Shown in pieces: positions 1 to 64,000 of a DNA stretch of 64,000 nucleotides. The position numbers and the translations under genes were made by a program. This DNA comes from Bacteroidota bacterium (GTDB taxonomy: Bacteria > Bacteroidota > Bacteroidia > Palsa-965): contig JACQAM010000006.1 of NCBI GenBank assembly GCA_016194975.1, positions 62,001 to 126,000 on the forward strand, given 5' to 3'. The stretch's first letter is position 1; each line of letters starts with the position of its first letter. Below the pieces are notes generated by a model, which was not told the DNA's origin, did not search any database, and saw only the letters and a list, made by a program, of their open reading frames with translations.

Positions 1-641
1 ACATCGCGGCCGGATATTCAGCAGGAATTATCGATCTCACAAAAGGAGAACTCGGAACACGTGGTAATGCTGAATTGAGAATGAAAGAAGCCGATGCTTC
101 AGCAAAAATCCTTGGCGTAAAATTCCGGGAGAATTTAGGAATGGCCGATGGAAGATTTAAAAATGATGACACGCATCAAATAAAAATAATTGAAAAGATC
201 CGTGAGCATCGCCCGCAAATTGTTTTCTGTAATGCAATTCACGATCGTCATCCTGATCACGGGCGTGCGGCGCATCTCGTTTCCGAAAGTTGTTTTTATT
301 CCGGGTTAAAAAAAATTGAAACTGCTTTCAATGGAAAATTGCAGGAGACATGGAGGCCGCGTGCTGTTTATCATTACATCCAGGATCGCCAGTTGAAAGC
401 AGATATCATTGTGGATGTAACTTCATTTGTGGAAAAAAAACTGGAAGCGATCAAATCCTTCTCTTCTCAATTCTTCGATGTTGATTCAAGAGAACCTCTG
501 ACTCCTATTTCTGTTCCTGAATTTCTTGAAGTCGTGAAAGCGCGCATGCGTGTGTTCGGGCGCGATGCCATGATGGAATTTGCAGAAGGATTTACAGTAG
601 AGCGGAGTATTGGAGTGGAAGATATGATGAAGCTGAGGTGA
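1..641 (+). CDS. bshB1: Bacillithiol biosynthesis deacetylase BshB1, 5' truncated by window edge
   Basis: The open frame continues upstream of the first internal ATG (75) to the window edge, reading GYSAGIIDLTKGELGTRG from base 12, a conserved stretch of the BshB1 family. About 212 residues are visible; the N-terminal zinc motif (AHPDD type) lies outside the window. HDRHPDHGRA near the middle carries the downstream metal-binding histidines of PIG-L/LmbE deacetylases. The family removes the acetyl group from GlcNAc-malate to give GlcN-malate, the second step to the low-molecular-weight thiol bacillithiol, in the cytoplasm. The stop codon abuts the stop of the convergent gene with no gap. Confidence 0.9.
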   Translation, partial: IAAGYSAGIIDLTKGELGTRGNAELRMKEADASAKILGVKFRENLGMADGRFKNDDTHQIKIIEKIREHRPQIVFCNAIHDRHPDHGRAAHLVSESCFYSGLKKIETAFNGKLQETWRPRAVYHYIQDRQLKADIIVDVTSFVEKKLEAIKSFSSQFFDVDSREPLTPISVPEFLEVVKARMRVFGRDAMMEFAEGFTVERSIGVEDMMKLR

Positions 642-2009
642 TCACTCCTTCACAATTTTACTTCTAATAATTTTATCCTGCTGCTGAATTTCAACAAAAT
701 AAATTCCGTTCGCAAGCGAAGATATATCCAGCACGAACTGGTCGCCGGTTTGATTTTTCTTTTCAAATAAAGTTTTTCCATCAACACTGATCAATATTAT
801 TTTAGTGTCAGTGACTTTGCTCGTCAATGAGATTTTCACATTATCATTCGCCGGGTTCGGATAAAGTGAAATGAAATTATCCGGGGCGTTTTCACTTACA
901 GAAGTAGTGATCGCATTCAGTTTCATCACCGAAATTTTATTCGCATCGTTGCTGTCCCAATATTCTGCATAAATATCATTGGTGGAATTGATCGCGATGT
1001 TTGGAAATTCTATTTGCCCGAATGAGAATCCCGCATTGCCCGCGTACACCCACGAAGAACCCGTGAAATATTCTACTGAAGTTTTTCCGGAATAAGATCC
1101 ATCGGGAAAAACAACGAACGGAGTATTGCCTGCATCAAGAGCAATGTTGTTGAGATAATCGACATCGGTATTTAAATTTTGTCCGCCTACATAATTCCAG
1201 CTTGCTCCGTTGAACATTTGCACATTCGGCGCAAAAGGATTGGAACCGGTGTTGTAAGAAATGTAAGGAGTTGTTCCGCTGTTATCGAAAGTGATGTGCG
1301 AATACTGAATAGTTCCCGCAGAAAATGTGGAAGAGCCCACGTGCACCCAATTCGTTCCATTGTACATCATGCAACTCTCCATAAATCCTACTGTCTGATC
1401 CTGGTAAGCGATGTATGGAAGATCGGCTCCGCTCAGCGCCATTTTCATTTGGCCGGTTCCTCCGGCCGTGAATCCTGCAGTTCCTACATTCAGCCAATTA
1501 GTGCCGTTGTATTTCTGCACAACCGCCTTTCCGGAATAAGCATTGTCAACATAAGAAACAAAAGCAGTATCCGCGCTGCTGAATTTTATCGTGAGATCAT
1601 TCACCACTCCCGCAGAAAATCCTGCGCTTCCTACATTCACCCAACTCGCGCCATTGAATTTCATAACGGTGGCATGCGAAGAATTTCCCTGGTCACCGAA
1701 TGCAACATAAGGTTCATTCGCTGCATTGAACGCAATGGAAACTTCATATCCCTGCCCGGCAGAAAATCCAGCGACGCCCACATTCACCCAGCTCGCCCCG
1801 TTGTACATCATCACAGAAATTTTTCCGGAATTCGACGCATCGGGATACGCAACATAAGGAGCACCATTGTTGTCGAGTGCAAAACCGGTGTAAGTAAAAC
1901 CGGAAACAGGATTGGAAAACCCCTGCGTGCCGACTTGCGTCCATGTTTGAGAAGTGAGATGTGAGATGTGGTAAGTGAGAAGGGCGAGGAGAAGTAGAAG
2001 TTTTTTCAT
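642..2009 (-). CDS. Secreted repeat protein with T9SS type A sorting domain
   Basis: 455 residues. An N-terminal signal peptide (MKKLLLLLALL) is followed by at least six imperfect repeats of about 50 residues, each with a core like NGASWVNVGxAGFSAG and alternating strand-forming residues, which suggests a beta-propeller or similar solenoid. The last 80 residues hold SLYPNPANDNVKISL and end GIYFVEIQQQDKIIRSKIVKE-like, the pattern of the type IX secretion C-terminal sorting domain. I infer export to the cell surface or medium. No catalytic motif is visible and the substrate is unknown. Likely monocistronic. Confidence 0.85.
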   Translation of the reverse strand: MKKLLLLLALLTYHISHLTSQTWTQVGTQGFSNPVSGFTYTGFALDNNGAPYVAYPDASNSGKISVMMYNGASWVNVGVAGFSAGQGYEVSIAFNAANEPYVAFGDQGNSSHATVMKFNGASWVNVGSAGFSAGVVNDLTIKFSSADTAFVSYVDNAYSGKAVVQKYNGTNWLNVGTAGFTAGGTGQMKMALSGADLPYIAYQDQTVGFMESCMMYNGTNWVHVGSSTFSAGTIQYSHITFDNSGTTPYISYNTGSNPFAPNVQMFNGASWNYVGGQNLNTDVDYLNNIALDAGNTPFVVFPDGSYSGKTSVEYFTGSSWVYAGNAGFSFGQIEFPNIAINSTNDIYAEYWDSNDANKISVMKLNAITTSVSENAPDNFISLYPNPANDNVKISLTSKVTDTKIILISVDGKTLFEKKNQTGDQFVLDISSLANGIYFVEIQQQDKIIRSKIVKE

Positions 2010-2081
2010 TGGGGAATGGGATTTTATTGAACTAATATACCACTATCTAAACAACTCCGCATAACGTTCCGCTAAATTTTC

Positions 2082-2224
2082 GGTAGTGGGTCAGTTTGTT
2101 CTTTTCCGATTCAACTTCGCGCCGGAACTTGCCCTGAAGAATTGAAGGGCGGTTTCTATTCTATTCTTTTATTTAACCGCAAAGACGCTAAGGCGCTAAA
2201 AAATTTTCAAAATGACCTACTACC
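2082..2224. repeat. MITE-like palindromic element, copy 1
   Basis: 143 bp bounded by imperfect 17-bp inverted ends: GGTAGTGGGTCAGTTTG at 2082-2098 and its complement, with two changes, at 2208-2224. The 8 bases AAATTTTC occur directly before (2074-2081) and directly after (2225-2232), consistent with a target-site duplication. The left 42 bases match the complement of the right end of the copy at 56.5 kb, so the two copies are in opposite orientation. The interior includes AACCGCAAAGACGCTAAGGC. No open frame fits, so any movement would need a transposase in trans. Confidence 0.75.
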
Positions 2225-2246
2225 AAATTTTCGAATCGTTGAATTA

Positions 2247-3011
2247 TCAAATATCCGAATTCCAGATCCTCCACGCTTCCTCCGCCTGTAACTTCAGCAT
2301 ATCCAACCCATTCATCGTCATCGCGCCTTTTTCTTTTCCGCGTTTTAAAAATTCTGTCTCTGCCGGATTGTAAACAAGATCGTAGAGAAAATGTTTTTCG
2401 CTAATGAATTCATACGGAATTTCCGGGGCAGCATTCACATCGGGAAAAGTTCCAACTGGTGAACAGTTCACAATAAGTTTGTGCGAATCGAGAATGTAGT
2501 TGTTCAATTCAGAATAAAGTAAAATATTTTTCCCTTGAATATTTTTTTTCTCTCTCGAAACAAAAACACAATCGATGCCGATCTGTTTCAGAACAAATTC
2601 AATTGCTTTCGACGCGCCCCCGGTCCCGAGTACCAGCGCACGCTCGTGATGCGACGCGAGAAAAGGTTTTATCGATTGCCGGAAACCGTAAACGTCGGTA
2701 TTGTATCCTATGGCAATTTTGGATTTTGGATTTTGGATTTTAAATTTTATGGTGTTCACTGCACCAATCGCTCTTATGGTTTCATCCAGTTCATCGAGGA
2801 AAGGAATTATTTTTTCTTTGTAAGGAATTGTTACGCTTAATCCGCTGAGATCTTTTTCTTTTTCAAGCAAAGCAGGAAATTCCTCAATGGACTTCAACGG
2901 AAATAATCGATAAGAAGCATCTGCAATATTTTCTTTCCTGAACTTTTCAGAAAAATATTTTTCAGAAAAAGAGTGGGAGAGGGGATAGCCGATGAGGCCG
3001 AACTTACGCAC
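2247..3011 (-). CDS. aroE: Shikimate dehydrogenase
   Basis: 254 residues, GTG start. It reduces 3-dehydroshikimate to shikimate with NADPH in aromatic amino acid synthesis. The N-terminal substrate domain has GYPLSHSFSEKYF (9-20 region), catalytic Lys65 in VTIPYKEK, Asn86 in GAVNT and Asp106 in GYNTDVYGF; the NADP Rossmann loop is LGTGGASKA (128-136). Between GAVNT and GYNTD the protein has an unusual stretch (residues 88-99) encoded by a 7-base tandem repeat. The start lies 2 bases after the DedA stop, so the two are probably cotranscribed. The end of the frame is separated from the neighbouring MITE-like element by only about 20 bases. Confidence 0.95.
   Translation of the reverse strand: MRKFGLIGYPLSHSFSEKYFSEKFRKENIADASYRLFPLKSIEEFPALLEKEKDLSGLSVTIPYKEKIIPFLDELDETIRAIGAVNTIKFKIQNPKSKIAIGYNTDVYGFRQSIKPFLASHHERALVLGTGGASKAIEFVLKQIGIDCVFVSREKKNIQGKNILLYSELNNYILDSHKLIVNCSPVGTFPDVNAAPEIPYEFISEKHFLYDLVYNPAETEFLKRGKEKGAMTMNGLDMLKLQAEEAWRIWNSDI
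2716..2750. repeat. Heptamer tandem repeat (ATTTTGG) inside aroE
   Basis: Three perfect units ATTTTGG (2716-2736) are followed by two degenerate ones, ATTTTAA and ATTTTAT. The array lies within the aroE frame and encodes residues 88-99 in a loop between two conserved motifs. Confidence 0.85.
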
Positions 3012-3013
3012 GG

Positions 3014-3661
3014 CTACGATTTTTTTCCTGTATTGCGCCAGATCTCAACGATCATCGGGAGAATGGAAATAAAAATTATTCCGACAGCCACTGCTTCAGG
3101 ATGCGCAGCGATGAATGGAACCTGTCCGAAAAAATAGCCCATCATGGTCATAGAAGAGATCCACAATGCGCCGCCGAAAATATCGAATAACAGGAATTTT
3201 GAATATTTCATTTCACCGATGCCCGCAACGAACGGCGTGATGGTTCTTACAATGGGAACAAAACGCGCGATGATGATCGTGCGTACGCCGTACTTTTCGA
3301 AATAGCCATGCGTCTTGTCAATATTTTTTTGCTTGATGAGATTTCTTCCGAACAATTTTATTTTCGTTGCGCGATGACCAAAGAATTTTCCGATGAAATA
3401 ATTGCTGTTGTCGCCGAGAACCGCAGCAACAAAAAGTAAACCGATCAAAGCAAAGACATTCAATTGTCCTATAGCTGCGAATGATCCTGCAATAAAGAGC
3501 AGTGAATCGCCGGGAAGAAAAGGCATGATCACAATTCCTGTTTCGATGAAAATGACAATGAAAAAAAGAAGGTAAATGAGATTGCCGTGCGCATCAATGA
3601 ATGCAGGAAGAGCGTCGTGCAGGTGAAAAATAAAATGGAAAAAGCCGGTGATGTAATGCAT
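3014..3661 (-). CDS. DedA/SNARE-associated family membrane protein
   Basis: 215 residues with four to five hydrophobic segments. The family signature is seen around PFLPGDSLLFIAGSFAA (48-64) and in FARFVPIVRTITPFVAGIGEMKYSKFLLF (131-160 region), including the conserved Arg and the G-x-M-x-Y. DedA proteins are inner-membrane proteins linked to membrane lipid flipping and to proton-driven homeostasis; the exact substrate here is not known. It sits directly upstream of aroE in the same direction (2-base gap), downstream of the rhodanese gene. Confidence 0.88.
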   Translation of the reverse strand: MHYITGFFHFIFHLHDALPAFIDAHGNLIYLLFFIVIFIETGIVIMPFLPGDSLLFIAGSFAAIGQLNVFALIGLLFVAAVLGDNSNYFIGKFFGHRATKIKLFGRNLIKQKNIDKTHGYFEKYGVRTIIIARFVPIVRTITPFVAGIGEMKYSKFLLFDIFGGALWISSMTMMGYFFGQVPFIAAHPEAVAVGIIFISILPMIVEIWRNTGKKS

Positions 3662-3668
3662 TCGGATA

Positions 3669-3727
3669 TTTGAAAATTTGAAAATTCAAAGATTCAATTT
3701 CAAATCATCGAATCTTTGAATTTTCAA
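3669..3727. repeat. AT-rich inverted repeat between rhodanese and dedA genes
   Basis: TTGAAAATTCAAAGATTC is repeated as its complement GAATCTTTGAATTTTCAA about 20 bases later, giving a perfect 18-bp stem. Tandem ATTTGAAA units adjoin it. It could act as a weak terminator or only be one of the AT-rich intergenic repeats of this genome; there is no clear T-run in the direction of the genes. Confidence 0.6.
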
Positions 3728-3728
3728 A

Positions 3729-4046
3729 TCAATAAGTAGCGACAGAAGAATCGATCTCTTTTGACCAGGCAAGAATTCCGCCTTTGAGATTATAGAGATT
3801 GGTAAATCCGAATTGTTTTTCGAGTGCGTGAATGATCGTTCCGGATCGTGCGCCACTCCTGCAATGAATGATCACCGGTTTATCGCGTGAAATTTTTTCC
3901 GTTTGAGAAAGAATTTCTCCCATCGGTATCAATTCACCGCCGATCTCGGCGATTTCTACTTCATGCGGTTCGCGAACATCGATGAGTTGGAATGCTTCGT
4001 TGTTGTCGCGCATTTTTTTCAATTCTGAAACACTGATCTCTTTCAT
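3729..4046 (-). CDS. Rhodanese-like domain protein
   Basis: 105 residues from the ATG at 4046 (MKEISVSELKK). A longer frame starts at 4139 but would overlap the upstream gene by 77 bases and adds a sequence unlike the family, so I reject it. It is a single rhodanese domain: LIDVREPHEVEIAEIGG, then the catalytic loop HCRSGARSG with the persulfide-carrying cysteine, then YNLKGGILAW. Single-domain rhodaneses carry sulfur as a cysteine persulfide to acceptors in the cytoplasm; the acceptor here is unknown. It lies 16 bases downstream of the phosphosulfolactate synthase gene. Confidence 0.88.
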   Translation of the reverse strand: MKEISVSELKKMRDNNEAFQLIDVREPHEVEIAEIGGELIPMGEILSQTEKISRDKPVIIHCRSGARSGTIIHALEKQFGFTNLYNLKGGILAWSKEIDSSVATY

Positions 4047-4062
4047 GAGCGGAATAATTTTT

Positions 4063-4842
4063 TCAAGCGGGGTTATGCAGTTTCTGCGGGAGGAAAGTAA
4101 AAAAAGTATCGCCTCGTAATCCGAGTCGCAAAGTTTCAAGCGGGATCACTTCTTCGAATGCCACATTGCCGAGATTTACATTCGCACCGAAAAGTTTGAT
4201 GAACCATATCTGCTGCGATTTCTGCGGCGCTTCCCACAAAATATTTTCCGGTTTCACTTTCGCGATAATTTTATTCACGAGCATAGTATGCGCCTGCCCG
4301 TTGCGGTGATAGATGCCAACGTTGCCGCTCTCACGCGCCTCCGCGATCACTTTCCACGAACCGGCTTCCAGTTCTGCGAGCATCATCGAAGTCCATTTAT
4401 TCGGATGAATGATGATGCCTTCTTCTTTGGAACCGACTTCCGATAGAATGGTGAAATGTTTAGAGAGTTTGCGAATGAGTTTGCATTTCTCATCGTGATT
4501 CATTACCAGCGATCCGTCGCTCACTTCTGCATGGTCGAGTTTTAATTTCTGTGCAAATCGGATGTAATCATCCACCATGTCGCGTACTGCAAAAGCTTCG
4601 AATAAAGTTCCACCGAGATAAACGCGGATCCCCGCATCTTTATACATCTTCACTTTCTCTGCAACATTTTGAGAAACAACAGAAGTTCCGAAACCGAGTT
4701 TTACAATATCAACGAGTCCGCCAGCTGCATCAATGAACATCTCTGCCTGTTGAAGGCCGAGTCCTTTGTCCATGACCATAGTGAGGCCGTTTTTCCTTGG
4801 CTTGGAAGGGCGGTCGGGAATGTGTGGGAGATCAATATTCAT
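4063..4842 (-). CDS. Phosphosulfolactate synthase family protein (ComA-like)
   Basis: 259 residues from the ATG at 4842; a TTG three codons upstream is possible. The sequence follows the ComA barrel family: TMVMDKGLGL, VDIVKLGFGTS, YLGGTLFEAF, AEVSDGS and LSEVGSKE in order. In methanogens ComA adds sulfite to phosphoenolpyruvate to give phosphosulfolactate, the first step to coenzyme M. Bacteroidetes do not make coenzyme M but many carry this gene; a role in making sulfonates, such as precursors of sulfonolipids, is an inference. Its neighbours (TPR protein upstream, rhodanese, DedA and aroE downstream) all run in the same direction. Confidence 0.85.
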   Translation of the reverse strand: MNIDLPHIPDRPSKPRKNGLTMVMDKGLGLQQAEMFIDAAGGLVDIVKLGFGTSVVSQNVAEKVKMYKDAGIRVYLGGTLFEAFAVRDMVDDYIRFAQKLKLDHAEVSDGSLVMNHDEKCKLIRKLSKHFTILSEVGSKEEGIIIHPNKWTSMMLAELEAGSWKVIAEARESGNVGIYHRNGQAHTMLVNKIIAKVKPENILWEAPQKSQQIWFIKLFGANVNLGNVAFEEVIPLETLRLGLRGDTFFTFLPQKLHNPA

Positions 4843-4886
4843 TTTATGCAAAAAACAAAACTATGAAAAATGCTTTGAGATTGAAT

Positions 4887-6275
4887 TTACTTGCGGTAAG
4901 ATTCTATAATCTCCGTCACACCATTGTTTTCTTTCAATTGAGGAAGGAATTCAAAAAGTGTACTGTGTTTTTCAAAATCCATTTTCAATGCCTGGTGGAG
5001 ATAGCCGATCGCTTCTTGTTTGTTTCCCATACTGAGCAAGTAGGCCGACATGCGGTAATTCAATTCCGCATTGTCGGGATGAAATTTAATTCCTTCCTGT
5101 ATGGTTTCAAGTGCAGTTTGGCGATGCTGCATTTCAAATTGTACGCGGGAAAGATCGAGCCAGATATTTGTATTGTCAGGTTCAAGTTCAAGAACGCGCT
5201 TGTAAGCCATTTCAGCTTCTTCCTGGAATCCCATTTTCATTTGAAGGTCACCGAACACATACCAGTACTCGGCGCTGTCGGGAACAAGTTCGATCGCTTT
5301 TTTTACATAATGAATTCCTTCCTGAAGGCGATTCTGTAATTCGAGAATGATGCCTGTGCCCAGCCACGCATCGGCTAATTGCGGATCGATGCGTGTTGCG
5401 CGATTGTAATGCACGAGCGCTTTATCGTATTCCTGTTTGCGTTCAAAACATTCGCCGATGTAATAATGTGTTTCCGCACGCTGATCTTCGAAACGGAAAG
5501 TTTCCCTGTATGTTTCTATCGCCTCATCCAGTTTCCCGGTGGCAGCGAGTGCATTTGCTTTATTGAAATACGCGGCTGAATAATCTTCTTTGATCACGAG
5601 TGCGTAATCATAAGCTTCAATTGCATTTTCGTATAATCCGCTTCTGCTGTAAGCAACACCCAAACTAAACCAACCTGCAGGATTGTAAGGACGTTTGTCG
5701 GTGTAACCACTGAAAAATTCTATACTCTGTGCACGGTCGTTGAGCATTTCAAAACAGTAAGCAAGTTCATTGAGTGCAGCGTCATAATCGGGATTCAATT
5801 CGAGCGTGCGCGTGAACATGACAGCGGCTTCTGCATAACTTCCCATTGTAGAAAGTTCATAGCCCGTGCAGAATTTCACTTCATCTTCAGAAATATCATA
5901 CTTGTATCCGATGTTGTAACAATCGATCGCTTTATCGTGCAACCCCATTTGCCCGTAAATATTTCCGCGCGTCATGAACACCTCTCCGTAAAAAGGATCC
6001 ATGCGTTCGGCTTCTTCAAGAATTTCAAGTGCTACCTGGTTTTCCCCCATGTGCACATGCACCTGCGCTTTCATTACGACAAATAAAGGAGAGAAAGGAT
6101 GAAGTTTTCTTCCGAGTGCGATCACTTCAAGCGCCTTGCGGTTTTGTCTTGCCTGGATATAATGATCGGCAATCTCCTCCAGTTCCTCTTCTTCAAAAAA
6201 AACAAGAGATTCACTCCGTTTCATTTCTTCGTACCGCTCGATCAACCCGTGGGAGGGTTTTTTCTCATCGTTCAT
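4887..6275 (-). CDS. Tetratricopeptide repeat protein
   Basis: 462 residues composed almost wholly of 34-residue TPR units, about eleven, with the usual W/LG/Y/A/F/P pattern (for example NPAGWFSLGVAYSRSGLYENAIEAY). There is no signal peptide and no catalytic domain, so it is probably a cytoplasmic scaffold for protein contacts. It is the first gene of the leftward series ending in aroE; the gap to the next gene is 44 bases. It diverges from glmM, with the 188 bases between carrying a -7-like box for each direction. Confidence 0.88.
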   Translation of the reverse strand: MNDEKKPSHGLIERYEEMKRSESLVFFEEEELEEIADHYIQARQNRKALEVIALGRKLHPFSPLFVVMKAQVHVHMGENQVALEILEEAERMDPFYGEVFMTRGNIYGQMGLHDKAIDCYNIGYKYDISEDEVKFCTGYELSTMGSYAEAAVMFTRTLELNPDYDAALNELAYCFEMLNDRAQSIEFFSGYTDKRPYNPAGWFSLGVAYSRSGLYENAIEAYDYALVIKEDYSAAYFNKANALAATGKLDEAIETYRETFRFEDQRAETHYYIGECFERKQEYDKALVHYNRATRIDPQLADAWLGTGIILELQNRLQEGIHYVKKAIELVPDSAEYWYVFGDLQMKMGFQEEAEMAYKRVLELEPDNTNIWLDLSRVQFEMQHRQTALETIQEGIKFHPDNAELNYRMSAYLLSMGNKQEAIGYLHQALKMDFEKHSTLFEFLPQLKENNGVTEIIESYRK

Positions 6276-6302
6276 AGAACGGGTATTAGGATATTATTCA
6301 TA

Positions 6303-6310
6303 CAAAGATA
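6303..6310 (-). promoter_or_regulatory. Candidate -7 box for the TPR-aroE series
   Basis: Read on the minus strand this is TATCTTTG, an exact match to the Bacteroidetes -7 consensus TAnnTTTG, 28 bases upstream of the TPR start. I see no convincing TTG at the -33 position. Confidence 0.45.
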
Positions 6311-6432
6311 CGTTTAATACAGGCAAAAGTTGCTTTTTGCCCGATGGAGCGGCAAAAGTTTTTAACTAAAAAAGGCTTTTGCAGTGTTAGTATATTTCGG
6401 AAATTACCAATTAGATAGTTTTCCCCGCACTC

Positions 6433-6440
6433 TATCTTTG
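6433..6440 (+). promoter_or_regulatory. Candidate -7 box for glmM
   Basis: TATCTTTG matches TAnnTTTG and ends 23 bases before the GTG start of glmM. The -33 element is not clear (TTAG at 6411). Confidence 0.5.
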
Positions 6441-6463
6441 CTATCCTTTTTAATATAATTCAG

Positions 6464-7864
6464 GTGGCCCTAATCAAATCAATTTCCGGAATCCGAGGTA
6501 CGATCGGCGGAGATCCCGGCGACGGATTGAGTCCAGTCGACATTGTAAAATTCTCTGCTGCATTCGGCATGTGGACTAAAAAAAGATCAGGTAAAAAAAA
6601 ATGCAGAATAGTTGTGGGTCGCGATGCGCGCATTTCCGGCGACATGGTAAATCGCCTTGTGACCGGAACATTTTGCGGGCTGGGAATTGATGTCGTGGAT
6701 ATCGGGTTGAGTACAACGCCCACAGTAGAAATGGCAGTTCCCAATGAAAAAGCCGCCGGCGGAATCATACTTACTGCGAGCCATAATCCCAAACAATGGA
6801 ATGCGTTGAAATTACTGAATGAAAAAGGAGAATTCATTTCTGCTGCCGACGGGGAAGAGGTGCTTGGAATTGCCGCTGCAGAAAAATATTTTTTTGCGGA
6901 AGTAGGGAATCTCGGAAAAGTGGAAACCAACAACGATTATTTTCAATTTCACATTGAGAAAATTCTCGCGCTCCCGCTTGTGGATGTAAAAGCGATCACT
7001 GAAAAAAAATTCCGCGTGGCGATCGATGCGGTGAATTCCACAGGAGGAATAGTTGTTCCCATGTTGTTGAATGCGCTCGGGGTAGAAGACATCACAAAAA
7101 TTCACTGCGACCCTACCGGTGATTTTGCTCACAATCCTGAACCGCTTCCTGAAAATCTGCGTGACATTTCAAAAACGGTTACCAAAAGCAAATCGCATCT
7201 TGGAATTGTTGTAGATCCCGATGTGGACCGATTGGCTTTGGTTTGCGAAGACGGGGAAATGTTCGGCGAAGAATATACACTTGTTGCAATCGCTGATTTT
7301 GTTCTGAAAAATAAAAAAGGGAATACTGTTTCCAATTTATCTTCCACGCGCGCATTGCGTGATGTGACGGAAAAAGCGGGAGGAAAATATTTTGCTTCAG
7401 CAGTGGGCGAGGTGAATGTGGTGGAAATGATGAAGGCCAATCACGCCGTCATCGGAGGGGAAGGAAACGGTGGTGTAATTTATCCTGAATTGCATTATGG
7501 CCGCGATGCACTTGCCGGCATTGCATTATTCCTCACACATCTTGCAAAATTCGGAAAGAGCTGTTCTATGTTGCGTGCGTCTTATCCCGATTATTATATT
7601 TCAAAAAATAAAATCGAATTGACCCCCGAAGTGAACGTCGATGAAATTCTTTCCGGGATAAAAACAAAATACAAGAAGCATCCGGTCGATCTTGTGGACG
7701 GAGTGAAAATTGAATTTGATAAAGAGTGGGTTCATCTCCGCCGATCGAATACAGAACCTATCATCCGCATTTATTCCGAGAGTGAATCGGAAACCACTGC
7801 ACAGAATCTCGCGAAGAAGATCATTGCAGATATCAAAGAACTGATCAAAGCGCAGCAGGCATAG
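6464..7864 (+). CDS. glmM: Phosphoglucosamine mutase / phosphohexomutase
   Basis: 466 residues from a GTG start. It is an alpha-D-phosphohexomutase: N-terminal ISGIRGTIGG, phosphoserine loop TASHNPKQWNALK with Ser106, metal loop DPDVDRLA (about 249-256) and C-terminal phosphate-binding RRSNTEPIIRIYSES. GlmM converts glucosamine-6-phosphate to glucosamine-1-phosphate for UDP-GlcNAc, peptidoglycan and LPS. The opening ISGIRGT is characteristic of Bacteroidetes glmM-annotated enzymes; phosphomannomutase activity cannot be excluded from sequence alone. It runs toward the cysteine desulfurase gene, separated by 148 bases with AT-rich repeats and a separate promoter. Confidence 0.85.
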   Translation: MALIKSISGIRGTIGGDPGDGLSPVDIVKFSAAFGMWTKKRSGKKKCRIVVGRDARISGDMVNRLVTGTFCGLGIDVVDIGLSTTPTVEMAVPNEKAAGGIILTASHNPKQWNALKLLNEKGEFISAADGEEVLGIAAAEKYFFAEVGNLGKVETNNDYFQFHIEKILALPLVDVKAITEKKFRVAIDAVNSTGGIVVPMLLNALGVEDITKIHCDPTGDFAHNPEPLPENLRDISKTVTKSKSHLGIVVDPDVDRLALVCEDGEMFGEEYTLVAIADFVLKNKKGNTVSNLSSTRALRDVTEKAGGKYFASAVGEVNVVEMMKANHAVIGGEGNGGVIYPELHYGRDALAGIALFLTHLAKFGKSCSMLRASYPDYYISKNKIELTPEVNVDEILSGIKTKYKKHPVDLVDGVKIEFDKEWVHLRRSNTEPIIRIYSESESETTAQNLAKKIIADIKELIKAQQA

Positions 7865-7871
7865 ATCCAAA

Positions 7872-7892
7872 ATTTGAAATTTGAAGATTGAT
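7872..7892. repeat. Heptamer-type intergenic repeat downstream of glmM
   Basis: ATTTGAA ATTTGAA GATTGAT in register, two exact and one degenerate 7-base unit, in the glmM to cysteine desulfurase gap. Confidence 0.5.
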
Positions 7893-7982
7893 TAATCGCG
7901 GCGGGATCAATTTAAAATCATAAATGGTCAATATTGAATCTCCGGATCTTCAAATGATCGAATTTAGAATTTTCGAATTCCC

Positions 7983-7990
7983 TACCTTTG
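7983..7990 (+). promoter_or_regulatory. Candidate -7 box for the cysteine desulfurase gene
   Basis: TACCTTTG matches TAnnTTTG and ends 22 bases before the ATG at 8013. A -33 element is not evident. Confidence 0.5.
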
Positions 7991-8012
7991 TATTTCATCG
8001 AATCTCCACCGT

Positions 8013-9152
8013 ATGAAAGCCTATCTCGATAACGCCGCAACCACACCGCTCGATAAGGAAGTGCTCGAAGCCATGCTTCCGCTCATGAACGAACATTTCG
8101 GAAATCCCTCTTCCATACACGCATGGGGCAGGCAAACGCGCGCTACGCTTGAGCAGGCGCGTAAAACTGTGGCACGATTACTCAACTGTTCTCCTTCTGA
8201 AATATTTTTCACTTCGGGAGGAACTGAAGCCGACAATATGGCGATCCGCTGTTCGATGGAAGGAATGGGAATAAAACATGCAGTGACTTCTCCAATAGAA
8301 CATCACGCCGTGTTGCACACCCTGGAGGCGATGGCCGACAAAGGCCTCATCAAACTTTCATTGGTGAAACTGGCGGAGAACGGGCACATTGATCTTGCTG
8401 ATCTTGAAAATATCCTGAAGAATAATGAACGCTCTTTTGTTTCGCTCATGCATGCTAACAACGAGATCGGAAATCTTTTACCGATAAAAAAAGCGGGCGA
8501 ACTCTGCAGGAAATACAATGCAGTTTTTCATTCCGATACGGTGCAGACCATTGCACATTACAACATCGACCTGAAAGATGTTCATGTTGATTTTCTGAAT
8601 TGCGCGGCGCATAAATTTCACGGACCGAAGGGTGTTGGTTTCATTTACATCAATAGTGAAATTCATGTTTCACCACTCATCGTCGGTGGCGCGCAGGAAC
8701 GCAACATGCGCGGGGGAACTGAAAATGTTTACGGAATCGTTGGACTTGCAAAAGCCATGGAGATCGCTTACCGTGATCTTGCAAAAACGCAGGAATATAT
8801 TCTCGGTTTGAAAAATTACATGATCGCGCAATTAGAAAAAAATCTTCCCGGGGTGAAATTCAACGGCGATGCAAAAGGAAGTTCGCTCTACACGGTGCTC
8901 AATGTTTGTCTTCCACCTACCGACAATGCAGAAATGCTTGTTTTCAATCTCGACATTAACGGAATTGCAGCATCGGCCGGAAGTGCATGTTCTTCGGGCA
9001 GCAATGTGGGTTCGCACGTGCTGCGCGCAATAGGAACAGATATGTCGCGCCCTTCCGTGCGTTTCTCTTTCAGCAAATACAATACAAAAGAAGAAATAGA
9101 TTACACCGTTTCTAAACTGAAAGAATTATTTCCTGTCGCGGCAATGAAATAG
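8013..9152 (+). CDS. Cysteine desulfurase (NifS/IscS family)
   Basis: 379 residues, class V aminotransferase fold. It opens YLDNAATTPLDKEV, has the PLP-cradling HxxN/T pattern at EHHAV (96-100) and NNEIGN (149-154), the PLP Schiff-base Lys201 in NCAAHKFHGPKG and the catalytic Cys326 in SAGSACSSGS. It takes sulfur from cysteine as an enzyme-bound persulfide for Fe-S cluster or tRNA thiolation. The SACSSGS loop and length fit the IscS/NifS group rather than SufS. No scaffold genes adjoin it. A strong two-way terminator follows. Confidence 0.92.
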   Translation: MKAYLDNAATTPLDKEVLEAMLPLMNEHFGNPSSIHAWGRQTRATLEQARKTVARLLNCSPSEIFFTSGGTEADNMAIRCSMEGMGIKHAVTSPIEHHAVLHTLEAMADKGLIKLSLVKLAENGHIDLADLENILKNNERSFVSLMHANNEIGNLLPIKKAGELCRKYNAVFHSDTVQTIAHYNIDLKDVHVDFLNCAAHKFHGPKGVGFIYINSEIHVSPLIVGGAQERNMRGGTENVYGIVGLAKAMEIAYRDLAKTQEYILGLKNYMIAQLEKNLPGVKFNGDAKGSSLYTVLNVCLPPTDNAEMLVFNLDINGIAASAGSACSSGSNVGSHVLRAIGTDMSRPSVRFSFSKYNTKEEIDYTVSKLKELFPVAAMK

Positions 9153-9180
9153 TTTTTGCTTTCCAGAAATAAAAAAATAA

Positions 9181-9211
9181 AAAGGTTCTTCGAAATGAAG
9201 AACCTTTTTTT
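9181..9211. terminator. Bidirectional intrinsic terminator
   Basis: Perfect 11-bp stem AAAGGTTCTTC (9181-9191) / GAAGAACCTTT (9197-9207) with a GAAAT loop. It is followed by T-rich and preceded by A-rich sequence, so it can end both the desulfurase transcript and the opposing tRNA transcript. Confidence 0.9.
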
Positions 9212-9214
9212 CTG

Positions 9215-9286
9215 AGCCAACTGTCGGAATTGAACCGACGACCTGCTCATTACGAATGAGCTGCTCTACCCCTGAGCTAAGTTGGC
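9215..9286 (-). tRNA. tRNA-Thr (anticodon CGT)
   Basis: 72-base cloverleaf on the minus strand. All four stems pair: acceptor GCCAACT/AGTTGGC, D stem GCTC/GAGC, anticodon stem GCTCA/TGAGC, T stem GTCGG/CCGAC. The anticodon loop TTCGTAA gives CGT, reading ACG threonine codons. CCA is not encoded; the discriminator base is T. The gene lies alone and ends against the shared terminator. Confidence 0.95.
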
Positions 9287-9343
9287 CGGTTTGCGGCTGC
9301 AAAAATAAACTTTATTCGAGAACAGATCGCAAATCGTCTATTA

Positions 9344-9517
9344 GGGTAGTGTATTAGTTTGGATTTTGACAATATTTTCAGTTTGAAACTTAGTGTCTTT
9401 GTGGCATCGCTAAATTTCATTGATAACAAAACAATTTTTATCTGGAAAATACTTACGAGGCCACAAAGTCACAAAGGCTCAAAGAAATATCAAAAATTTC
9501 AAACTGACCCACTATCC
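9344..9517. repeat. MITE-like palindromic element, copy 2 (diverged)
   Basis: About 174 bp with ends GGGTAGTGTATTAGTTTG (9344-9361) and, as complement, GGATAGTGGGTCAGTTTG (9500-9517). Inner arms carry TTAGTGTCTTTGTGGC and GCCACAAAGTCACAAAGGC. The flanks share CTATTAG (9338-9344 and 9517-9523), seven bases of a decayed direct repeat. No coding capacity. The rest of the 544-base gap between the tRNA and the kinase gene (9518-9830) holds nothing else I can recognise. Confidence 0.65.
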
Positions 9518-9830
9518 TATTAGCTGTTATTCCGGAAACGGCACGATTATTTCTTATTTTTTGAAAATGAAATGTGGATGATTTTTTCCGCCATTGGATT
9601 ATTACCGGAGGGTAATTGATTTTTTTTGCTGATCATTTCACGGGCATTCTTCATTCAAATTATTTTCTTCACTTACTTCATCTGTATTTCAATTTCTACC
9701 CCCGTTGTTAATATTTTCCTGTGCCGATGTAAGGAATTCATCGATTTTGTATGAAACCCCGGCCAACCTTCCTTTTTCATAAGCGTAAAACAATCTACAC
9801 TGTGCTGACTCCCTATCCTTGTAACCCCCA

Positions 9831-12356
9831 ATGCAGGAGAATCTTTTTAACCTCAGCTTCGACCGGTGGGAACTGTTGCTCGGTTCTTTACTACCTGCAT
9901 TGATCAATGCAGCCATTTTCATTTATGCTTCTTTTTTCCTTCCGCGTAACAGAACCAATTATTCTTTTTCCCTCTTTGTAATTATGCTGGCTATCGGACA
10001 AATGTCTGATGGACTTATGAGAATGAGCAATTCGCACGAAACTGCTTTGGAATGGTGCCGGCTCTCACTTGCCTGCTGGGTGTTTACCATTCCATTCGGA
10101 CTTTTATTTGTGCTGTATTTTACCGGCTTGTACAAAAAATTAAATGTGCGTGTCATTAATTTTTTTCTTTTCACACCACCGGTACTTCTTGAATTGCTCA
10201 TCATGGCACGATTTGATTCGTTTCGGGTAGTAAAGTCTTCAACCTGGAACTGGATCGCAAATCCTGAACCGTCATTGGTGGATAACACGATTTTTATCTG
10301 GCTGAGCGTAACTGCACTTCTGATGATGAGCATTCTCTGGTTTTCTTATTTTAAACTTCCAAAAGATATGCTGAAGAAAAAGCAGGCGCTTCTGCTTGCA
10401 GGCGGAATGACATTGCCGGTGCTCGGAGGAATTATTGCTGAAGTTATTTTTCCAATGGTTTTGAAAATGGATGATATCCCCATCACCACTCCGCTGGTTA
10501 CTTTATTCTCCATTTCTTCGCTTATAGCAATCACAAAATTCAACCTGCTTGATTATTCTCCGAAACACCAGTGGGGACAGATCGTGGAAAGTATGAATGA
10601 AGGCATACTGATCGTGAATAACGAAGACCGGATCATGTATGCAAATAAAATGTTTTGTACCACTTTAGAATATGAATTAGGTGAACTCAAAGGGAAAGGA
10701 GCCAGTGATCTTTTGCTGTCAACCCCGGAGCAGAAAGAACAGGTGAAAAAAGCAATTGCCGAGCGGCTGGAAAAAAAATCAGGCAAGTACGAAATTCAGC
10801 TTACAACAAAAAGCGGGAAAAAAATATGGGTGCTCATAAATGGTTCACCTTACCTGGACCGGAACGGAAAAGTGATCGGATCGATAGGATTGCAAACCAA
10901 TATCACTCACCTGAAAGAAACTGATCTTGTATTACGGCAAAGTGAATCGCGATTGAAACAGGCGCAATCGATTTCGCACATCGGAAGTTGGGAAGTGAAT
11001 CTGGCATCAGGAAAAGTTCTATGGTCAGATGAGGCGTGCCGCATTCACGGACTTTCACCGGAAGAAAACGAACACACTGTTGAATCGTGGCTTTCGTTCA
11101 TTCACCCCGATGATCTTGATTTTGTGAAAGAGGAAATTAAAAAATCAAAATCCGAATTTAAAGGCGCATCTTTTTTTCATCGCATCGTTCATAAGGACGG
11201 AACAGTAAAACACATTCATTCGGAAAGCAGGTTCGAATTCGGCCCCGATGGAAAACCTATTGGCCTTCATGGTTTGTGTCATGATGTAACCGATAGAAAA
11301 AAAGTGCAGGATTCTCTTTCGGAAAGCGAACAACGCATGCGCACTTTTATTAATGAATCTTTGATGAGTATTTATTTTGTTGACCCGGAAACAAAAAGGA
11401 TCATTTATGCGAATCCTTCTTTTTTACAATTACTCGGCTATTCGAAAGAAGAGATTGATTCCGTAAACATTTATGAATTCGTAAATCATTCAAAAGAAAA
11501 TATCGACGGACGCATTTCTGAAACACTGAAAGGGAAAAAAGTCTCTCTCGGTGAACGTGAATGGAAATCAAAAGCCGGCCGCATCATTCATGTTATTGTC
11601 AGCACTTTTTACCAGAATATGAATGGTGAAGAAATTATTTATGTGGCTGCGCAGGATATCTCGGAAAGAAAAAAAATGGAAGTAGATCTGAAGACGACCA
11701 ATAATGAACTCGAAACATTTATTTATAAAGCATCGCACGATCTGAGAGGACCGCTGACTTCCATTCTCGGCCTTGTAATTCTTGGTAAACGCGAATCGAA
11801 AGATGAAACACAAATTAAAATGTTCGATTATATAGGCACGAAAGCCAAAGCGCTCGATTCCACGCTTACCGATCTGTTGAAACTGATGCATATTAAAAAT
11901 GTGGACATCGAGAAAGAAATGATCGACATTGAAAGAATGATAGCCAACATTATTGGGGAATTGAAATTCATGCCGGAATTTTCCCGCATCAATATCAGTA
12001 CCAGCGTTCAACTGCCCGGTCATTTCACTTCCAATAAAGTTATTCTTGAAACCATTTTTCAGAACCTGATCAGCAACGCGATAAAATACCAGGATGTACG
12101 TAACGAGGATCCATTCCTGAAGATCAGTATTTTTAAAAATGGCAGCGGAACAAAATTTGTTTTCAGCGATAATGGCATCGGCATAAATGAAGCTATTCAG
12201 CCAAAAGTTTTTGATATGTATTTCCGCGGAACACAGGTATCGAAAGGATCAGGGCTCGGACTTTACCTCGTGAAAAAAGGTGTGGAAAAGCTGAATGGAA
12301 GTATTGAATACAGCAGTATAGAGGGGATAGGAACTACGTTTACGGTTATCCTGTAA
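9831..12356 (+). CDS. Membrane sensor histidine kinase with PAS domains
   Basis: 841 residues. Residues 1-235 hold about seven hydrophobic segments (7TM-type sensor). Three PAS/PAC units follow (about 250-365, 375-495 and 500-620; note IGSWEVN, WSDEACRIHGLSPEE and YANPSFLQLLGYSKEEI). The HisKA motif YKASHDLRGPLTSI has the phosphate-accepting His636. The ATPase domain has N box NAIKYQ, G1 FSDNGIGI and G2 GSGLGLYLVKKG. It phosphorylates a response regulator, but none is encoded nearby, so it is an orphan kinase. The signal is unknown. It is flanked by an element-rich gap upstream and a palindromic repeat downstream. Confidence 0.92.
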   Translation: MQENLFNLSFDRWELLLGSLLPALINAAIFIYASFFLPRNRTNYSFSLFVIMLAIGQMSDGLMRMSNSHETALEWCRLSLACWVFTIPFGLLFVLYFTGLYKKLNVRVINFFLFTPPVLLELLIMARFDSFRVVKSSTWNWIANPEPSLVDNTIFIWLSVTALLMMSILWFSYFKLPKDMLKKKQALLLAGGMTLPVLGGIIAEVIFPMVLKMDDIPITTPLVTLFSISSLIAITKFNLLDYSPKHQWGQIVESMNEGILIVNNEDRIMYANKMFCTTLEYELGELKGKGASDLLLSTPEQKEQVKKAIAERLEKKSGKYEIQLTTKSGKKIWVLINGSPYLDRNGKVIGSIGLQTNITHLKETDLVLRQSESRLKQAQSISHIGSWEVNLASGKVLWSDEACRIHGLSPEENEHTVESWLSFIHPDDLDFVKEEIKKSKSEFKGASFFHRIVHKDGTVKHIHSESRFEFGPDGKPIGLHGLCHDVTDRKKVQDSLSESEQRMRTFINESLMSIYFVDPETKRIIYANPSFLQLLGYSKEEIDSVNIYEFVNHSKENIDGRISETLKGKKVSLGEREWKSKAGRIIHVIVSTFYQNMNGEEIIYVAAQDISERKKMEVDLKTTNNELETFIYKASHDLRGPLTSILGLVILGKRESKDETQIKMFDYIGTKAKALDSTLTDLLKLMHIKNVDIEKEMIDIERMIANIIGELKFMPEFSRINISTSVQLPGHFTSNKVILETIFQNLISNAIKYQDVRNEDPFLKISIFKNGSGTKFVFSDNGIGINEAIQPKVFDMYFRGTQVSKGSGLGLYLVKKGVEKLNGSIEYSSIEGIGTTFTVIL

Positions 12357-12424
12357 TAACAAAGGAACAAATTCCCTGTCTGCGGCGGGCAGGCAAATCA
12401 CAAACTATGGAAACCAACGCACAA

Positions 12425-12459
12425 GACTGCTTCTCCCGAATAAATTCGGGATCGCAGTG
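12425..12459. repeat. REP-like palindrome
   Basis: Nested stems ACTGC / GCAGT and TCCCGAAT / ATTCGGGA surround a 2-base centre. It resembles the dispersed GATTGCTTC...CGCAATGAC palindromes of environmental bacterial genomes. There is no T-run, so it is not a standard terminator, although it lies between convergent genes. Confidence 0.6.
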
Positions 12460-12497
12460 ACCTGCGCTCTGCTTTGTTGCAATTTGTAATTTGTTTT

Positions 12498-13010
12498 TCA
12501 CTTTAATTCTCCCAATGCACTTTTCATTCCCATTGCTCTTCTCCACGCAGCAAGTTGGCCGAGATGCATCGCATAATGATTTACACAGAGAAACATGATG
12601 CGGTCGAGATAAGTGGGAAGAAAAGAAGAAAATCTCCACTGAAAATTCTCGTTTAGTTTTTTCTTATCCATTTTCATGAGGATGCTGATCAACCGTTCAT
12701 GCTGGATCTTCAACTCGCGGAGTAGTTCTGCTTTCGAAGGATAAACTTTTGCATCCGGGTTGGGCAATGAAGGATCGCCGGGGCCTGTGCGCTGAAAAAT
12801 TTCTTTCCATCCATCGGGTAGAATGAATTGGCCGGTAAGATTATTCACAAGGTTTGCACATGCGGTTACAAGATGCCCGAGTGTGAACGCAGGATGATTA
12901 TCAAGGCCCGCTGACGGTTTGATCGCCATCTGTTCATCAGAAACATCTTCAACCAGTTTATTCGCATAAGCGAAATTGAAATCGAGATTATGAATTATTT
13001 CACTGACCAT
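12498..13010 (-). CDS. DinB superfamily protein
   Basis: 170 residues. The four-helix DinB/YfiT pattern is visible: an early helix NLDFNFAYANKLVEDVSDEQMAIKP, then HPAFTLGHLVTACANLV with a metal-type histidine, then RIMFLCVNHYAMHLGQLAAWRRAMG with the late H-x3-H. The family typically binds a divalent metal and includes thiol-dependent S-transferases and damage-inducible proteins; the reaction here is unknown. It begins 11 bases after the stop of the pseudouridine synthase gene, so the two may share a transcript. Confidence 0.85.
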   Translation of the reverse strand: MVSEIIHNLDFNFAYANKLVEDVSDEQMAIKPSAGLDNHPAFTLGHLVTACANLVNNLTGQFILPDGWKEIFQRTGPGDPSLPNPDAKVYPSKAELLRELKIQHERLISILMKMDKKKLNENFQWRFSSFLPTYLDRIMFLCVNHYAMHLGQLAAWRRAMGMKSALGELK

Positions 13011-13021
13011 TTTTTATCCGG

Positions 13022-13618
13022 TTAAACTATTTTTGTTCTGAGCTGAAGAAGAGAATAAATTTTTTCTGCTTTGTATTCCATCACTTCGCCGGGCTGCATT
13101 TTTCCCAGTGAAAGTTTTTCAATATGCACACGCACTAATCGCAAGGTAGGAAATCCGGCTGCAGCCGTCATGTGCCGCACCTGGCGGTTTTTTCCTTCGA
13201 GCAAAGTGAGACTGATCCATGAAGTGGGAATATTTTTTCTGAAACGAACCGGGGGAACGCGCGGTGGAAGTGAAGGATCATCAATTCGTTTTGCTTTTGC
13301 GGGAAGTGTAGTGTATTTTTTTCCTTCCGATTTTACCTGCACTCCATGGCAGAGTTTTTCTATTGCTTCATCGGTGATCGCTCCATCCACCTGAACGTAA
13401 TATTCGCGCAGATGTTTTTTCCCGGGATCAAGCAATTCGTAATTCAGCTTTTTGTCATTGGTGAGGATCAATAATCCTTCGCTGTCGGAATCGAGTCGCC
13501 CCACGGGATAACAACCTTTCGGAAAATCAAATAAACTTCCGAGCGCCGGTTTATTTCCTTCCGGCGTAAACTGGGAAAGCATTCCATAAGGTTTGTAAAT
13601 GACGAAATAGGAAAACAT
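13022..13618 (-). CDS. rRNA large subunit pseudouridine synthase (RsuA/RluE family)
   Basis: 198 residues. It opens YFVIYKPYGMLSQFTPEG, has the catalytic motif GRLDSDSEGLLILTND with the nucleophilic Asp, and ends with KNRQVRHMTAAAGFPTLRLVRV. The enzyme isomerises a specific uridine in rRNA to pseudouridine. The short form without an N-terminal S4 domain is closest to RluE (23S rRNA U2457), but the target is inferred only from family and length. Confidence 0.88.
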   Translation of the reverse strand: MFSYFVIYKPYGMLSQFTPEGNKPALGSLFDFPKGCYPVGRLDSDSEGLLILTNDKKLNYELLDPGKKHLREYYVQVDGAITDEAIEKLCHGVQVKSEGKKYTTLPAKAKRIDDPSLPPRVPPVRFRKNIPTSWISLTLLEGKNRQVRHMTAAAGFPTLRLVRVHIEKLSLGKMQPGEVMEYKAEKIYSLLQLRTKIV

Positions 13619-13846
13619 TAGAGTTTATATCGATTAAGAGTTGTATAACAATGATTGCAAGTGCTCCATTATTAAAAACTGAGCATTTGCAAGGTATTCC
13701 CGATGCTCAGTCTGATTCATTTGAATGTCAAAAAGTTTCCTGTTTCGCATTTAGTATCTTATTCGGAATAAACTCTATTTACCACAAGATAAAATTTATC
13801 TGTGAATCTGTATCTTTTCAGCCGGTAATCGATCAAATAAAAAAAA

Positions 13847-14794
13847 ATGAATTCATCTCCGACTTCTCCTCCCGCTTTTAATTGGGATCTGTGGTACGCC
13901 GCAGTAGGAGGGAGGAGCATAAAAATTCCCGAAGCCGATGTGATCCTGAAAAATATAAAAGAAGGACAGTATGCGCGATTCGAAGGAGAAATTTCCCACG
14001 ATCGTTATGTTTTCCGGAATTCAACAGAAGCTGCGCGGATGATAAAAATAAAAGCGAAAATGCTGGGCGCCGATGAAGTAGGAATTGCAGCGATCGAACC
14101 AACGGATATTTATCGTGGAAGAATGATCGATGAAAAATATGCGATTGTTGTCGGGCAAAAAATGTTGTGGAGAAATTTTCAGAAAGTTGCTTCGGAAGAA
14201 TCCGCAATAGAATGCCTGAGAATTTACGAATCGCTCGGTGAAATTGTGATCGCGCTCGCGGAATACATACGTGCGCTCGGGTATGCGTGCCGTGTAGAAC
14301 ATCCGCTCGGTGATAGTGATGTGCTGCACATTCCGCTTGCACTCAAAGCAGGTTTCGGCGAGCTCGGCCGTCACGGTTCCATCATTCATCCGAAAATGGG
14401 GCCGCTGTTCCGCCTGGGAAGTGTGATCACTTCATTGGAAATGACAACTGATAAACCGATCGACGCCGGCATTGCAAAATTCTGTGATAGTTGTAAAGCG
14501 TGCAGAATTTATTGCCCCGCAAAAGCAATTCCCGATGAGCGCAGCCCTGAAGCGGGAAAAGATCATTTGGGAAACGACCGTTACATGGTGGACACCGGAA
14601 AATGTTTTCCTTATTTTGCAAAACATAATTACTGCAGCATCTGTTTGCCCGTGTGCGTGTATGCGCATAAAGAGTGGGCGAAAGATTTCGAAGGATTCAA
14701 AACAAAATTGTGGCCGGAATTGATAATGGAAAAACCGCCGGAAGAAGTAACGGGAATTCCGGCAGAGGAAAGGCATTGGTATAAAAAATTGTGA
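13847..14794 (+). CDS. QueG/reductive-dehalogenase-like iron-sulfur protein
   Basis: 315 residues. The C-terminal half has a ferredoxin-type cluster motif CDSCKACRIYCPAKAIP (about 208-224) and a second set of cysteines GKCFPYF...YCSICLPVCVY (about 252-272), enough for two [4Fe-4S] clusters. The middle part has LGYACRVEHPLG and AGFGELGRHGSIIHPKMGPLFRLGSVITSL, which is the pattern of the cobalamin-binding core shared by epoxyqueuosine reductase and reductive dehalogenases. There is no twin-arginine signal, so it should be cytoplasmic. The substrate is unknown. The preceding 228 bases show no other gene. Confidence 0.75.
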   Translation: MNSSPTSPPAFNWDLWYAAVGGRSIKIPEADVILKNIKEGQYARFEGEISHDRYVFRNSTEAARMIKIKAKMLGADEVGIAAIEPTDIYRGRMIDEKYAIVVGQKMLWRNFQKVASEESAIECLRIYESLGEIVIALAEYIRALGYACRVEHPLGDSDVLHIPLALKAGFGELGRHGSIIHPKMGPLFRLGSVITSLEMTTDKPIDAGIAKFCDSCKACRIYCPAKAIPDERSPEAGKDHLGNDRYMVDTGKCFPYFAKHNYCSICLPVCVYAHKEWAKDFEGFKTKLWPELIMEKPPEEVTGIPAEERHWYKKL

Positions 14795-14936
14795 TTTTAA
14801 AATTTCCTTTCAAATCAACAACCCATCATCTCTTTGTTACTGGCAATCGAAAAAAACAAATGACACTTTCATTCCATTTGTAATATTGAAGTGACGGCAG
14901 AAAAAGTCTGCCGGTAAATTTCAATACTGCAAAGCC

Positions 14937-16544
14937 ATGAAAAAAACTTTTCGCGCTTTTTTTGCGGCGATGATTTTCGCCGCAGGCATTCAGGGAACAT
15001 TTGCGCAAACCATTTATCCCGATTACGTGGACGGGGTTATTTATTTCAAAGTCTTTGACAACGCAAGTATCCAGATTAGTTTTACAAATCCTCCGCATGA
15101 TCTTGCCATGATCATCAGCGCTTACCACGTCACCGACATCGAGAAAGCATTCAAAACTCCCGATCCTTCGCTACAGAATATCTACAAACTTTTTTTCACT
15201 GATATAAACCAGGTGGATAATCTTCTGAACGCAATGACATTTCTCGATTATGTTGAATATGCGGAGAAGGCCCCGCTTTATAATCTCAGTTACTCACCGA
15301 ATGATTATAATGCGGGTACACAATGGGGATTGCATAAAATAAATGCACCACAGGCATGGGATATCTCTTCCGGATCTGCTGCGGTGAAGATCGCAATCGT
15401 TGATAACGCGGTAGATTACATGCATGAAGATTTATTTGGAAATGCGTGGACTAATCCCGGTGAAATTCCCGGCAACGGAATTGATGATGATCTCAATGGT
15501 TATGTAGATGATGTGCATGGATACGATGTTGCGGATAATGATAATGATCCGCTTCCACCTCCGGGAACGCTCAACAATGGTTATTTCATTCACGGAACAC
15601 ATTGCGCAGGAATTGCTTCGGCCACAAGTAATAATGGAATGGGAATTGCGTCCATCGGTTACCAGTCAAGTATCATTTCCGTGAAATGCGCTTCCAACTC
15701 CACTAATGGAGATGTGCTTACTGCTGCGTACGAAGGAGTGGACTACGCGATGTCTGCAGGGGCAAAAATTATTTCCATGTCATTCGGCAGCAACAACACA
15801 ACGCTCACGTGGCAATATATTGTGGGCGCTGCGCAAGCGAGAGGGATTGTTCTTGTAGCTGCAGCGGGTAATGATAATTCTTCGAATGTATTTTATCCTG
15901 CGGCGTACGCTTATGTTATTGCGGTCGGCTCTACTGATCCCGATGATTCACGTTCTTATTTTTCAGATTACGGTTCGTGGATTGATGTAATGTCGCCGGG
16001 ATCAGGAATACTCAGCACTTTACCGGAAGGAAATAATACTTACGGTTACCTGAGCGGAACTTCCATGGCTTGCCCGTTGGTTGCCGGACTTGTAAGTCTT
16101 GAGTATGCAGTGAATCCCGGATTTACAGAATCGCAGGCGGAGAATTTTCTAAAATCGGGATGCGATAACATTGATGCCATGAATTCATCTTACACCGGGC
16201 AATTAGGAGCGGGGAGGATCAATGCTTATTCCACTCTTGCTCTGGCCTCGGGAAACACAGGATTTGCTTCGGCAGGAATGAATCATTTCAGTATTTATCC
16301 CAATCCGGGTAATGGAGATTTTTATGTGGAGTTTCTTTCTGCAGCGCCTTCGCCGGTACTGATGCGGATCTACAATGAAGAAGGGGAGCTCGTAGCTTCA
16401 CAAATGCTGAACAAAAGATATGTTGGCGACAGGACGGAAGTAGTAATGAAAGGAATGCTTGCTCCCGGCGAATACCTGGTGCGCTTCTCGATCGGCGAGG
16501 CCATGGTGGAAACCAAACGCATACTCATCATCGGGATGGACTAA
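14937..16544 (+). CDS. Secreted subtilisin-like serine protease (S8) with T9SS sorting domain
   Basis: 535 residues. Signal peptide 1-23 (ends TFAQ), a prodomain-like region to about 125, then the S8 catalytic domain with Asp156 (AIVDNAVD), His219 (HGTHCAG), oxyanion Asn312 (AAAGND) and Ser376 (GTSMACP). The Asp motif is DNAVD where most have DTGVD. The last 85 residues (SIYPNPGNGDFYVEF... through a strand-rich tail) form a type IX sorting domain. I infer a surface or secreted protease. A small hairpin, GGCAGA-AAAAG-TCTGCC, lies at 14896-14912 in the leader. Confidence 0.92.
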   Translation: MKKTFRAFFAAMIFAAGIQGTFAQTIYPDYVDGVIYFKVFDNASIQISFTNPPHDLAMIISAYHVTDIEKAFKTPDPSLQNIYKLFFTDINQVDNLLNAMTFLDYVEYAEKAPLYNLSYSPNDYNAGTQWGLHKINAPQAWDISSGSAAVKIAIVDNAVDYMHEDLFGNAWTNPGEIPGNGIDDDLNGYVDDVHGYDVADNDNDPLPPPGTLNNGYFIHGTHCAGIASATSNNGMGIASIGYQSSIISVKCASNSTNGDVLTAAYEGVDYAMSAGAKIISMSFGSNNTTLTWQYIVGAAQARGIVLVAAAGNDNSSNVFYPAAYAYVIAVGSTDPDDSRSYFSDYGSWIDVMSPGSGILSTLPEGNNTYGYLSGTSMACPLVAGLVSLEYAVNPGFTESQAENFLKSGCDNIDAMNSSYTGQLGAGRINAYSTLALASGNTGFASAGMNHFSIYPNPGNGDFYVEFLSAAPSPVLMRIYNEEGELVASQMLNKRYVGDRTEVVMKGMLAPGEYLVRFSIGEAMVETKRILIIGMD

Positions 16545-16609
16545 TAAAATAAAATAATTATATTTTCAATAATTACTGAAAGTTTAGAAATTTTGTGTAA
16601 TTTGGCGAC

Positions 16610-17116
16610 ATGAAACTCAATGAAGCCAAAAAACAATTCATCAGTACCTGGGGACGTCTCGGTTCCGAATGGGGCATCAACCGTTCTATGGCGCAGGTGC
16701 ATGCGCTGCTGCTCATCACAGACCGGCTCATCACCACCGAAGAAGTGATGGAATCGCTGAACATCTCGAGGGGAAATGCGAATATGAATCTGCGTGACCT
16801 CATCAACTGGACGCTGGTAAAAAAAGAACATGTGCCCGGAGAACGTATAGAATATTTCACTGCGGAAAAAGATATCTGGGAAATTGCGAAACGCATCGTG
16901 CGTGAACGCAAGCGCCGCGAGATCGGTCCCGTAGTGCGCGAACTGGAAGCGCTGAAGAAAGTGGAATACAAAGCCGGCGATCCCGAGGGAAAACGATTCG
17001 TGGAAACCGTGAACAGCATTCACAAATTTGCTTCGAAAATGGACACTTCGATGGATGCGCTGCTGAAAGCAGATGAGAATTGGTTTTTCGGAACACTGAT
17101 GAAAGCATTCCGATGA
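16610..17116 (+). CDS. GbsR/MarR family transcriptional regulator
   Basis: 168 residues. The winged helix lies at about 25-95: SMAQVHALLLITDRLITTEEVMESLNISRGNANMNLRDLINWTLV is the typical GbsR recognition helix region, followed by a long helical C-terminal half that likely dimerises. GbsR-type proteins repress choline and osmoprotectant genes in Bacillus, but the target here is unknown; the coupled epimerase gene is the obvious candidate. The stop overlaps the next start as ATGA. Confidence 0.88.
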   Translation: MKLNEAKKQFISTWGRLGSEWGINRSMAQVHALLLITDRLITTEEVMESLNISRGNANMNLRDLINWTLVKKEHVPGERIEYFTAEKDIWEIAKRIVRERKRREIGPVVRELEALKKVEYKAGDPEGKRFVETVNSIHKFASKMDTSMDALLKADENWFFGTLMKAFR

Positions 17117-18054
17117 AAGAAAAAAATAAATTCAGAAAAATAATTCTAGCCGGCGGCAGCGGTTATATGGGAACCGTGCTTGCCGATTTTTTCAGCGATA
17201 GATGCGATGAGATCGTGATATTGACGAGAAGAATAATTCCGCAGCGGAAAAATATCAGGACCGTTTCGTGGGATGCGAAAAGAGCGGGCGAATGGAAAAA
17301 TGAAATCGAGAATTCAGATCTCGTCATTAATCTCACCGGGAAAAGTGTGAATTGCCGTTACAATAAAAAGAACCGCGAAGAGATCCTGGATTCAAGACTG
17401 AACGCTACCAATATTCTAGGGCAAGTGATCGCACAGTGTAAAAATCCGCCGCGCGTGTGGATCAATTGTGCTTCGGCAACTATTTATCGTCATGCAGAAG
17501 ATCGCGCAATGGATGAAACTACCGGTGAGATCGGCAAAGGATTTTCAGTGGAAGTTTGTAAAGCGTGGGAAAAAACTTTTTTCGCACAGGAAACTCCGCG
17601 TACCAGAAAAGTTGCTTTGCGTGTGGGAATTGTGCTCGGACCGGATGACGGAGTTTTTCCGCGGCTTAAAAATCTTGTGCGATTCGGTTTGGGCGGACGC
17701 CACGGAAACGGACAGCAAAGATTTACGTGGATACACGAGCGCGATATGGCGCGTGTGATGGAATGGATAGTTGAAAATAAAAATGCGACAGGAATTTACA
17801 ATTGCACAGCGCCGGATGTGCACATCAACAAGGACGCGATGAAGATCATCCGCGAAGAAATGAAAAAAAGTTTTGGATTGCCGGCGTTTACCTGGATGCT
17901 GACGATCGGCGCAATATTAATTGGTACTGAAACAGAACTTTTATTGAAAAGCCGCTGGGTTGTTCCCGCACGATTACTCAGCGAAGGATTCCGGTTCGAA
18001 TTCCCACAGTTCCGTGAGGCCATACACAATATTGTAAAAGCGTCCAATCTGTAG
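17113..18054 (+). CDS. TIGR01777 family NAD(P)-dependent epimerase
   Basis: 313 residues from the ATG at 17113, which overlaps the regulator stop by ATGA; a frame start at 17080 would overlap further and I reject it. The Rossmann loop is ILAGGSGYMGTVLADFF (about 9-25). NLTGKSVNCRYNKKNREEILDSR is the TIGR01777 hallmark, and DUF1731-type sequence RWVVPARLLSEGFRFEFP closes the protein. These extended short-chain dehydrogenase-like proteins (YfcH/SDR39U1 group) have no firmly assigned substrate. Coupling to the GbsR gene suggests co-regulation. Confidence 0.88.
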   Translation: MKEKNKFRKIILAGGSGYMGTVLADFFSDRCDEIVILTRRIIPQRKNIRTVSWDAKRAGEWKNEIENSDLVINLTGKSVNCRYNKKNREEILDSRLNATNILGQVIAQCKNPPRVWINCASATIYRHAEDRAMDETTGEIGKGFSVEVCKAWEKTFFAQETPRTRKVALRVGIVLGPDDGVFPRLKNLVRFGLGGRHGNGQQRFTWIHERDMARVMEWIVENKNATGIYNCTAPDVHINKDAMKIIREEMKKSFGLPAFTWMLTIGAILIGTETELLLKSRWVVPARLLSEGFRFEFPQFREAIHNIVKASNL

Positions 18055-18184
18055 TTATAAGACCATCATATTAGATCTTTTCATTGGTAAGCTTATGTCC
18101 TATAATTAATGTTATGTTAAATATAAATTTTAGCCATTTCTTCTGTCACCTGTAGCTTATCATGTTCAAGAGAAAGCGCAAAAA

Positions 18185-18215
18185 AAAGGACACTGTCTCC
18201 CTGACAATGTCCTTT
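18185..18215. terminator. Bidirectional intrinsic terminator
   Basis: 13-bp stem with one mismatch: AAAGGACACTGTC (18185-18197), loop TCCCT, GACAATGTCCTTT (18203-18215). It has an A-run on the left and T-rich sequence on the right, and serves the epimerase gene and the opposing TPR gene. Confidence 0.88.
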
Positions 18216-18236
18216 CTAATTTTTTAATTCTTGAAT

Positions 18237-19520
18237 TTATCCTCCGTTCGCTTGTAATTTTTTTATTTCTTCTTTTATGCGCGTGTAGTTTGCATCGTCA
18301 CTCATCTGGCTATAACAATTCTTGAGCGCGATCAGGCAACTCATGTCTTTCGGATCGAGCGTGTGCGCTGTTTCAAGATATTTTGCGGCATCAGGCAATG
18401 GTTTTTCCCACATACCACGATATTTTGCTGCATCTGCAATTGTTGATGCGCTGCGGTTGTAATACTCTACTGACTGGTTGTAATATAACACACCCAGGTT
18501 GTAATTCGCTTCAAGCGATTTCGGATCAATGTCAATTGCTTTTTTGTAATACGTTGCTGCTTTATCCACGAGCTCCTCATAATTTTTTGGTTTAGGCGCA
18601 TCTGTTCCATCTGCATTTTTCGGATTCGCCAGTCGATCATAAACATTTCCAACCACGAGATTCAACTGCGCATCATTCGGCCGTTGAGCAATGAGTGCGC
18701 TCAGTTCATCGATCGCTTCCTGATCTTTTCCCGCTTTCATTTTCATATTCACATCTTCCACGAGCAATGTTCCGTTGCCTGGATATTTTTTCAATCCATC
18801 ACTGATCGTTTGTTTGTAATTGACGGTGTCGCCCATTTCTTTGTACACCGAAGCGATCTTTGCCCAGGTATCTCCTCCGCCGGAATTAGCAGCAGCAAGC
18901 AACTTGAAATTTTTCAGCGCCTGTTCATACATTTTCGAATTGAGTGCGGCATCGGCAGCGTTGTGCACATTCACTGTGTCAAACATTTTTGATGATGAAG
19001 AAATATCAATGGCCAGTTCAAACATCGGTTCCGACTCTGCATACATCTGGTGATTGAAACGTGTAATGCCTGCATTCTGCACATCGTTATAACAATCGCG
19101 CAAGCCCGGTCCGTAACAATCATCCTGGTACACCTGCAATTTTGCATCAAGCGTTTTACATTTCAGGTAGGAATTTGTTGCCTCCACAAGATTTGCAACC
19201 GGCGAAGCGAAAAATGCTTTAGCAGTTTTTTTCGGAGGTTCGGTAATTTCAGGATGAGCAGCAATTGTATCCGAAAGTTGTTTCTGGTAAAGCGCGAGAT
19301 AAATATTTCCCCGGTAACCCCATGTTTTTGCATTGTCTTTTGTATCTGCATTGATGGTTGCTTTATCAATAGCAACTTTCGCTTTATTGAGATCATAAGG
19401 ATCTTTTGATTTGCGATAAGTATTCAAAGCAGACCACGCATTGGTCACTTCGTTGGGTTGAGCAATTACTTCTGCAGTTCCTAATGAAAAGATAATTGCT
19501 AATGCGAAAAAACGTTTCAT
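18237..19520 (-). CDS. Secreted tetratricopeptide repeat protein
   Basis: 427 residues. A signal peptide (MKRFFALAIIFSLGTAEVIA, cleaved near QPNE) is followed by TPR-like helices over the rest, clearest at ALKNFKLLAAANSGGGDTWAKIASVYKEMGD and YYKKAIDIDPKSLEANYNLGVLYYNQSVEYYN. I infer a periplasmic or outer-membrane-associated scaffold; no enzyme motif is present. It is preceded by gyrA in the same direction (65-base gap) and ends at the two-way terminator. Confidence 0.85.
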   Translation of the reverse strand: MKRFFALAIIFSLGTAEVIAQPNEVTNAWSALNTYRKSKDPYDLNKAKVAIDKATINADTKDNAKTWGYRGNIYLALYQKQLSDTIAAHPEITEPPKKTAKAFFASPVANLVEATNSYLKCKTLDAKLQVYQDDCYGPGLRDCYNDVQNAGITRFNHQMYAESEPMFELAIDISSSSKMFDTVNVHNAADAALNSKMYEQALKNFKLLAAANSGGGDTWAKIASVYKEMGDTVNYKQTISDGLKKYPGNGTLLVEDVNMKMKAGKDQEAIDELSALIAQRPNDAQLNLVVGNVYDRLANPKNADGTDAPKPKNYEELVDKAATYYKKAIDIDPKSLEANYNLGVLYYNQSVEYYNRSASTIADAAKYRGMWEKPLPDAAKYLETAHTLDPKDMSCLIALKNCYSQMSDDANYTRIKEEIKKLQANGG

Positions 19521-19585
19521 TGTTTTTTATTTTGATTTTATTTTCTTTTTATAATGACGGTTGAATGAAAAGAATTCCATAAAAC

Positions 19586-22207
19586 TCAATCCTCACGTTC
19601 ATTTTCAATATCCGTGCCATCATCATCCTGCTGATCGTCGGCATCGTCAGTTGATTCTTCTGTTTCCGGTTCCTGTTCATCGGCTGAATCCGCCATAGAA
19701 GTATCCACTGTTCCATCCACCTTCACATGCTCTACATCAGGATCTGATTCAACAACTGTCACTGCGCCGATATTGTCTCCCTCCTGCAATGTGATCAGTC
19801 GTACGCCTTGCGTAGCGCGTCCCATCACGCGCAGGTCAGCAACGCACATGCGAATGACAATTCCATTCGTGGAGATGATCATGAGATCATTTTCGTCCGT
19901 CACTGATTTTATGGAAATGAGTACGCCGGTTTTTTCCGTGATGTTGATCGTCTTCACTCCTTTTCCACCACGGCGTGTTTCGCGGTAATTATCCACATCC
20001 GAACGTTTTCCATAACCTTTTTCAGAAACAACAAGTACAGCCGGACGATTTGCCGGAGGCATGGAGATCATTCCGATTACTTCATCTTTTTCTCCGGCAA
20101 GTTTTATAGCGCGAACGCCGGAAGCATTTCTTCCCATCGCACGAAGCGTGATCACTTTTTCTTCGCCGCGCATTACGGATTGACTGAAGCGAACCACTTT
20201 TCCCATTCGTGATGCGATCATTAGCTGATCATCGTTGTTCACCAGGATTGCTTCCAGTAAAGTATCTCCATCGCGCACGTTGATGGCGTTGATGCCGTTA
20301 GCACGCGGGCGCGAATATGCTTCGAGCACCGTTTTCTTCACTGTGCCTTTTTTCGTGCAGAGAACAATGAAATTATTTTTGATGTATTCTTCTTCCGAAA
20401 GATTTTTCACGAGAATATAGGCGCGGATCTTATCGGCACTCGGGAGACTGAGCAGATTCTGGATCGCTCTTCCCTTCGAAGTTTTATTTCCTTCCGGAAT
20501 TTCATAAGCGCGCAACCAGAAGCAGCGTCCCTGTTCGGTGAAGAATAAAAGATAGCCGTGCGTGTTGGCAACGAAAAGATGTTCAACAAAATCTTCATCA
20601 CGCGTTGCCGATCCTCTTGAACCACGTCCTCCCCTATTCTGCGCTCTGTAATCCGAAAGCGGCGTGCGTTTGATGTAACCCATGTGAGAAATGGTCACCA
20701 CTACATCTTCATCCACGATGAGATCTTCTATGCGTTGTTCGCCTGCGGTGTAAATAATTTCGGTTCTTCGCTCGTCGCCGTACTTTGTTTTTATTTCGCG
20801 CAATTCATCTTTGATAATTTCCATTCGCAGCGTTTCATCTTCCAGCACTTCTTTCAGGAATGAAATAAGTTTCATCAGGTCATCAAATTCTTCGCGAATC
20901 TTATCGCGCTCCAACCCGGTGAGTACCCGCAAACGCAATTCGAGAATAGCAGCCGACTGAATATCGGAAAGACTGAAACTGCTCATTAATTTTTCTTTCG
21001 CTTCATTCGGTGTTGAAGATTCGCGGATGATGCGGATCACTTCATCAAGATGATCGAGTGCAATGAGATAACCCTGTAGGATATGGGCACGTTTTTCTGC
21101 CTGTTCGAGATCGTATTTTGTTCGGCGTACAACAACTTCATGCCGGAAATCGACATAATGTCCGATAAGTTGTTTGAGATTAAGCAAATACGGGCGTCCT
21201 CCGACGAGCGCAATATTATTTACCGAGAACGAAGTCTGTAGCGCAGTGAACTTGTAAAGGTTATTGAGAACTACATTGGGAATAGAATCTTTTTTAAGAT
21301 CGTAAACCACGCGCATTCCATCACGATCCGATTCGTCACGTAAGTCGGAAATTCCTTCCAGTTTTTTCTCATTGATAAGATCGGCAGTTGCTTTGATCAT
21401 TTGCCATTTGTTCACGAGATATGGAATTTCAGTGACAATAATTTTTTCTTTTCCTCCTTCTGTTTCTATATGCGCTTTTGCGCGGAGCACAACTTTTCCT
21501 CTTCCGGTTTCCAACGCTTCTTTCACTCCGCTGTATCCGTAAATACTTCCACCGGTTGGAAAATCGGGCGCCTTCACATGTTTGATCAATCCCTCAATGG
21601 AGATCTCACGATTGTCGATGTATGCAATGGTGGCGTCAATAACTTCTGATAAATTATGCGGAGGCATATTCGTTGCCATTCCTACAGCAATTCCGGAAGC
21701 GCCATTCACCAATAAATTCGGAATTCTCGAAGGAAGAACAGTTGGCTCCTCAAGTGAATCATCGAAATTCGGACGGAAGTCGACGGTATTCTTCTCAATG
21801 TCGGAAAGCATTTCTTCCGCAATTTTTCTCAGTCGCGCTTCGGTATAACGCATCGCTGCCGGAGGATCTCCATCTACAGAGCCGAAATTTCCCTGTCCGT
21901 CAACGAGCGGATAACGCAGACTCCATTCCTGCGCCATTCGCACCATGGTATCATAAACTGAACTATCGCCGTGCGGATGATATTTACCGAGGACTTCACC
22001 AACGATACGCGCCGATTTTTTATAGGGCCTGTTGGAAAGCACGCCCAGGTCAAGCATTCCGAATAAAACGCGGCGGTGTACCGGCTTCAATCCATCTCGT
22101 ACGTCCGGTAGCGCGCGGGAAACGATCACTGACATCGAATAATCGATGTAAGCAGTTTTCATTTCATTTTCTATGTTGATCGGGATGATCTTTTCGCCTT
22201 CAGCCAT
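19586..22207 (-). CDS. gyrA: DNA gyrase subunit A
   Basis: 873 residues. It forms the cleavage-religation core of gyrase. The catalytic Tyr121 is in [10 protein letters not shown]; the quinolone-determining loop [15 protein letters not shown] keeps Ser82 and Asp86 (E. coli Ser83 and Asp87), so no classic resistance change is present. The GyrA box is present as [10 protein letters not shown] at about 525, which supports gyrase rather than topoisomerase IV. Six beta-pinwheel blades follow, and the last 45 residues are strongly acidic (DE-rich), as in many GyrA tails. gyrB is not in the window. Confidence 0.95.
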
Positions 22208-22391
22208 GTCTTAATGTCACTGTTTCAGTTTAGCACGTTTCTTGCATAATTCATTGGAGAAAACGTGTGTTAATCAGGAGCCCGAAAGTACCGAAAATCA
22301 CTTGAAAAACGAGGCCATTTACGCTCTTATTATTAACATTTTCACGTGAATAAAAACGAGATGAAAAGCCCTCGTCGGGAGTGATTGTAGT

Positions 22392-22399
22392 TACTTTTG
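22392..22399 (+). promoter_or_regulatory. Candidate -7 box for clpC
   Basis: TACTTTTG matches TAnnTTTG, 77 bases upstream of the chosen clpC ATG. No clear -33 TTG at standard spacing. The 269-base divergent gyrA-clpC gap shows no other feature. Confidence 0.35.
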
Positions 22400-22476
22400 A
22401 AATGCCCTGAAAAATGGGTAATTTTATAGTTAAGTACATCCTCACAACAAGGACATTTTGCAAAAAAAATAAAGTT

Positions 22477-25044
<2,568 letters not shown>

Positions 25045-25062
25045 AACAAAACCAATAAATTA

Positions 25063-25099
25063 AATAGCCTGCCAATTAACTGGCGGGCTATTTTTTTTT
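25063..25099 (+). terminator. Intrinsic terminator of clpC
   Basis: 12-bp stem AATAGCCTGCCA (25063-25074) / TGGCGGGCTATT (25081-25092) with one G-T wobble, loop ATTAAC and a T-run to 25099. Confidence 0.92.
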
Positions 25100-25772
25100 A
25101 CGTCTTCGCTTTTTCCTTCCTGAAACTATACACCGCCATGAATCCTACATTCAGGTAGTTTAGATTTCCGTTGAGATCGGAAGCGATGTATGCTTTGTGT
25201 TCGTTCAGGTAGAGACGATACGGATCGAAATGATAATCGGTAAGATCTACAGCGGCCTGGATACCGATCGCAAAACTTCCTTCGGTATAGAAATAAACCC
25301 CGGTTTCTGCAGCGATGATTTTATAAATGTATTTCGTTTTCAGAATGGCAGGATCGGGCGTAGCAAGAATGGAAAGTCCGTAATAATGCACCTGCCCTTC
25401 CATCATGGTGAGACCCACGTACCATACCGAATTATCTCCCACTACTCTGTCATAACCAACGCGAATTCCGCCGTGATGACTTTGTGCATAGGTATTGATG
25501 CCCGGAATTTTATTATCGGCCGTCTTCCAAAGGTTAGTTTCGTATTGAATTCCAATTTGGAAACCGTGAAAAACAGCGTAAGAAAAATTTACAGTAACAT
25601 CATAAATACCAGTGAAACTACGGCGATACGCTTTATTTGCTAAACCATGCGGGACAGTTGCAGTTCCGCGTACACTCATTTTAAAAGGAACACCATTCTT
25701 CAGATCCTGCGCATGCAGCAACTCAAAAGGAAAAAGAAAAAAGAATAAAAAAATGCGGAAGTATTTTGCCAT
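25098..25772 (-). CDS. Predicted outer-membrane beta-barrel protein of unknown function
   Basis: 224 residues from the ATG at 25772; the frame also offers a TTG two codons upstream. A signal peptide (MAKYFRIFLFFFLFPFELLHA, cleaved before QDL) is followed by alternating polar/hydrophobic strands with aromatic girdles (FSYAVFHGFQIGIQYET, HHGGIRVGYDRVV, WYVGLTMMEG, LNYLNVGFMAVYSF), the pattern of a small barrel. I do not recognise a specific family. The stop lies at the clpC terminator, so the two genes converge. Confidence 0.7.
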   Translation of the reverse strand: MAKYFRIFLFFFLFPFELLHAQDLKNGVPFKMSVRGTATVPHGLANKAYRRSFTGIYDVTVNFSYAVFHGFQIGIQYETNLWKTADNKIPGINTYAQSHHGGIRVGYDRVVGDNSVWYVGLTMMEGQVHYYGLSILATPDPAILKTKYIYKIIAAETGVYFYTEGSFAIGIQAAVDLTDYHFDPYRLYLNEHKAYIASDLNGNLNYLNVGFMAVYSFRKEKAKT

Positions 25773-25861
25773 ACTCAATTCCCAAATATAATCATTGGTA
25801 CTCTATTTTGCCGGCAACAACAGAACTATTCCAACCTGAACAGATTTCTATGAAGGAAAAT

Positions 25862-27718
25862 TTATTTCCTGATCCAGGTATCAGCGTGGAATTTTGCCTG
25901 CACATCTGCGGCTACCGAAGAAAGTGAATCGACGGACGATGATTTTGAAACAGAAACATAATACAGGTCGCCGTTCTTTTCGAGTTCTGCGAGATACCCG
26001 CGCGTGCGCCATGTGCGCAATGTGAGATCAGCATTTGATTTCTGGCGGAATACTCCGGCGATGAGTGAATAATCTTCGTTCGTTTCGGGGCGCGCACTTT
26101 TTTTATTTTTCTCAATGAAAACAGGCGTAACGAGTCCGGCAATTTCTTTTTGTTGTTTTTCATCTGAATTGGCAACAGCATTATTCAACGTGTCGCCGAA
26201 ACAATAAAGATATCCGTCTCTCGATGCGATGAAAATTTTTCCTCCATTAGCAACAGGGCTTGCTTCAAAAATCCCGGGATGAAAATCCAGAGGAAAAAAA
26301 TTCCCATTGGCACTGTACGAGAATAAATAAATTCCGGAATAACCTGCAGCGATAAGATGATCCTGAACGAAAATAGGAGTGGAAATGGAAGAGCCGATAT
26401 GTTTGTGATAACGAAGAACCGGAACTGGATATTTTGTTTTTCCGTCGGGACCCGTGGACATGGAATCTTTTTCAATGCGATCATATTGCACCACATTCAA
26501 TTCTCCGTCGATGCCGGTGAATGCAGCAAGATGATCATCGCCTCCTTTGTTATAAAAATCATTCACCGCCACACTTCCTACTACTCCACCTTCCCAATCT
26601 GCAAAATGAAGATCGCCGGTAGGAAAATACCATTGCACACATTGTGCAGGATCTTTTTTCGGATCAAGTTTGAAAATTCCGCCGTTGCCGGTGATGTATT
26701 GTTTTTCTACCGGAATGAGAATGCAACTGTCGGAAGTAACAACAGGAGTTCCATCCAAATCGGAACCAATGTAAAAATCCCAATCAATAATTTTTTTTGT
26801 GAGCGAATACCCGTACACGTGCCCGGAGCCCGCAGTGATGTACACGTGATCGCCAATGCGCGCAGGAGAACTTTCCGTCACAAGATTTCCCCCGTGTTTC
26901 GCCGCATCCTCGTTATTGTAAAGTTGCTCTTCTGAAAAAACGCGCGGATGAAAAACAGAATCGTCAGGTTGTGTTTCTTTTCCCGGATCGAATGAAATGA
27001 ATTTTCCATTCTCCAGGCCGATGTAAGCGGTATCATTCACCACGAGCGCAGATGCATCACAATCGCGGCTATAGCTTGCCGTATGTTTCACATTGAAGCG
27101 CCATACTTCTTTCCCGGTGAAAAAAGAAACAGCACGAAAACTATTTGCAATTCCAGAACACATTTCCACATCCACACCTTTGCGGCTTCCCTGCATGATC
27201 ACGATCCTGTTCTGCGGATCTTTTGCGCTGTCGTTTTTCCAGATGGTTCCTGTTCCTTTCAGAATATCATCGAAAGAATAATTCCAGGTGACTTCTCCGG
27301 TTGCAGCATCAATTTTTTTCAGGTTGTGATCGAAAGCTCCCTGTATGAGCCATGTTTTGTTTTTTTCTTTCACCACGAGTGGCTGACCGGTCCATCCCGC
27401 ACCGAACCACTCCTCTACTCCTTTTTTTGCGGTGACGATCGTTGTGCCTTTGCCCAGAAAAGTTTTCCAGATCACATTCAGTTTATCACTTGCAGAGTCG
27501 CCGTAATAATTTCTTTTTTCGTTACCGAGGAAAGTGGAAACGCGGATGTCGATGGAATCCGGGATCTTTTTTTCCAGTGAAACAGTGGGTTCTGTAATGG
27601 AAAAATGTTGTTCTACCTGTGGAGCAGGAAAAATAAAAACTGAACAAGCGGTTTGAAAAACAACAAACAGCGTGGTAAAAAGAAGAAATCCTGAAATGAA
27701 ACGCCAGCGAATGGCCAT
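25862..27718 (-). CDS. Secreted PQQ-type beta-propeller protein
   Basis: 618 residues. A hydrophobic N-terminus (10-32) ending FQTACSVF could be a signal peptide or anchor; the Cys sits where a weak lipobox would be. The body has quinoprotein-like propeller blades: GAFDHNLKKIDAATGEVTWNY, VSFFTGKEVWRFNVKH, GSGHVYGYSLTKKIIDWDF, YSGIYLFSYSANG and ASRDGYLYCFGDT. Residues that bind PQQ or calcium in true dehydrogenases are not evident, so I do not call an enzyme. It is 50 bases downstream of the acyl-CoA ligase gene and probably in the same transcript as alkB. Confidence 0.75.
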   Translation of the reverse strand: MAIRWRFISGFLLFTTLFVVFQTACSVFIFPAPQVEQHFSITEPTVSLEKKIPDSIDIRVSTFLGNEKRNYYGDSASDKLNVIWKTFLGKGTTIVTAKKGVEEWFGAGWTGQPLVVKEKNKTWLIQGAFDHNLKKIDAATGEVTWNYSFDDILKGTGTIWKNDSAKDPQNRIVIMQGSRKGVDVEMCSGIANSFRAVSFFTGKEVWRFNVKHTASYSRDCDASALVVNDTAYIGLENGKFISFDPGKETQPDDSVFHPRVFSEEQLYNNEDAAKHGGNLVTESSPARIGDHVYITAGSGHVYGYSLTKKIIDWDFYIGSDLDGTPVVTSDSCILIPVEKQYITGNGGIFKLDPKKDPAQCVQWYFPTGDLHFADWEGGVVGSVAVNDFYNKGGDDHLAAFTGIDGELNVVQYDRIEKDSMSTGPDGKTKYPVPVLRYHKHIGSSISTPIFVQDHLIAAGYSGIYLFSYSANGNFFPLDFHPGIFEASPVANGGKIFIASRDGYLYCFGDTLNNAVANSDEKQQKEIAGLVTPVFIEKNKKSARPETNEDYSLIAGVFRQKSNADLTLRTWRTRGYLAELEKNGDLYYVSVSKSSSVDSLSSVAADVQAKFHADTWIRK

Positions 27719-27768
27719 GGGAGTTTTTGAAGGGGGTACCGAAGATACGAAAAAGAGAGAATTTTCGC

Positions 27769-29244
27769 TTACAAAAACAGCTTTTTCACTTCTGACTTCA
27801 ACGCTTTTCCCATTGAATTTCTCGGGATTTCTGCAACAAATTTCAACAGCGAAGGAATTTTGTACGGGGCAAGTTTGTCTTTGGCCCAGGCACGCAGTTC
27901 TTCCAGCGAAAATTCTTTTTCACCGGTTTGCAGCTTCAGGGCAACTGCAATTTTCTCTCCCCACGTTTCATCTTCAATGCCAGCCACACTGCATTCTTCA
28001 ATGGCCGCGTGTTCCAGCAAAACATTTTCGATCTCCAGTGCTGAAATTTTATAGCCACCGCATTTAATGATGTCGGTCGATAATCTTCCGGCGATGCGGA
28101 ACACGTTGTCTTCAAACACAACCATGTCTTCTGTGCGGAACCATCCGTCTTTCGTGAAACTCTTTTTCGTTTCTTCCGGCCGGTTCCAGTATTCTTTGAA
28201 AAGATTCCTGCCTCTCACTTCAAGTTCGCCTTCTGTTCCTTCCCCGCTTATCCGAACATCCATTCCGGGAAGTTGTACCCCAACACAACCTGCTTTCCGT
28301 TTGCCGTGAAGAGAATTCGACAACACCATCCCGGTTTCCGTCATCCCGTATCTTTCCAGTAAAAAATGTCCGCTGATCTTTTTCCATTTTTCAAGAACAG
28401 GAACAGGCAACGCTGCCGAACCGGAAACCATGAGACGGAAATTTCGACAGGCATCGGAATATTTTTCCCGAATAGTAGGATCGCATTTTTCCCAATGAGA
28501 AATTAATTTGGAATAAATAGTGGGCACCGCCATGAAAAGAGAATATTTTCTTCCCGCGATCTTTGCCCATACTTTTTCCGCATTAAACTCCGGAAGCATT
28601 TCGCAATGAGCGCCCGAATAAAGAGCACATAAAAGTTTATTGATCAAACCATGCGTGTGATGCAATGGAAGAAAATGCAGAATAGAATCGACTTCATTCC
28701 ATTCCCACGCCTGCACGAGACACGTAACCTGCGCGAGTACGGATGCATGCGTGTGCACGACACCCTTCGGTTTCCCGGTGGTGCCGCTGGTGTAAAGCAT
28801 GAGCGCATTGCAGCCGGCAGCCGGATAATCCCAATTGAAAGGAATGAATTTGCCGGAAAATATTTTTTCATCAAGTTCTATTATATTCTTCAATCCACCG
28901 GGCAAATGGCCGAGCATCGAAGAATGACAGAGAATTATTTCAGCGCCCGAATCTTTCAGAACATATTCTACTTCGGGAACAGCGTGCTCTTTACAAATTG
29001 GAACCACCATAGCACCGCTCATCCATCCCGCAAGTAATCCTGCTGTAAAAGTTATGCCCGGCGGACAGAGCAGCGCAATGCGTTCTCCTTTGAATTTCCG
29101 GTGAGAAAAAAGTTCCGCACCGATAAAGCTTGCTGAATTGAAAATAAATTCCGAAGAATATTTTCCATGCCCGTCTTCCAAGATATTTTTCCGCGGATGC
29201 TCCACGACAATTTCAGCAAAACGTTCAGGAAAAGTTGCAGCCAC
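27769..29244 (-). CDS. AMP-dependent acyl-CoA synthetase/ligase
   Basis: 491 residues from a GTG that shares one base with the alkB stop (TAGTG). ANL-family motifs in order: P-loop LMLYTSGTTGKPKGVVHTH (about 148-166), LPLHHTHGL, adenine motif ERYGMTETG, GWFRTEDM, hinge GRLSTDIIKCGGYKISALEIE and the C-terminal catalytic Lys in PRNSMGKALKSEV. It activates a carboxylic acid to its CoA thioester. The sequence is of the short MatB/ACSF3-like size. Behind alkB it plausibly activates fatty acids made from alkanes; substrate length cannot be read. Confidence 0.88.
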   Translation of the reverse strand: MAATFPERFAEIVVEHPRKNILEDGHGKYSSEFIFNSASFIGAELFSHRKFKGERIALLCPPGITFTAGLLAGWMSGAMVVPICKEHAVPEVEYVLKDSGAEIILCHSSMLGHLPGGLKNIIELDEKIFSGKFIPFNWDYPAAGCNALMLYTSGTTGKPKGVVHTHASVLAQVTCLVQAWEWNEVDSILHFLPLHHTHGLINKLLCALYSGAHCEMLPEFNAEKVWAKIAGRKYSLFMAVPTIYSKLISHWEKCDPTIREKYSDACRNFRLMVSGSAALPVPVLEKWKKISGHFLLERYGMTETGMVLSNSLHGKRKAGCVGVQLPGMDVRISGEGTEGELEVRGRNLFKEYWNRPEETKKSFTKDGWFRTEDMVVFEDNVFRIAGRLSTDIIKCGGYKISALEIENVLLEHAAIEECSVAGIEDETWGEKIAVALKLQTGEKEFSLEELRAWAKDKLAPYKIPSLLKFVAEIPRNSMGKALKSEVKKLFL

Positions 29245-30275
29245 TATTCCGCGATTTTCTTTTTAAAAATTTCCGGCACAAGCGGATTCACTTTGCGGAA
29301 CCACCATTTCGGGAAGAGCGCGATGTAATACATTCCGAAATATCCGGAAGGAAGTTCAGGCGTGCCTGCATGCGATACGAGTGTGTGATAAGGTTTCGAT
29401 GCACGAAGATGATGATCAGAATGACGAACGAGTTCGAAGAGCGAATTCCGGCTTCCGGGTTTATCTGTTCTCCAGGAATGAATGGCATCGATCTTTTTTT
29501 CTTCGCCGCGCACGAGTGCATAATGTTCGATGTAACTCACATATTCCAGAAAATGGATCGCAAATAAAGTTTGAATGGCATAAGCAAGCAAAGCGAATTT
29601 TCCGAGGATCACTCCTACAGCAACAAACATGAGCAGTTCAAGCGCAGTTGTTGTTACCACGTAATTCGAAAGCCCGTAAGTGAATTCATTTCCTTCTTTC
29701 TCCAGGCGTTTCACTTCGAGCTGCAAGGAATGCCACCACTGAAAAGGAACAGACCGTGTGAGAAAATCATAATAGGATTCTCCGTAACGCGCTGTAGCAG
29801 GATCAGCATTGGTTCCTACATTTTTATGATGACCGTGAATATGCTCAATATAAAAATGCATATAACTTCCGAGAAAAAGATTCACCTGCCCGAGCATGCG
29901 CGCATAAAAATATTTGCGGTGAACAAGTTCGTGTGCACAAATGAATCCTGCCACACCGGTATTCAATCCTGTCGAGAGCGCACAGGTGATAAGCGAAAAA
30001 ATATTTTGTGGATGAACCGCCATCTTCAGCAAAGCAAAAACCGAAAGAATATGCAGCAACGAAGAAATGACAAGAATAAGATCAGGGAAAAAACTATCTG
30101 TGAATTCAGGCGGATCATTCTCTGAAGGTTTTTTTATCCAGTCTGCACAGGGAAGAATCACCATTGCCCAAATAATATTTGCGATCGCAAATTTCACACT
30201 TACAATATTTCCAAGCAGCACAAGAATTCCCGGCAGCAGGGCGAATAGGTAACGTATGGAATAACGGAAATTCAT
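29244..30275 (-). CDS. alkB: AlkB-type alkane 1-monooxygenase
   Basis: 343 residues from the ATG at 30275, one base beyond the ybbR stop; a start at 30305 would overlap ybbR by 29 bases. It has about six membrane segments and the diiron histidine boxes of AlkB: HELVHRK, EHIHGHHKNVGT, and RHSDHHLRASKPYHTL, plus YIEHYALVR at the position of the HYG motif (Gly replaced by Ala). AlkB hydroxylates the terminal carbon of alkanes with rubredoxin as electron donor. No rubredoxin gene is nearby. Overlap with the ligase gene supports a hydrocarbon or fatty-acid role; a related desaturase or hydroxylase with another substrate is possible. Confidence 0.8.
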   Translation of the reverse strand: MNFRYSIRYLFALLPGILVLLGNIVSVKFAIANIIWAMVILPCADWIKKPSENDPPEFTDSFFPDLILVISSLLHILSVFALLKMAVHPQNIFSLITCALSTGLNTGVAGFICAHELVHRKYFYARMLGQVNLFLGSYMHFYIEHIHGHHKNVGTNADPATARYGESYYDFLTRSVPFQWWHSLQLEVKRLEKEGNEFTYGLSNYVVTTTALELLMFVAVGVILGKFALLAYAIQTLFAIHFLEYVSYIEHYALVRGEEKKIDAIHSWRTDKPGSRNSLFELVRHSDHHLRASKPYHTLVSHAGTPELPSGYFGMYYIALFPKWWFRKVNPLVPEIFKKKIAE

Positions 30276-30276
30276 T

Positions 30277-31260
30277 TCAGCGGCGAATAATGAATTCTGC
30301 TCCATCAGGAACGATTCTGATATTCCTGGCGATGGCCGGTTGCTTTACCACTTCGAGATGAACAGTTGTGCCCGAAGGATCAAGTTTCGAATAGTCGGCC
30401 ACCACGCGGAACATTTCCGGTTTCACCGATGAGAATTGCGAAACAGGAACAAGAAAAATAACTTCAGCTTTATCGGGGAAAGTGCGCCAGGTAACATTCG
30501 AAGGAACATTGATCTGCTCGATGGGAACTTCCACTTTCTCTTCCGTAAACCGGTCCACATTTATTTTCAACTGCACTTCTTTCGGCACGAGCGAAACCTG
30601 GCTGAGTTCGGGAGGAAGAACAAGTTTCACCGTTTCATTCACTGAACGATCGAGTGAAGAATAATAACGCGATTCCGTCTCGACGTAATTAATTTTATTG
30701 AGCAGCACCTCTGCCCCGCTTACGAGAACAAATTGCGGATCGGTGAAAGCGCTGTCGCCAACACGGAAAGAAGCTGCGCACTGCACAGTGACTTTCGGCC
30801 GCACGGGAACTCTTTTTTCATTCTTGCCGGAAAAACTGATGATGATACTGTCGGGCATGATCTTGATGATACGGAAACCGTGGCCAAGTGCGCCTTCGAT
30901 TCTTTCCGGGTGAGAATTTGTTGCGAGCGAAAAATTTCCGTCGCTGATGGAGCGCGCATTACGCATGTCGAGTTCGAGCGGGTTGAGCACGTGCGTCCAT
31001 TCGTTCGCGAAGATGGTAAAACCGGAACCGGAAACTTCAGCATCGAGTGAATCGGGCAGATCGACCGGGACAAGATCTTTGTTGGTCGTGTTCACATAAG
31101 TGACAGGAACTTTGAGAAAAAGAGTGTACTCTTTGGAAAGCTGGTGAAGCAGCCAGAAAACTGATGCGAGAAAAATACAACCGAGGAAATTAATGATCCT
31201 CCTGTTGGATAAAGGCCGGAGTGATCTTGTTTTTCCCAGTATGTCGTCCTTTTCTTCCAA
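30277..31260 (-). CDS. YbbR-like domain protein
   Basis: 327 residues, probably TTG start (MEEKDDILGK). One membrane segment (about 24-42, INFLGCIFLASVFWLL) is followed by YbbR repeats on the outer side: LKVPVTYVNTTNKDLVPVDLPDSLDAEVSGSGF and VRPKVTVQCAASFRVGDSAFTDPQFVLVSG. In Firmicutes YbbR (CdaR) controls a diadenylate cyclase; in Bacteroidetes the gene normally lies near nusB, yajC and coaE and its role is not established. Here alkB follows directly in place of coaE. Confidence 0.82.
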   Translation of the reverse strand: MEEKDDILGKTRSLRPLSNRRIINFLGCIFLASVFWLLHQLSKEYTLFLKVPVTYVNTTNKDLVPVDLPDSLDAEVSGSGFTIFANEWTHVLNPLELDMRNARSISDGNFSLATNSHPERIEGALGHGFRIIKIMPDSIIISFSGKNEKRVPVRPKVTVQCAASFRVGDSAFTDPQFVLVSGAEVLLNKINYVETESRYYSSLDRSVNETVKLVLPPELSQVSLVPKEVQLKINVDRFTEEKVEVPIEQINVPSNVTWRTFPDKAEVIFLVPVSQFSSVKPEMFRVVADYSKLDPSGTTVHLEVVKQPAIARNIRIVPDGAEFIIRR

Positions 31261-31393
31261 CTGCTTTTTTATTTTTTCAATTTATTTTCACGGATGAATA
31301 AAAATAAAAATTCCTTCGTTGATCTTATTTCTCACCGCTTTCACAACAGTTTTGATACCAGACCCTCCGAAGGAATTCACGATTTTTTTAAAC

Positions 31394-31780
31394 TCAGGCT
31401 TTCAGTTCTTCGAGCTTTTCTTTTTTCTCGTCGTTATCAGGACTGTTGATCGCTTTTGAATTATCGAGGGAAACAGCGCTCTTGAGGATCTGCAATCGTC
31501 CGCCATTCTCCACTTCGATCACGAAAGTTTTAGAGCGCACTTCGATCACTTTTCCAACGATGCCGCCAATGGTAACGATCTTTGTTCCTTTCCCGATCTC
31601 ACCGAGAAAATTAGTTTGCTCTTTTTGTTTTTTACGTTGTGGGCCAAGAATGAAAAAATAGAAAACCACAACGAGCAGGCCAATCATAAGAATGTTGAGC
31701 ATTCCGGGGCTGATGCCGCCCGATGGCGCTGTGGTGGTGGTTGTTTTTGCTCCTTGAAGAAGAAGAGTGTGAAGTGACAT
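31394..31780 (-). CDS. yajC: Preprotein translocase subunit YajC
   Basis: 128 residues. One N-terminal membrane segment (about 23-45, ISPGMLNILMIGLLVVVFYFFILGPQ) is followed by RKKQKEQTNFLGEIGKGTKIVTIGGIVGKVIEVRSKTFVIEVENG, the YajC signature. YajC associates with SecDF at the Sec translocon. It lies 18 bases after the DUF1573 gene, with ybbR 133 bases downstream; that gap holds an A/T-rich stretch and distant complementary CGAAGGAATT arms but no clear terminator. Confidence 0.92.
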   Translation of the reverse strand: MSLHTLLLQGAKTTTTTAPSGGISPGMLNILMIGLLVVVFYFFILGPQRKKQKEQTNFLGEIGKGTKIVTIGGIVGKVIEVRSKTFVIEVENGGRLQILKSAVSLDNSKAINSPDNDEKKEKLEELKA

Positions 31781-31798
31781 GTAGTTTTTTTTTAAAAA

Positions 31799-32266
31799 TT
31801 ATTTCTGTGTAGTAAGAACGTCTGCGGTGATGGTGATGACTTTTGTATTCGGTTCGCAATTGGTGGTAATGGCTACTGTTTTTTCCTGCGGCCCGCTTTT
31901 CCCCTGTGAATTGAATTCCACATTCACCACACCTTCTGCTCCGGGAGGAATAGGTTTTCTCGGGTAATCGGGAACAGTGCAGCCGCAGCTTCCGTGCGCT
32001 TCGGAAATAAGGAGATCGCTGCCGCCGACATTTTTGAATTTAAACGCATAGCTAACGCGTTCGCCCTGCGAAATTTTTCCGAAATCATATTTTTCAACTT
32101 CAAATTTCATGACCGGCGCTTTTCCTGAAGGAGAATTTCCGCTTGCGTTCGCGCTGATGTCAACCATATCGGTAGAAACTTCATCTGGTTTTTTCGGAGC
32201 GCAGGAAGCCAATGCGAAAGCAAGGATCGCAATAGCGGAGAGACGGATAATGTGGTGCTTATTCAT
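31799..32266 (-). CDS. DUF1573 lipoprotein
   Basis: 155 residues from the ATG at 32266; the longer frame to 32362 would overlap nusB and lacks a signal. A signal peptide ends in the lipobox AFALASC, so it should be a lipoprotein. The DUF1573 domain follows: KFEVEKYDFGKISQGERVSYAFKFKNVGGSDLLISEAHGSCGCTVPDYP, with the CGC motif, then an Ig-like C-terminus. These proteins are common in Bacteroidetes; function unknown. Its place between nusB and yajC is usual for the phylum. Confidence 0.9.
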   Translation of the reverse strand: MNKHHIIRLSAIAILAFALASCAPKKPDEVSTDMVDISANASGNSPSGKAPVMKFEVEKYDFGKISQGERVSYAFKFKNVGGSDLLISEAHGSCGCTVPDYPRKPIPPGAEGVVNVEFNSQGKSGPQEKTVAITTNCEPNTKVITITADVLTTQK

Positions 32267-32358
32267 GATCATTTTTTTGTTCCAACAAAAGTAAAGCAGT
32301 TTGCCCAATGCACGGGGAGTATTTTGCAAATAGTTGTTACAAACCTCAACCGGTATTT

Positions 32359-33309
32359 TCATTCAATGAGTCCACGCCCGGTTTTTTTCATCGTATCCTC
32401 TTTCCGGAAATCAGCAACAAGTTTATCCAGGATACCATTTATAAATTGTTTTGATTTAGGTGTGCTGTACGTTTTGGAAATTTCAATGTATTCGTTCAGT
32501 GTAACTTTCACAGGGACACTGGTGAAATGGAGCAATTCGGTAATGGCCATTTTCATAAGGATCACATCCATCAATGCAATGCGTTCCACTTCCCAGTTTT
32601 TTGTTTTTTCTGAAATGAGTTGCTGACTGGCTCCGTTTCCCATTATTGTTTTACGGAAAAGATCGAGCACAAATTGTTTATCCTCTTCCACATCTTTGAA
32701 CAACGGCGACAATGCCGGTTCTTTTATTTCATTGCAATTCTCAAAAGTTCGGATGACTGTGGGAGCAACGCACATATTCATATCGCCCGGCCAGTGCATA
32801 TTTTTTTCTTCAATGAAATGTTCGAAATCTTCACTGTCGGCAATGAATTTTTTAAAAACTTCGAGAAGAAATTCCTGGTCGGCCGAATAAGAACCTCCAC
32901 CGGATGACATGTATTTTTTGTATTCATCAGAACCGGAAATTTCCTCCCATAATTTTTTCAGTATGTTAATTTCAGATTCAGTTTGCCAGGTGAGTTTACG
33001 TGCGCCAGCTTCCCGCTTGAGATCTGAATTATTACCCAACTGATCAATGACGCGGTTATTCAGAAAACGGAGATTGGGAGAAAGATCTTCGGCAGTAGGC
33101 AAATGTTTGTTTTTACCGATCTCTATCTTATTCTGTGCCACGCGAAGAAGTTCAACCGGAAGAAGCAGGAGATAAAGATAAAGTTCGTACGTGCGATCGA
33201 TGCTCCTGAGTAATTCCCGTTCTCCTTTGGCCATGTCATCATCTTCTGACTGGAAAAATCCATACAGTGACTGCATTACCTTGATCCGCAAATACCTCCT
33301 GTTCAGCAT
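32359..33309 (-). CDS. nusB: Transcription antitermination factor NusB
   Basis: 316 residues, about twice the E. coli length. It opens LNRRYLRIKVMQSLYGFFQSE, like NusB, then carries a long helical region, with the NusB helices in the last third (RTIMGNGASQQLISEKTKNWEVERIALMDVILMKMAITELL and TPKSKQFINGILDKLVADF). The long form is normal for Bacteroidetes. NusB with NusE binds boxA RNA in rRNA operons. It starts 26 bases after the leucine dehydrogenase stop and leads the nusB-DUF1573-yajC set. Confidence 0.9.
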   Translation of the reverse strand: MLNRRYLRIKVMQSLYGFFQSEDDDMAKGERELLRSIDRTYELYLYLLLLPVELLRVAQNKIEIGKNKHLPTAEDLSPNLRFLNNRVIDQLGNNSDLKREAGARKLTWQTESEINILKKLWEEISGSDEYKKYMSSGGGSYSADQEFLLEVFKKFIADSEDFEHFIEEKNMHWPGDMNMCVAPTVIRTFENCNEIKEPALSPLFKDVEEDKQFVLDLFRKTIMGNGASQQLISEKTKNWEVERIALMDVILMKMAITELLHFTSVPVKVTLNEYIEISKTYSTPKSKQFINGILDKLVADFRKEDTMKKTGRGLIE

Positions 33310-33335
33310 AAATTAAAGAACGTCGCTTTTAAATT

Positions 33336-34442
33336 TCAGCGTTTTGTCCGGTTGTGCGCAATGGCTTTTATCCTTGCTTCTGCCGTTTTATTCGCAGCAA
33401 GAAAGGTTGGAATATTTTCTTTTTTCGACATCATGAAAATGTCGGATGTTGTTTTGTAAATATCACTTGCCTGCGCCATGGAATATTCTTTTCCATAACC
33501 TGCAACTTCGGAATAAACATTGATTAGTCCGCCGGCGTTCACCACAAAATCGGGTGCATAGAGAATTCCTTTTTCCATCACGATCTTTCCGTGAACATTC
33601 TCATCGGCAAGTTGATTATTGGCGGCCCCGCAGATGATAGAACATTTCAAACGTGAAAGTGTTTCGTTATTAACGGTGGCACCGAGAGCGCAGGGCGCAT
33701 AAATATCAATATCGAGATCATAGATTTTATCGCCGGAAACAATTTCAACTGATGCGTGTTTCTTTTTTATTTCCGCAACGCGATCTTCGAAAATATCTGT
33801 GATGAAAACTTTCGCTCCTTCTTTCACAAGATGATCGACAAGATTCGATCCCACATGCCCTACTCCCTGCACTCCGATTTTTTTCCCGGAAAGAGAATCA
33901 TTTCCCCATCGCTCTTTTGCAGAAGCTTTCATTCCCATATAAACTCCGTAAGCTGTAACAGGAGAAGGATCGCCGCTTCCGCCGAGTGCAGGAGGAATAC
34001 CGGTAACATGTTTTGTTTCCATGTGCACATACTCCATATCGCGGGAACTGATGCCTACATCTTCTGCAGTAATATATTTTCCGCCGAGTGAATCCACGAA
34101 TTTTCCGAACCGGCGCATGAGCGCTTCACTTTTATCTTTTCTTGAATCGCCGATGATCACCGCTTTTCCTCCCCCGAGATTCAATCCTGCTACTGCAGCT
34201 TTGTACGTCATTCCGCGCGACAGCCGCAACACATCTGTAAGCGCTTCCGCTTCGGAGGCGTACGCCCACATGCGCGTGCCGCCGAGTGCGGGGCCGAGAA
34301 CAGTGCTGTGAATTCCGATTATAGAACGGAGGCCGGTAGTATTATCATTGCAGAAAACAACCTGTTCATGATCGAACACGGACATTTGTCCGAGTGGTCC
34401 GCCGGTATTGGTCTGGGGTTTAGTGTCGTTCACTGTCAGCAT
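33336..34442 (-). CDS. Leucine dehydrogenase (Glu/Leu/Phe/Val family)
   Basis: 368 residues. Motifs: LGPALGGTRMWAY, catalytic-lysine region GMTYKAAVAGLNLGGGKAVI, TAEDVGISSRDMEYV, and the NAD-binding GVQGVGHVGSNLVDHLVKEGAKVFITD. The length and GGTRM pattern fit leucine/valine dehydrogenase rather than glutamate dehydrogenase. It oxidatively deaminates branched-chain amino acids to keto acids and may supply primers for branched fatty acids. A promoter with both boxes lies upstream. Confidence 0.9.
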   Translation of the reverse strand: MLTVNDTKPQTNTGGPLGQMSVFDHEQVVFCNDNTTGLRSIIGIHSTVLGPALGGTRMWAYASEAEALTDVLRLSRGMTYKAAVAGLNLGGGKAVIIGDSRKDKSEALMRRFGKFVDSLGGKYITAEDVGISSRDMEYVHMETKHVTGIPPALGGSGDPSPVTAYGVYMGMKASAKERWGNDSLSGKKIGVQGVGHVGSNLVDHLVKEGAKVFITDIFEDRVAEIKKKHASVEIVSGDKIYDLDIDIYAPCALGATVNNETLSRLKCSIICGAANNQLADENVHGKIVMEKGILYAPDFVVNAGGLINVYSEVAGYGKEYSMAQASDIYKTTSDIFMMSKKENIPTFLAANKTAEARIKAIAHNRTKR

Positions 34443-34479
34443 GTTTTTTGATTGAAGAATTTACAGGAATCAAAATATC

Positions 34480-34487
34480 TAACTTTG
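34480..34487 (+). promoter_or_regulatory. Candidate -7 box for the ABC exporter
   Basis: TAACTTTG matches TAnnTTTG, 82 bases before the GTG start. No TTG at standard spacing (nearest is 25 bases upstream). Confidence 0.35.
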
Positions 34488-34517
34488 CATCCCGCATTCA
34501 AATTAATGCAAGGCCGA

Positions 34518-34547
34518 CAAAAGTAGCTGTTTTTCATTTCGTAACAA
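34518..34547 (-). promoter_or_regulatory. Bacteroidetes-type promoter for the leucine dehydrogenase-nusB series
   Basis: On the minus strand, TTG (34547-34545), a 19-base spacer, then TACTTTTG (34525-34518). This fits TTTG-N19-21-TAnnTTTG, the primary sigma promoter of Bacteroidetes, 76 bases before the start codon. Confidence 0.55.
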
Positions 34548-34569
34548 TCCTGTTCAATCAATAAATTCT

Positions 34570-36357
34570 GTGCGATCATTAGGTTATCTGAATAAATTTT
34601 TCTGGCGCTACCGGTTGAGATTTTTTTCCGGGATAATTTTTATTTCTCTCTCCACATTTTTTATTACGAGCTCGGTTGATTTTCTCGGAAGGGGACTTGA
34701 TTTTGCGAGGACCGCAATGACACATCACTTCGACAGGGATAAAACTTTTCACGTTCTTTTTTTATACGGCGCAGAAATAATCCTTTACACACTTGCTTAC
34801 GGTTTTTTTCTTTTTCTCAACCGGCAAACGATCATTGTCATGTCGCGGCTCATTGAGTATGATATGAAGAATGAGATTTTTGCACATTACCAGGATCTCG
34901 ATCAGTCATTTTACAAGCAGAATAATACCGGCGACCTGATGAACCGCATCAGTGAAGATGTGAGTCGCGTGCGCATGTACATAGGCCCGGCCGTGATGTA
35001 TGCGACCACCACGATCATTACGGTGATCATCACGATCTATTTCATGTTTAGCAAAGATGTTCGTCTTTCACTCTTCGTACTTTCTCCGCTTCCGATTCTT
35101 GCTTTCTCGATCTATTATGTAAGCAACCTCATCAACCGAAAATCATTGGGTGTACAGCGGCAACTTTCACTCATTACCACTTATGCACAGGAAACATTTT
35201 CAGGGATACGGGTAGTTAAAGCATTTGCAAGGGAAGAAACCATGCAGCAACGATTCGATACTGCCTCTGCCGATTATCGAAAACTAAATATGTCGCTTGC
35301 AAAAACCGAATCTCTTTTTCAGCCGTTCATGATGGTGCTCATTGGTGCAAGTATCATTCTCACGATTTTTGTTGGAGGATGGCAGGTTATAGATGGAAAA
35401 GCAACTCCGGGAACTATTAATTCATTTGTACTTTACGTGATGCGCCTCACCTGGCCCATCGCTTCTCTCGGATGGGTAACATCTCTCGTGCAGCGCGCAG
35501 CAGCATCGCAGGAACGCATCAATGAATTTCTGAAAACGAAACCGGGCATTACCAATCCATCAACAGCGCCACTTCATCTCGAAGGAAAAATTGAATTCAG
35601 GAATGTTTCATTCGAATATGAACACAGTAAAACACAAGCACTGAAAAATATTTCATTCGTCATCGAGCCCGGAGAATCGGTCGCTTTCATTGGCAGAACC
35701 GGCGCCGGTAAATCGACGATCGCACATTTACTCTTGCGGCTTTTCGATGTTTCGAACGGAAAAATATTAATTGATGATAAAGATATCCGCGAAATAAACC
35801 TGGATGAGTTGCGTGATAAAACAGGATATGTGCCTCAGGAAGTTTTTCTTTTTTCTGAAACCATTGCCGACAATATTGCATTCAGCGCTCATGATCTGAA
35901 CAATTCGGACACTGAAAAAAATGAGGGGCAGAAGCCGGTTATTGAAAAAGCTGCAAGGGACGCGGCCGTTTATTCCAATATCATGGAATTCCCTGATGGA
36001 TTCAATACAATGGTGGGTGAACGTGGCGTAACATTATCCGGCGGACAACAGCAGCGTATTTCCATTGCAAGGGCAATCCTGAAAAAACCACGCATTCTCA
36101 TATTTGACGATTGTCTTTCTGCTGTTGATACTGAAACAGAAGATGAGATACTGGGCAATCTTTCGAAAATAATGAAAGGAAGATCGACGGTCATTATCAG
36201 CCATCGCGTTTCGAGTGTGCGGCAATGCGATAAAATAATTGTTCTTGACCAGGGAAAGATCATTGAGCAGGGCGATCATGATTCGCTCATTGAGAAAAAA
36301 GGCATTTACGCCGAACTTTATCGAAAACAGGTTGAGGAATTGAAAGAGAAGAACTGA
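34570..36357 (+). CDS. ABC transporter, fused permease and ATPase (exporter type)
   Basis: 595 residues, GTG start. Six membrane helices in residues 15-310, then one ATPase domain: Walker A GRTGAGKST, Q-loop YVPQEVFLFS, signature LSGGQQQR, Walker B RILIFDDCLSA and H-loop ISHRVSS. It is a half-transporter that must dimerise, of the MsbA/multidrug/lipid exporter type; substrate not predictable. The DDCLSA replaces the usual DEALSA: the second acidic residue of Walker B is Asp instead of the catalytic Glu, a change seen in some half-transporters with lower or asymmetric ATPase activity. Confidence 0.92.
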   Translation: MRSLGYLNKFFWRYRLRFFSGIIFISLSTFFITSSVDFLGRGLDFARTAMTHHFDRDKTFHVLFLYGAEIILYTLAYGFFLFLNRQTIIVMSRLIEYDMKNEIFAHYQDLDQSFYKQNNTGDLMNRISEDVSRVRMYIGPAVMYATTTIITVIITIYFMFSKDVRLSLFVLSPLPILAFSIYYVSNLINRKSLGVQRQLSLITTYAQETFSGIRVVKAFAREETMQQRFDTASADYRKLNMSLAKTESLFQPFMMVLIGASIILTIFVGGWQVIDGKATPGTINSFVLYVMRLTWPIASLGWVTSLVQRAAASQERINEFLKTKPGITNPSTAPLHLEGKIEFRNVSFEYEHSKTQALKNISFVIEPGESVAFIGRTGAGKSTIAHLLLRLFDVSNGKILIDDKDIREINLDELRDKTGYVPQEVFLFSETIADNIAFSAHDLNNSDTEKNEGQKPVIEKAARDAAVYSNIMEFPDGFNTMVGERGVTLSGGQQQRISIARAILKKPRILIFDDCLSAVDTETEDEILGNLSKIMKGRSTVIISHRVSSVRQCDKIIVLDQGKIIEQGDHDSLIEKKGIYAELYRKQVEELKEKN

Positions 36358-36607
36358 TTTTGGATTTTACTTTTATGGGGCATCAGGATTCCCTGAATTC
36401 AATGTAAGTACAAGTTTCTGACGGTTTCCTTCAAAAAAACAATATTGATCTGTTTCATTAATTAATAATACATAAAATACTATAAATTAGATTTTTAAGT
36501 ATAATTATTAAGTTAATGGTAGTAGGGCGGCCGATAGACAATGCTTCAAAAGCAATGCAATAGTTGCCTGAAAACGAATAACCTAAATTATTTATCCTTT
36601 TTTTTTC

Positions 36608-36615
36608 TATTTTTG
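36608..36615 (+). promoter_or_regulatory. Candidate -7 box for the DUF3276 gene
   Basis: TATTTTTG matches TAnnTTTG and ends 23 bases before the ATG. The remaining 281-base gap after the ABC exporter contains nothing else I recognise. Confidence 0.45.
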
Positions 36616-36638
36616 TTAGATACCACCTAACAAATAGC

Positions 36639-37052
36639 ATGAACCAAGACGGAAACACGGACCATAGGTACAACGATCAACAGGAGATTTTTTCACGTCC
36701 TGTTAAGGCGGGCAAACGCACCTATTTCTTCGACGTAAAGGCGACGAAGGGCAACGATTACTACCTGACCATTACCGAGAGTAAAAAACGTTTCGGAGAT
36801 GATGGGCGCTTCCATTATGAAAAGCATAAACTTTTTCTTTACAAAGAAGATTTTGAAAAATTCGCTGACGGACTCATGGAAGTGATCAACTTTATCCGTG
36901 AGAATAATCCGGGTGGGCCTCCACAACAGCATCACAACCATAACGGCCATGCTGATCATAATAACACGGAGGTGAATCACAACATTGATAATTCGCAGGC
37001 CCAGAATCCTGTGAGCAATGATGTGAGCTTTGAAGATCTCGGTAACAGATGA
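36639..37052 (+). CDS. DUF3276 family (PUR-alpha-like nucleic-acid binding) protein
   Basis: 137 residues. The conserved core is EIFSRPVKAGKRTYFFDVKATKGNDYYLTITESKKR...HKLFLYKEDFEKFADGLMEVINFI, which matches the bacterial PUR-repeat proteins of Bacteroidetes and spirochaetes. PUR repeats bind single-stranded DNA or RNA; the cellular role is unknown. The tail (95-137) is rich in Asn, His and Gln (QQHHNHNGHADHNN) and probably disordered. It has its own promoter candidate and terminator. Confidence 0.88.
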   Translation: MNQDGNTDHRYNDQQEIFSRPVKAGKRTYFFDVKATKGNDYYLTITESKKRFGDDGRFHYEKHKLFLYKEDFEKFADGLMEVINFIRENNPGGPPQQHHNHNGHADHNNTEVNHNIDNSQAQNPVSNDVSFEDLGNR

Positions 37053-37073
37053 TTTGATGAAACAAAAAAATAT

Positions 37074-37101
37074 ATCCCGGTTAAGAGCCGGGATTTTTTT
37101 T
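37074..37101 (+). terminator. Intrinsic terminator of the DUF3276 gene
   Basis: 7-bp stem ATCCCGG (37074-37080) / CCGGGAT (37088-37094) with an intervening 7-base loop and a T-run to 37101. The next gene starts 3 bases later. Confidence 0.88.
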
Positions 37102-37103
37102 AA

Positions 37104-37604
37104 ATGAAATTTCTCCTTTCCATATATTTTTTCCTCGCGTTTTTTTTTTCCTGTAAGCAGGATGAGGAAATCAGCGGAACCGGGTTCAAGGGATTCATTG
37201 TTGATTCGAAGATCGAATACGGTGACAGCTCAGCTTCCATTGATCGCAATGAAATAATCATGCTGGAAAAAGCACTGGTGCGCGATACAGCGCTTGCGAA
37301 TTCTTATTTTATTGCCTGCGATATTAATTCTCACGACTCCATGATGATGAGCAGGAATATCAGCAACAAGGAATTTGTCATCAGGAATCTTTCAAAATAC
37401 CTGCGGCGCTACATGGCTTACAAAAATTACAGAGGAGAAAAGATCATCAGTATTGAGGCATTCATGCCGATGACCGGAATTGGTGATGACCAGGTGAAGA
37501 ACCCACATTTTACAGTGGACGGCGGTGGCGCAAATTTCTGGTACGCCTTTTATAATGTTGCGACTGATAAAATTTCCGACTGGGATGTGAACGCCGATGA
37601 GTGA
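37104..37604 (+). CDS. Hypothetical lipoprotein
   Basis: 166 residues. The N-terminus MKFLLSIYFFLAFFFSC ends in a lipobox-like cysteine, so it is probably a lipoprotein. The rest is soluble and mixed alpha/beta, with no family I recognise (MLEKALVRDTALANSYFIACDIN, VIRNLSKYLRRYMAYKNYRGEKIISIEAFMP). It begins right after the T-run of the upstream terminator, so any transcript from that promoter would be read-through. The stop is 3 bases from the stop of the convergent HMG-CoA lyase gene. Confidence 0.7.
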   Translation: MKFLLSIYFFLAFFFSCKQDEEISGTGFKGFIVDSKIEYGDSSASIDRNEIIMLEKALVRDTALANSYFIACDINSHDSMMMSRNISNKEFVIRNLSKYLRRYMAYKNYRGEKIISIEAFMPMTGIGDDQVKNPHFTVDGGGANFWYAFYNVATDKISDWDVNADE

Positions 37605-37607
37605 GCA

Positions 37608-38471
37608 TCACTCCGCTGAAAAAACTTTTCCTGCTTCTTCCATAGCCGCTCCGAAATTTTTCATTTCAATTCCTGTATTAATATTTTTCTCAGTAAAAAA
37701 TTCCAGCACTTTTTCCGTTGGCATATTGCCGGTGAGTTTATCAGTCGCCATTGGACAACCGCCAAAACCTTTTATTGCAGAATCAAAACGTTTGCATCCT
37801 GCTTTCCAGGCTGCTTCCATTTTTTCTTTCCACGAGTCGGGCGTAGTGTGTAAGTGCGCGCCTATGGTGAGTTTTGGAAATTCGGGAATGATATTCGAGA
37901 ATAAATAATTTATGTTTTCAGGATTTGAAACGCCAATAGTATCAGCCAAGGCAATGATCTCAATTCCCATTGCGGATAATTTTTTTGTCCACGCAATTAC
38001 AACTTCTGCACTCCACGGATCGCCATACGGATTTCCGAATGCCATAGAAATATAGACGACGAGTTTTTTATTTTTCTTCACACACAATTGCTGAATCTCC
38101 TCCACTCTTGTCAATGATTGCCCGATCGTCGCATTGGTATTTCTCAATTGAAAAGTTTCTGAAACAGAAAATGGGTAACCGAGGTAAGATATCTGTTCGA
38201 ACTTCACTGCATCTTCTGCCCCACGTACGTTTGCAATAATAGAAAGCAGTTTAGAGTTTCGGGGTTCGAGTTTCGAAAGGACTTCTTCGGTGTCGCGCAA
38301 TTGCGGAATGGCTTTCGGCGAAACAAAACTTCCGAAGTCAACGGTATCAAATCCGCATTTGAGAATGGAATTGATATAGAAAATTTTTTTTTCTGTAGGA
38401 ATAAATTCATGAATGCCCTGCATGGCATCACGCGGGCATTCTATAAGTTGAAGTTTTGAATCAGGAACCAT
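37608..38471 (-). CDS. Hydroxymethylglutaryl-CoA lyase
   Basis: 287 residues. HMGL-like TIM barrel: ECPRDAMQGIHEFIPTE, DFGSFVSPKAIPQLRD, the metal-binding HLHTTP and the signature GFGGCPMATDKLTGNMPTE with the catalytic cysteine. It cleaves HMG-CoA to acetoacetate and acetyl-CoA in leucine breakdown, which fits the leucine dehydrogenase elsewhere in the window. Residues 66-75 (SKLEPRNSKL) are encoded by degenerate 7-base repeats. The upstream DUF5615 gene ends 1 base before its start codon, so translation may be coupled. Confidence 0.92.
   Translation of the reverse strand: MVPDSKLQLIECPRDAMQGIHEFIPTEKKIFYINSILKCGFDTVDFGSFVSPKAIPQLRDTEEVLSKLEPRNSKLLSIIANVRGAEDAVKFEQISYLGYPFSVSETFQLRNTNATIGQSLTRVEEIQQLCVKKNKKLVVYISMAFGNPYGDPWSAEVVIAWTKKLSAMGIEIIALADTIGVSNPENINYLFSNIIPEFPKLTIGAHLHTTPDSWKEKMEAAWKAGCKRFDSAIKGFGGCPMATDKLTGNMPTEKVLEFFTEKNINTGIEMKNFGAAMEEAGKVFSAE
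38249..38276. repeat. Degenerate heptamer repeat inside the HMG-CoA lyase gene
   Basis: Four 7-base units GTTTAGA, GTTTCGG, GGTTCGA and GTTTCGA in register, encoding part of residues 66-75. Confidence 0.65.
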
Positions 38472-38472
38472 A

Positions 38473-38829
38473 TTAATATGCGAGAAGATTTTTCTCCTGA
38501 AGTATGATCAGCGAAGATGAACTTTTTTCATATGTCTGAATGATTGCATCGAGATTCGCGCTAATCACAGAAAGGAGTGTTTTGTTTCCAACATTTCCAA
38601 GTTCAATAAGTAGAACTTTTGGAGGTGCTCCTTTGACAATGAAATGATCAAAAAAATCTGAATCCTTCGTGATGATTATTCGGTCTTGTTCAAATGCTAA
38701 TTTGCGAATCTGCTCATCTTTCATTAGCTGACCTTCGGGAAAGTCAGTGGTGTGAACACAGTCGTGCCCACGATTCTTAAGAAAAGTGGATAAGGAAGGT
38801 GGAAGTTGCGTGTCGACAATGAATTTCAA
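38473..38829 (-). CDS. DUF5615 PIN-like protein (putative toxin)
   Basis: 118 residues, TTG start. It has the acidic PIN-type pattern of the DUF5615/Mut7-C-like group: FIVDTQLPPSLSTFLKNRGHDCVH (Asp6), DEQIRKLAFEQDRIIITKDSDF (paired acidic residues at TKDSDF) and KVLLIELGNVGN. PIN-domain proteins are Mg-dependent RNases; many pair with DUF433 as presumed toxin-antitoxin units. It starts 11 bases after the DUF433 stop, the usual order antitoxin then toxin. Confidence 0.85.
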   Translation of the reverse strand: MKFIVDTQLPPSLSTFLKNRGHDCVHTTDFPEGQLMKDEQIRKLAFEQDRIIITKDSDFFDHFIVKGAPPKVLLIELGNVGNKTLLSVISANLDAIIQTYEKSSSSLIILQEKNLLAY

Positions 38830-38840
38830 AATCGACGTAT

Positions 38841-39074
38841 TTAGCTGGCTAAAGGAAGAACACTTTTAGTCTTTGCCATATAAGAAGCATATAACAGGCA
38901 AGCATTGATATCATCCTGCTCGATGTAGGAATAATCTGCAAGAATTTCATTTGCAGTCATTCCTCCAGCAAGTAATTCGAGCATTTGAGATACGGTGAAT
39001 CTCATATTGCGAATTGTCGGTTGTCCGTTGCAAACTTCCGAGTTCAAACTGATGCGTGACATTAACGAATTCAT
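38841..39074 (-). CDS. DUF433 protein (putative antitoxin)
   Basis: 77 residues. The DUF433 pattern is clear: ISLNSEVCNGQPTIRNMRFTVSQMLELLAGGMTANEILADYSYIEQDDINACLLYASYMA. It has a MerR/helix-turn-helix-like fold and is commonly coded next to DUF5615 proteins, where it is taken to neutralise the toxin and repress the pair. The start may be the second ATG (MSRISL). Confidence 0.88.
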   Translation of the reverse strand: MNSLMSRISLNSEVCNGQPTIRNMRFTVSQMLELLAGGMTANEILADYSYIEQDDINACLLYASYMAKTKSVLPLAS

Positions 39075-39276
39075 AACACTAAGGTAGGAAATTTGAAGAG
39101 ATCATTGGGTCGTTACAGTTTATTCATTCAACTTGATCGTTGCAAGATATTTGAATTCCTGAATTATTTCTTTGTTGTTCTCTACCTAACCAAGCTATGA
39201 ACTATTAAAATTATCTTCCATAACTGAGATGAAATAGGCTAATTTTATACAACACAAAAGCATTAAAACTAACACC

Positions 39277-39687
39277 ATGAAAAGAAGTGCAACAGCCGTT
39301 TGGCTCGGAACCGGAAAAGAAGGAAGCGGAAAACTTTCTACCGGAAGTACTACACTCAGCAACGCGCAATATTCCTATAAATCACGATTTGAAGATGGTG
39401 TTGGAACAAATCCTGAAGAACTTATTGCAGCGGCACATGCAGGATGTTTCTCCATGAAACTCGCTTTCGTTATAGGCGCTGCAGGATTTCCTCCAGAATC
39501 GATCGAAACATTTTGCGAGAATCAACTGGCGAACGGCATGATCGAATTCTCTCATCTTGTTTGCAAAGCAAAAGTTCCGGGAATAAGTGCAGAAGCATTT
39601 CAGAAAGCGGCGGAAGAAGCAAAAGCAACTTGCCCGGTTTCGAAATCACTGAATATGCCGATCACGATGGAAGCTTCTTTGATCTGA
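39277..39687 (+). CDS. OsmC family peroxiredoxin
   Basis: 136 residues. It has both redox cysteines of the OsmC fold: AHAGCFSMKLAF (about Cys58) and ATCPVSKSL (about Cys122), with the conserved NPEELIAAAHAGC. It reduces organic hydroperoxides, usually with lipoylated proteins as donor. The stop shares the palindrome TGATCA with the stop of the convergent gene, leaving no space between them. The 202-base gap upstream contains no recognisable element. Confidence 0.92.
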   Translation: MKRSATAVWLGTGKEGSGKLSTGSTTLSNAQYSYKSRFEDGVGTNPEELIAAAHAGCFSMKLAFVIGAAGFPPESIETFCENQLANGMIEFSHLVCKAKVPGISAEAFQKAAEEAKATCPVSKSLNMPITMEASLI

Positions 39688-40623
39688 TCAGTAGTACTTC
39701 ATTTCGGGTGGGGAATGAAAAAATGCTCGCTCCTTTTCAGTGAAATAGGGTAACATCTTGTCATTTGTTGTCATTGACTGCTGGATGACTTTTCCTTCGG
39801 TCGTTATTGCAAATTTGAATTGGTAATGGACAATGTCTGTCCTGACTATTCTTCCGGATGCATCGTAAACCGTGTCGTAATGATTCATCGGTTGGTTGTA
39901 CCACGTATCGCTGATCATTCTTGTTTTTGAGATGAAAGAAGAAGTAGTGATGGAAACATTTCCCCCATCTTCTTCATCTGCCATATCAGATGAAAATCCC
40001 GAGACAAGGAATTCATCTGCAATTTTTCCCTTCTTTCCCATGAAAATAATTTCCAGATCGGATTCTTCATCATTTACGCAATGCAGGATCGTGAAAACAT
40101 CGTAGGCACGCGCCGATGTATCCTCAATAGAATAGAAATAGTATTTTCCTTTCGAATCATTCTCGTAGGTGATCCGTTTCTGAAAGATCCGGTAGTAGTC
40201 ATCCCAATTCATCTCCACAAGATCTGAAACATCAAGTTCATCTGGATACAATTGAAATTTGCCGGATTTAGGATGACGAAAACGATCCTTGTACCGCTCG
40301 AGATCAAATGTATCGGCGCGAAGAAAGGAATCGAGATATTCTTCTGACCATCGCGGAAAACCAAGTGAGTTGTCAAATTTTTGCAAAGCAGGGACGATCT
40401 CATTCATCGAATCAAGTTGCTCAGCGTCTTTTATCGAATCAATTCTGCACACTTCGAGAATAGAATCCATTTCTGCAACGGCAGCAAGAGAATCCTTTTC
40501 AACCTGAATATCTTTTGCGGAAGGGAAACACTGATCGGCAAGAAGAGAATAAATAAAAAGCACAATACCAACGAGGCAGATCTGAAAAAGTGAAATACTA
40601 TTCTTCCGTTTCCCGGTTTTCAT
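39688..40623 (-). CDS. Hypothetical membrane-anchored protein
   Basis: 311 residues. One N-terminal membrane segment (about 11-29, LFQICLVGIVLFIYSLLAD) precedes a long soluble part with acidic helices (60-75) and strand-rich stretches (VFTILHCVNDEESDLEIIFMGKKGKIADEFLVSGF). I do not recognise a family. The protein is probably anchored in the inner membrane with the bulk outside, or secreted. No operon partners. Confidence 0.65.
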   Translation of the reverse strand: MKTGKRKNSISLFQICLVGIVLFIYSLLADQCFPSAKDIQVEKDSLAAVAEMDSILEVCRIDSIKDAEQLDSMNEIVPALQKFDNSLGFPRWSEEYLDSFLRADTFDLERYKDRFRHPKSGKFQLYPDELDVSDLVEMNWDDYYRIFQKRITYENDSKGKYYFYSIEDTSARAYDVFTILHCVNDEESDLEIIFMGKKGKIADEFLVSGFSSDMADEEDGGNVSITTSSFISKTRMISDTWYNQPMNHYDTVYDASGRIVRTDIVHYQFKFAITTEGKVIQQSMTTNDKMLPYFTEKERAFFHSPPEMKYY

Positions 40624-40706
40624 AAGAGAAAATTACGTTTCTCATTACCAGAGGATATGAACTTTCAACAAGTGTTGGGATTCGTTGAACAATCGTAGTA
40701 ATAATC

Positions 40707-42440
40707 TCAATTCGCAAACACCATCTCCTTCGTCCCGATTACTTTTCCATCTATGACCAGCGAATAAAAATAAATTCCGGTTGCACCATAACCATGTTCA
40801 TACAACACTTCATTATTTCCCATCTGCAACTGAACGGGAATTTCCTTAACCAGCTTTCCGTCGGTAGAAATAATTTTTACTGAAGCATGTTTGTAAGCAG
40901 GAATTTCATTCACATTGAACTGGATGTACGTCGCTTCATCGAATGGATTCGGATGATTCTGCAATAATTCAATCCCCGGCATTACTTTTAAATAGTCTTC
41001 GATTCCCAATGGAGTTGTCATGTATTCGCGCGAAAAAATACTTTCTATTCCCAGTGAATCCACCGATGCTATGCTTACATAATACATCGTTGCCGGCGGA
41101 ACATTGATCGTATCAATGAGCGTTCCGGAAAATGTGTAAACGGAATCCCAATCATTCGTGGTCGTGCGCACACCCACGCGATAAGTTTGATATTGAGTTT
41201 GCTGAGTAACGTGAATGACAAGATTGCTGTCGTAAGTAGAAAGAATAAAATCGGGAGACTTCGGGCTCATTGCCGCCATTGCCGCAGCATTTCCATTGAT
41301 CACTGCATTTCTTGCGAGATAACGGAAGTCAACAAAAAAACTATCAATGACAAGATCACTGTTCGTATCCACACCCAGCGTATCCCGCGTCGTATGCTGC
41401 CGATCGTGATAAGCAGTATCCACCACATTTGCATCACCGTGTTCATTCGCAGAAGTGAAACGCATGGCCGTGTAAGAATGCTGGCGGAATGGCTGATGAT
41501 CTCCTCCTCTGCCCGTCCTGTCTTCGGGCGACATGATGCGGATATCTGTTCCCCATGTCAATGAAGGACGAATCATTTCTTTGTATTCTAATTTTATGTA
41601 ACGCGAATATTGTTTGTGCGCAGAATTGTAAGCACCGAGCGAAAATAAACGAACACCAACAGAATCGATGTCATTCAATCCCGGACAGCTTGGCGGAGAA
41701 GATGTTTGCCCGCAGATAATTCCGCCGATCACATCATTATTCTGAACAGCTTTAATTAAAATTCCTTTTTGTTGTGTGTAATCGGCAAATGCTTCTGCGC
41801 CGTACAATCCTTGTTCTTCTCCAATGGTAATGATGAAAACGATCGTGTGATGAAAATAATATTTGCTCATCACACGCGCGAGTTCGAGCACGAGCGCACT
41901 CCCACTCGCATTGTCTTCCACACCCTCGGCCGTGCAAAGTGAATCGCACAATCCTTCGCAGCGGCTATCCATGTGCCCTTCGATGATCATAATGTGTTTG
42001 TCTGTCGTATCTGATCCGGGAAGAACAGCAAACGCTTCACGATGCTGGCCCATCGTGCAGATCTGCAGGTTGAATTGCAGATAGGAAGGGATTAAACGAT
42101 TTTCATTGGCAGAACTGAACTGCGAAAATTTTCCATACGCCCACCTGCGCGCGGCACCGATTCCGAAATTAGAAGCTGTTGTATCTGATCCGGTGTTCCT
42201 GTTTTTAAAAGCAGCGAGTTGAAGAATATAACTCTTCAAGGAATCGGGAGAAACATTGGCAAGAATTCCCTGCGAGATTACGGACGGCTGATCGATGACA
42301 ACTGATGGTGCATACATTGCCGGATTGTAATTGCCGAGCATAATTTGTTCCGCAACCGGAGTTGTGCAAACGAAATTGGTTTGTGCAGAAAAAATTGCCG
42401 GAAGAAATATTGCGATAAACGGAAGGAGAAGTTTTTTCAT
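40707..42440 (-). CDS. Secreted M28 family aminopeptidase with T9SS sorting domain
   Basis: 577 residues. Signal peptide 1-19 (ends FSA), then an M28 zinc-peptidase domain with metal ligands in GHMDSRCEG, VEDNASGSALVLEL and the catalytic Glu in IGEEQGLYGAEAF, and a later His in AYHDRQHTTRDTLG. A fibronectin-like part (about 405-480) follows, then LLQNHPNPFDEATYIQFNV and a strand-rich tail matching a type IX sorting domain. It likely releases N-terminal residues from peptides at the cell surface. Upstream of it lie the duplicated pyrD tail and the BRO-N remnant. Confidence 0.9.
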   Translation of the reverse strand: MKKLLLPFIAIFLPAIFSAQTNFVCTTPVAEQIMLGNYNPAMYAPSVVIDQPSVISQGILANVSPDSLKSYILQLAAFKNRNTGSDTTASNFGIGAARRWAYGKFSQFSSANENRLIPSYLQFNLQICTMGQHREAFAVLPGSDTTDKHIMIIEGHMDSRCEGLCDSLCTAEGVEDNASGSALVLELARVMSKYYFHHTIVFIITIGEEQGLYGAEAFADYTQQKGILIKAVQNNDVIGGIICGQTSSPPSCPGLNDIDSVGVRLFSLGAYNSAHKQYSRYIKLEYKEMIRPSLTWGTDIRIMSPEDRTGRGGDHQPFRQHSYTAMRFTSANEHGDANVVDTAYHDRQHTTRDTLGVDTNSDLVIDSFFVDFRYLARNAVINGNAAAMAAMSPKSPDFILSTYDSNLVIHVTQQTQYQTYRVGVRTTTNDWDSVYTFSGTLIDTINVPPATMYYVSIASVDSLGIESIFSREYMTTPLGIEDYLKVMPGIELLQNHPNPFDEATYIQFNVNEIPAYKHASVKIISTDGKLVKEIPVQLQMGNNEVLYEHGYGATGIYFYSLVIDGKVIGTKEMVFAN

Positions 42441-42504
42441 GGGAAAAAGGTGAAATCAAATTTAAGCAAAAGCAAAGCGAATGTCAATAACGAAAAATCA
42501 ATGA

Positions 42505-42550
42505 TTTCTTCTCACGATCTCCTTGCATATCTTCTTCGCAATTCCCGGCC
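42505..42550. repeat. 46-bp direct repeat, outer copy of pyrD 3' end
   Basis: Matches 43056-43101, the 3' end of pyrD, at 44 of 46 positions. In the pyrD frame it reads [13 protein letters not shown] then NH and a stop, which looks like the original end of the gene. The two copies bracket the BRO-N segment. Confidence 0.85.
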
Positions 42551-42674
42551 TACTTTGCGGGCCAAATGATTTATTTTCATTTCATCCAGCTAAAAGAAAT
42601 AGCATTATCCGAAATCATTAGACAACTTTCGAAAATTGATTTAAACTTGCGGAGAACATTATTTATAAACGAAC

Positions 42675-42980
42675 ATGAGCAGTATTAAATTATTCGAAAG
42701 CAAACAGGTAAGATCGGTTTGGAATCCAGAAGATGAAAAATGGTATTTCGTTGTAGAAGACGTGATCCTTATCCTCACAGATAGCGCTGACCCAAAACAA
42801 TACATCAAGCGGATGCGTGAACGCGACGAGGAGATTGCTAAAGGATGGGTACAAATTGTACCTACCCTTTTGGTTGATACGATCGGGGGCAAGCAGAATT
42901 TGAATTGTGCCAATGTAAAAAGTCTTCTCCGCATCATTCAATCCATTCCATCACCTAAAGCTTGCAGTCTCACAGTTTGA
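42675..42980 (+). pseudogene. Truncated BRO-N (phage antirepressor-type) gene
   Basis: 101 codons. It has the BRO N-terminal domain: SIKLFESKQVRSVWNPEDEKWYFVVEDVILILTDSADPKQYIKRMRERDEE and LLRIIQSIPSPKA. In relatives the last motif continues into EPFK and a longer protein. Here family identity stops at SIPSPKA (42962) and four foreign codons follow before a stop, exactly where a 79-bp palindromic element starts. BRO-N domains bind DNA and occur in phage and mobile elements. The gene may still make a short protein, but I read it as a remnant. Confidence 0.8.
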
Positions 42981-43041
42981 ACTCTCGCGCATGCCTGTGT
43001 CGGGTGTAACGCCCGACACCACTTCAAACTGTTACACTGCA
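42963..43041. repeat. Palindromic element truncating the BRO-N frame
   Basis: 79 bp with 19-bp inverted ends, TGCAGTCTCACAGTTTGAA (42963-42981) and the complement of TGCAGTGTAACAGTTTGAA (43023-43041), 17 of 19 identical. Inside is a second perfect stem GTGTCGGG / CCCGACAC (42997-43004, 43012-43019). Not related to the GGTAGTGG family by sequence. Confidence 0.75.
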
Positions 43042-43045
43042 GAAA

Positions 43046-44086
43046 TTAATTTCCTTTTCTTCTAACGATCTCCTTACATATCTTCTTCGCAATTCCCGGC
43101 CCCTGGTAAATAAATCCGGTGTACACCTGGACGAGACTCGCTCCCGCTTCTAATTTTTCGATCGCATCTTCCGCAGAATTAATTCCACCAACTCCTATGA
43201 TCGGAAATGCTTTGTTGGATTTCTCTGAAAGATATTTTATGACTTCAGTCGATCTTTTTCCCAATGGTTTTCCGCTGAGTCCACCCGCTCCAATTGTTTC
43301 GAGTTTGGAGTTTGGAGTTTGGAGTCCTTCGCGCGAGATTGTTGTGTTCGTTGCCACTACTCCATCAATTTTTGTTTCTCTTACAATTTCAATGATGTCG
43401 TCGAGTTGTTCATTCGTAAGATCGGGCGCGATCTTCAGCAGAATTGCTTTTTGTTTTGGTTTTACCGAATTAAGTTTTTTCAAACGCATCAACAATTCTT
43501 TCAGCGGGCCTTTCTCCTGCAATTCACGCAAACCCGGTGTATTCGGCGAACTTACATTCACCACAAAAAAATCAACAACAGGAAAAAGCTCTTCAAAACA
43601 TTTTTCATAATCATCGCCTGCATTTTCATTCGGCGTCAATTTATTCTTCCCGATATTTCCTCCAATGACAATTTTTGTTTTTCTTTTTTTCAATCGCGCA
43701 GCAGCAGCAGCAGCTCCTTCATTATTGAATCCCATTCTATTGATCAATCCCTCATCTTTTTTCAAACGAAACATTCTCGGCTTAGGATTTCCTTCCTGTG
43801 CCAACGGAGTCACCGTTCCTATTTCAATAAAACCAAAACCAAGCTGGCCAAGTTCATCAAACAATTTTGCATCCTTGTCAAATCCGGCAGCGAGTCCAAC
43901 GGGATTCGGAAAAGTCATTCCGAATAATTTTACTTCGAGCCGCGGATCTTTGAAATTGTAAAAAGCGCGGAAAATAGCCGGCACTCCGGGAATGCAGAAA
44001 CAGAATTTAATGGAAGTAAAAACGAAGTGGTGAATTTTCTCCGGATCGAAGAGGAAGAAAAAAGGCCGGAGAAAAAATTTATACAT
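43046..44086 (-). CDS. pyrD: Dihydroorotate dehydrogenase (quinone, class 2)
   Basis: 346 residues. An N-terminal membrane-associating segment ([19 protein letters not shown]) marks class 2. FMN and substrate motifs: [42 protein letters not shown] with the catalytic Ser, [36 protein letters not shown] and [13 protein letters not shown]. It oxidises dihydroorotate to orotate in pyrimidine synthesis and passes electrons to quinone. Residues 256-262 come from a heptamer array, and the last codons (KGN) seem to be new sequence joined by the BRO-N segment. Confidence 0.95.
43056..43101. repeat. 46-bp direct repeat, inner copy (3' end of pyrD)
   Basis: Partner of 42505-42550 with two mismatches. 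It encodes the penultimate residues of the intact pyrD gene. Confidence 0.85.
43301..43321. repeat. Heptamer tandem repeat (GAGTTTG x3) inside pyrD
   Basis: Three perfect 7-base units, 21 bases, in frame, coding for residues around 256-262 (QTPNSKLE region) between TNTTISR and GAGGLSGKP. Confidence 0.85.
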
Positions 44087-44098
44087 CGGCTACAAAGG

Positions 44099-44133
44099 TA
44101 CAGTTGTCAGTTGTCGGTCGTCAGTTGTCGGTT
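44099..44133. repeat. Intergenic heptamer array upstream of pyrD
   Basis: Units GTCAGTT, GTCGGTC, GTCAGTT, GTCGGTT from 44106 to 44133 with a partial unit before. It lies between pyrD and the DUF6340 gene. Confidence 0.75.
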
Positions 44134-44182
44134 ACTTTTTTTTTACTGAACCCTGCTCACTGCTGCTGCCGCTAACAACCGG

Positions 44183-45244
44183 CTACTGTTTTTTCCCTTT
44201 CATTTGTTCATTCAGTTTATCAATATCGGCTTTGCGCTGATTGAGAATAGCAATGTAACGTCCCGCGCATTTATCTCCCATTGTTTGCGCACGCTCTGCC
44301 CACTGAATGGCGAGATCAAGCTGGCCATCCTGTTCGGCGGATAATGCAAGATTGTAACTCGCGCGCGAAGCAATTTTCGGATCGGAAGAAGTAGATTGTT
44401 TATTCCAGATGTCTGTTGCATCATGCCAGTTTTTTACGCGTGCAAGATGTGCGGCCCGTCTCATTTCCGGACTTCCTTTTTTGTAATACGAACGTGCTAC
44501 CCAAATCCATTGCGGAGAAATGCGATGGGCATATTGTTGTCCGGCTGCAATGCCCGCGCGCTGCACCATCGTATTCCGCGCAGGAAGATTTCCTTCAGCT
44601 AAAACTGCAGTTGCGCCACTCCCGTCAAATTGTGTATTAAAATCCTGGTTGTATTCGTCCACAACCGTTCTGTTTTTCAGATCGTAAATTCTCCACACGC
44701 AATACACGTTCACGCGTCCGTGCGCACGATACGACGCCGGCGAAGTTGCAGTTGCTGCAGATGCAATCTCACTGAAAATATCGGTATTCGAATCAAATGC
44801 TTCGAGAACGATCAATCCTGTTGACGTATCTCCTCCTACCATTTTTTTAACGGTGTTCCAATCAAGCGGAGGCATCGTTTGCCTGCGGCCCGTTCCTTTA
44901 AGAGCAGTATCAACAGCAGCAACTGTAACAGTATAGCGCGGAGTTTGTATGAGCACCTGGCGCAATCCTTCAATGCAATCTTCTGCTCCCCATTTATCAG
45001 TGAAAACTCCTTCGCCTGTTGCAATTCCTTCGAGCACATTCAGCGCACCTTGCCCATTTCCTTTTCCGGGACGCGTACGATCAGCAAGCACAAATTTCTG
45101 AAAATGCTGAGGCAACATGATGTCGGCAGGTTGCAGGATCTGAATTTGCGTGCCTGCCATTTTGCAGGATTGTCCGGCAGCGATCATAAAAAAAACTGCT
45201 GCAATGAAAAACGGAAGAGGGCGAAAAAAAGAAAATATTTTCAT
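44183..45244 (-). CDS. DUF6340-like lipoprotein
   Basis: 353 residues from the ATG at 45244; the longer frame begins with a TTG. A signal with lipobox IAAGQSC is followed by QILQPADIMLPQHFQKFVLADRTRPGKGN, the opening typical of DUF6340 proteins of Bacteroidetes, and a C-terminal TPR-like helical region (SYNLALSAEQDGQLDLAIQWAERAQTMG). The family's role is unknown. The gene is 78 bases downstream of the PorD-like gene and may share its transcript. The family call rests on the opening and the overall layout only. Confidence 0.6.
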   Translation of the reverse strand: MKIFSFFRPLPFFIAAVFFMIAAGQSCKMAGTQIQILQPADIMLPQHFQKFVLADRTRPGKGNGQGALNVLEGIATGEGVFTDKWGAEDCIEGLRQVLIQTPRYTVTVAAVDTALKGTGRRQTMPPLDWNTVKKMVGGDTSTGLIVLEAFDSNTDIFSEIASAATATSPASYRAHGRVNVYCVWRIYDLKNRTVVDEYNQDFNTQFDGSGATAVLAEGNLPARNTMVQRAGIAAGQQYAHRISPQWIWVARSYYKKGSPEMRRAAHLARVKNWHDATDIWNKQSTSSDPKIASRASYNLALSAEQDGQLDLAIQWAERAQTMGDKCAGRYIAILNQRKADIDKLNEQMKGKKQ

Positions 45245-45322
45245 GAGTTGGTTTTTGAACAGGAATGCCAAAATTATACCAAACCCGTGAATGAAATACA
45301 GGGAAATTGTGCGAAAGGAAAT

Positions 45323-46231
45323 TTATTGTGCCTGAGTGATCTTCTGCCACTGGATTCCATGTGCAGGATCTATCTTTTGCAACAGCGTGGTGACTTTTGT
45401 TTTTTCGTCGGGCAAGGCACCGGAAAAAAGTTTTACGATCTCATCCACTTTCGCATTGAAGAACATCTGTACGGCCCACGAAAGCGGTTTCTGATCATTC
45501 ACTTTATCGAGCAACAGCAAAGCTTCGAGCACTATCGCTCTTCCTCCATTCACATCCTGGTACATGATATCGAAACCGAGGCGATGATATTTGTAAATGC
45601 ATTCGCGCACGGGCGAGTAGATCGATTGCAGCATATTATCAGCGATCCAGTAACGGTCTTTATTCCCGTCCATTGATTTCCATCCTTTCTCCGGCGCCTG
45701 CTGCGCATTGGAAACAATGGTCTGCGCTTTTTGCCAGAATGGAGTTCCGCCGTCGAGCGAAAAAGAATCGTAATCGGTAGCAATGATCACATAAGCGTAA
45801 AAAGCAAAAATGGAAGTGAGATTACTGAGATGTTGTGAGATGGAAAATTCCATCGGCTGAAATTCGACGTATTTGAATTGAATGTCCACGTCGTTGTGAT
45901 TGATGAGCGTAGATGAATAAGAAGATTTGAAGACCGGCCGTGAAGACTGGATCTGTAATGTTCCCTTGTATTCGTCGGTAGAAACTTTTTCATTGATGGT
46001 GAGAACAAGATTGCAGAGAATTTTTTCTTCCGGGGAAAAAACATCATTCGTCCATTTGGTATTGTTCATGAATTCGAATAATGATTTCTGGAGATTATCG
46101 AAAATTCTTTTTTCCGTCGTACCCTGTATCTGTGGTGAGAGTACCTGTATCTGGCAATTCAATTCCTGCGCACTTACCCGGATTGTAATTGCAGAGAAAA
46201 AGAGAAGGAGTAAAAAAATGATTCGTTTCAT
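45323..46231 (-). CDS. DUF4835 protein, PorD-like (type IX secretion)
   Basis: 302 residues with a signal peptide (ends RVSAQ). Family features: ELNCQIQVLSPQIQGTTEKRIFDNLQKSLFEFMNNTKWTND, DVDIQFKYVEFQPMEFS and LTSIFAFYAYVIIATDYDSFSLDGG. DUF4835 includes PorD, a protein tied to the type IX secretion apparatus. This agrees with three T9SS clients in the window. It overlaps the coaBC stop by 4 bases; the series bamD-rpoZ-coaBC-porD is conserved across the phylum. Confidence 0.88.
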   Translation of the reverse strand: MKRIIFLLLLFFSAITIRVSAQELNCQIQVLSPQIQGTTEKRIFDNLQKSLFEFMNNTKWTNDVFSPEEKILCNLVLTINEKVSTDEYKGTLQIQSSRPVFKSSYSSTLINHNDVDIQFKYVEFQPMEFSISQHLSNLTSIFAFYAYVIIATDYDSFSLDGGTPFWQKAQTIVSNAQQAPEKGWKSMDGNKDRYWIADNMLQSIYSPVRECIYKYHRLGFDIMYQDVNGGRAIVLEALLLLDKVNDQKPLSWAVQMFFNAKVDEIVKLFSGALPDEKTKVTTLLQKIDPAHGIQWQKITQAQ

Positions 46232-47433
46232 CCGTGTAATTTTTTTTCGAAAAGATCTACGATATCCGAAGCCACTTCTTTTTTCAGCTTCAGATCAAAG
46301 TTACTTGTTTTACCATTTTTGTCGATGATGGAAATGCGATTCGTATCGGTTCCGAAGCCGGCTCCTTTTTCGCTGAGCGAATTCACGATGATCATATCGA
46401 GTTTTTTGTTCTTCAGTTTTTTCTTTGCATTGGCAATGGCATTCTCCGTTTCGAGTGCGAACCCTGCCAGCACCTGTTTTTTCTTTTTTAATTTTCCCAA
46501 TGAAGCGAGGATGTCTTCTGTCTCTACTAATTTTATTTCATCCAGTTTCTGTTCCTCTTTTTTTATTTTCTTTTTTGAAATTTTTGCCGGGCGATAATCG
46601 GCTACAGCTGCCGCCATGATCGCCCCGTTGCAGGAGGGAAATTCTTTCAAACACTTTTTCATCATCTCCGCCGCGGTATTCACATTTATTCTTTTCACTT
46701 TATTATTTTCCGTCTGCAGTGAAACAGGCCCGGTGATGAGCACAACGTCTGCACCGCGAGCGGCAAGTTCTCCTGCAATAGCAAATCCCATTTTTCCCGA
46801 TGAATGATTGCCAATGAAACGTACGGGATCGATCGCTTCAAATGTAGGACCGGCGGTCACGAGTATCTTTTTACCTTCAAGACGGTTTGTTTTCTCCATC
46901 GTTGCCTCAAGCACAGAAACGATCTCTTCCGGTTCCGCCATTCTTCCTTCACCCGAAAGGCCGCTTGCCAGTTCACCTTTTCCAGGTGCAATTATTTTCA
47001 CTCCTGCATTTTTAAGGCGGAGAATATTTTCCTGCGTCAGTTTATGTGCATACATATCGAGATCCATGGCCGGCGCAAGAAAAACAGGGCAGCGTGCAGA
47101 AAGAAAAACAGCGAGCAATAAATTATCGCTTCTTCCTTCCGCCATTTTGGAAATTGTATTTGCACTTGCGGGCGCAATGATCATCGCATTGCCCCACGAA
47201 CCAAGCTCCACGTGATTATTCCATTCACCGGTTTTTCCTTTCGTGAATTCAGTGAGAACAGGATGTTTCGAAAGTGTGGAAAGTGTAAGCGGTGTTATGA
47301 ATTCATGCGCCATCTGCGTCATGATCACGCGCACATCTGCACCCGCTTTCACGAGCAGGCGCACGAGAAACGCCGATTTGTAGGCGGCAATTCCACCGGT
47401 TACACCGAGTAATATTTTTTTTCCTTTGAGCAT
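46228..47433 (-). CDS. coaBC: Bifunctional phosphopantothenoylcysteine decarboxylase/synthase CoaBC
   Basis: 401 residues, two domains. CoaC (1-180): GVTGGIAAYKSAFLVRLL (FMN site), then WNNHVELGSWGNAMIIAPASANTISKMAEG and APAMDLDMY. CoaB (185-401): TAGPTFEAIDPVRFIGNHSSGKMGFAIAGELAARGADV, AAAVADYRPAKISKKKIKK and the C-terminal GAGFGTDTNRI. It makes phosphopantetheine from phosphopantothenate and cysteine for coenzyme A. The neighbours and the 4-base overlap with the PorD-like gene support an operon from bamD. Confidence 0.95.
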   Translation of the reverse strand: MLKGKKILLGVTGGIAAYKSAFLVRLLVKAGADVRVIMTQMAHEFITPLTLSTLSKHPVLTEFTKGKTGEWNNHVELGSWGNAMIIAPASANTISKMAEGRSDNLLLAVFLSARCPVFLAPAMDLDMYAHKLTQENILRLKNAGVKIIAPGKGELASGLSGEGRMAEPEEIVSVLEATMEKTNRLEGKKILVTAGPTFEAIDPVRFIGNHSSGKMGFAIAGELAARGADVVLITGPVSLQTENNKVKRINVNTAAEMMKKCLKEFPSCNGAIMAAAVADYRPAKISKKKIKKEEQKLDEIKLVETEDILASLGKLKKKKQVLAGFALETENAIANAKKKLKNKKLDMIIVNSLSEKGAGFGTDTNRISIIDKNGKTSNFDLKLKKEVASDIVDLFEKKLHG

Positions 47434-47502
47434 GAATTAAAAAACGAAGGACATGCGATCAGGAAAGACCGGCATGTCCAGCGGAATTAATTTCGGAACA
47501 AC

Positions 47503-47841
47503 TCAGTTTCCCTCCGGTGCGTCTTTCGATGCATTGCGGTGATAAACTTTTCCTTCGAGGAATTCCTGTGTTGCGATCTGCGTGGGTTTCGGAAGCCGCT
47601 CATAGAATTTAGAAATCTCGATCTGCTCGCGGTTCTCGAAAACTTCTTCGAGATTGTCGGTGTGAGTAGCGAACTCATTAAGTTTTCCATTGAGCTCTTC
47701 TTTCAGTTCTGCGCTGATCTGGTTGGCGCGTTTGGAAAGAATAGCTACACTCTCATACAGGTTGCCGGTTGGAGCATCAATCTGCCTGATGTCGCGTGTA
47801 ACGGTTGTGAATTCTGCGTTTGTTTTTTTGAAATCTACCAT
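47503..47841 (-). CDS. rpoZ: RNA polymerase omega-like subunit (RpoZ/Rpb6 family)
   Basis: 112 residues. DAPTGNLYESVAILSKRANQISAELKEELNGKLNEF is the omega/Rpb6 core (YE...KRA.qi), followed by an acidic helical tail and the PTQIATQEFLEGKVYHRN close seen in Bacteroidetes omega proteins. Omega helps assemble the polymerase around beta-prime. The spacing to bamD (17 bases upstream) and coaBC (69 bases downstream) fits the conserved series. Confidence 0.85.
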   Translation of the reverse strand: MVDFKKTNAEFTTVTRDIRQIDAPTGNLYESVAILSKRANQISAELKEELNGKLNEFATHTDNLEEVFENREQIEISKFYERLPKPTQIATQEFLEGKVYHRNASKDAPEGN

Positions 47842-47858
47842 GGTTAGTATTGATTGGA

Positions 47859-48689
47859 TTAATTGTTCGTGTGATTGGTTTTATTATCGTTCTCCACTTT
47901 CTTCTGGAGTTTCTGTGCTTTCTCTAAAGTTGATTTTACTTCACCTGTCCATTCACTCTGCTGGTAAGTGGCAAGAAAATCATTGCAGGCATTGATGGCA
48001 TCAGCAATGCGCTCTGATTTTTTAGCATCGACACTGTTCTCTGCCAATTTATATTTTGACATCACGGTAAGGTAAACGCTTTCTTCGCGGTAATGTGTAT
48101 CAGGATAATCGTGAAGGAACTGATTGAATGAGGTGATCGCCGCACGATAATCCTGGATCTGGTAATATTGCTTGGCATTGAAAAATGCTTTTTTCTCCAG
48201 CTTCTTATGCAGGTTATCTACGAGTTTGTTGCATTCGTGAATTCTCGCAGTATCGGTCGGAAACATCTGGATGAAATACTGGAATTCCTCAATAGCAGAA
48301 TAGGTGTCTTCCTGGTCAAGCGTGTACGGTGGCGATTCCTCGTAATGACAATACGCGCTCATGTACAGGCACTCGGCCGCGTGCTCGCTCGTGGGATATG
48401 TGCGGAAATAAGTTCTGAAAAGATAACCGGCCATAATGTAATCCTGCATGTAATAATCGCAATAAGCGAGGTAGTAATTTGTATTCTGCGCTTTTTCCGT
48501 TCCTCTCATCACCGTGTACAATTCATCGAACAGCATCTGGGCCTTGGTGTAATCTTTTTTATCGTAATACTCCACGGCCTTGTCATACTTAAGGTTGAGG
48601 TCGGTGCTTTTCTGTAATTTATTGAAATCATTGCAAGCGAGAAGAAAAGTCCCGAGAAAGAAAATGAAGAAGAAAAGTCCGCGTTTCAT
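47859..48689 (-). CDS. bamD: Outer membrane assembly lipoprotein BamD
   Basis: 276 residues from the ATG at 48689; a start at 48740 would overlap the Crp gene and lacks a signal sequence. The lipobox is FFLGTFLLAC. TPR-like units follow: KAVEYYDKKDYTKAQMLFDELYTVMRGTEKAQNTNYYLAYCDYYMQDYIMAGYLFRTYFRTYPTSEHAAECLYM and DYRAAITSFNQFLHDYPDTHYREES. BamD works with BamA to insert beta-barrel proteins into the outer membrane. First gene of the bamD-rpoZ-coaBC-porD series. Confidence 0.9.
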   Translation of the reverse strand: MKRGLFFFIFFLGTFLLACNDFNKLQKSTDLNLKYDKAVEYYDKKDYTKAQMLFDELYTVMRGTEKAQNTNYYLAYCDYYMQDYIMAGYLFRTYFRTYPTSEHAAECLYMSAYCHYEESPPYTLDQEDTYSAIEEFQYFIQMFPTDTARIHECNKLVDNLHKKLEKKAFFNAKQYYQIQDYRAAITSFNQFLHDYPDTHYREESVYLTVMSKYKLAENSVDAKKSERIADAINACNDFLATYQQSEWTGEVKSTLEKAQKLQKKVENDNKTNHTNN

Positions 48690-48721
48690 GAGAGGGCGCA
48701 AATTTACGATTTTCCTGCGAA

Positions 48722-49378
48722 TCACGCGTTTCGGGCACAACGGCGCAAAGCGGTCACATCAAGAAGACGGATCTTCCTTCCGGAAGTTGCCAGCAAACCC
48801 TCCTCTTCCATGCTTTTCAGAATACGGATCGTGGTCTCCGTTGCTGTTCCCACAAGCCCTGCTATTTCTTCTCTCGTAAGCGAAACGGGTAAGGTACTGC
48901 CATCCTCTTCGTAACCGTAAGTTTCTGCAAGATGCAAAACAGCATCAGCCAACCGCGCCTTCACCGGTTTGCGCGCCATTCCCGCAAGGTGATGCTCGGC
49001 GTGACGCAATTCTGCTGTAAGTAATTTAATGATGGAATGGGAAAAAGCGGCATTCTGTTCGAGGAGAAGAAAAAAAGTTTCGCGCGGAATGATCGTTACC
49101 AGCGAATCTTCGAGCGCCGATGCGCTGCAGGAATAAGAATCATTTCCGAGCACAGCACGATAACCCATTATATCTCCTGGTCTCGCAAGATGAATGATCT
49201 GTTCCCTGCCCTGTACATCTGTAGTAAAAAGTTTCACTTTCCCTTTGATCAGCACATGAACTCCGGAAGGAGAATTGCCTTCTGAAAAAAGCAATTCGTT
49301 CTTCAGAATATTTTTTTCCTTTTGTGTACGGGAAAATATTTTTCTGTCTTCTTCCGTTAGCAGATCAAGCAACCCCAT
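48722..49378 (-). CDS. Crp/Fnr family transcriptional regulator
   Basis: 218 residues from the ATG at 49378; an upstream GTG at 49387 directly abuts the peroxidase stop. The N-terminal cyclic-nucleotide-type barrel is seen as NELLFSEGNSPSGVHVLIKGKVKLFTTDVQGREQIIHLARPGDIMGY, then a dimer helix, then the winged helix LTREEIAGLVGTATETTIRILKSMEEEGLL. There are no Fnr-type cysteine clusters. The effector is unknown. Gene order suggests readthrough from the peroxidase gene, so a link to oxidative stress is possible. Confidence 0.9.
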   Translation of the reverse strand: MGLLDLLTEEDRKIFSRTQKEKNILKNELLFSEGNSPSGVHVLIKGKVKLFTTDVQGREQIIHLARPGDIMGYRAVLGNDSYSCSASALEDSLVTIIPRETFFLLLEQNAAFSHSIIKLLTAELRHAEHHLAGMARKPVKARLADAVLHLAETYGYEEDGSTLPVSLTREEIAGLVGTATETTIRILKSMEEEGLLATSGRKIRLLDVTALRRCARNA

Positions 49379-49387
49379 TCGGCTCAC

Positions 49388-49945
49388 TTATTTTCCTTCG
49401 ATCCAGTTCACGATCTTATCGCAGAAAGGTTTGTCGGGCGACATGACGTGCCCCACTAATTTTCCATTCTCATCGATCATGTATTTCTGAAAATTCCATT
49501 TCACTTCGCTATTTTCTAAACCATTCTCACTCTTTGTCGTCAGCCACTTATAGATCGCATCCTGGTTCTCTCCTTTAACATCGATCTTGTCCATCATCTG
49601 GAAAGTCACGCCATAATTCTTCGTGCAGAATGCCTTGATTGTATCATTCGGTCCGGGTTCCTGCTGGCCGAACTGGTTGCATGGAAATCCAAGGATCTCA
49701 AATTTTCCGGTGGGCTGATATTTCTCGTATAATTTTTCGAGGTCGGCATACTGTGGAGTGAATCCACACATGGAAGCGGTATTCACGATCAGCACTTTTT
49801 TCCCTTTCAGTTTGGTAAAATCATAATCAGTTCCGTCAATGGTTTTCGCATGAAAATCATAGAGCGTTTTGATGGAAGTATCGGTTTGCATGGATATAGA
49901 AATAAGAGCGAAACTAAAAACGGCGGGTAGAATTATTTTTTTCAT
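49388..49945 (-). CDS. Glutathione peroxidase family protein
   Basis: 185 residues from the ATG at 49945 (MKKIILPAVFSFALIS), giving a signal peptide; the longer frame to 49984 adds 13 residues before it. Catalytic tetrad: Cys in NTASMCGFTPQY (Sec replaced by Cys), Gln in FPCNQFGQQEPG, and Trp/Asn in VKWNFQKYMIDENG. Bacterial Cys-type enzymes mostly use thioredoxin. Export to the periplasm is inferred from the signal peptide. The neighbouring Crp-family gene starts about 9 bases after its stop. Confidence 0.9.
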   Translation of the reverse strand: MKKIILPAVFSFALISISMQTDTSIKTLYDFHAKTIDGTDYDFTKLKGKKVLIVNTASMCGFTPQYADLEKLYEKYQPTGKFEILGFPCNQFGQQEPGPNDTIKAFCTKNYGVTFQMMDKIDVKGENQDAIYKWLTTKSENGLENSEVKWNFQKYMIDENGKLVGHVMSPDKPFCDKIVNWIEGK

Positions 49946-50062
49946 GGAGAATATTTTGAATGGTAAAGTTAGAAAACAAAGCATGAATTATGCCAATAGA
50001 TGACAAAGGGCACAAACGCGTTTTGAGCGGCAATCATCAGTCACAAAGATGATACCGAATCG

Positions 50063-50070
50063 TATCTTTG
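50063..50070 (+). promoter_or_regulatory. Candidate -7 box for the ccm operon
   Basis: TATCTTTG matches TAnnTTTG and ends 5 bases before the GTG at 50076, so the transcript could begin at or very near the start codon. -33 element not clear. Confidence 0.45.
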
Positions 50071-50075
50071 CCGCC

Positions 50076-50738
50076 GTGTCTATTCTGAAACAGACGATCG
50101 GATTATTACGGCTTGAATTCATACAGGAGGCAAGACAGAAATATGCTTTTTACGGTGTGCTGCTTTTCGTTGTTTCCACAGTCTTCATCTGCAAATTCAG
50201 TTTTCATACTGTTAAAGATGTGCCCACCTGGAATTCTCTTTTCTGGATCATTCTTCTTTTTGCTGCTGTTACCGCAGCCGCAAGAAGTTTCTCGCGCGAA
50301 AGCAAAGGACGTTTGCTCTACCTCTACACCCTTGCAGATCCACGAGCCGTTCTGCTCGGAAAATTAGTTTACAATATTCTGTTGATGTGTTTTCTTGGCG
50401 CAGCAGCACTCTGCATTTTTGCATTTCTCATTGGATTTCCTGTACAGGGCCAACCGATGTTCCTGCTCGGATTATTTCTCGGATGCATCGCACTTGCTTC
50501 ATCATTCACGATGATCTCGGCCATCGCTTCCAAAGCAGGAAATAATTTTACTCTCATGGCCATTCTCGGTTTCCCCGTTGTACTTCCTGTTTTACTTGCC
50601 GCGATAAAAATTTCCAAATACGCAGCCGACGGACTTTCCTGGTACGGAGCATTGAATTATTTAGGTGTACTTGCTGCGATGAACATCGTAGTCGCAGCAC
50701 TCGCATATCTCCTCTTTCCGTACCTTTGGCGCGACTAA
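50076..50738 (+). CDS. ccmB: Heme exporter protein CcmB
   Basis: 220 residues from the GTG at 50076, the length of E. coli CcmB; an ATG at 50049 is in frame but lies upstream of a -7 box. Six membrane segments are visible. The family opening LLRLEFIQEARQKYAFYGVLLF and FSRESKGRLLYLYTLADPRAVLLGKLVYN are typical of CcmB. With an ATPase (CcmA, not in the window) it releases heme-loaded CcmE from CcmC. First gene of the ccm operon. Confidence 0.92.
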   Translation: MSILKQTIGLLRLEFIQEARQKYAFYGVLLFVVSTVFICKFSFHTVKDVPTWNSLFWIILLFAAVTAAARSFSRESKGRLLYLYTLADPRAVLLGKLVYNILLMCFLGAAALCIFAFLIGFPVQGQPMFLLGLFLGCIALASSFTMISAIASKAGNNFTLMAILGFPVVLPVLLAAIKISKYAADGLSWYGALNYLGVLAAMNIVVAALAYLLFPYLWRD

Positions 50739-50753
50739 AAAATTGGAATTAAA

Positions 50754-51794
50754 ATGAAGCGGAATTGGTGGAAATTTCTTTGTGTGGTACTGCTTTTTTT
50801 CACTTTAATTTTCGGAATTATCACCCCGCTTTCTCCCGGAATTTTACTCACGTCAAATTCCATCATTCCCACTTACTCGGCCCCCTTCACTGTGCAAATT
50901 ACCGGGTACAATACGCGTTTTCTGCAGAATGAAAAAACATTCGGTGCATGGCTCGTCAATTGGGATAAGAATAAACCGGTTCACATTTGCGCAAATTCTG
51001 TTGTAGTGAAAGATGATACGCACGCCGATCTTCTTTTTCCGCCCGTGAGCGCACTCGACAGTATGTTTTTCGATCTCACTGTTTATAATGATGCCGACGG
51101 AAGAATGTATATGGATCACGCCATTTTTACTTCCGACACACTTCGTGGCGGAATAGTGCCTATGTGCGATGCGAAAGTGAAGAATGAAAAGCAGGATCAT
51201 TTTGCTTTTCCGTTCCGGAATATTCTGTATGAGTCGATCCGCAATTTATTTTTTCATGTTCCCATGTGGTTCACGATGATCGCACTTCTTTCATGGGCTT
51301 TGTGGAATAATCTGCGCTTTCTCCGGAATTTCGATATGAAATATGACCGGCGTTCCAATACAGCCATCATGACCGCAGTCATTTTCGGAATTTGTGGATT
51401 GATCACCGGTTCCATGTGGGCGCGCGTTACGTGGGGTGCGTGGTGGGTGGACGATGTGAAACTGAACGGAACTGCCATTACCATGCTTGCTTATCTCGCC
51501 TACATTGTATTGAGAAATGCAATTGATGATGAACAGAAATGTGCTCGTGTTACTGCCATCTACAGCATTTTCGCTTACGTGATGATGATCGTACTCATTG
51601 GAATTCTTCCGCGTCTCGCCGATTCTCTTCACCCGGGAAATGGTGGTAATCCTGGTTTCAATTCCTATGATCTCGACAATACGCTGCGCCCTGTTTTCTA
51701 TATGGCGGCTGCTGGATGGATCCTGCTCGGCTTTTGGATCTATTCATTGAAACTCCGGATACAAAATATTAAAATTCACCTTCAGAACCAATGA
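50754..51794 (+). CDS. ccmC: Heme handling protein CcmC (CcsA family) with extracytoplasmic insertion
   Basis: 346 residues, about 110 longer than E. coli CcmC. The opening MKRNWWKFL helix is followed by an insertion (about 30-150) with an Ig/IPT-like beta pattern (SNSIIPTYSAPFTVQITGYNTRF), then RNILYESIRNLFFHVPMW, the tryptophan-rich WGAWWVDDVKLNG and LADSLHPGN with the second heme histidine. It positions heme for CcmE outside the membrane. It sits 15 bases after ccmB and overlaps ccmD as ATGA. Confidence 0.9.
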   Translation: MKRNWWKFLCVVLLFFTLIFGIITPLSPGILLTSNSIIPTYSAPFTVQITGYNTRFLQNEKTFGAWLVNWDKNKPVHICANSVVVKDDTHADLLFPPVSALDSMFFDLTVYNDADGRMYMDHAIFTSDTLRGGIVPMCDAKVKNEKQDHFAFPFRNILYESIRNLFFHVPMWFTMIALLSWALWNNLRFLRNFDMKYDRRSNTAIMTAVIFGICGLITGSMWARVTWGAWWVDDVKLNGTAITMLAYLAYIVLRNAIDDEQKCARVTAIYSIFAYVMMIVLIGILPRLADSLHPGNGGNPGFNSYDLDNTLRPVFYMAAAGWILLGFWIYSLKLRIQNIKIHLQNQ

Positions 51795-52021
51795 AAAAAA
51801 ATTCAGTACTTGTTTTATTTGTCCTCTTTGCATCGTTATTAAACGCTCAAAGCAGCCAGGGGCTTGATGAAAAATTATATCAATCTCTGCACGGACATGG
51901 CTCTTTGAATGCGGTAATTGCCGTTATCGTCGTAATTTTGTCCATATTATTTCTTGCGCTTTTCAGAATCGAAAAAAAGATCGGGAAACTGGAACAGGAA
52001 ATGAAGGAAAATAAAAAATGA
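51791..52021 (+). CDS. ccmD: CcmD family protein
   Basis: 76 residues. Signal/first segment MKKNSVLVLFVLFASLLNAQ, then a membrane helix (about 42-58, AVIAVIVVILSILFLALF) and a charged tail ending in a coiled helix. Size, topology and position between ccmC and ccmE fit CcmD, which helps CcmC and CcmE stay together. Sequence motifs are weak, so identity rests mainly on context. It overlaps both neighbours by 4 bases. Confidence 0.75.
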   Translation: MKKNSVLVLFVLFASLLNAQSSQGLDEKLYQSLHGHGSLNAVIAVIVVILSILFLALFRIEKKIGKLEQEMKENKK

Positions 52022-52404
52022 AAAAAACACACATCATCGGAATATTACTCATTGCACTTACCATCGGCAGCATGTTTGCGCTGCTCGGAAATTCCAGCAC
52101 CTATTCCGATTTTGCAAATGCAATGAAGGCAGATGATGAAGTGCATGTGGCAGGCACACTCGACCGAAGCAAAAAAATGGTTTATGATCCGGCTTCCGAT
52201 CCGAATAAATTCTCGTTTTACATGATCGATCGCAAAGGAAATGAACGTCATGTTATTCTTCTCAAAAGCAAACCCCAGGATTTCGAACGTTCGCAACAAG
52301 TGGTGATCATCGGGTCCATGAAAGGAGATGATTTCATTGCGAAAGATGTGCTCATGAAATGTCCTTCGAAATACAACAGCGGAGTTGAAATCCCCGTTAA
52401 ATAA
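52018..52404 (+). CDS. ccmE: Cytochrome c maturation protein CcmE, Cys-type
   Basis: 128 residues. One N-terminal membrane helix, then the OB-fold with EVHVAGTLDRSKKMVYDPASDPNKFSFYMID and FERSQQVVIIGSMKGDDFIAKDVLMKCPSKYNSG. The heme-binding site is CPSKY (Cys-x3-Tyr) in place of the usual His-x3-Tyr of E. coli CcmE (His130). Cys-type CcmE is known from archaea and Desulfovibrio, where CcmH is missing. No ccmH or ccmG is seen here. Confidence 0.9.
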   Translation: MKKTHIIGILLIALTIGSMFALLGNSSTYSDFANAMKADDEVHVAGTLDRSKKMVYDPASDPNKFSFYMIDRKGNERHVILLKSKPQDFERSQQVVIIGSMKGDDFIAKDVLMKCPSKYNSGVEIPVK

Positions 52405-52458
52405 AAAACAACAGGGAAAAATATTTCTTTCCTGCTGCAAATTTTTCCATTCACAGCA

Positions 52459-55170
52459 ATGACACAGCAGTACCAGGGCGAACAATTATTATGGGGAGAG
52501 ATCGGTCACATGCTTGTGGTCATTGCATTTATCTCCGCTCTTTTTTCCGTGATCGTGAATTACCTGCGCGTCAAGCAGGATAACGGAGAAATAAAATGGA
52601 AATCCACCGCAAGATTTTTCTACACCACGCACGCAGTTTCTGCTTTCGGGATTTTACTCACGCTGCTTTTGATGATCGTCAAACACCGTTACGAATATCA
52701 ATACGTGTGGCAGCATTCGAAGAGCGATATGAAAATGAATTATGTTCTTGCCTGCATCTGGGAAGGACAGGAAGGAAGTACGTTGCTCTGGTTAGTGTGG
52801 CACGGCGTCATCGGTTTGATATTGATGAAAAGAGCGAAGCAATGGGAAGCGCCGGTACTCACTGTTGTTGCGCTCGTGCAGGTTTTTCTATCCATGATGC
52901 TGCTCGGAATTTATGTGGGTGGTGTTCACGTTGGCAGTAATCCATTCGGATTGATGCGCCTCCAGGAAGACAACATCGGTTTGCCCTGGACAAAAATGCC
53001 GGATTATCTCGCACACATTTCCGACGGACACGGATTGAATCCGCTCCTCCAGAATTATTGGATGACCATTCACCCTCCTACTCTTTTCTGTGGATTTGCA
53101 CTGACCACTATTCCATTTGCATTTGCGATCGCAGGATTGTGGACAAAAAAATATCACGATTGGCAATCGGCTGCTTTACCCTGGGCATTCACCGGCGTAA
53201 TGGTGCTCGGCACCGGAATTCTCATGGGCGGTGCGTGGGCGTATGAGTCGTTGAGCTTCGGAGGATTCTGGGCGTGGGACCCGGTTGAAAATGCATCACT
53301 CGTTCCCTGGCTCGTACTTGTAGGCGCGGCGCACGTGATGTTGCTTTACAAACAAAAAGGACAATCGCTCTTCACCACATTTCTCCTCTGCATTTTTGCT
53401 TTTCTTCTCATAGTGTATTCCACCTTTCTCACGAAGAGCGGGATCCTCGCAAAAACTTCCGTGCATGCATTTACAGATGATGGGCTCAATGAAGAACTCA
53501 CTGCCTTCATGGGATTTTTTCTCTGGCTTTCGGTGATGCTGCTTTCTTTCAATACTCGTTTGAAAATTATTTACACAGCGATCGCCGTACTGGTTCTCAT
53601 TATGTTTTTCAACGGAATGCACGGCGCATCCATGTTGCTGCTGCTCGTCTCCTCGTTCATTTCGCTCATTCTCGGTTACTGGAAATTTTTTCCGAAGACC
53701 GACAAAGAAGAAGAATTGTGGTCGAGAGAATTCTGGATGTTCATCGGTTCTCTTGTTCTTCTTGTTGCTGCATTCCAGATCATCTTCTACACTTCATCGC
53801 CGGTCGTGAATAAATTCCTCGAAGTTTCTCCTGTTCATCATTTCATGCAGAGCATGTATCACCAGACCGGGTGGCAATGGATAGGAAAAATGGCCGATGC
53901 GAATATTGCACCCGATAAAGATGTGGTGAACTTCTTCAACAAATGGCAGATCTCATTCGCAGTCATCATTTGCCTGCTCGTTGGTTTCACACAATACCTG
54001 AAATACAGGAACACAGATTTCAAAACTTTTATCCGTGAGATCCGCATTCCGCTTATTGCTTCCATTGTTCTTTCCGTCATCATTTCGTTTACGATCTATT
54101 ACAACAGCCAATGGAATTCAGTAACGCAGAAAAAACAATACATCTTCATGTTGTGTTCCATCCTGCTCTTCTCCTGCATCTTCACCATTCTTGCCAATGC
54201 GAATTACTGGAGAAAAGTTTTCGGTGGAAAAATTTCAAAAGCAGGTGCGTCCATCGCGCACGTAGGATTCGGTGTGCTGATACTTGGCGTGGTAATTTCC
54301 ACTTCTAAAAAAGATACCATCTCGAGAAATACTTCGAAAATGGATCTCACTGGTTTTGCCGAGGACATTGACAATCTCGAAAATATTTATATGCTCAAAG
54401 GAGATACGCTGCCAATGGGACCTTATCTCGTAACGTACACAAATCACCAGAGAAAAATAAAGAACGGAACCGGTTACGTTTATTTCAATGTCGATTTTAT
54501 CGAGAAGGGCGATAATGGGAAACCGGAAAAAGTTTTTACGCTCAGCCCGTTTTACCAGTTGAATCCCATTATGGGAAATGCGCGTGAGCCCGATACCAAA
54601 CATTATATCTTCCGCGATATTTATTCGTCGGTGAAATTTGCCGAGGATCGTTTACTGGACGATTCTGCTGAAAAAGCAGATCTTAATTCCGATCATTATG
54701 ATGAACCACTGGAACATAATCTCACCTTTCGCGATACGCTTGGATTGGAGAATTGCATTCTTGTCCTCGACAGTGCCAATGAAGATTCGCTCTCCCCGCT
54801 GAACCAGACAAATGAAAAAAATCTCGTTGCCTACTTCAGCATTTTCAATTCGAAGATGGAACGCCACATAATCGAGTCGCGCATTTTCTTCGATAAGAAA
54901 ACATCGGTGTTCAAGCGCATTCTCGATGGAGAAGATGAATCGACCGGTGTCAAAGTCTCTTTTGCCGATGTGGACAATGAAACGAAAAAGCTGAAAATAT
55001 ACACGAGCATCCGCCTCAATCACAAACCGGATTACATGGTGCTGCAGGTTTCTGTTTTTCCCGGAATAAATATTCTCTGGATCGGTTGCCTCATTATGAT
55101 CACCGGAACTTTCATTGCCGTACGCGAACGTGTCCGGAAAAAAAACAGGGACGATAAAAAAGCAGCATGA
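52459..55170 (+). CDS. ccmF: Cytochrome c heme lyase subunit CcmF (CcsA/NrfE type)
   Basis: 903 residues with about 15 membrane segments. WWD domain: GGFWAWDPVENASLVPWLV at about 272-291, with WEGQEGSTLLWLVWHG before and the histidines near NYWMTIHPPTLFCGF and SVHAFTDDG. The long soluble C-terminal domain (about 600-860) lies outside the membrane. CcmF joins heme from CcmE to apocytochrome c. It is 54 bases after ccmE; the ATGA overlap with the DUF2520 gene shows the operon continues. Confidence 0.93.
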   Translation: MTQQYQGEQLLWGEIGHMLVVIAFISALFSVIVNYLRVKQDNGEIKWKSTARFFYTTHAVSAFGILLTLLLMIVKHRYEYQYVWQHSKSDMKMNYVLACIWEGQEGSTLLWLVWHGVIGLILMKRAKQWEAPVLTVVALVQVFLSMMLLGIYVGGVHVGSNPFGLMRLQEDNIGLPWTKMPDYLAHISDGHGLNPLLQNYWMTIHPPTLFCGFALTTIPFAFAIAGLWTKKYHDWQSAALPWAFTGVMVLGTGILMGGAWAYESLSFGGFWAWDPVENASLVPWLVLVGAAHVMLLYKQKGQSLFTTFLLCIFAFLLIVYSTFLTKSGILAKTSVHAFTDDGLNEELTAFMGFFLWLSVMLLSFNTRLKIIYTAIAVLVLIMFFNGMHGASMLLLLVSSFISLILGYWKFFPKTDKEEELWSREFWMFIGSLVLLVAAFQIIFYTSSPVVNKFLEVSPVHHFMQSMYHQTGWQWIGKMADANIAPDKDVVNFFNKWQISFAVIICLLVGFTQYLKYRNTDFKTFIREIRIPLIASIVLSVIISFTIYYNSQWNSVTQKKQYIFMLCSILLFSCIFTILANANYWRKVFGGKISKAGASIAHVGFGVLILGVVISTSKKDTISRNTSKMDLTGFAEDIDNLENIYMLKGDTLPMGPYLVTYTNHQRKIKNGTGYVYFNVDFIEKGDNGKPEKVFTLSPFYQLNPIMGNAREPDTKHYIFRDIYSSVKFAEDRLLDDSAEKADLNSDHYDEPLEHNLTFRDTLGLENCILVLDSANEDSLSPLNQTNEKNLVAYFSIFNSKMERHIIESRIFFDKKTSVFKRILDGEDESTGVKVSFADVDNETKKLKIYTSIRLNHKPDYMVLQVSVFPGINILWIGCLIMITGTFIAVRERVRKKNRDDKKAA

Positions 55171-55946
55171 AAGATCTTCGTTGTGCACTCATCGGTTCAG
55201 GAAATGTAGCCACGCACCTCGGCATCGCGTTACATCGCGCGGGCGTACGCATCACGTGCGTGTACAGCCGCAATGGCGCACATGCACGCACGCTCGCTGC
55301 AAAAGTGCATTCAAAAGCGGTCACAAAAATTTCCGGGATCAATGAAGCAGATGTTTTTCTAATTGCGGTAAAAGATGATGCAATCTCCGCCATAGCGAAA
55401 AAACTCAATGTGAACGACGGGATCGTTCTCCATACTTCCGGTAGTGTGGGAATAGACGTGCTGAAAAAATTCAATCAGCACGGTGTACTTTATCCTTTGC
55501 AATCACTTTCCGTCAACCGGAATATCCACCTCGAAGATGTTCCGATGTGCATCGAGGCGAATGACAAAAGCACTTTACTTTCGGTGAGCAATATTGCGAG
55601 TGTGCTTTCTGATTTTGTTTATGAACTGGATTCACACCAGCGCGCAGCCGCGCATCTCGCAGCCGTGTTCGCAAATAATTTTTCCAATCACATGTATCAC
55701 ATCGCGGATTCCATACTCGAAGAACACGACCTTCCCTTCGATCTCGTTCGCCCGCTTATCCTGGAAACTGCAATGAAAGTGCTCGATCATTCTCCTGCTG
55801 CTTCACAAACGGGCCCCGCTTCGAGAAATGATAAGCATGTGATCAGCCGGCATCTTGCTTCGCTGAAAAAAAATCCGGCTTTGAGAAAAATTTATTTCGA
55901 CATCACGAAAAATATTGCTGCGCAGAAAAAGAAAAGAAAAAAATGA
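55167..55946 (+). CDS. Rossmann-like and DUF2520 domain protein
   Basis: 259 residues. LRCALIGSGNVATHLGIALHRAGVRITCVYSRN is the dinucleotide-binding opening; LHTSGSVGIDVLKKFNQHGVLYPLQSLS and HLAAVFANNFSNHMYHIADSILEEHDLPFDLVRPLI match DUF2520. It resembles ketopantoate/pyrroline-5-carboxylate reductases in layout, but the substrate is unknown. The overlap with ccmF and with kdsC (4 bases each) implies a common transcript. Confidence 0.88.
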   Translation: MKDLRCALIGSGNVATHLGIALHRAGVRITCVYSRNGAHARTLAAKVHSKAVTKISGINEADVFLIAVKDDAISAIAKKLNVNDGIVLHTSGSVGIDVLKKFNQHGVLYPLQSLSVNRNIHLEDVPMCIEANDKSTLLSVSNIASVLSDFVYELDSHQRAAAHLAAVFANNFSNHMYHIADSILEEHDLPFDLVRPLILETAMKVLDHSPAASQTGPASRNDKHVISRHLASLKKNPALRKIYFDITKNIAAQKKKRKK

Positions 55947-56443
55947 ACGGAAATTTTAAATCACGTTTGCACAGCGTAAAGGCATTTATTTTCGATATCG
56001 ACGGCGTACTTACCGACGGAAAACTCATTCTCAATTCCGACGGTTCCATTTCAAGAAGTGTGAATGCGAAAGATGGTTATGCTTTAAGCCGCGCAGTGAA
56101 AGCCGGTTTCAAAGTGGCGATCATTTCCTACGGCCGCGAAGAAGTGATGAAAAAAAGATATTCAGAACTCGGGCTCACCGAAGTTTATCTCGGCATCACC
56201 GACAAAGAAGAAAAACTGAAAGAATTTGAAAGTGTTTATTACCTGAATGCAGATGAAATACTTTTCATGGGCGATGATGTTCCTGATCTCCTGGCAATGA
56301 AAAGATGCGGAGTTCCCTGTTGTCCGTATGATGCCGTGCACGAGATCCGCGAAATTTCTGTTTATGTTTCTCCAATGAAAGGTGGCGATGGTTGCGCGCG
56401 CGATGTGATCGAACAGGTGATGCGATTACAGGGAAAATGGTAA
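55943..56443 (+). CDS. kdsC: KdsC-type HAD phosphatase
   Basis: 166 residues, no cap domain. HAD motif I FDIDGVLTDG (nucleophile and acid Asp), motif II region AIISYGREE (the usual form is IISGR/ISGG), motif III lysine in DKEEKLKEF and motif IV FMGDDVPDLLAMKRCGVPCCP. KdsC removes phosphate from KDO 8-phosphate for LPS. The extra Tyr in motif II is odd. Substrate is inferred from family and could be a related sugar phosphate. Confidence 0.85.
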   Translation: MNGNFKSRLHSVKAFIFDIDGVLTDGKLILNSDGSISRSVNAKDGYALSRAVKAGFKVAIISYGREEVMKKRYSELGLTEVYLGITDKEEKLKEFESVYYLNADEILFMGDDVPDLLAMKRCGVPCCPYDAVHEIREISVYVSPMKGGDGCARDVIEQVMRLQGKW

Positions 56444-56450
56444 ACCCTGT

Positions 56451-56498
56451 CAATTGTCATTGGGAAAATTATTTAAACTGAAATCTCAATGACAATTG
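56451..56498. repeat. Inverted repeat downstream of kdsC
   Basis: Perfect 12-bp arms CAATTGTCATTG (56451-56462) and CAATGACAATTG (56487-56498) with a 24-base loop. The right arm includes the left 8-bp direct repeat of the adjoining MITE-like element. It is probably part of a heptamer-type array (CAATGAC/AAATGAC units) and not a standard terminator. Confidence 0.55.
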
Positions 56499-56626
56499 GG
56501 TAGTGGGGCAGTTTGAAAATTCTTAGCGCCTTAGTGCCTTTGTGGTTTAATAAAAGAATGGTTTAGGAACCACGAAGGCGCCAAGGCGCGAAGTTGAATC
56601 GGAAAAGAGCAAACTGAGCCACTACC
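56499..56626. repeat. MITE-like palindromic element, copy 3
   Basis: 128 bp, nearly perfect palindrome. Ends are GGTAGTGGGGCAGTTTG (56499-56515) and the complement of GGTAGTGGCTCAGTTTG (56610-56626). The inner arms CTTAGCGCCTTAGTGCC and GGCGCCAAGGCGCGAAG also pair. Exact 8-bp direct repeats GACAATTG stand on both sides (56491-56498, 56627-56634). No coding capacity. It lies between kdsC and ubiA, which are adjacent in many relatives. Confidence 0.85.
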
Positions 56627-56677
56627 GACAATTGGCAAATGACCTGTGTCCAATGACAAATGACTATTTTTACGCAG

Positions 56678-57673
56678 ATGATCTCCTTCCTCAAACTTAT
56701 TCGTCTCCCGAATCTTCTCATCATGGCTTTCATGCAGTACATGGTGCGATACTGTGTTATCCTTCCCATACTCGAATTGCGCAAACATGATCTTGATTTT
56801 TCATTGCTGGAATTGCAGATGACCCCGCTCGATTTTTTCCTGCTTGTTCTTTCTACGGTAATGATCGGTGCGGCAGGATACATCATCAACGATTATTTCG
56901 ATGTGAGGATCGACGGAGTGAATCGGCCGGAAACAAACCCGATCGGTAAAGTGGTCAAGCGGCGCGTTGCGATGGCGGCACACATGACGATCAATATCAT
57001 CGGCGCTCTGCTCGGTGTTTATCTTTCCTGGAAATACGGATTGCTGCGCGTGGGTGCATTTATTTTTCTCTCTGCTCCTGCCCTGCTCTGGTTTTATTCC
57101 ACGAATCTTAAACGGCAGTTTTTCATTGGTAATTTCATCATTGCACTACTTTCAGGATTGGTTCCACTGGTGGTCATACTTTTCGAGATCCCGAATATTT
57201 ACAAGGCGTTTCCCGAATTAGTGCAGGGCGGTTATCTCGATCTCAGTTTTGCTTCTCACATCACACTCATCGTCGGACTTTTTGCATTCCTGGTTACATT
57301 GCTTCGCGAAATAATAAAAGATGCAGAAGATTACGAAGGCGATCTTGAATACGGATGCAAAACAATTCCTGTGGTTCTGGGAATTTCAAAAACAAAAATT
57401 CTCATCAGTACGCTTATCGGCCTCGTAGTTTGCGCCATCGGTTATGTGCAGTACCTGCAATTTGATGCGAAGGACTGGATCTCTTTCATTTATTTTTTAG
57501 TGTTGCTGCAGGTGCCTTTTCTTTTTCTTGCTTACCGCGTGATGAATGCGAAAGGAAAAAACGACTGGAGATTCATGAGTTTCATTGTGAAGATCCTCAT
57601 GGTCGCCGGGATCTCCTACCTCTTCGTTTTCGCACACAGCATTCATGAACTTATCGCTGCTGATGTTTCCTGA
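56678..57673 (+). CDS. UbiA prenyltransferase (geranylgeranylglycerol-phosphate-type)
   Basis: 331 residues from the ATG at 56678 (MISFLKLIRLPN); a start at 56660 is possible. About eight to nine membrane helices. Two aspartate motifs bind Mg and prenyl diphosphate: NDYFDVRIDGVNRPETNPIGK and REIIKDAEDYEGDLEYGCKT. UbiA enzymes move prenyl groups onto aromatic or glycerol-phosphate acceptors; Bacteroidetes versions are often named for ether-lipid synthesis, unproven here. Its stop overlaps maf by 29 bases. Confidence 0.85.
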   Translation: MISFLKLIRLPNLLIMAFMQYMVRYCVILPILELRKHDLDFSLLELQMTPLDFFLLVLSTVMIGAAGYIINDYFDVRIDGVNRPETNPIGKVVKRRVAMAAHMTINIIGALLGVYLSWKYGLLRVGAFIFLSAPALLWFYSTNLKRQFFIGNFIIALLSGLVPLVVILFEIPNIYKAFPELVQGGYLDLSFASHITLIVGLFAFLVTLLREIIKDAEDYEGDLEYGCKTIPVVLGISKTKILISTLIGLVVCAIGYVQYLQFDAKDWISFIYFLVLLQVPFLFLAYRVMNAKGKNDWRFMSFIVKILMVAGISYLFVFAHSIHELIAADVS

Positions 57674-58346
57674 AAATCTTTCCGGCAAAAAAATAATTCT
57701 GACTTCACGATCTCCACGGAGACAATTTTTATTGCGTGAATGTGGTTTGGAATTTGAGATCGCTGAAAATGAAATCGAAGAATATTTTCCACCCGAACTG
57801 AAAGCAGAACAGATCGCTCTTTATCTCTGTAAGAAAAAAGCAGAGGCGTTATATGATGATCTCGATGAATATTCATTGCTGATCACCGCAGACACCATTG
57901 TGTGGATCGAGGGCCGTGTATTGAATAAACCGAATGACGAAGCCGATGCTTTACGGATGCTGAAAATGCTCAATGGAAAAAAACATGAAGTGTTCACCGG
58001 AGTTTACCTCATGTCTTTGATGGATGAAAAAACTTTTTGTGTACGCAGCGAAGTGTATTTCAAAAACAGGACGGATGAAGAATTGCTGAATTACATCCGC
58101 ATAAAAAATCCGTTCGATAAAGCAGGTGCGTATGGTGCGCAGGAATGCCTCCAACCGGGAATGAATCCGTGCTCCAATGAAGAAAATGATTTTCTGAAAA
58201 AAATTGGCAAAACTTCTTTGCTGGAAAAATGTCTTCCTCCTGCAGGAGAAAATCCATTCGTGCTGGTCGATCACATCGAAGGATCTTATTTCAATGTGAT
58301 GGGATTGCCGGTGAAAGAATTGTTTGAGGAGTTGCAAAAATTCTGA
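57645..58346 (+). CDS. Maf-like nucleotide pyrophosphatase with internal insertion
   Basis: 233 residues; ATGs at 57645 and 57663 are both possible. KKIILTSRSPRRQFLLRECGLEFEI is the Maf opening, LITADTIVW holds the catalytic Asp, and KAGAYGAQE and IEGSYFNVMGLPVKELFEEL close the fold. Between the last two motifs most Maf proteins have about 10 residues; here there are 43 (CLQPGMNPCSNEENDFLKKI onward). Maf enzymes hydrolyse dTTP, UTP or modified nucleotides. The overlap with ubiA suggests coupling. Confidence 0.88.
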   Translation: MNLSLLMFPENLSGKKIILTSRSPRRQFLLRECGLEFEIAENEIEEYFPPELKAEQIALYLCKKKAEALYDDLDEYSLLITADTIVWIEGRVLNKPNDEADALRMLKMLNGKKHEVFTGVYLMSLMDEKTFCVRSEVYFKNRTDEELLNYIRIKNPFDKAGAYGAQECLQPGMNPCSNEENDFLKKIGKTSLLEKCLPPAGENPFVLVDHIEGSYFNVMGLPVKELFEELQKF

Positions 58347-58384
58347 TCACAATTTGCTTTCGACGATCATTTCAAATTTCGAAT

Positions 58385-59125
58385 TTATTGTTCCGAGGGA
58401 TCATCAGCCCATACTTTAACATCGGCTGCATATTTTTCCTGGTGAATAACACCTTCGCCTTTTTTCACCCACGTCATCATCCCTTCTTTTTTCTCGCCAC
58501 GATAATTACACAACTGTACCGTATCGCCGAGCGGATTGATGAGCGCGATCATTCCGTCTGGTTTTCCTATCGGGCAATACAAATAGGTTTGCCAGTCCGC
58601 AGGCGCGCGCGGATCCTTGCTCGCGCGTATGCGCACGCTGTAAAATCCGTCGGAAGTTTTTTCCAGTTCGGCCATTTGCTGCAGGTGAATGATGTAACAC
58701 AATCCGCCGAGTGAACGATAGATCGTCTCGTATTTTTTCAGCAGCAGCGTATCCTGCGACGTGCGCACGAGTTCAGTTGAATCACATCCTTTGACATAAT
58801 CTTTCCGCTGATCCTGCGCTTTGGTGACCGCCTTTTGCTTCTTCGCTTTTTTCTTTTTCAGTTTATCCAGGTTTTTCTGATGCTCGCGGTCGCGTTTCAC
58901 TTTCTGCTTTCTCATTTTCGCTGTGTCGGCGGCTTTTTTCATTTTATCGGCATGTGTTTTCTTTTTTTTCTTCTTTTTCTTTTTTGGTTTTTTCTTTTTG
59001 TCTCGGTGGCCGTGTCCGTTTTCATTCTGCACAGTGTGACGCGCATTTGCCGGGTGAAAAGGCATTCCCGCCACGAAAATGATCGTGGCAAAAACAAACA
59101 ACGGAATAAAAAAGCGTCCCCTCAT
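58385..59125 (-). CDS. Secreted lysine-rich protein of unknown function
   Basis: 246 residues. Signal-like segment 5-28 (FIPLFVFATIIFVAGMPFHPANA), a low-complexity basic stretch (about 42-108; 35 of 67 residues Lys or Arg, with one run of nine Lys) and then a compact domain (110-246) with SLGGCLYI-like strands, VRIRASKDPRAPADWQTYLYCPIG and CNYRGEKKEGMMTWVKKGEGV. I do not recognise the C-terminal domain. The basic stretch could bind LPS, DNA or acidic polysaccharide. It converges with maf. Confidence 0.7.
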   Translation of the reverse strand: MRGRFFIPLFVFATIIFVAGMPFHPANARHTVQNENGHGHRDKKKKPKKKKKKKKKTHADKMKKAADTAKMRKQKVKRDREHQKNLDKLKKKKAKKQKAVTKAQDQRKDYVKGCDSTELVRTSQDTLLLKKYETIYRSLGGLCYIIHLQQMAELEKTSDGFYSVRIRASKDPRAPADWQTYLYCPIGKPDGMIALINPLGDTVQLCNYRGEKKEGMMTWVKKGEGVIHQEKYAADVKVWADDPSEQ

Positions 59126-59209
59126 GGTGAATTCTCTAAGAAATATAATGACAAATTTCAGAAAAGTAACAGCATTTGAATTCTAATTCTCATATTAGCG
59201 ATCCGGCTC

Positions 59210-59860
59210 ATGAATTTTTCACACAACATTCATAAATACATCCTTTTCATTATTGCGCCGGTTCTCGCTGTTGTAGTTTTCATTGGCATACAATTTCTGC
59301 GGAACAAAAAGATCCGGTACGCCTGGAAAAATCTTTCTTTGATCGGTGCGAAGTATGGAATTCCTTTACCGATGAAGGCGGTGACTTTTTTCAAACCGGT
59401 TTATCCGCAGTTGTCGGGAACAACGGGAAATGTAAAATTGATCGTTAATACAGAGAGGGAAACGGACGACAGCGGAGGAAATTATAAAACGACCGTCATT
59501 ATCATTCAAACGCAACGTGCGAAATTCAAATTCGAACTCTGCAAAAAAAGTCTTTTGAATAAACTTCAGCGACTCTTTGCTGACGATCCTGTTGAGACCG
59601 GCAATACTGATTTCGACAAACATTTTATTCTCAACAGCAACAATCCTCCATTGATGCCCTCGTATTTCAATTCGAACATTTGTGTTTTATTGCTGAACAA
59701 CATGCACCTGGTGGAAGGAACAATCAGTTTCGATTTCGATACCATCTTTTATTCCGAGAACACGATCATTTCGGATGATGAAAAAAGAGAACGCTTTTCA
59801 GCGCTCATCGATCTGCTGGTTAAAGTTTCATTGCACATGACCACTCCGCTGAAACGATAG
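59210..59860 (+). CDS. Hypothetical membrane-anchored protein
   Basis: 216 residues. One N-terminal membrane helix (about 10-29) is followed by a soluble domain without a family I recognise; TVIIIQTQRAKFKFELCKKS and EGTISFDFDTIFYSENTIISDDEKRERFSALIDLLVKVS are the most regular parts. It likely faces the cytoplasm or periplasm as a single-pass protein. The stop is 9 bases from the stop of the convergent oxidase gene. Confidence 0.6.
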   Translation: MNFSHNIHKYILFIIAPVLAVVVFIGIQFLRNKKIRYAWKNLSLIGAKYGIPLPMKAVTFFKPVYPQLSGTTGNVKLIVNTERETDDSGGNYKTTVIIIQTQRAKFKFELCKKSLLNKLQRLFADDPVETGNTDFDKHFILNSNNPPLMPSYFNSNICVLLLNNMHLVEGTISFDFDTIFYSENTIISDDEKRERFSALIDLLVKVSLHMTTPLKR

Positions 59861-59869
59861 AATGCGATC

Positions 59870-61273
59870 TCAATAAAATATTTTCCCGGGATTCAATATC
59901 TCATTCGGATCGAATAGTTTTTTTATTCCGCGCATGAGTTCAATTCTTTTTTTATCAATGGCAATGGGCAGGTAAGGTTGCTGCACCAAACCAATTCCGT
60001 GTTCACCGGAAATAGTTCCGCCGAGTTTCACGCACAATTGAAAAATTTCTGTGATCCCTTTTGGCAATTCATTCTTCCACACGTCATCACTCAACTCTCC
60101 TTTAATGATATTCACATGCATATTTCCATCGCCCGCATGGCCGTAACAAACGGATCTGAATCCATATTTTTTGCCAATGGCTTTCACCCCTCTTAAGAGT
60201 TCCGGTAATTCTGCTCTCGGAACAACAGTGTCTTCTTCCTTGTAAACTGAATTTGACCGAACGGCCTCCGCAACTTTCCTGCGCATTTTCCACAACATAT
60301 CTTTCTGCGATTGCTGATCGGCAAAAAGAATTTCACCGCATTCGAATCGCTGCATCACTTGCGAAATTTTTTCTGCGTCTTTGTAAAGCAAATCCATTTC
60401 ATTTCCGTCCACCTCAATCAGCAAATGAGCTTTTACATCATCACTTACTTCAACTGAAATATCCTTTTCAAATTTTCTCACCCAATCGATCGCATCACGC
60501 TCCATGAATTCCATTCCCGATGGAATAATTCCTGCACGGAAAACTGCATTCACCGCTTCACATGCTTTTTCCGCCGAATGAAAAGGAACCAGCATCACAA
60601 GATTATTTTCAGGATACGGAATGAGTTTGAAAATAATTTTTGTGATCACGCCCAGCGTTCCTTCACTGCCTATCATGAGTTGTGTTAAATTATAACCCGT
60701 GGAATATTTCAGCACATTCGCGCCCGTCCACACGATCTCGCCAGTAGGAAGAACCATTTCCATGTTCAATACATAATCTCTCGTCGTTCCATATTTCACT
60801 GCTTTCGGCCCGCCGGAACTGTGCGCGAGATTTCCGCCGAGAAAACAACTTCCCTTCGAAGCAGGATCGGGCGGATAAAAAAGTTTTTTTTCTTTCACCG
60901 CATTCTGAAATTCTTCATTGATCACGCCGGGCTCCACAGTTGCCTGGAGATTCCGTTCATCTATTTCAAGAATTTTATTGAACCGTTCCATCGACAAGCA
61001 GATTCCCGCGTGTATGGGAAGCGCGCCTCCGCTCAGCCCTGTGCCGGCGCCGCGCGGAGTGACCGAAATTTTTTTATTATTCGCAAGTTTCAGAATTTCT
61101 GAAATTTCATTTGCTGTACGCGGCTTCACGATCACAGAAGGTTTGTAAATTAAATCTTCCGTTTCATCGCGCCCGTATTTCTCACGGTTTTCTTCATCAG
61201 CAAAAACATATTCTTTCCCTGCAATGGAAATGAGTTGAGTAATGATTTCCTGATCGACCGAATTGTATTTCAT
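59870..61273 (-). CDS. FAD-linked oxidase, GlcD / D-lactate dehydrogenase type
   Basis: 467 residues. FAD-binding PCMH domain: SVIVKPRTANEISEILKLANNKKISVTPRGAGTGLSGGALP and DPASKGSCFLGGNLAHSSGGPKAVKYGTTRDYVL. C-terminal FAD-oxidase domain: VCYGHAGDGNMHVNI and GTISGEHGIGLVQQPYL. It oxidises a 2-hydroxy acid such as glycolate or D-lactate. No GlcE/GlcF partners adjoin, so a single-subunit D-lactate dehydrogenase-like role is likelier. Confidence 0.9.
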   Translation of the reverse strand: MKYNSVDQEIITQLISIAGKEYVFADEENREKYGRDETEDLIYKPSVIVKPRTANEISEILKLANNKKISVTPRGAGTGLSGGALPIHAGICLSMERFNKILEIDERNLQATVEPGVINEEFQNAVKEKKLFYPPDPASKGSCFLGGNLAHSSGGPKAVKYGTTRDYVLNMEMVLPTGEIVWTGANVLKYSTGYNLTQLMIGSEGTLGVITKIIFKLIPYPENNLVMLVPFHSAEKACEAVNAVFRAGIIPSGMEFMERDAIDWVRKFEKDISVEVSDDVKAHLLIEVDGNEMDLLYKDAEKISQVMQRFECGEILFADQQSQKDMLWKMRRKVAEAVRSNSVYKEEDTVVPRAELPELLRGVKAIGKKYGFRSVCYGHAGDGNMHVNIIKGELSDDVWKNELPKGITEIFQLCVKLGGTISGEHGIGLVQQPYLPIAIDKKRIELMRGIKKLFDPNEILNPGKIFY

Positions 61274-61380
61274 CCTGAGAAACTGCCGTTGGTAATAAGA
61301 TTGTTCCGGTAAAAACTGCTACAGATCGTGCAGCGAACATTTTCTTATTTTCACACAAAATTACTCTTTACCCACTCACT

Positions 61381-63573
61381 ATGAAAAAGAATATTTCAGC
61401 CACCATTTTTGCAGCTTCCCTGGTTTGTTTTTCATTCGCTCAGAAACAGATCACGCTCGACGATGTATGGAAGAACGGAACTTTCCGCGCCGATTACAAT
61501 TCGGGCTACACCTCGATGCATGATGGCGAACATTACATGGATTATACAGAGATCGGCGCCAAAAATGAGGCGGCCTACGTTACGTGCGAATACAAAACGG
61601 GGAAACAAACTTCGGTGCTTTTTAAAATGAATGAATTGATTCCTGAGAATGAAACGCAACCCGTCCAGATGGATGAAATGACGCTGAGTCCCGATGAAAC
61701 AAAAGTGCTGATCTCCACAGCAACCGAACATATTTACCGCTACTCTACTAAAGTGACGAATTTTATTTTCGATATGAAAACGAAAAAAATGTTCCCGCTT
61801 TCCACCGGAGGGAAACAGCGCCTTGCACAATTTTCTCCCGACAGTAAAAAAGTGGCGTTCGTCCGCGACAACAATATTTTCATTGTGGATCTCGATACAA
61901 GAAAAGAAACGCAGGTAACGATGGACGGGGAATGGAACCATGTGATCAATGGCGGAACAGATTGGGTTTACGAGGAGGAATTCACTTTGCCCAATGGAAT
62001 GTATTGGTCGCCCGATAGTAAAAAAATAGCTTTCTATCGTTTTGATGAAACGCGCGTGAAAGAATTCCAGATGACGATGTACAACACCGGGCTTTATCCT
62101 GAACCTTATTCTTACAAATATCCCAAAGCCGGAGAAGAAAATTCGATCGTTACTATTCACATTTACAATCTTGATTCGAAACAAACTATTCCTGTTGACA
62201 TCGGTACCGAAACCGACCAGTATATTGCGCGTGTGAACTGGACGCAGGATGCGAATACACTTTCCTTTCAGCGTTTGAATCGTTTGCAGAATAAGCTGGA
62301 ATTATTTCTTGCCAATGCAAATGACGGAACATCAAAAGTAATTCTAACCGAAAAGCGCGACACGTATGTGGAAGTGTATGACCATCTCACTTTTCTCAAA
62401 GACAAACTTCATTTCATCTGGAGCAGCGACGAGAGCGGCTATCTTGAATTGTATGAATGCACGATGGACGGGAAAAATAAAATGCAGATTACCAAAGGAG
62501 ATTTCGATGTGATCGATTTTTATGGTTACGATGAAAAAACAAAAACACTTTTTTACCAGTCCAATGAAGGAAATATTGTGGGACGCGATATTTATTCCAT
62601 CAAAATAGACGGGAAAGAAAAAAAGAAAATTTCTACGCGTTCCGGAAATAATTCTGCATCCTTCAGTTCGGGAATGAAATACTATGTGAATTTTAATTCG
62701 AATGCAAATACGCCTTATTACATTTCCATCAATGACGCGAGTGGCAAAGAAGTGAAAATGCTGGTGGATAATCATGAACTCGCGCAGAAAGCGAAAGATT
62801 ATGGTTTTGCAAAAAAAGAATTTTTCACAGTGAAAGACCGTGATGGAGTTGAACTCAACGGATGGATGATAAAACCGGTAAAAATGGAAGAAGGAAAAAA
62901 ATATCCGGTGTTGCAGGTTGTGTATGGCGGGCCGGGGCATAACACGGTGGTTGACCAATGGGAAAGCGCCGATTTTTACTGGCACCAGTATTTGCAACAA
63001 CAAGGTGTGATCATTGTTTCTGTTGACAATCGCGGAACAGAATACCGCGGCGTGAAATTTAAAAAATGCACGTACGGCCAAATGGGAAAATTAGAAAGCG
63101 CCGACCAGATTGATGTTGCGAAATATCTCGGCACTCTTCCTTATGTGGATGCAAAACGCATTGGTATCTGGGGATGGAGTTACGGCGGATACATGGCAAG
63201 TTTGTGTCTCGGTGTAGGCGCCGATTATTTTAAATGTGCAGTAGCCGTTGCTCCTGTTTCGAGCTGGAGATTTTACGATTCTATTTACACGGAGCGCTAC
63301 ATGGGATTGCCGCAGAATAATGCGCATGGCTATGATGATTTTTCGCCGGTGAATAATATGGATAAAGTGAAAGGGAAACTTTTATTAGTACATGGAACCG
63401 GCGACGACAATGTGCATTTCCAGAATTCAGTTGCGCTTATCAATGCGCTCATCGATGCAAATAAAGAATTTGAATTCTACATGTATCCCGACCGCAATCA
63501 CAGTATACGCGGAGGAAATTCCAGGATCCATTTGTACACCAAGATCACTGATTTTCTGAAAACCAACCTCTGA
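61381..63573 (+). CDS. Dipeptidyl peptidase IV (S9B)
   Basis: 730 residues with a signal peptide (ends CFSFAQ). The N-terminal propeller contains the substrate-anchoring Glu pair in DWVYEEEFTL (about 200-204), the S9B hallmark. The alpha/beta-hydrolase domain has Ser600 (GWSYGGYMA), Asp675 (GTGDDNVHF) and His707 (DRNHSI). It removes X-Pro or X-Ala dipeptides from peptides, in the periplasm or at the surface. The downstream POT transporter would import such dipeptides, so the pair is a plausible peptide-use unit. Confidence 0.95.
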   Translation: MKKNISATIFAASLVCFSFAQKQITLDDVWKNGTFRADYNSGYTSMHDGEHYMDYTEIGAKNEAAYVTCEYKTGKQTSVLFKMNELIPENETQPVQMDEMTLSPDETKVLISTATEHIYRYSTKVTNFIFDMKTKKMFPLSTGGKQRLAQFSPDSKKVAFVRDNNIFIVDLDTRKETQVTMDGEWNHVINGGTDWVYEEEFTLPNGMYWSPDSKKIAFYRFDETRVKEFQMTMYNTGLYPEPYSYKYPKAGEENSIVTIHIYNLDSKQTIPVDIGTETDQYIARVNWTQDANTLSFQRLNRLQNKLELFLANANDGTSKVILTEKRDTYVEVYDHLTFLKDKLHFIWSSDESGYLELYECTMDGKNKMQITKGDFDVIDFYGYDEKTKTLFYQSNEGNIVGRDIYSIKIDGKEKKKISTRSGNNSASFSSGMKYYVNFNSNANTPYYISINDASGKEVKMLVDNHELAQKAKDYGFAKKEFFTVKDRDGVELNGWMIKPVKMEEGKKYPVLQVVYGGPGHNTVVDQWESADFYWHQYLQQQGVIIVSVDNRGTEYRGVKFKKCTYGQMGKLESADQIDVAKYLGTLPYVDAKRIGIWGWSYGGYMASLCLGVGADYFKCAVAVAPVSSWRFYDSIYTERYMGLPQNNAHGYDDFSPVNNMDKVKGKLLLVHGTGDDNVHFQNSVALINALIDANKEFEFYMYPDRNHSIRGGNSRIHLYTKITDFLKTNL

Positions 63574-63575
63574 AA

Positions 63576-63658
63576 ATTTACGATTTACAATTTACGATTA
63601 GCAATTTTTTAGTATCAATAAAATCAAATTGTACATCGTACATCCTACATTGTAAATC
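63576..63658. repeat. Intergenic heptamer arrays
   Basis: First array at 63576-63610: ATTTACG, ATTTACA, ATTTACG, ATTAGCA, ATTTTTT. Second at 63631-63658: GTACATC, GTACATC, CTACATT, GTAAATC. Both in strict 7-base register, filling most of the DPP IV to POT gap. Confidence 0.8.
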
Positions 63659-63695
63659 CCTTATCTTAGCGACCTATCTAAAAACACACGATTAT

Positions 63696-64000
63696 ATGTC
63701 AGAAACTCCAAAAGGACATCCGAAGGGATTGTATGTGTTATTTGTAACAGAAATGTGGGAGCGTTTCAGTTATTATGGAATGCGCGCACTGTTTGTGCTT
63801 TTCATGGCGAAGGCACTTCTTTTCAGCGTTGCACTCAAATCGCAGATCTATGGAAGTTACACCGGGCTTGTTTACCTCACTCCACTCATTGGAGGATACA
63901 TGGCCGATCGTTATTGGGGAAACAGGAAATCGATCATCATTGGTGGAATTATGATGGCGGCCGGCCAATTCTTCATGTTCCTTGCCGGAACTTTCTACAC
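63696..64000 (+). CDS. POT family peptide transporter, 3' truncated by window edge
   Basis: The first 101 codons are present and the frame is open to the window end. It starts MSETPKGHPKGLYVLFVTEMWERFSYYGMRALFVLFM, the POT/PTR signature with ExxERFxYYG, and continues to the first cytoplasmic loop GGYMADRYWGNRKSI. These proton-coupled carriers import di- and tripeptides through the inner membrane. A near-match -7 box (TATCTTAG, 63662-63669) lies 26 bases upstream. Position right after DPP IV suggests a functional link. Confidence 0.9.
   Translation, partial: MSETPKGHPKGLYVLFVTEMWERFSYYGMRALFVLFMAKALLFSVALKSQIYGSYTGLVYLTPLIGGYMADRYWGNRKSIIIGGIMMAAGQFFMFLAGTFY

Follow-up and report, generated by a model that had tools for sequence, protein, structure and literature searches.

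Palindromic elements in the window

Three non-coding palindromes with common ends (GGTAGTGNNTCAGTTTG) lie in the window, by which we mean the whole 64,000-nucleotide stretch of DNA analysed, and they raise the question of whether they are mobile elements and which transposase could have moved them. A preliminary description had assigned them to a MITE-like family with exact 8-bp target-site duplications. Its limits for copies 1 and 3, and the 8-mers that directly touch them, are exactly as it had described; for copy 2, the CTATTAG pair was recovered as an exact 7-bp repeat, but the proposed limits of 9344-9517 overshot the element by 1 bp at either end. The features are as follows.

2074..2081, no strand: left 8-bp target-site duplication of copy 1, AAATTTTC, read from the sequence
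2082..2224, minus strand: MITE copy 1, 143 bp, subfamily A' (variant loop), interior in A orientation on the minus strand
2225..2232, no strand: right 8-bp target-site duplication of copy 1, AAATTTTC
9338..9344, no strand: left 7-bp repeat of copy 2, CTATTAG
9345..9516, minus strand: MITE copy 2, 172 bp, subfamily B, with substitutions in the ends (TATTAG and CTATC)
9517..9523, no strand: right 7-bp repeat of copy 2, CTATTAG
42964..43041, minus strand: candidate fourth copy in the window, decayed, related to the 81-bp subfamily C
56491..56498, no strand: left 8-bp target-site duplication of copy 3, GACAATTG
56499..56626, plus strand: MITE copy 3, 128 bp, subfamily A, single long hairpin fold
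56627..56634, no strand: right 8-bp target-site duplication of copy 3, GACAATTG

In direct reading, copy 1 has the layout AAATTTTC / GGTAGTGGGTCAGTTTG...CTACTACC / AAATTTTC and copy 3 the layout GACAATTG / GGTAGTGGGGCAGTTTG...CACTACC / GACAATTG, and in both the duplication abuts the element on either side. Copy 2 reads CTATTAG / GGTAGTGTATTAGTTTG...CCACTATC / CTATTAG, and its repeat is either 7 bp exact or 8 bp with one change. The predicted fold energy of copy 3, as RNA, is -61.4 kcal/mol. The segment at 42964-43041 is probably a fourth, decayed relative of subfamily C, judging from a local alignment score of 68 (the next best elsewhere in the window is 47), and no target-site duplication was seen there. 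An Rfam scan of the window returned a tRNA as its sole match. Four tandem repeats with 147-bp spacing were also observed at window positions 1313-1809, inside the reading frame 642-2009 (minus strand).

A recently amplified family in the host genome

The host genome (4.10 Mb, 28 contigs, 99.8% complete) was searched with the 17-mer end, which gave 38 forward and 37 reverse matches at up to three mismatches (4 and 6 for the reversed control) and 25 and 24 at up to one mismatch (0 for the control). Pairing of inward-facing ends defined at least 32 distinct elements of 81-217 bp with the 17-bp ends in inverse orientation; the three copies first recognized are therefore all real, but they belong to a larger family with several subfamilies. 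An exact 8-bp direct repeat, differing in sequence between sites, flanks 22 of the 32 elements, while two have one mismatch, two have two mismatches, two match as 7 bp, and four have none. An exact 8-mer match arises by chance at about 2e-5 per site, and the expected number for the family is below 0.001. Of the four copies that lack a target duplication, two (L041:413-600 and L016:1290-1560) have inverted, not direct, flanking repeats (tgaaaaatc/gatttttca and ATGGACT/AGTCCAT, respectively), as if by insertion into, or growth out of, a hairpin.

Alignment resolves four subfamilies: A (128 bp), A' (134-150 bp, which matches A in its left half and departs from it in the right interior), B (172-217 bp), and C (81 bp). 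Recent amplification is indicated by six identical copies of the 128-bp type, each at its own site and with its own duplication. A search with the A interior recovered mainly the paired elements, together with further copies whose ends have decayed, so this interior belongs to the MITE family in the host; its motif had been described as common in environmental genomes, and in the host genome it is almost confined to the family and these decayed copies. The copies are mostly intergenic. Reading frames spanning the rejoined flanks, as a sign of gene interruption, were few and unconvincing and were left out of the evidence. The host also encodes a protein with a type IX sorting domain (TIGR04183), a sign of membership in Bacteroidota.

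No match to the same MITE was found in phages, plasmids, or GTDB contigs, and literature searches, which did not extend to ISfinder, found no IS1-derived MITE with these ends. The palindromes are a real, recently amplified, and unnamed MITE family; the kind itself is already known, and the family is new and ordinary.

Insertion site of copy 3

Copy 3 lies between two genes (window 55943-56443 and 56660-57673) that are adjacent in six relatives. In the host, the spacer between them, stop codon included, measures 219 bp, of which the element and one duplication make up 136 bp. The same spacer is about 98 bp in G001, about 0 (-2) bp in G004, 72 bp in G009, and 45 bp in G008, and it is longer in G007 (159 bp) and G003 (about 500 bp), the spacers being too diverged for base-by-base alignment across relatives. 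The short spacers in four of the six relatives that keep the gene pair fit the expectation for an empty site, and six same-genus genomes contain no end at up to one mismatch. An insertion of copy 3 after species divergence fits this pattern. The MITE interpretation also withstood the refuting conditions named in the preliminary description, which were a lack of flanking 8-bp repeats across the genome and an ancestral element with no empty site.

IS1-type transposases between the same ends

No transposase had been noticed in the window, and the absence of an IS1-type partner extends to the whole host genome (best E 2.5). The host MITEs are therefore orphans, and the donor transposon can only be inferred. 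In other genomes, the end pattern GGTAGTGKVTCAGTTTG is present in 23 of 395 genomes of the class, and IMG/VR has at least 120 stretches with GGTAGTGKRTCAGTTTG. Where such ends are paired there and flanked by exact 8-bp duplications, they enclose 0.1-4.3 kb, and several of the longer elements encode a transposase of about 275-300 aa. In six class genomes with a complete transposase, the gene lies inside an element of 1.4-3.25 kb with the same ends and an exact 8-bp duplication; full-length elements with the same ends, which the preliminary description had proposed to look for, thus exist elsewhere. Across 394 class genomes, six of the eight with the transposase are among the 22 with the ends (odds ratio 69, p 4e-7).

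An independent sample of 80 GTDB loci was drawn by IS1-type transposase sequence only and covers Bacteroidota, Alphaproteobacteria, Nitrospirota, Acidobacteriota, Desulfobacterota, Omnitrophota, Planctomycetota, and others. Both ends and the 8-bp duplication surround the transposase in 60 of these loci (59 exact, one with a mismatch), which accordingly have the GGnnnTG-type ends and 8-9-bp duplications of the IS1 family, and each of the other 20 has at least one end. Both transposase proteins compared with PF03400 scored above its gathering cut-off of 24.1 bits (31.7 and 33.6 bits). Their best NCBIfam match is NF033558 (IS1), and the scores of 68.6 and 77.4 bits fall below the IS1 equivalog cut-off of 100, so the transposase is IS1-like or of a divergent group rather than classical IS1. 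Residues D66, D136, and E201 are invariant in the transposase alignment.

Proposed mobilization of the host copies

The reading that we favour, with a probability of roughly 0.88, is that the MITEs were mobilized by an IS1-type transposase that is absent from this assembly and that the copies are now orphans. Each element would consist of a short non-coding palindrome bounded by two ends (GGTAGTGNNTCAGTTTGAA) that an IS1-type DDE transposase recognizes. An autonomous relative would supply the transposase in trans, and the enzyme would recognize both ends of about 20 bp and move the element into new, mostly intergenic sites, leaving 8-bp target duplications behind. The autonomous relatives would be IS1-family cargo transposons, and the helper was presumably lost or present only transiently in the host. 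The copies, which appear to have no particular function for the host now, would stay orphaned unless such a transposon re-enters.

Only the ends of about 20 bp are common to the MITEs and the autonomous elements, so no single autonomous element visibly gave rise to the MITEs by internal deletion, and an internal-deletion origin is not supported. Positions 8-9 agree between both ends in 55 of 60 autonomous elements (49% expected by chance), whereas they agree in only 4 of 32 MITEs, in which GG is usually combined with GC or with TA. Judging from these end sequences, the MITEs may be hybrids of two ends, or may have drifted. MITEs with the same end type in other class genomes (L106, L107, L108, L117, and L118) have palindromic interiors rich in CTTTGYG units, and such interiors do not occur in the autonomous elements.

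Other explanations for the palindromes were weighed against mobilization by an IS1-type transposase. The copies could have been kept as host signals, such as bidirectional terminators or RNA-stabilising hairpins, as their mostly intergenic location and the strong hairpins predicted for the 128-bp type (about -61 to -66 kcal/mol) would suggest. However, convergent gene pairs are not in excess around the copies (16 co-directional, 5 convergent, and 4 divergent neighbours, against a window background of 18, 6, and 9), and a terminator role was rejected for want of any orientation bias; moreover, the lack of ends in the same-genus genomes indicates that the copies are recent, not conserved. We therefore regard retention as host signals as improbable. 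An IS1595-family transposase came under suspicion as the helper because a truncated relic, the only IS1595 transposase of the host genome, lies on C23 with an 81-bp copy (L060:1413-1493, corresponding to C23:14412-14492) about 11 bp upstream of its frame. IS1595-family elements of the relatives likewise make 8-bp duplications and have ends starting GGTA, but complete ones have other ends, e.g., GGTAACTATATAC...TTGGGACAA, and it was on the ends that this helper was rejected. GGTAGTGNNTCAGTTTG ends were not found on any IS1595 element, whereas IS1-type transposase genes regularly lie between such ends. The 81-bp copy is flanked by a perfect 8-bp duplication of its own (AATTTTTC) and was therefore inserted independently. 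It is thus very improbable that the IS1595 transposase moved the MITEs.

The elements also resemble palindromes of the REP/BIME type, for which a RAYT (IS200-like) transposase is responsible, in being short, palindromic, intergenic, and multicopy. RAYT-linked REPs are not known to have long terminal inverted repeats or target duplications, whereas this family has both, its duplications being exact 8-bp ones, and in other genomes the same ends enclose a matching DDE transposase. A REP/BIME origin is accordingly given almost no weight.

Comparison with known elements

The GGTRGTG-like ends, the 8-bp duplications, and the PF03400/NF033558 DDE transposase place the system beside the IS1 family (IS1, ISDge2, and ISAba3), and closest to its longer members that have a single ORF and passenger genes. 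ISDge2 has similar ends (GGTAGTGGCTGC) and 8-bp repeats (PMC7674623), and an ISAba3-like element has the ends GGTGGTGTTTCAAAAAG and 8-bp repeats (PMC6382973). Unlike IS1-family insertion sequences, the host MITEs contain no gene, and unlike IS1, ISDge2, and ISAba3, the parent elements combine one transposase of about 275 aa with another conserved gene, a small one, and with cargo that varies. Among described MITEs, the 113-bp MITEAba12 of Acinetobacter is likewise non-autonomous, with IS-derived ends and target duplications, and is mobilized in trans, but it has GGCTTTGTTGCACAAA-type ends, 9-bp duplications, and a co-resident partner, ISAba12 (PMC6382973). BrickBuilt, MITEPgRS, and MITE239/700 of Porphyromonas gingivalis are also Bacteroidota MITEs whose ends match an insertion sequence, although these are IS5-type ends with resident partners and irregular duplications (PMC4596501).

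Parent transposons and their cargo

The 60 end-bounded elements of the GTDB sample are 2.2-4.4 kb long (median 3.2 kb), which is the size of most parent transposons. ISfinder already includes IS1-family members of greater length that have passenger genes, so the parent group may not be new. A small basic reading frame of about 75-90 aa, here called KGG, is present in 72 of the 72 IS1-type transposons examined, mostly near one end, although 29 of these were used to build the KGG profile and match by construction (the elements in question are L269-L347, L249-L255, L127, L133, L140, L152, L192, and L193). The encoded protein is of the type RPRDxNQLAKxIVDIATGE...GGLKGGKARAxxLTPEQRxEIAxKAAxxRW. Searches of the same loci gave no KGG frame beyond the element borders. 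The protein belongs to no Pfam or NCBIfam family, and its only match in PHROG is weak and to an entry of unknown function. It is possibly a transposition partner or regulator.

Recurrent cargo matches among 65 representative proteins combine an HTH with Peptidase_M78 (RmrA of RosmerTA, PD-Lambda-2_B), and RmrA/RmrT of RosmerTA are both among the matches; further recurrent matches are to P63C, Panacea, Abi_2, GmrSD, and HEC-06. Examples of cargo are found at L298:2758-4392, L251:851-2666, L277:2725-4452, and L285:3412-4461. Among the matches listed for 65 neighbouring control proteins from outside the elements, no defence family was hit by two or more proteins, and neither RmrA nor PD-Lambda-2 appeared. 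RosmerTA is a toxin-antitoxin group with a role in phage defence (PMC10440598). By these matches, the cargo of the parent transposons often consists of toxin-antitoxin or anti-phage modules (RosmerTA- or PD-Lambda-2-like).

We suggest tentatively, at somewhat short of even odds, that the MITEs are footprints of undescribed and very widespread IS1-like transposons that carry the transposase and KGG between GGTAGTGNNTCAGTTTGAA ends, together with a toxin-antitoxin or anti-phage cassette that can be exchanged, and that are spread across many bacterial phyla as well as viral contigs.

Significance

The MITE family is moderately interesting in itself, mainly for its absent helper and for leading to widespread cargo-carrying transposons. 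As a well-dated burst without a resident transposase, it offers a case of MITEs outliving or outrunning their helper. The parent group is of greater interest: it comprises many small IS1-type transposons, and because their ends and 8-bp duplications reveal the exact borders, the cargo, often toxin-antitoxin and anti-phage modules, can be delimited precisely. The group also brings a conserved small gene, KGG, as a candidate for testing.
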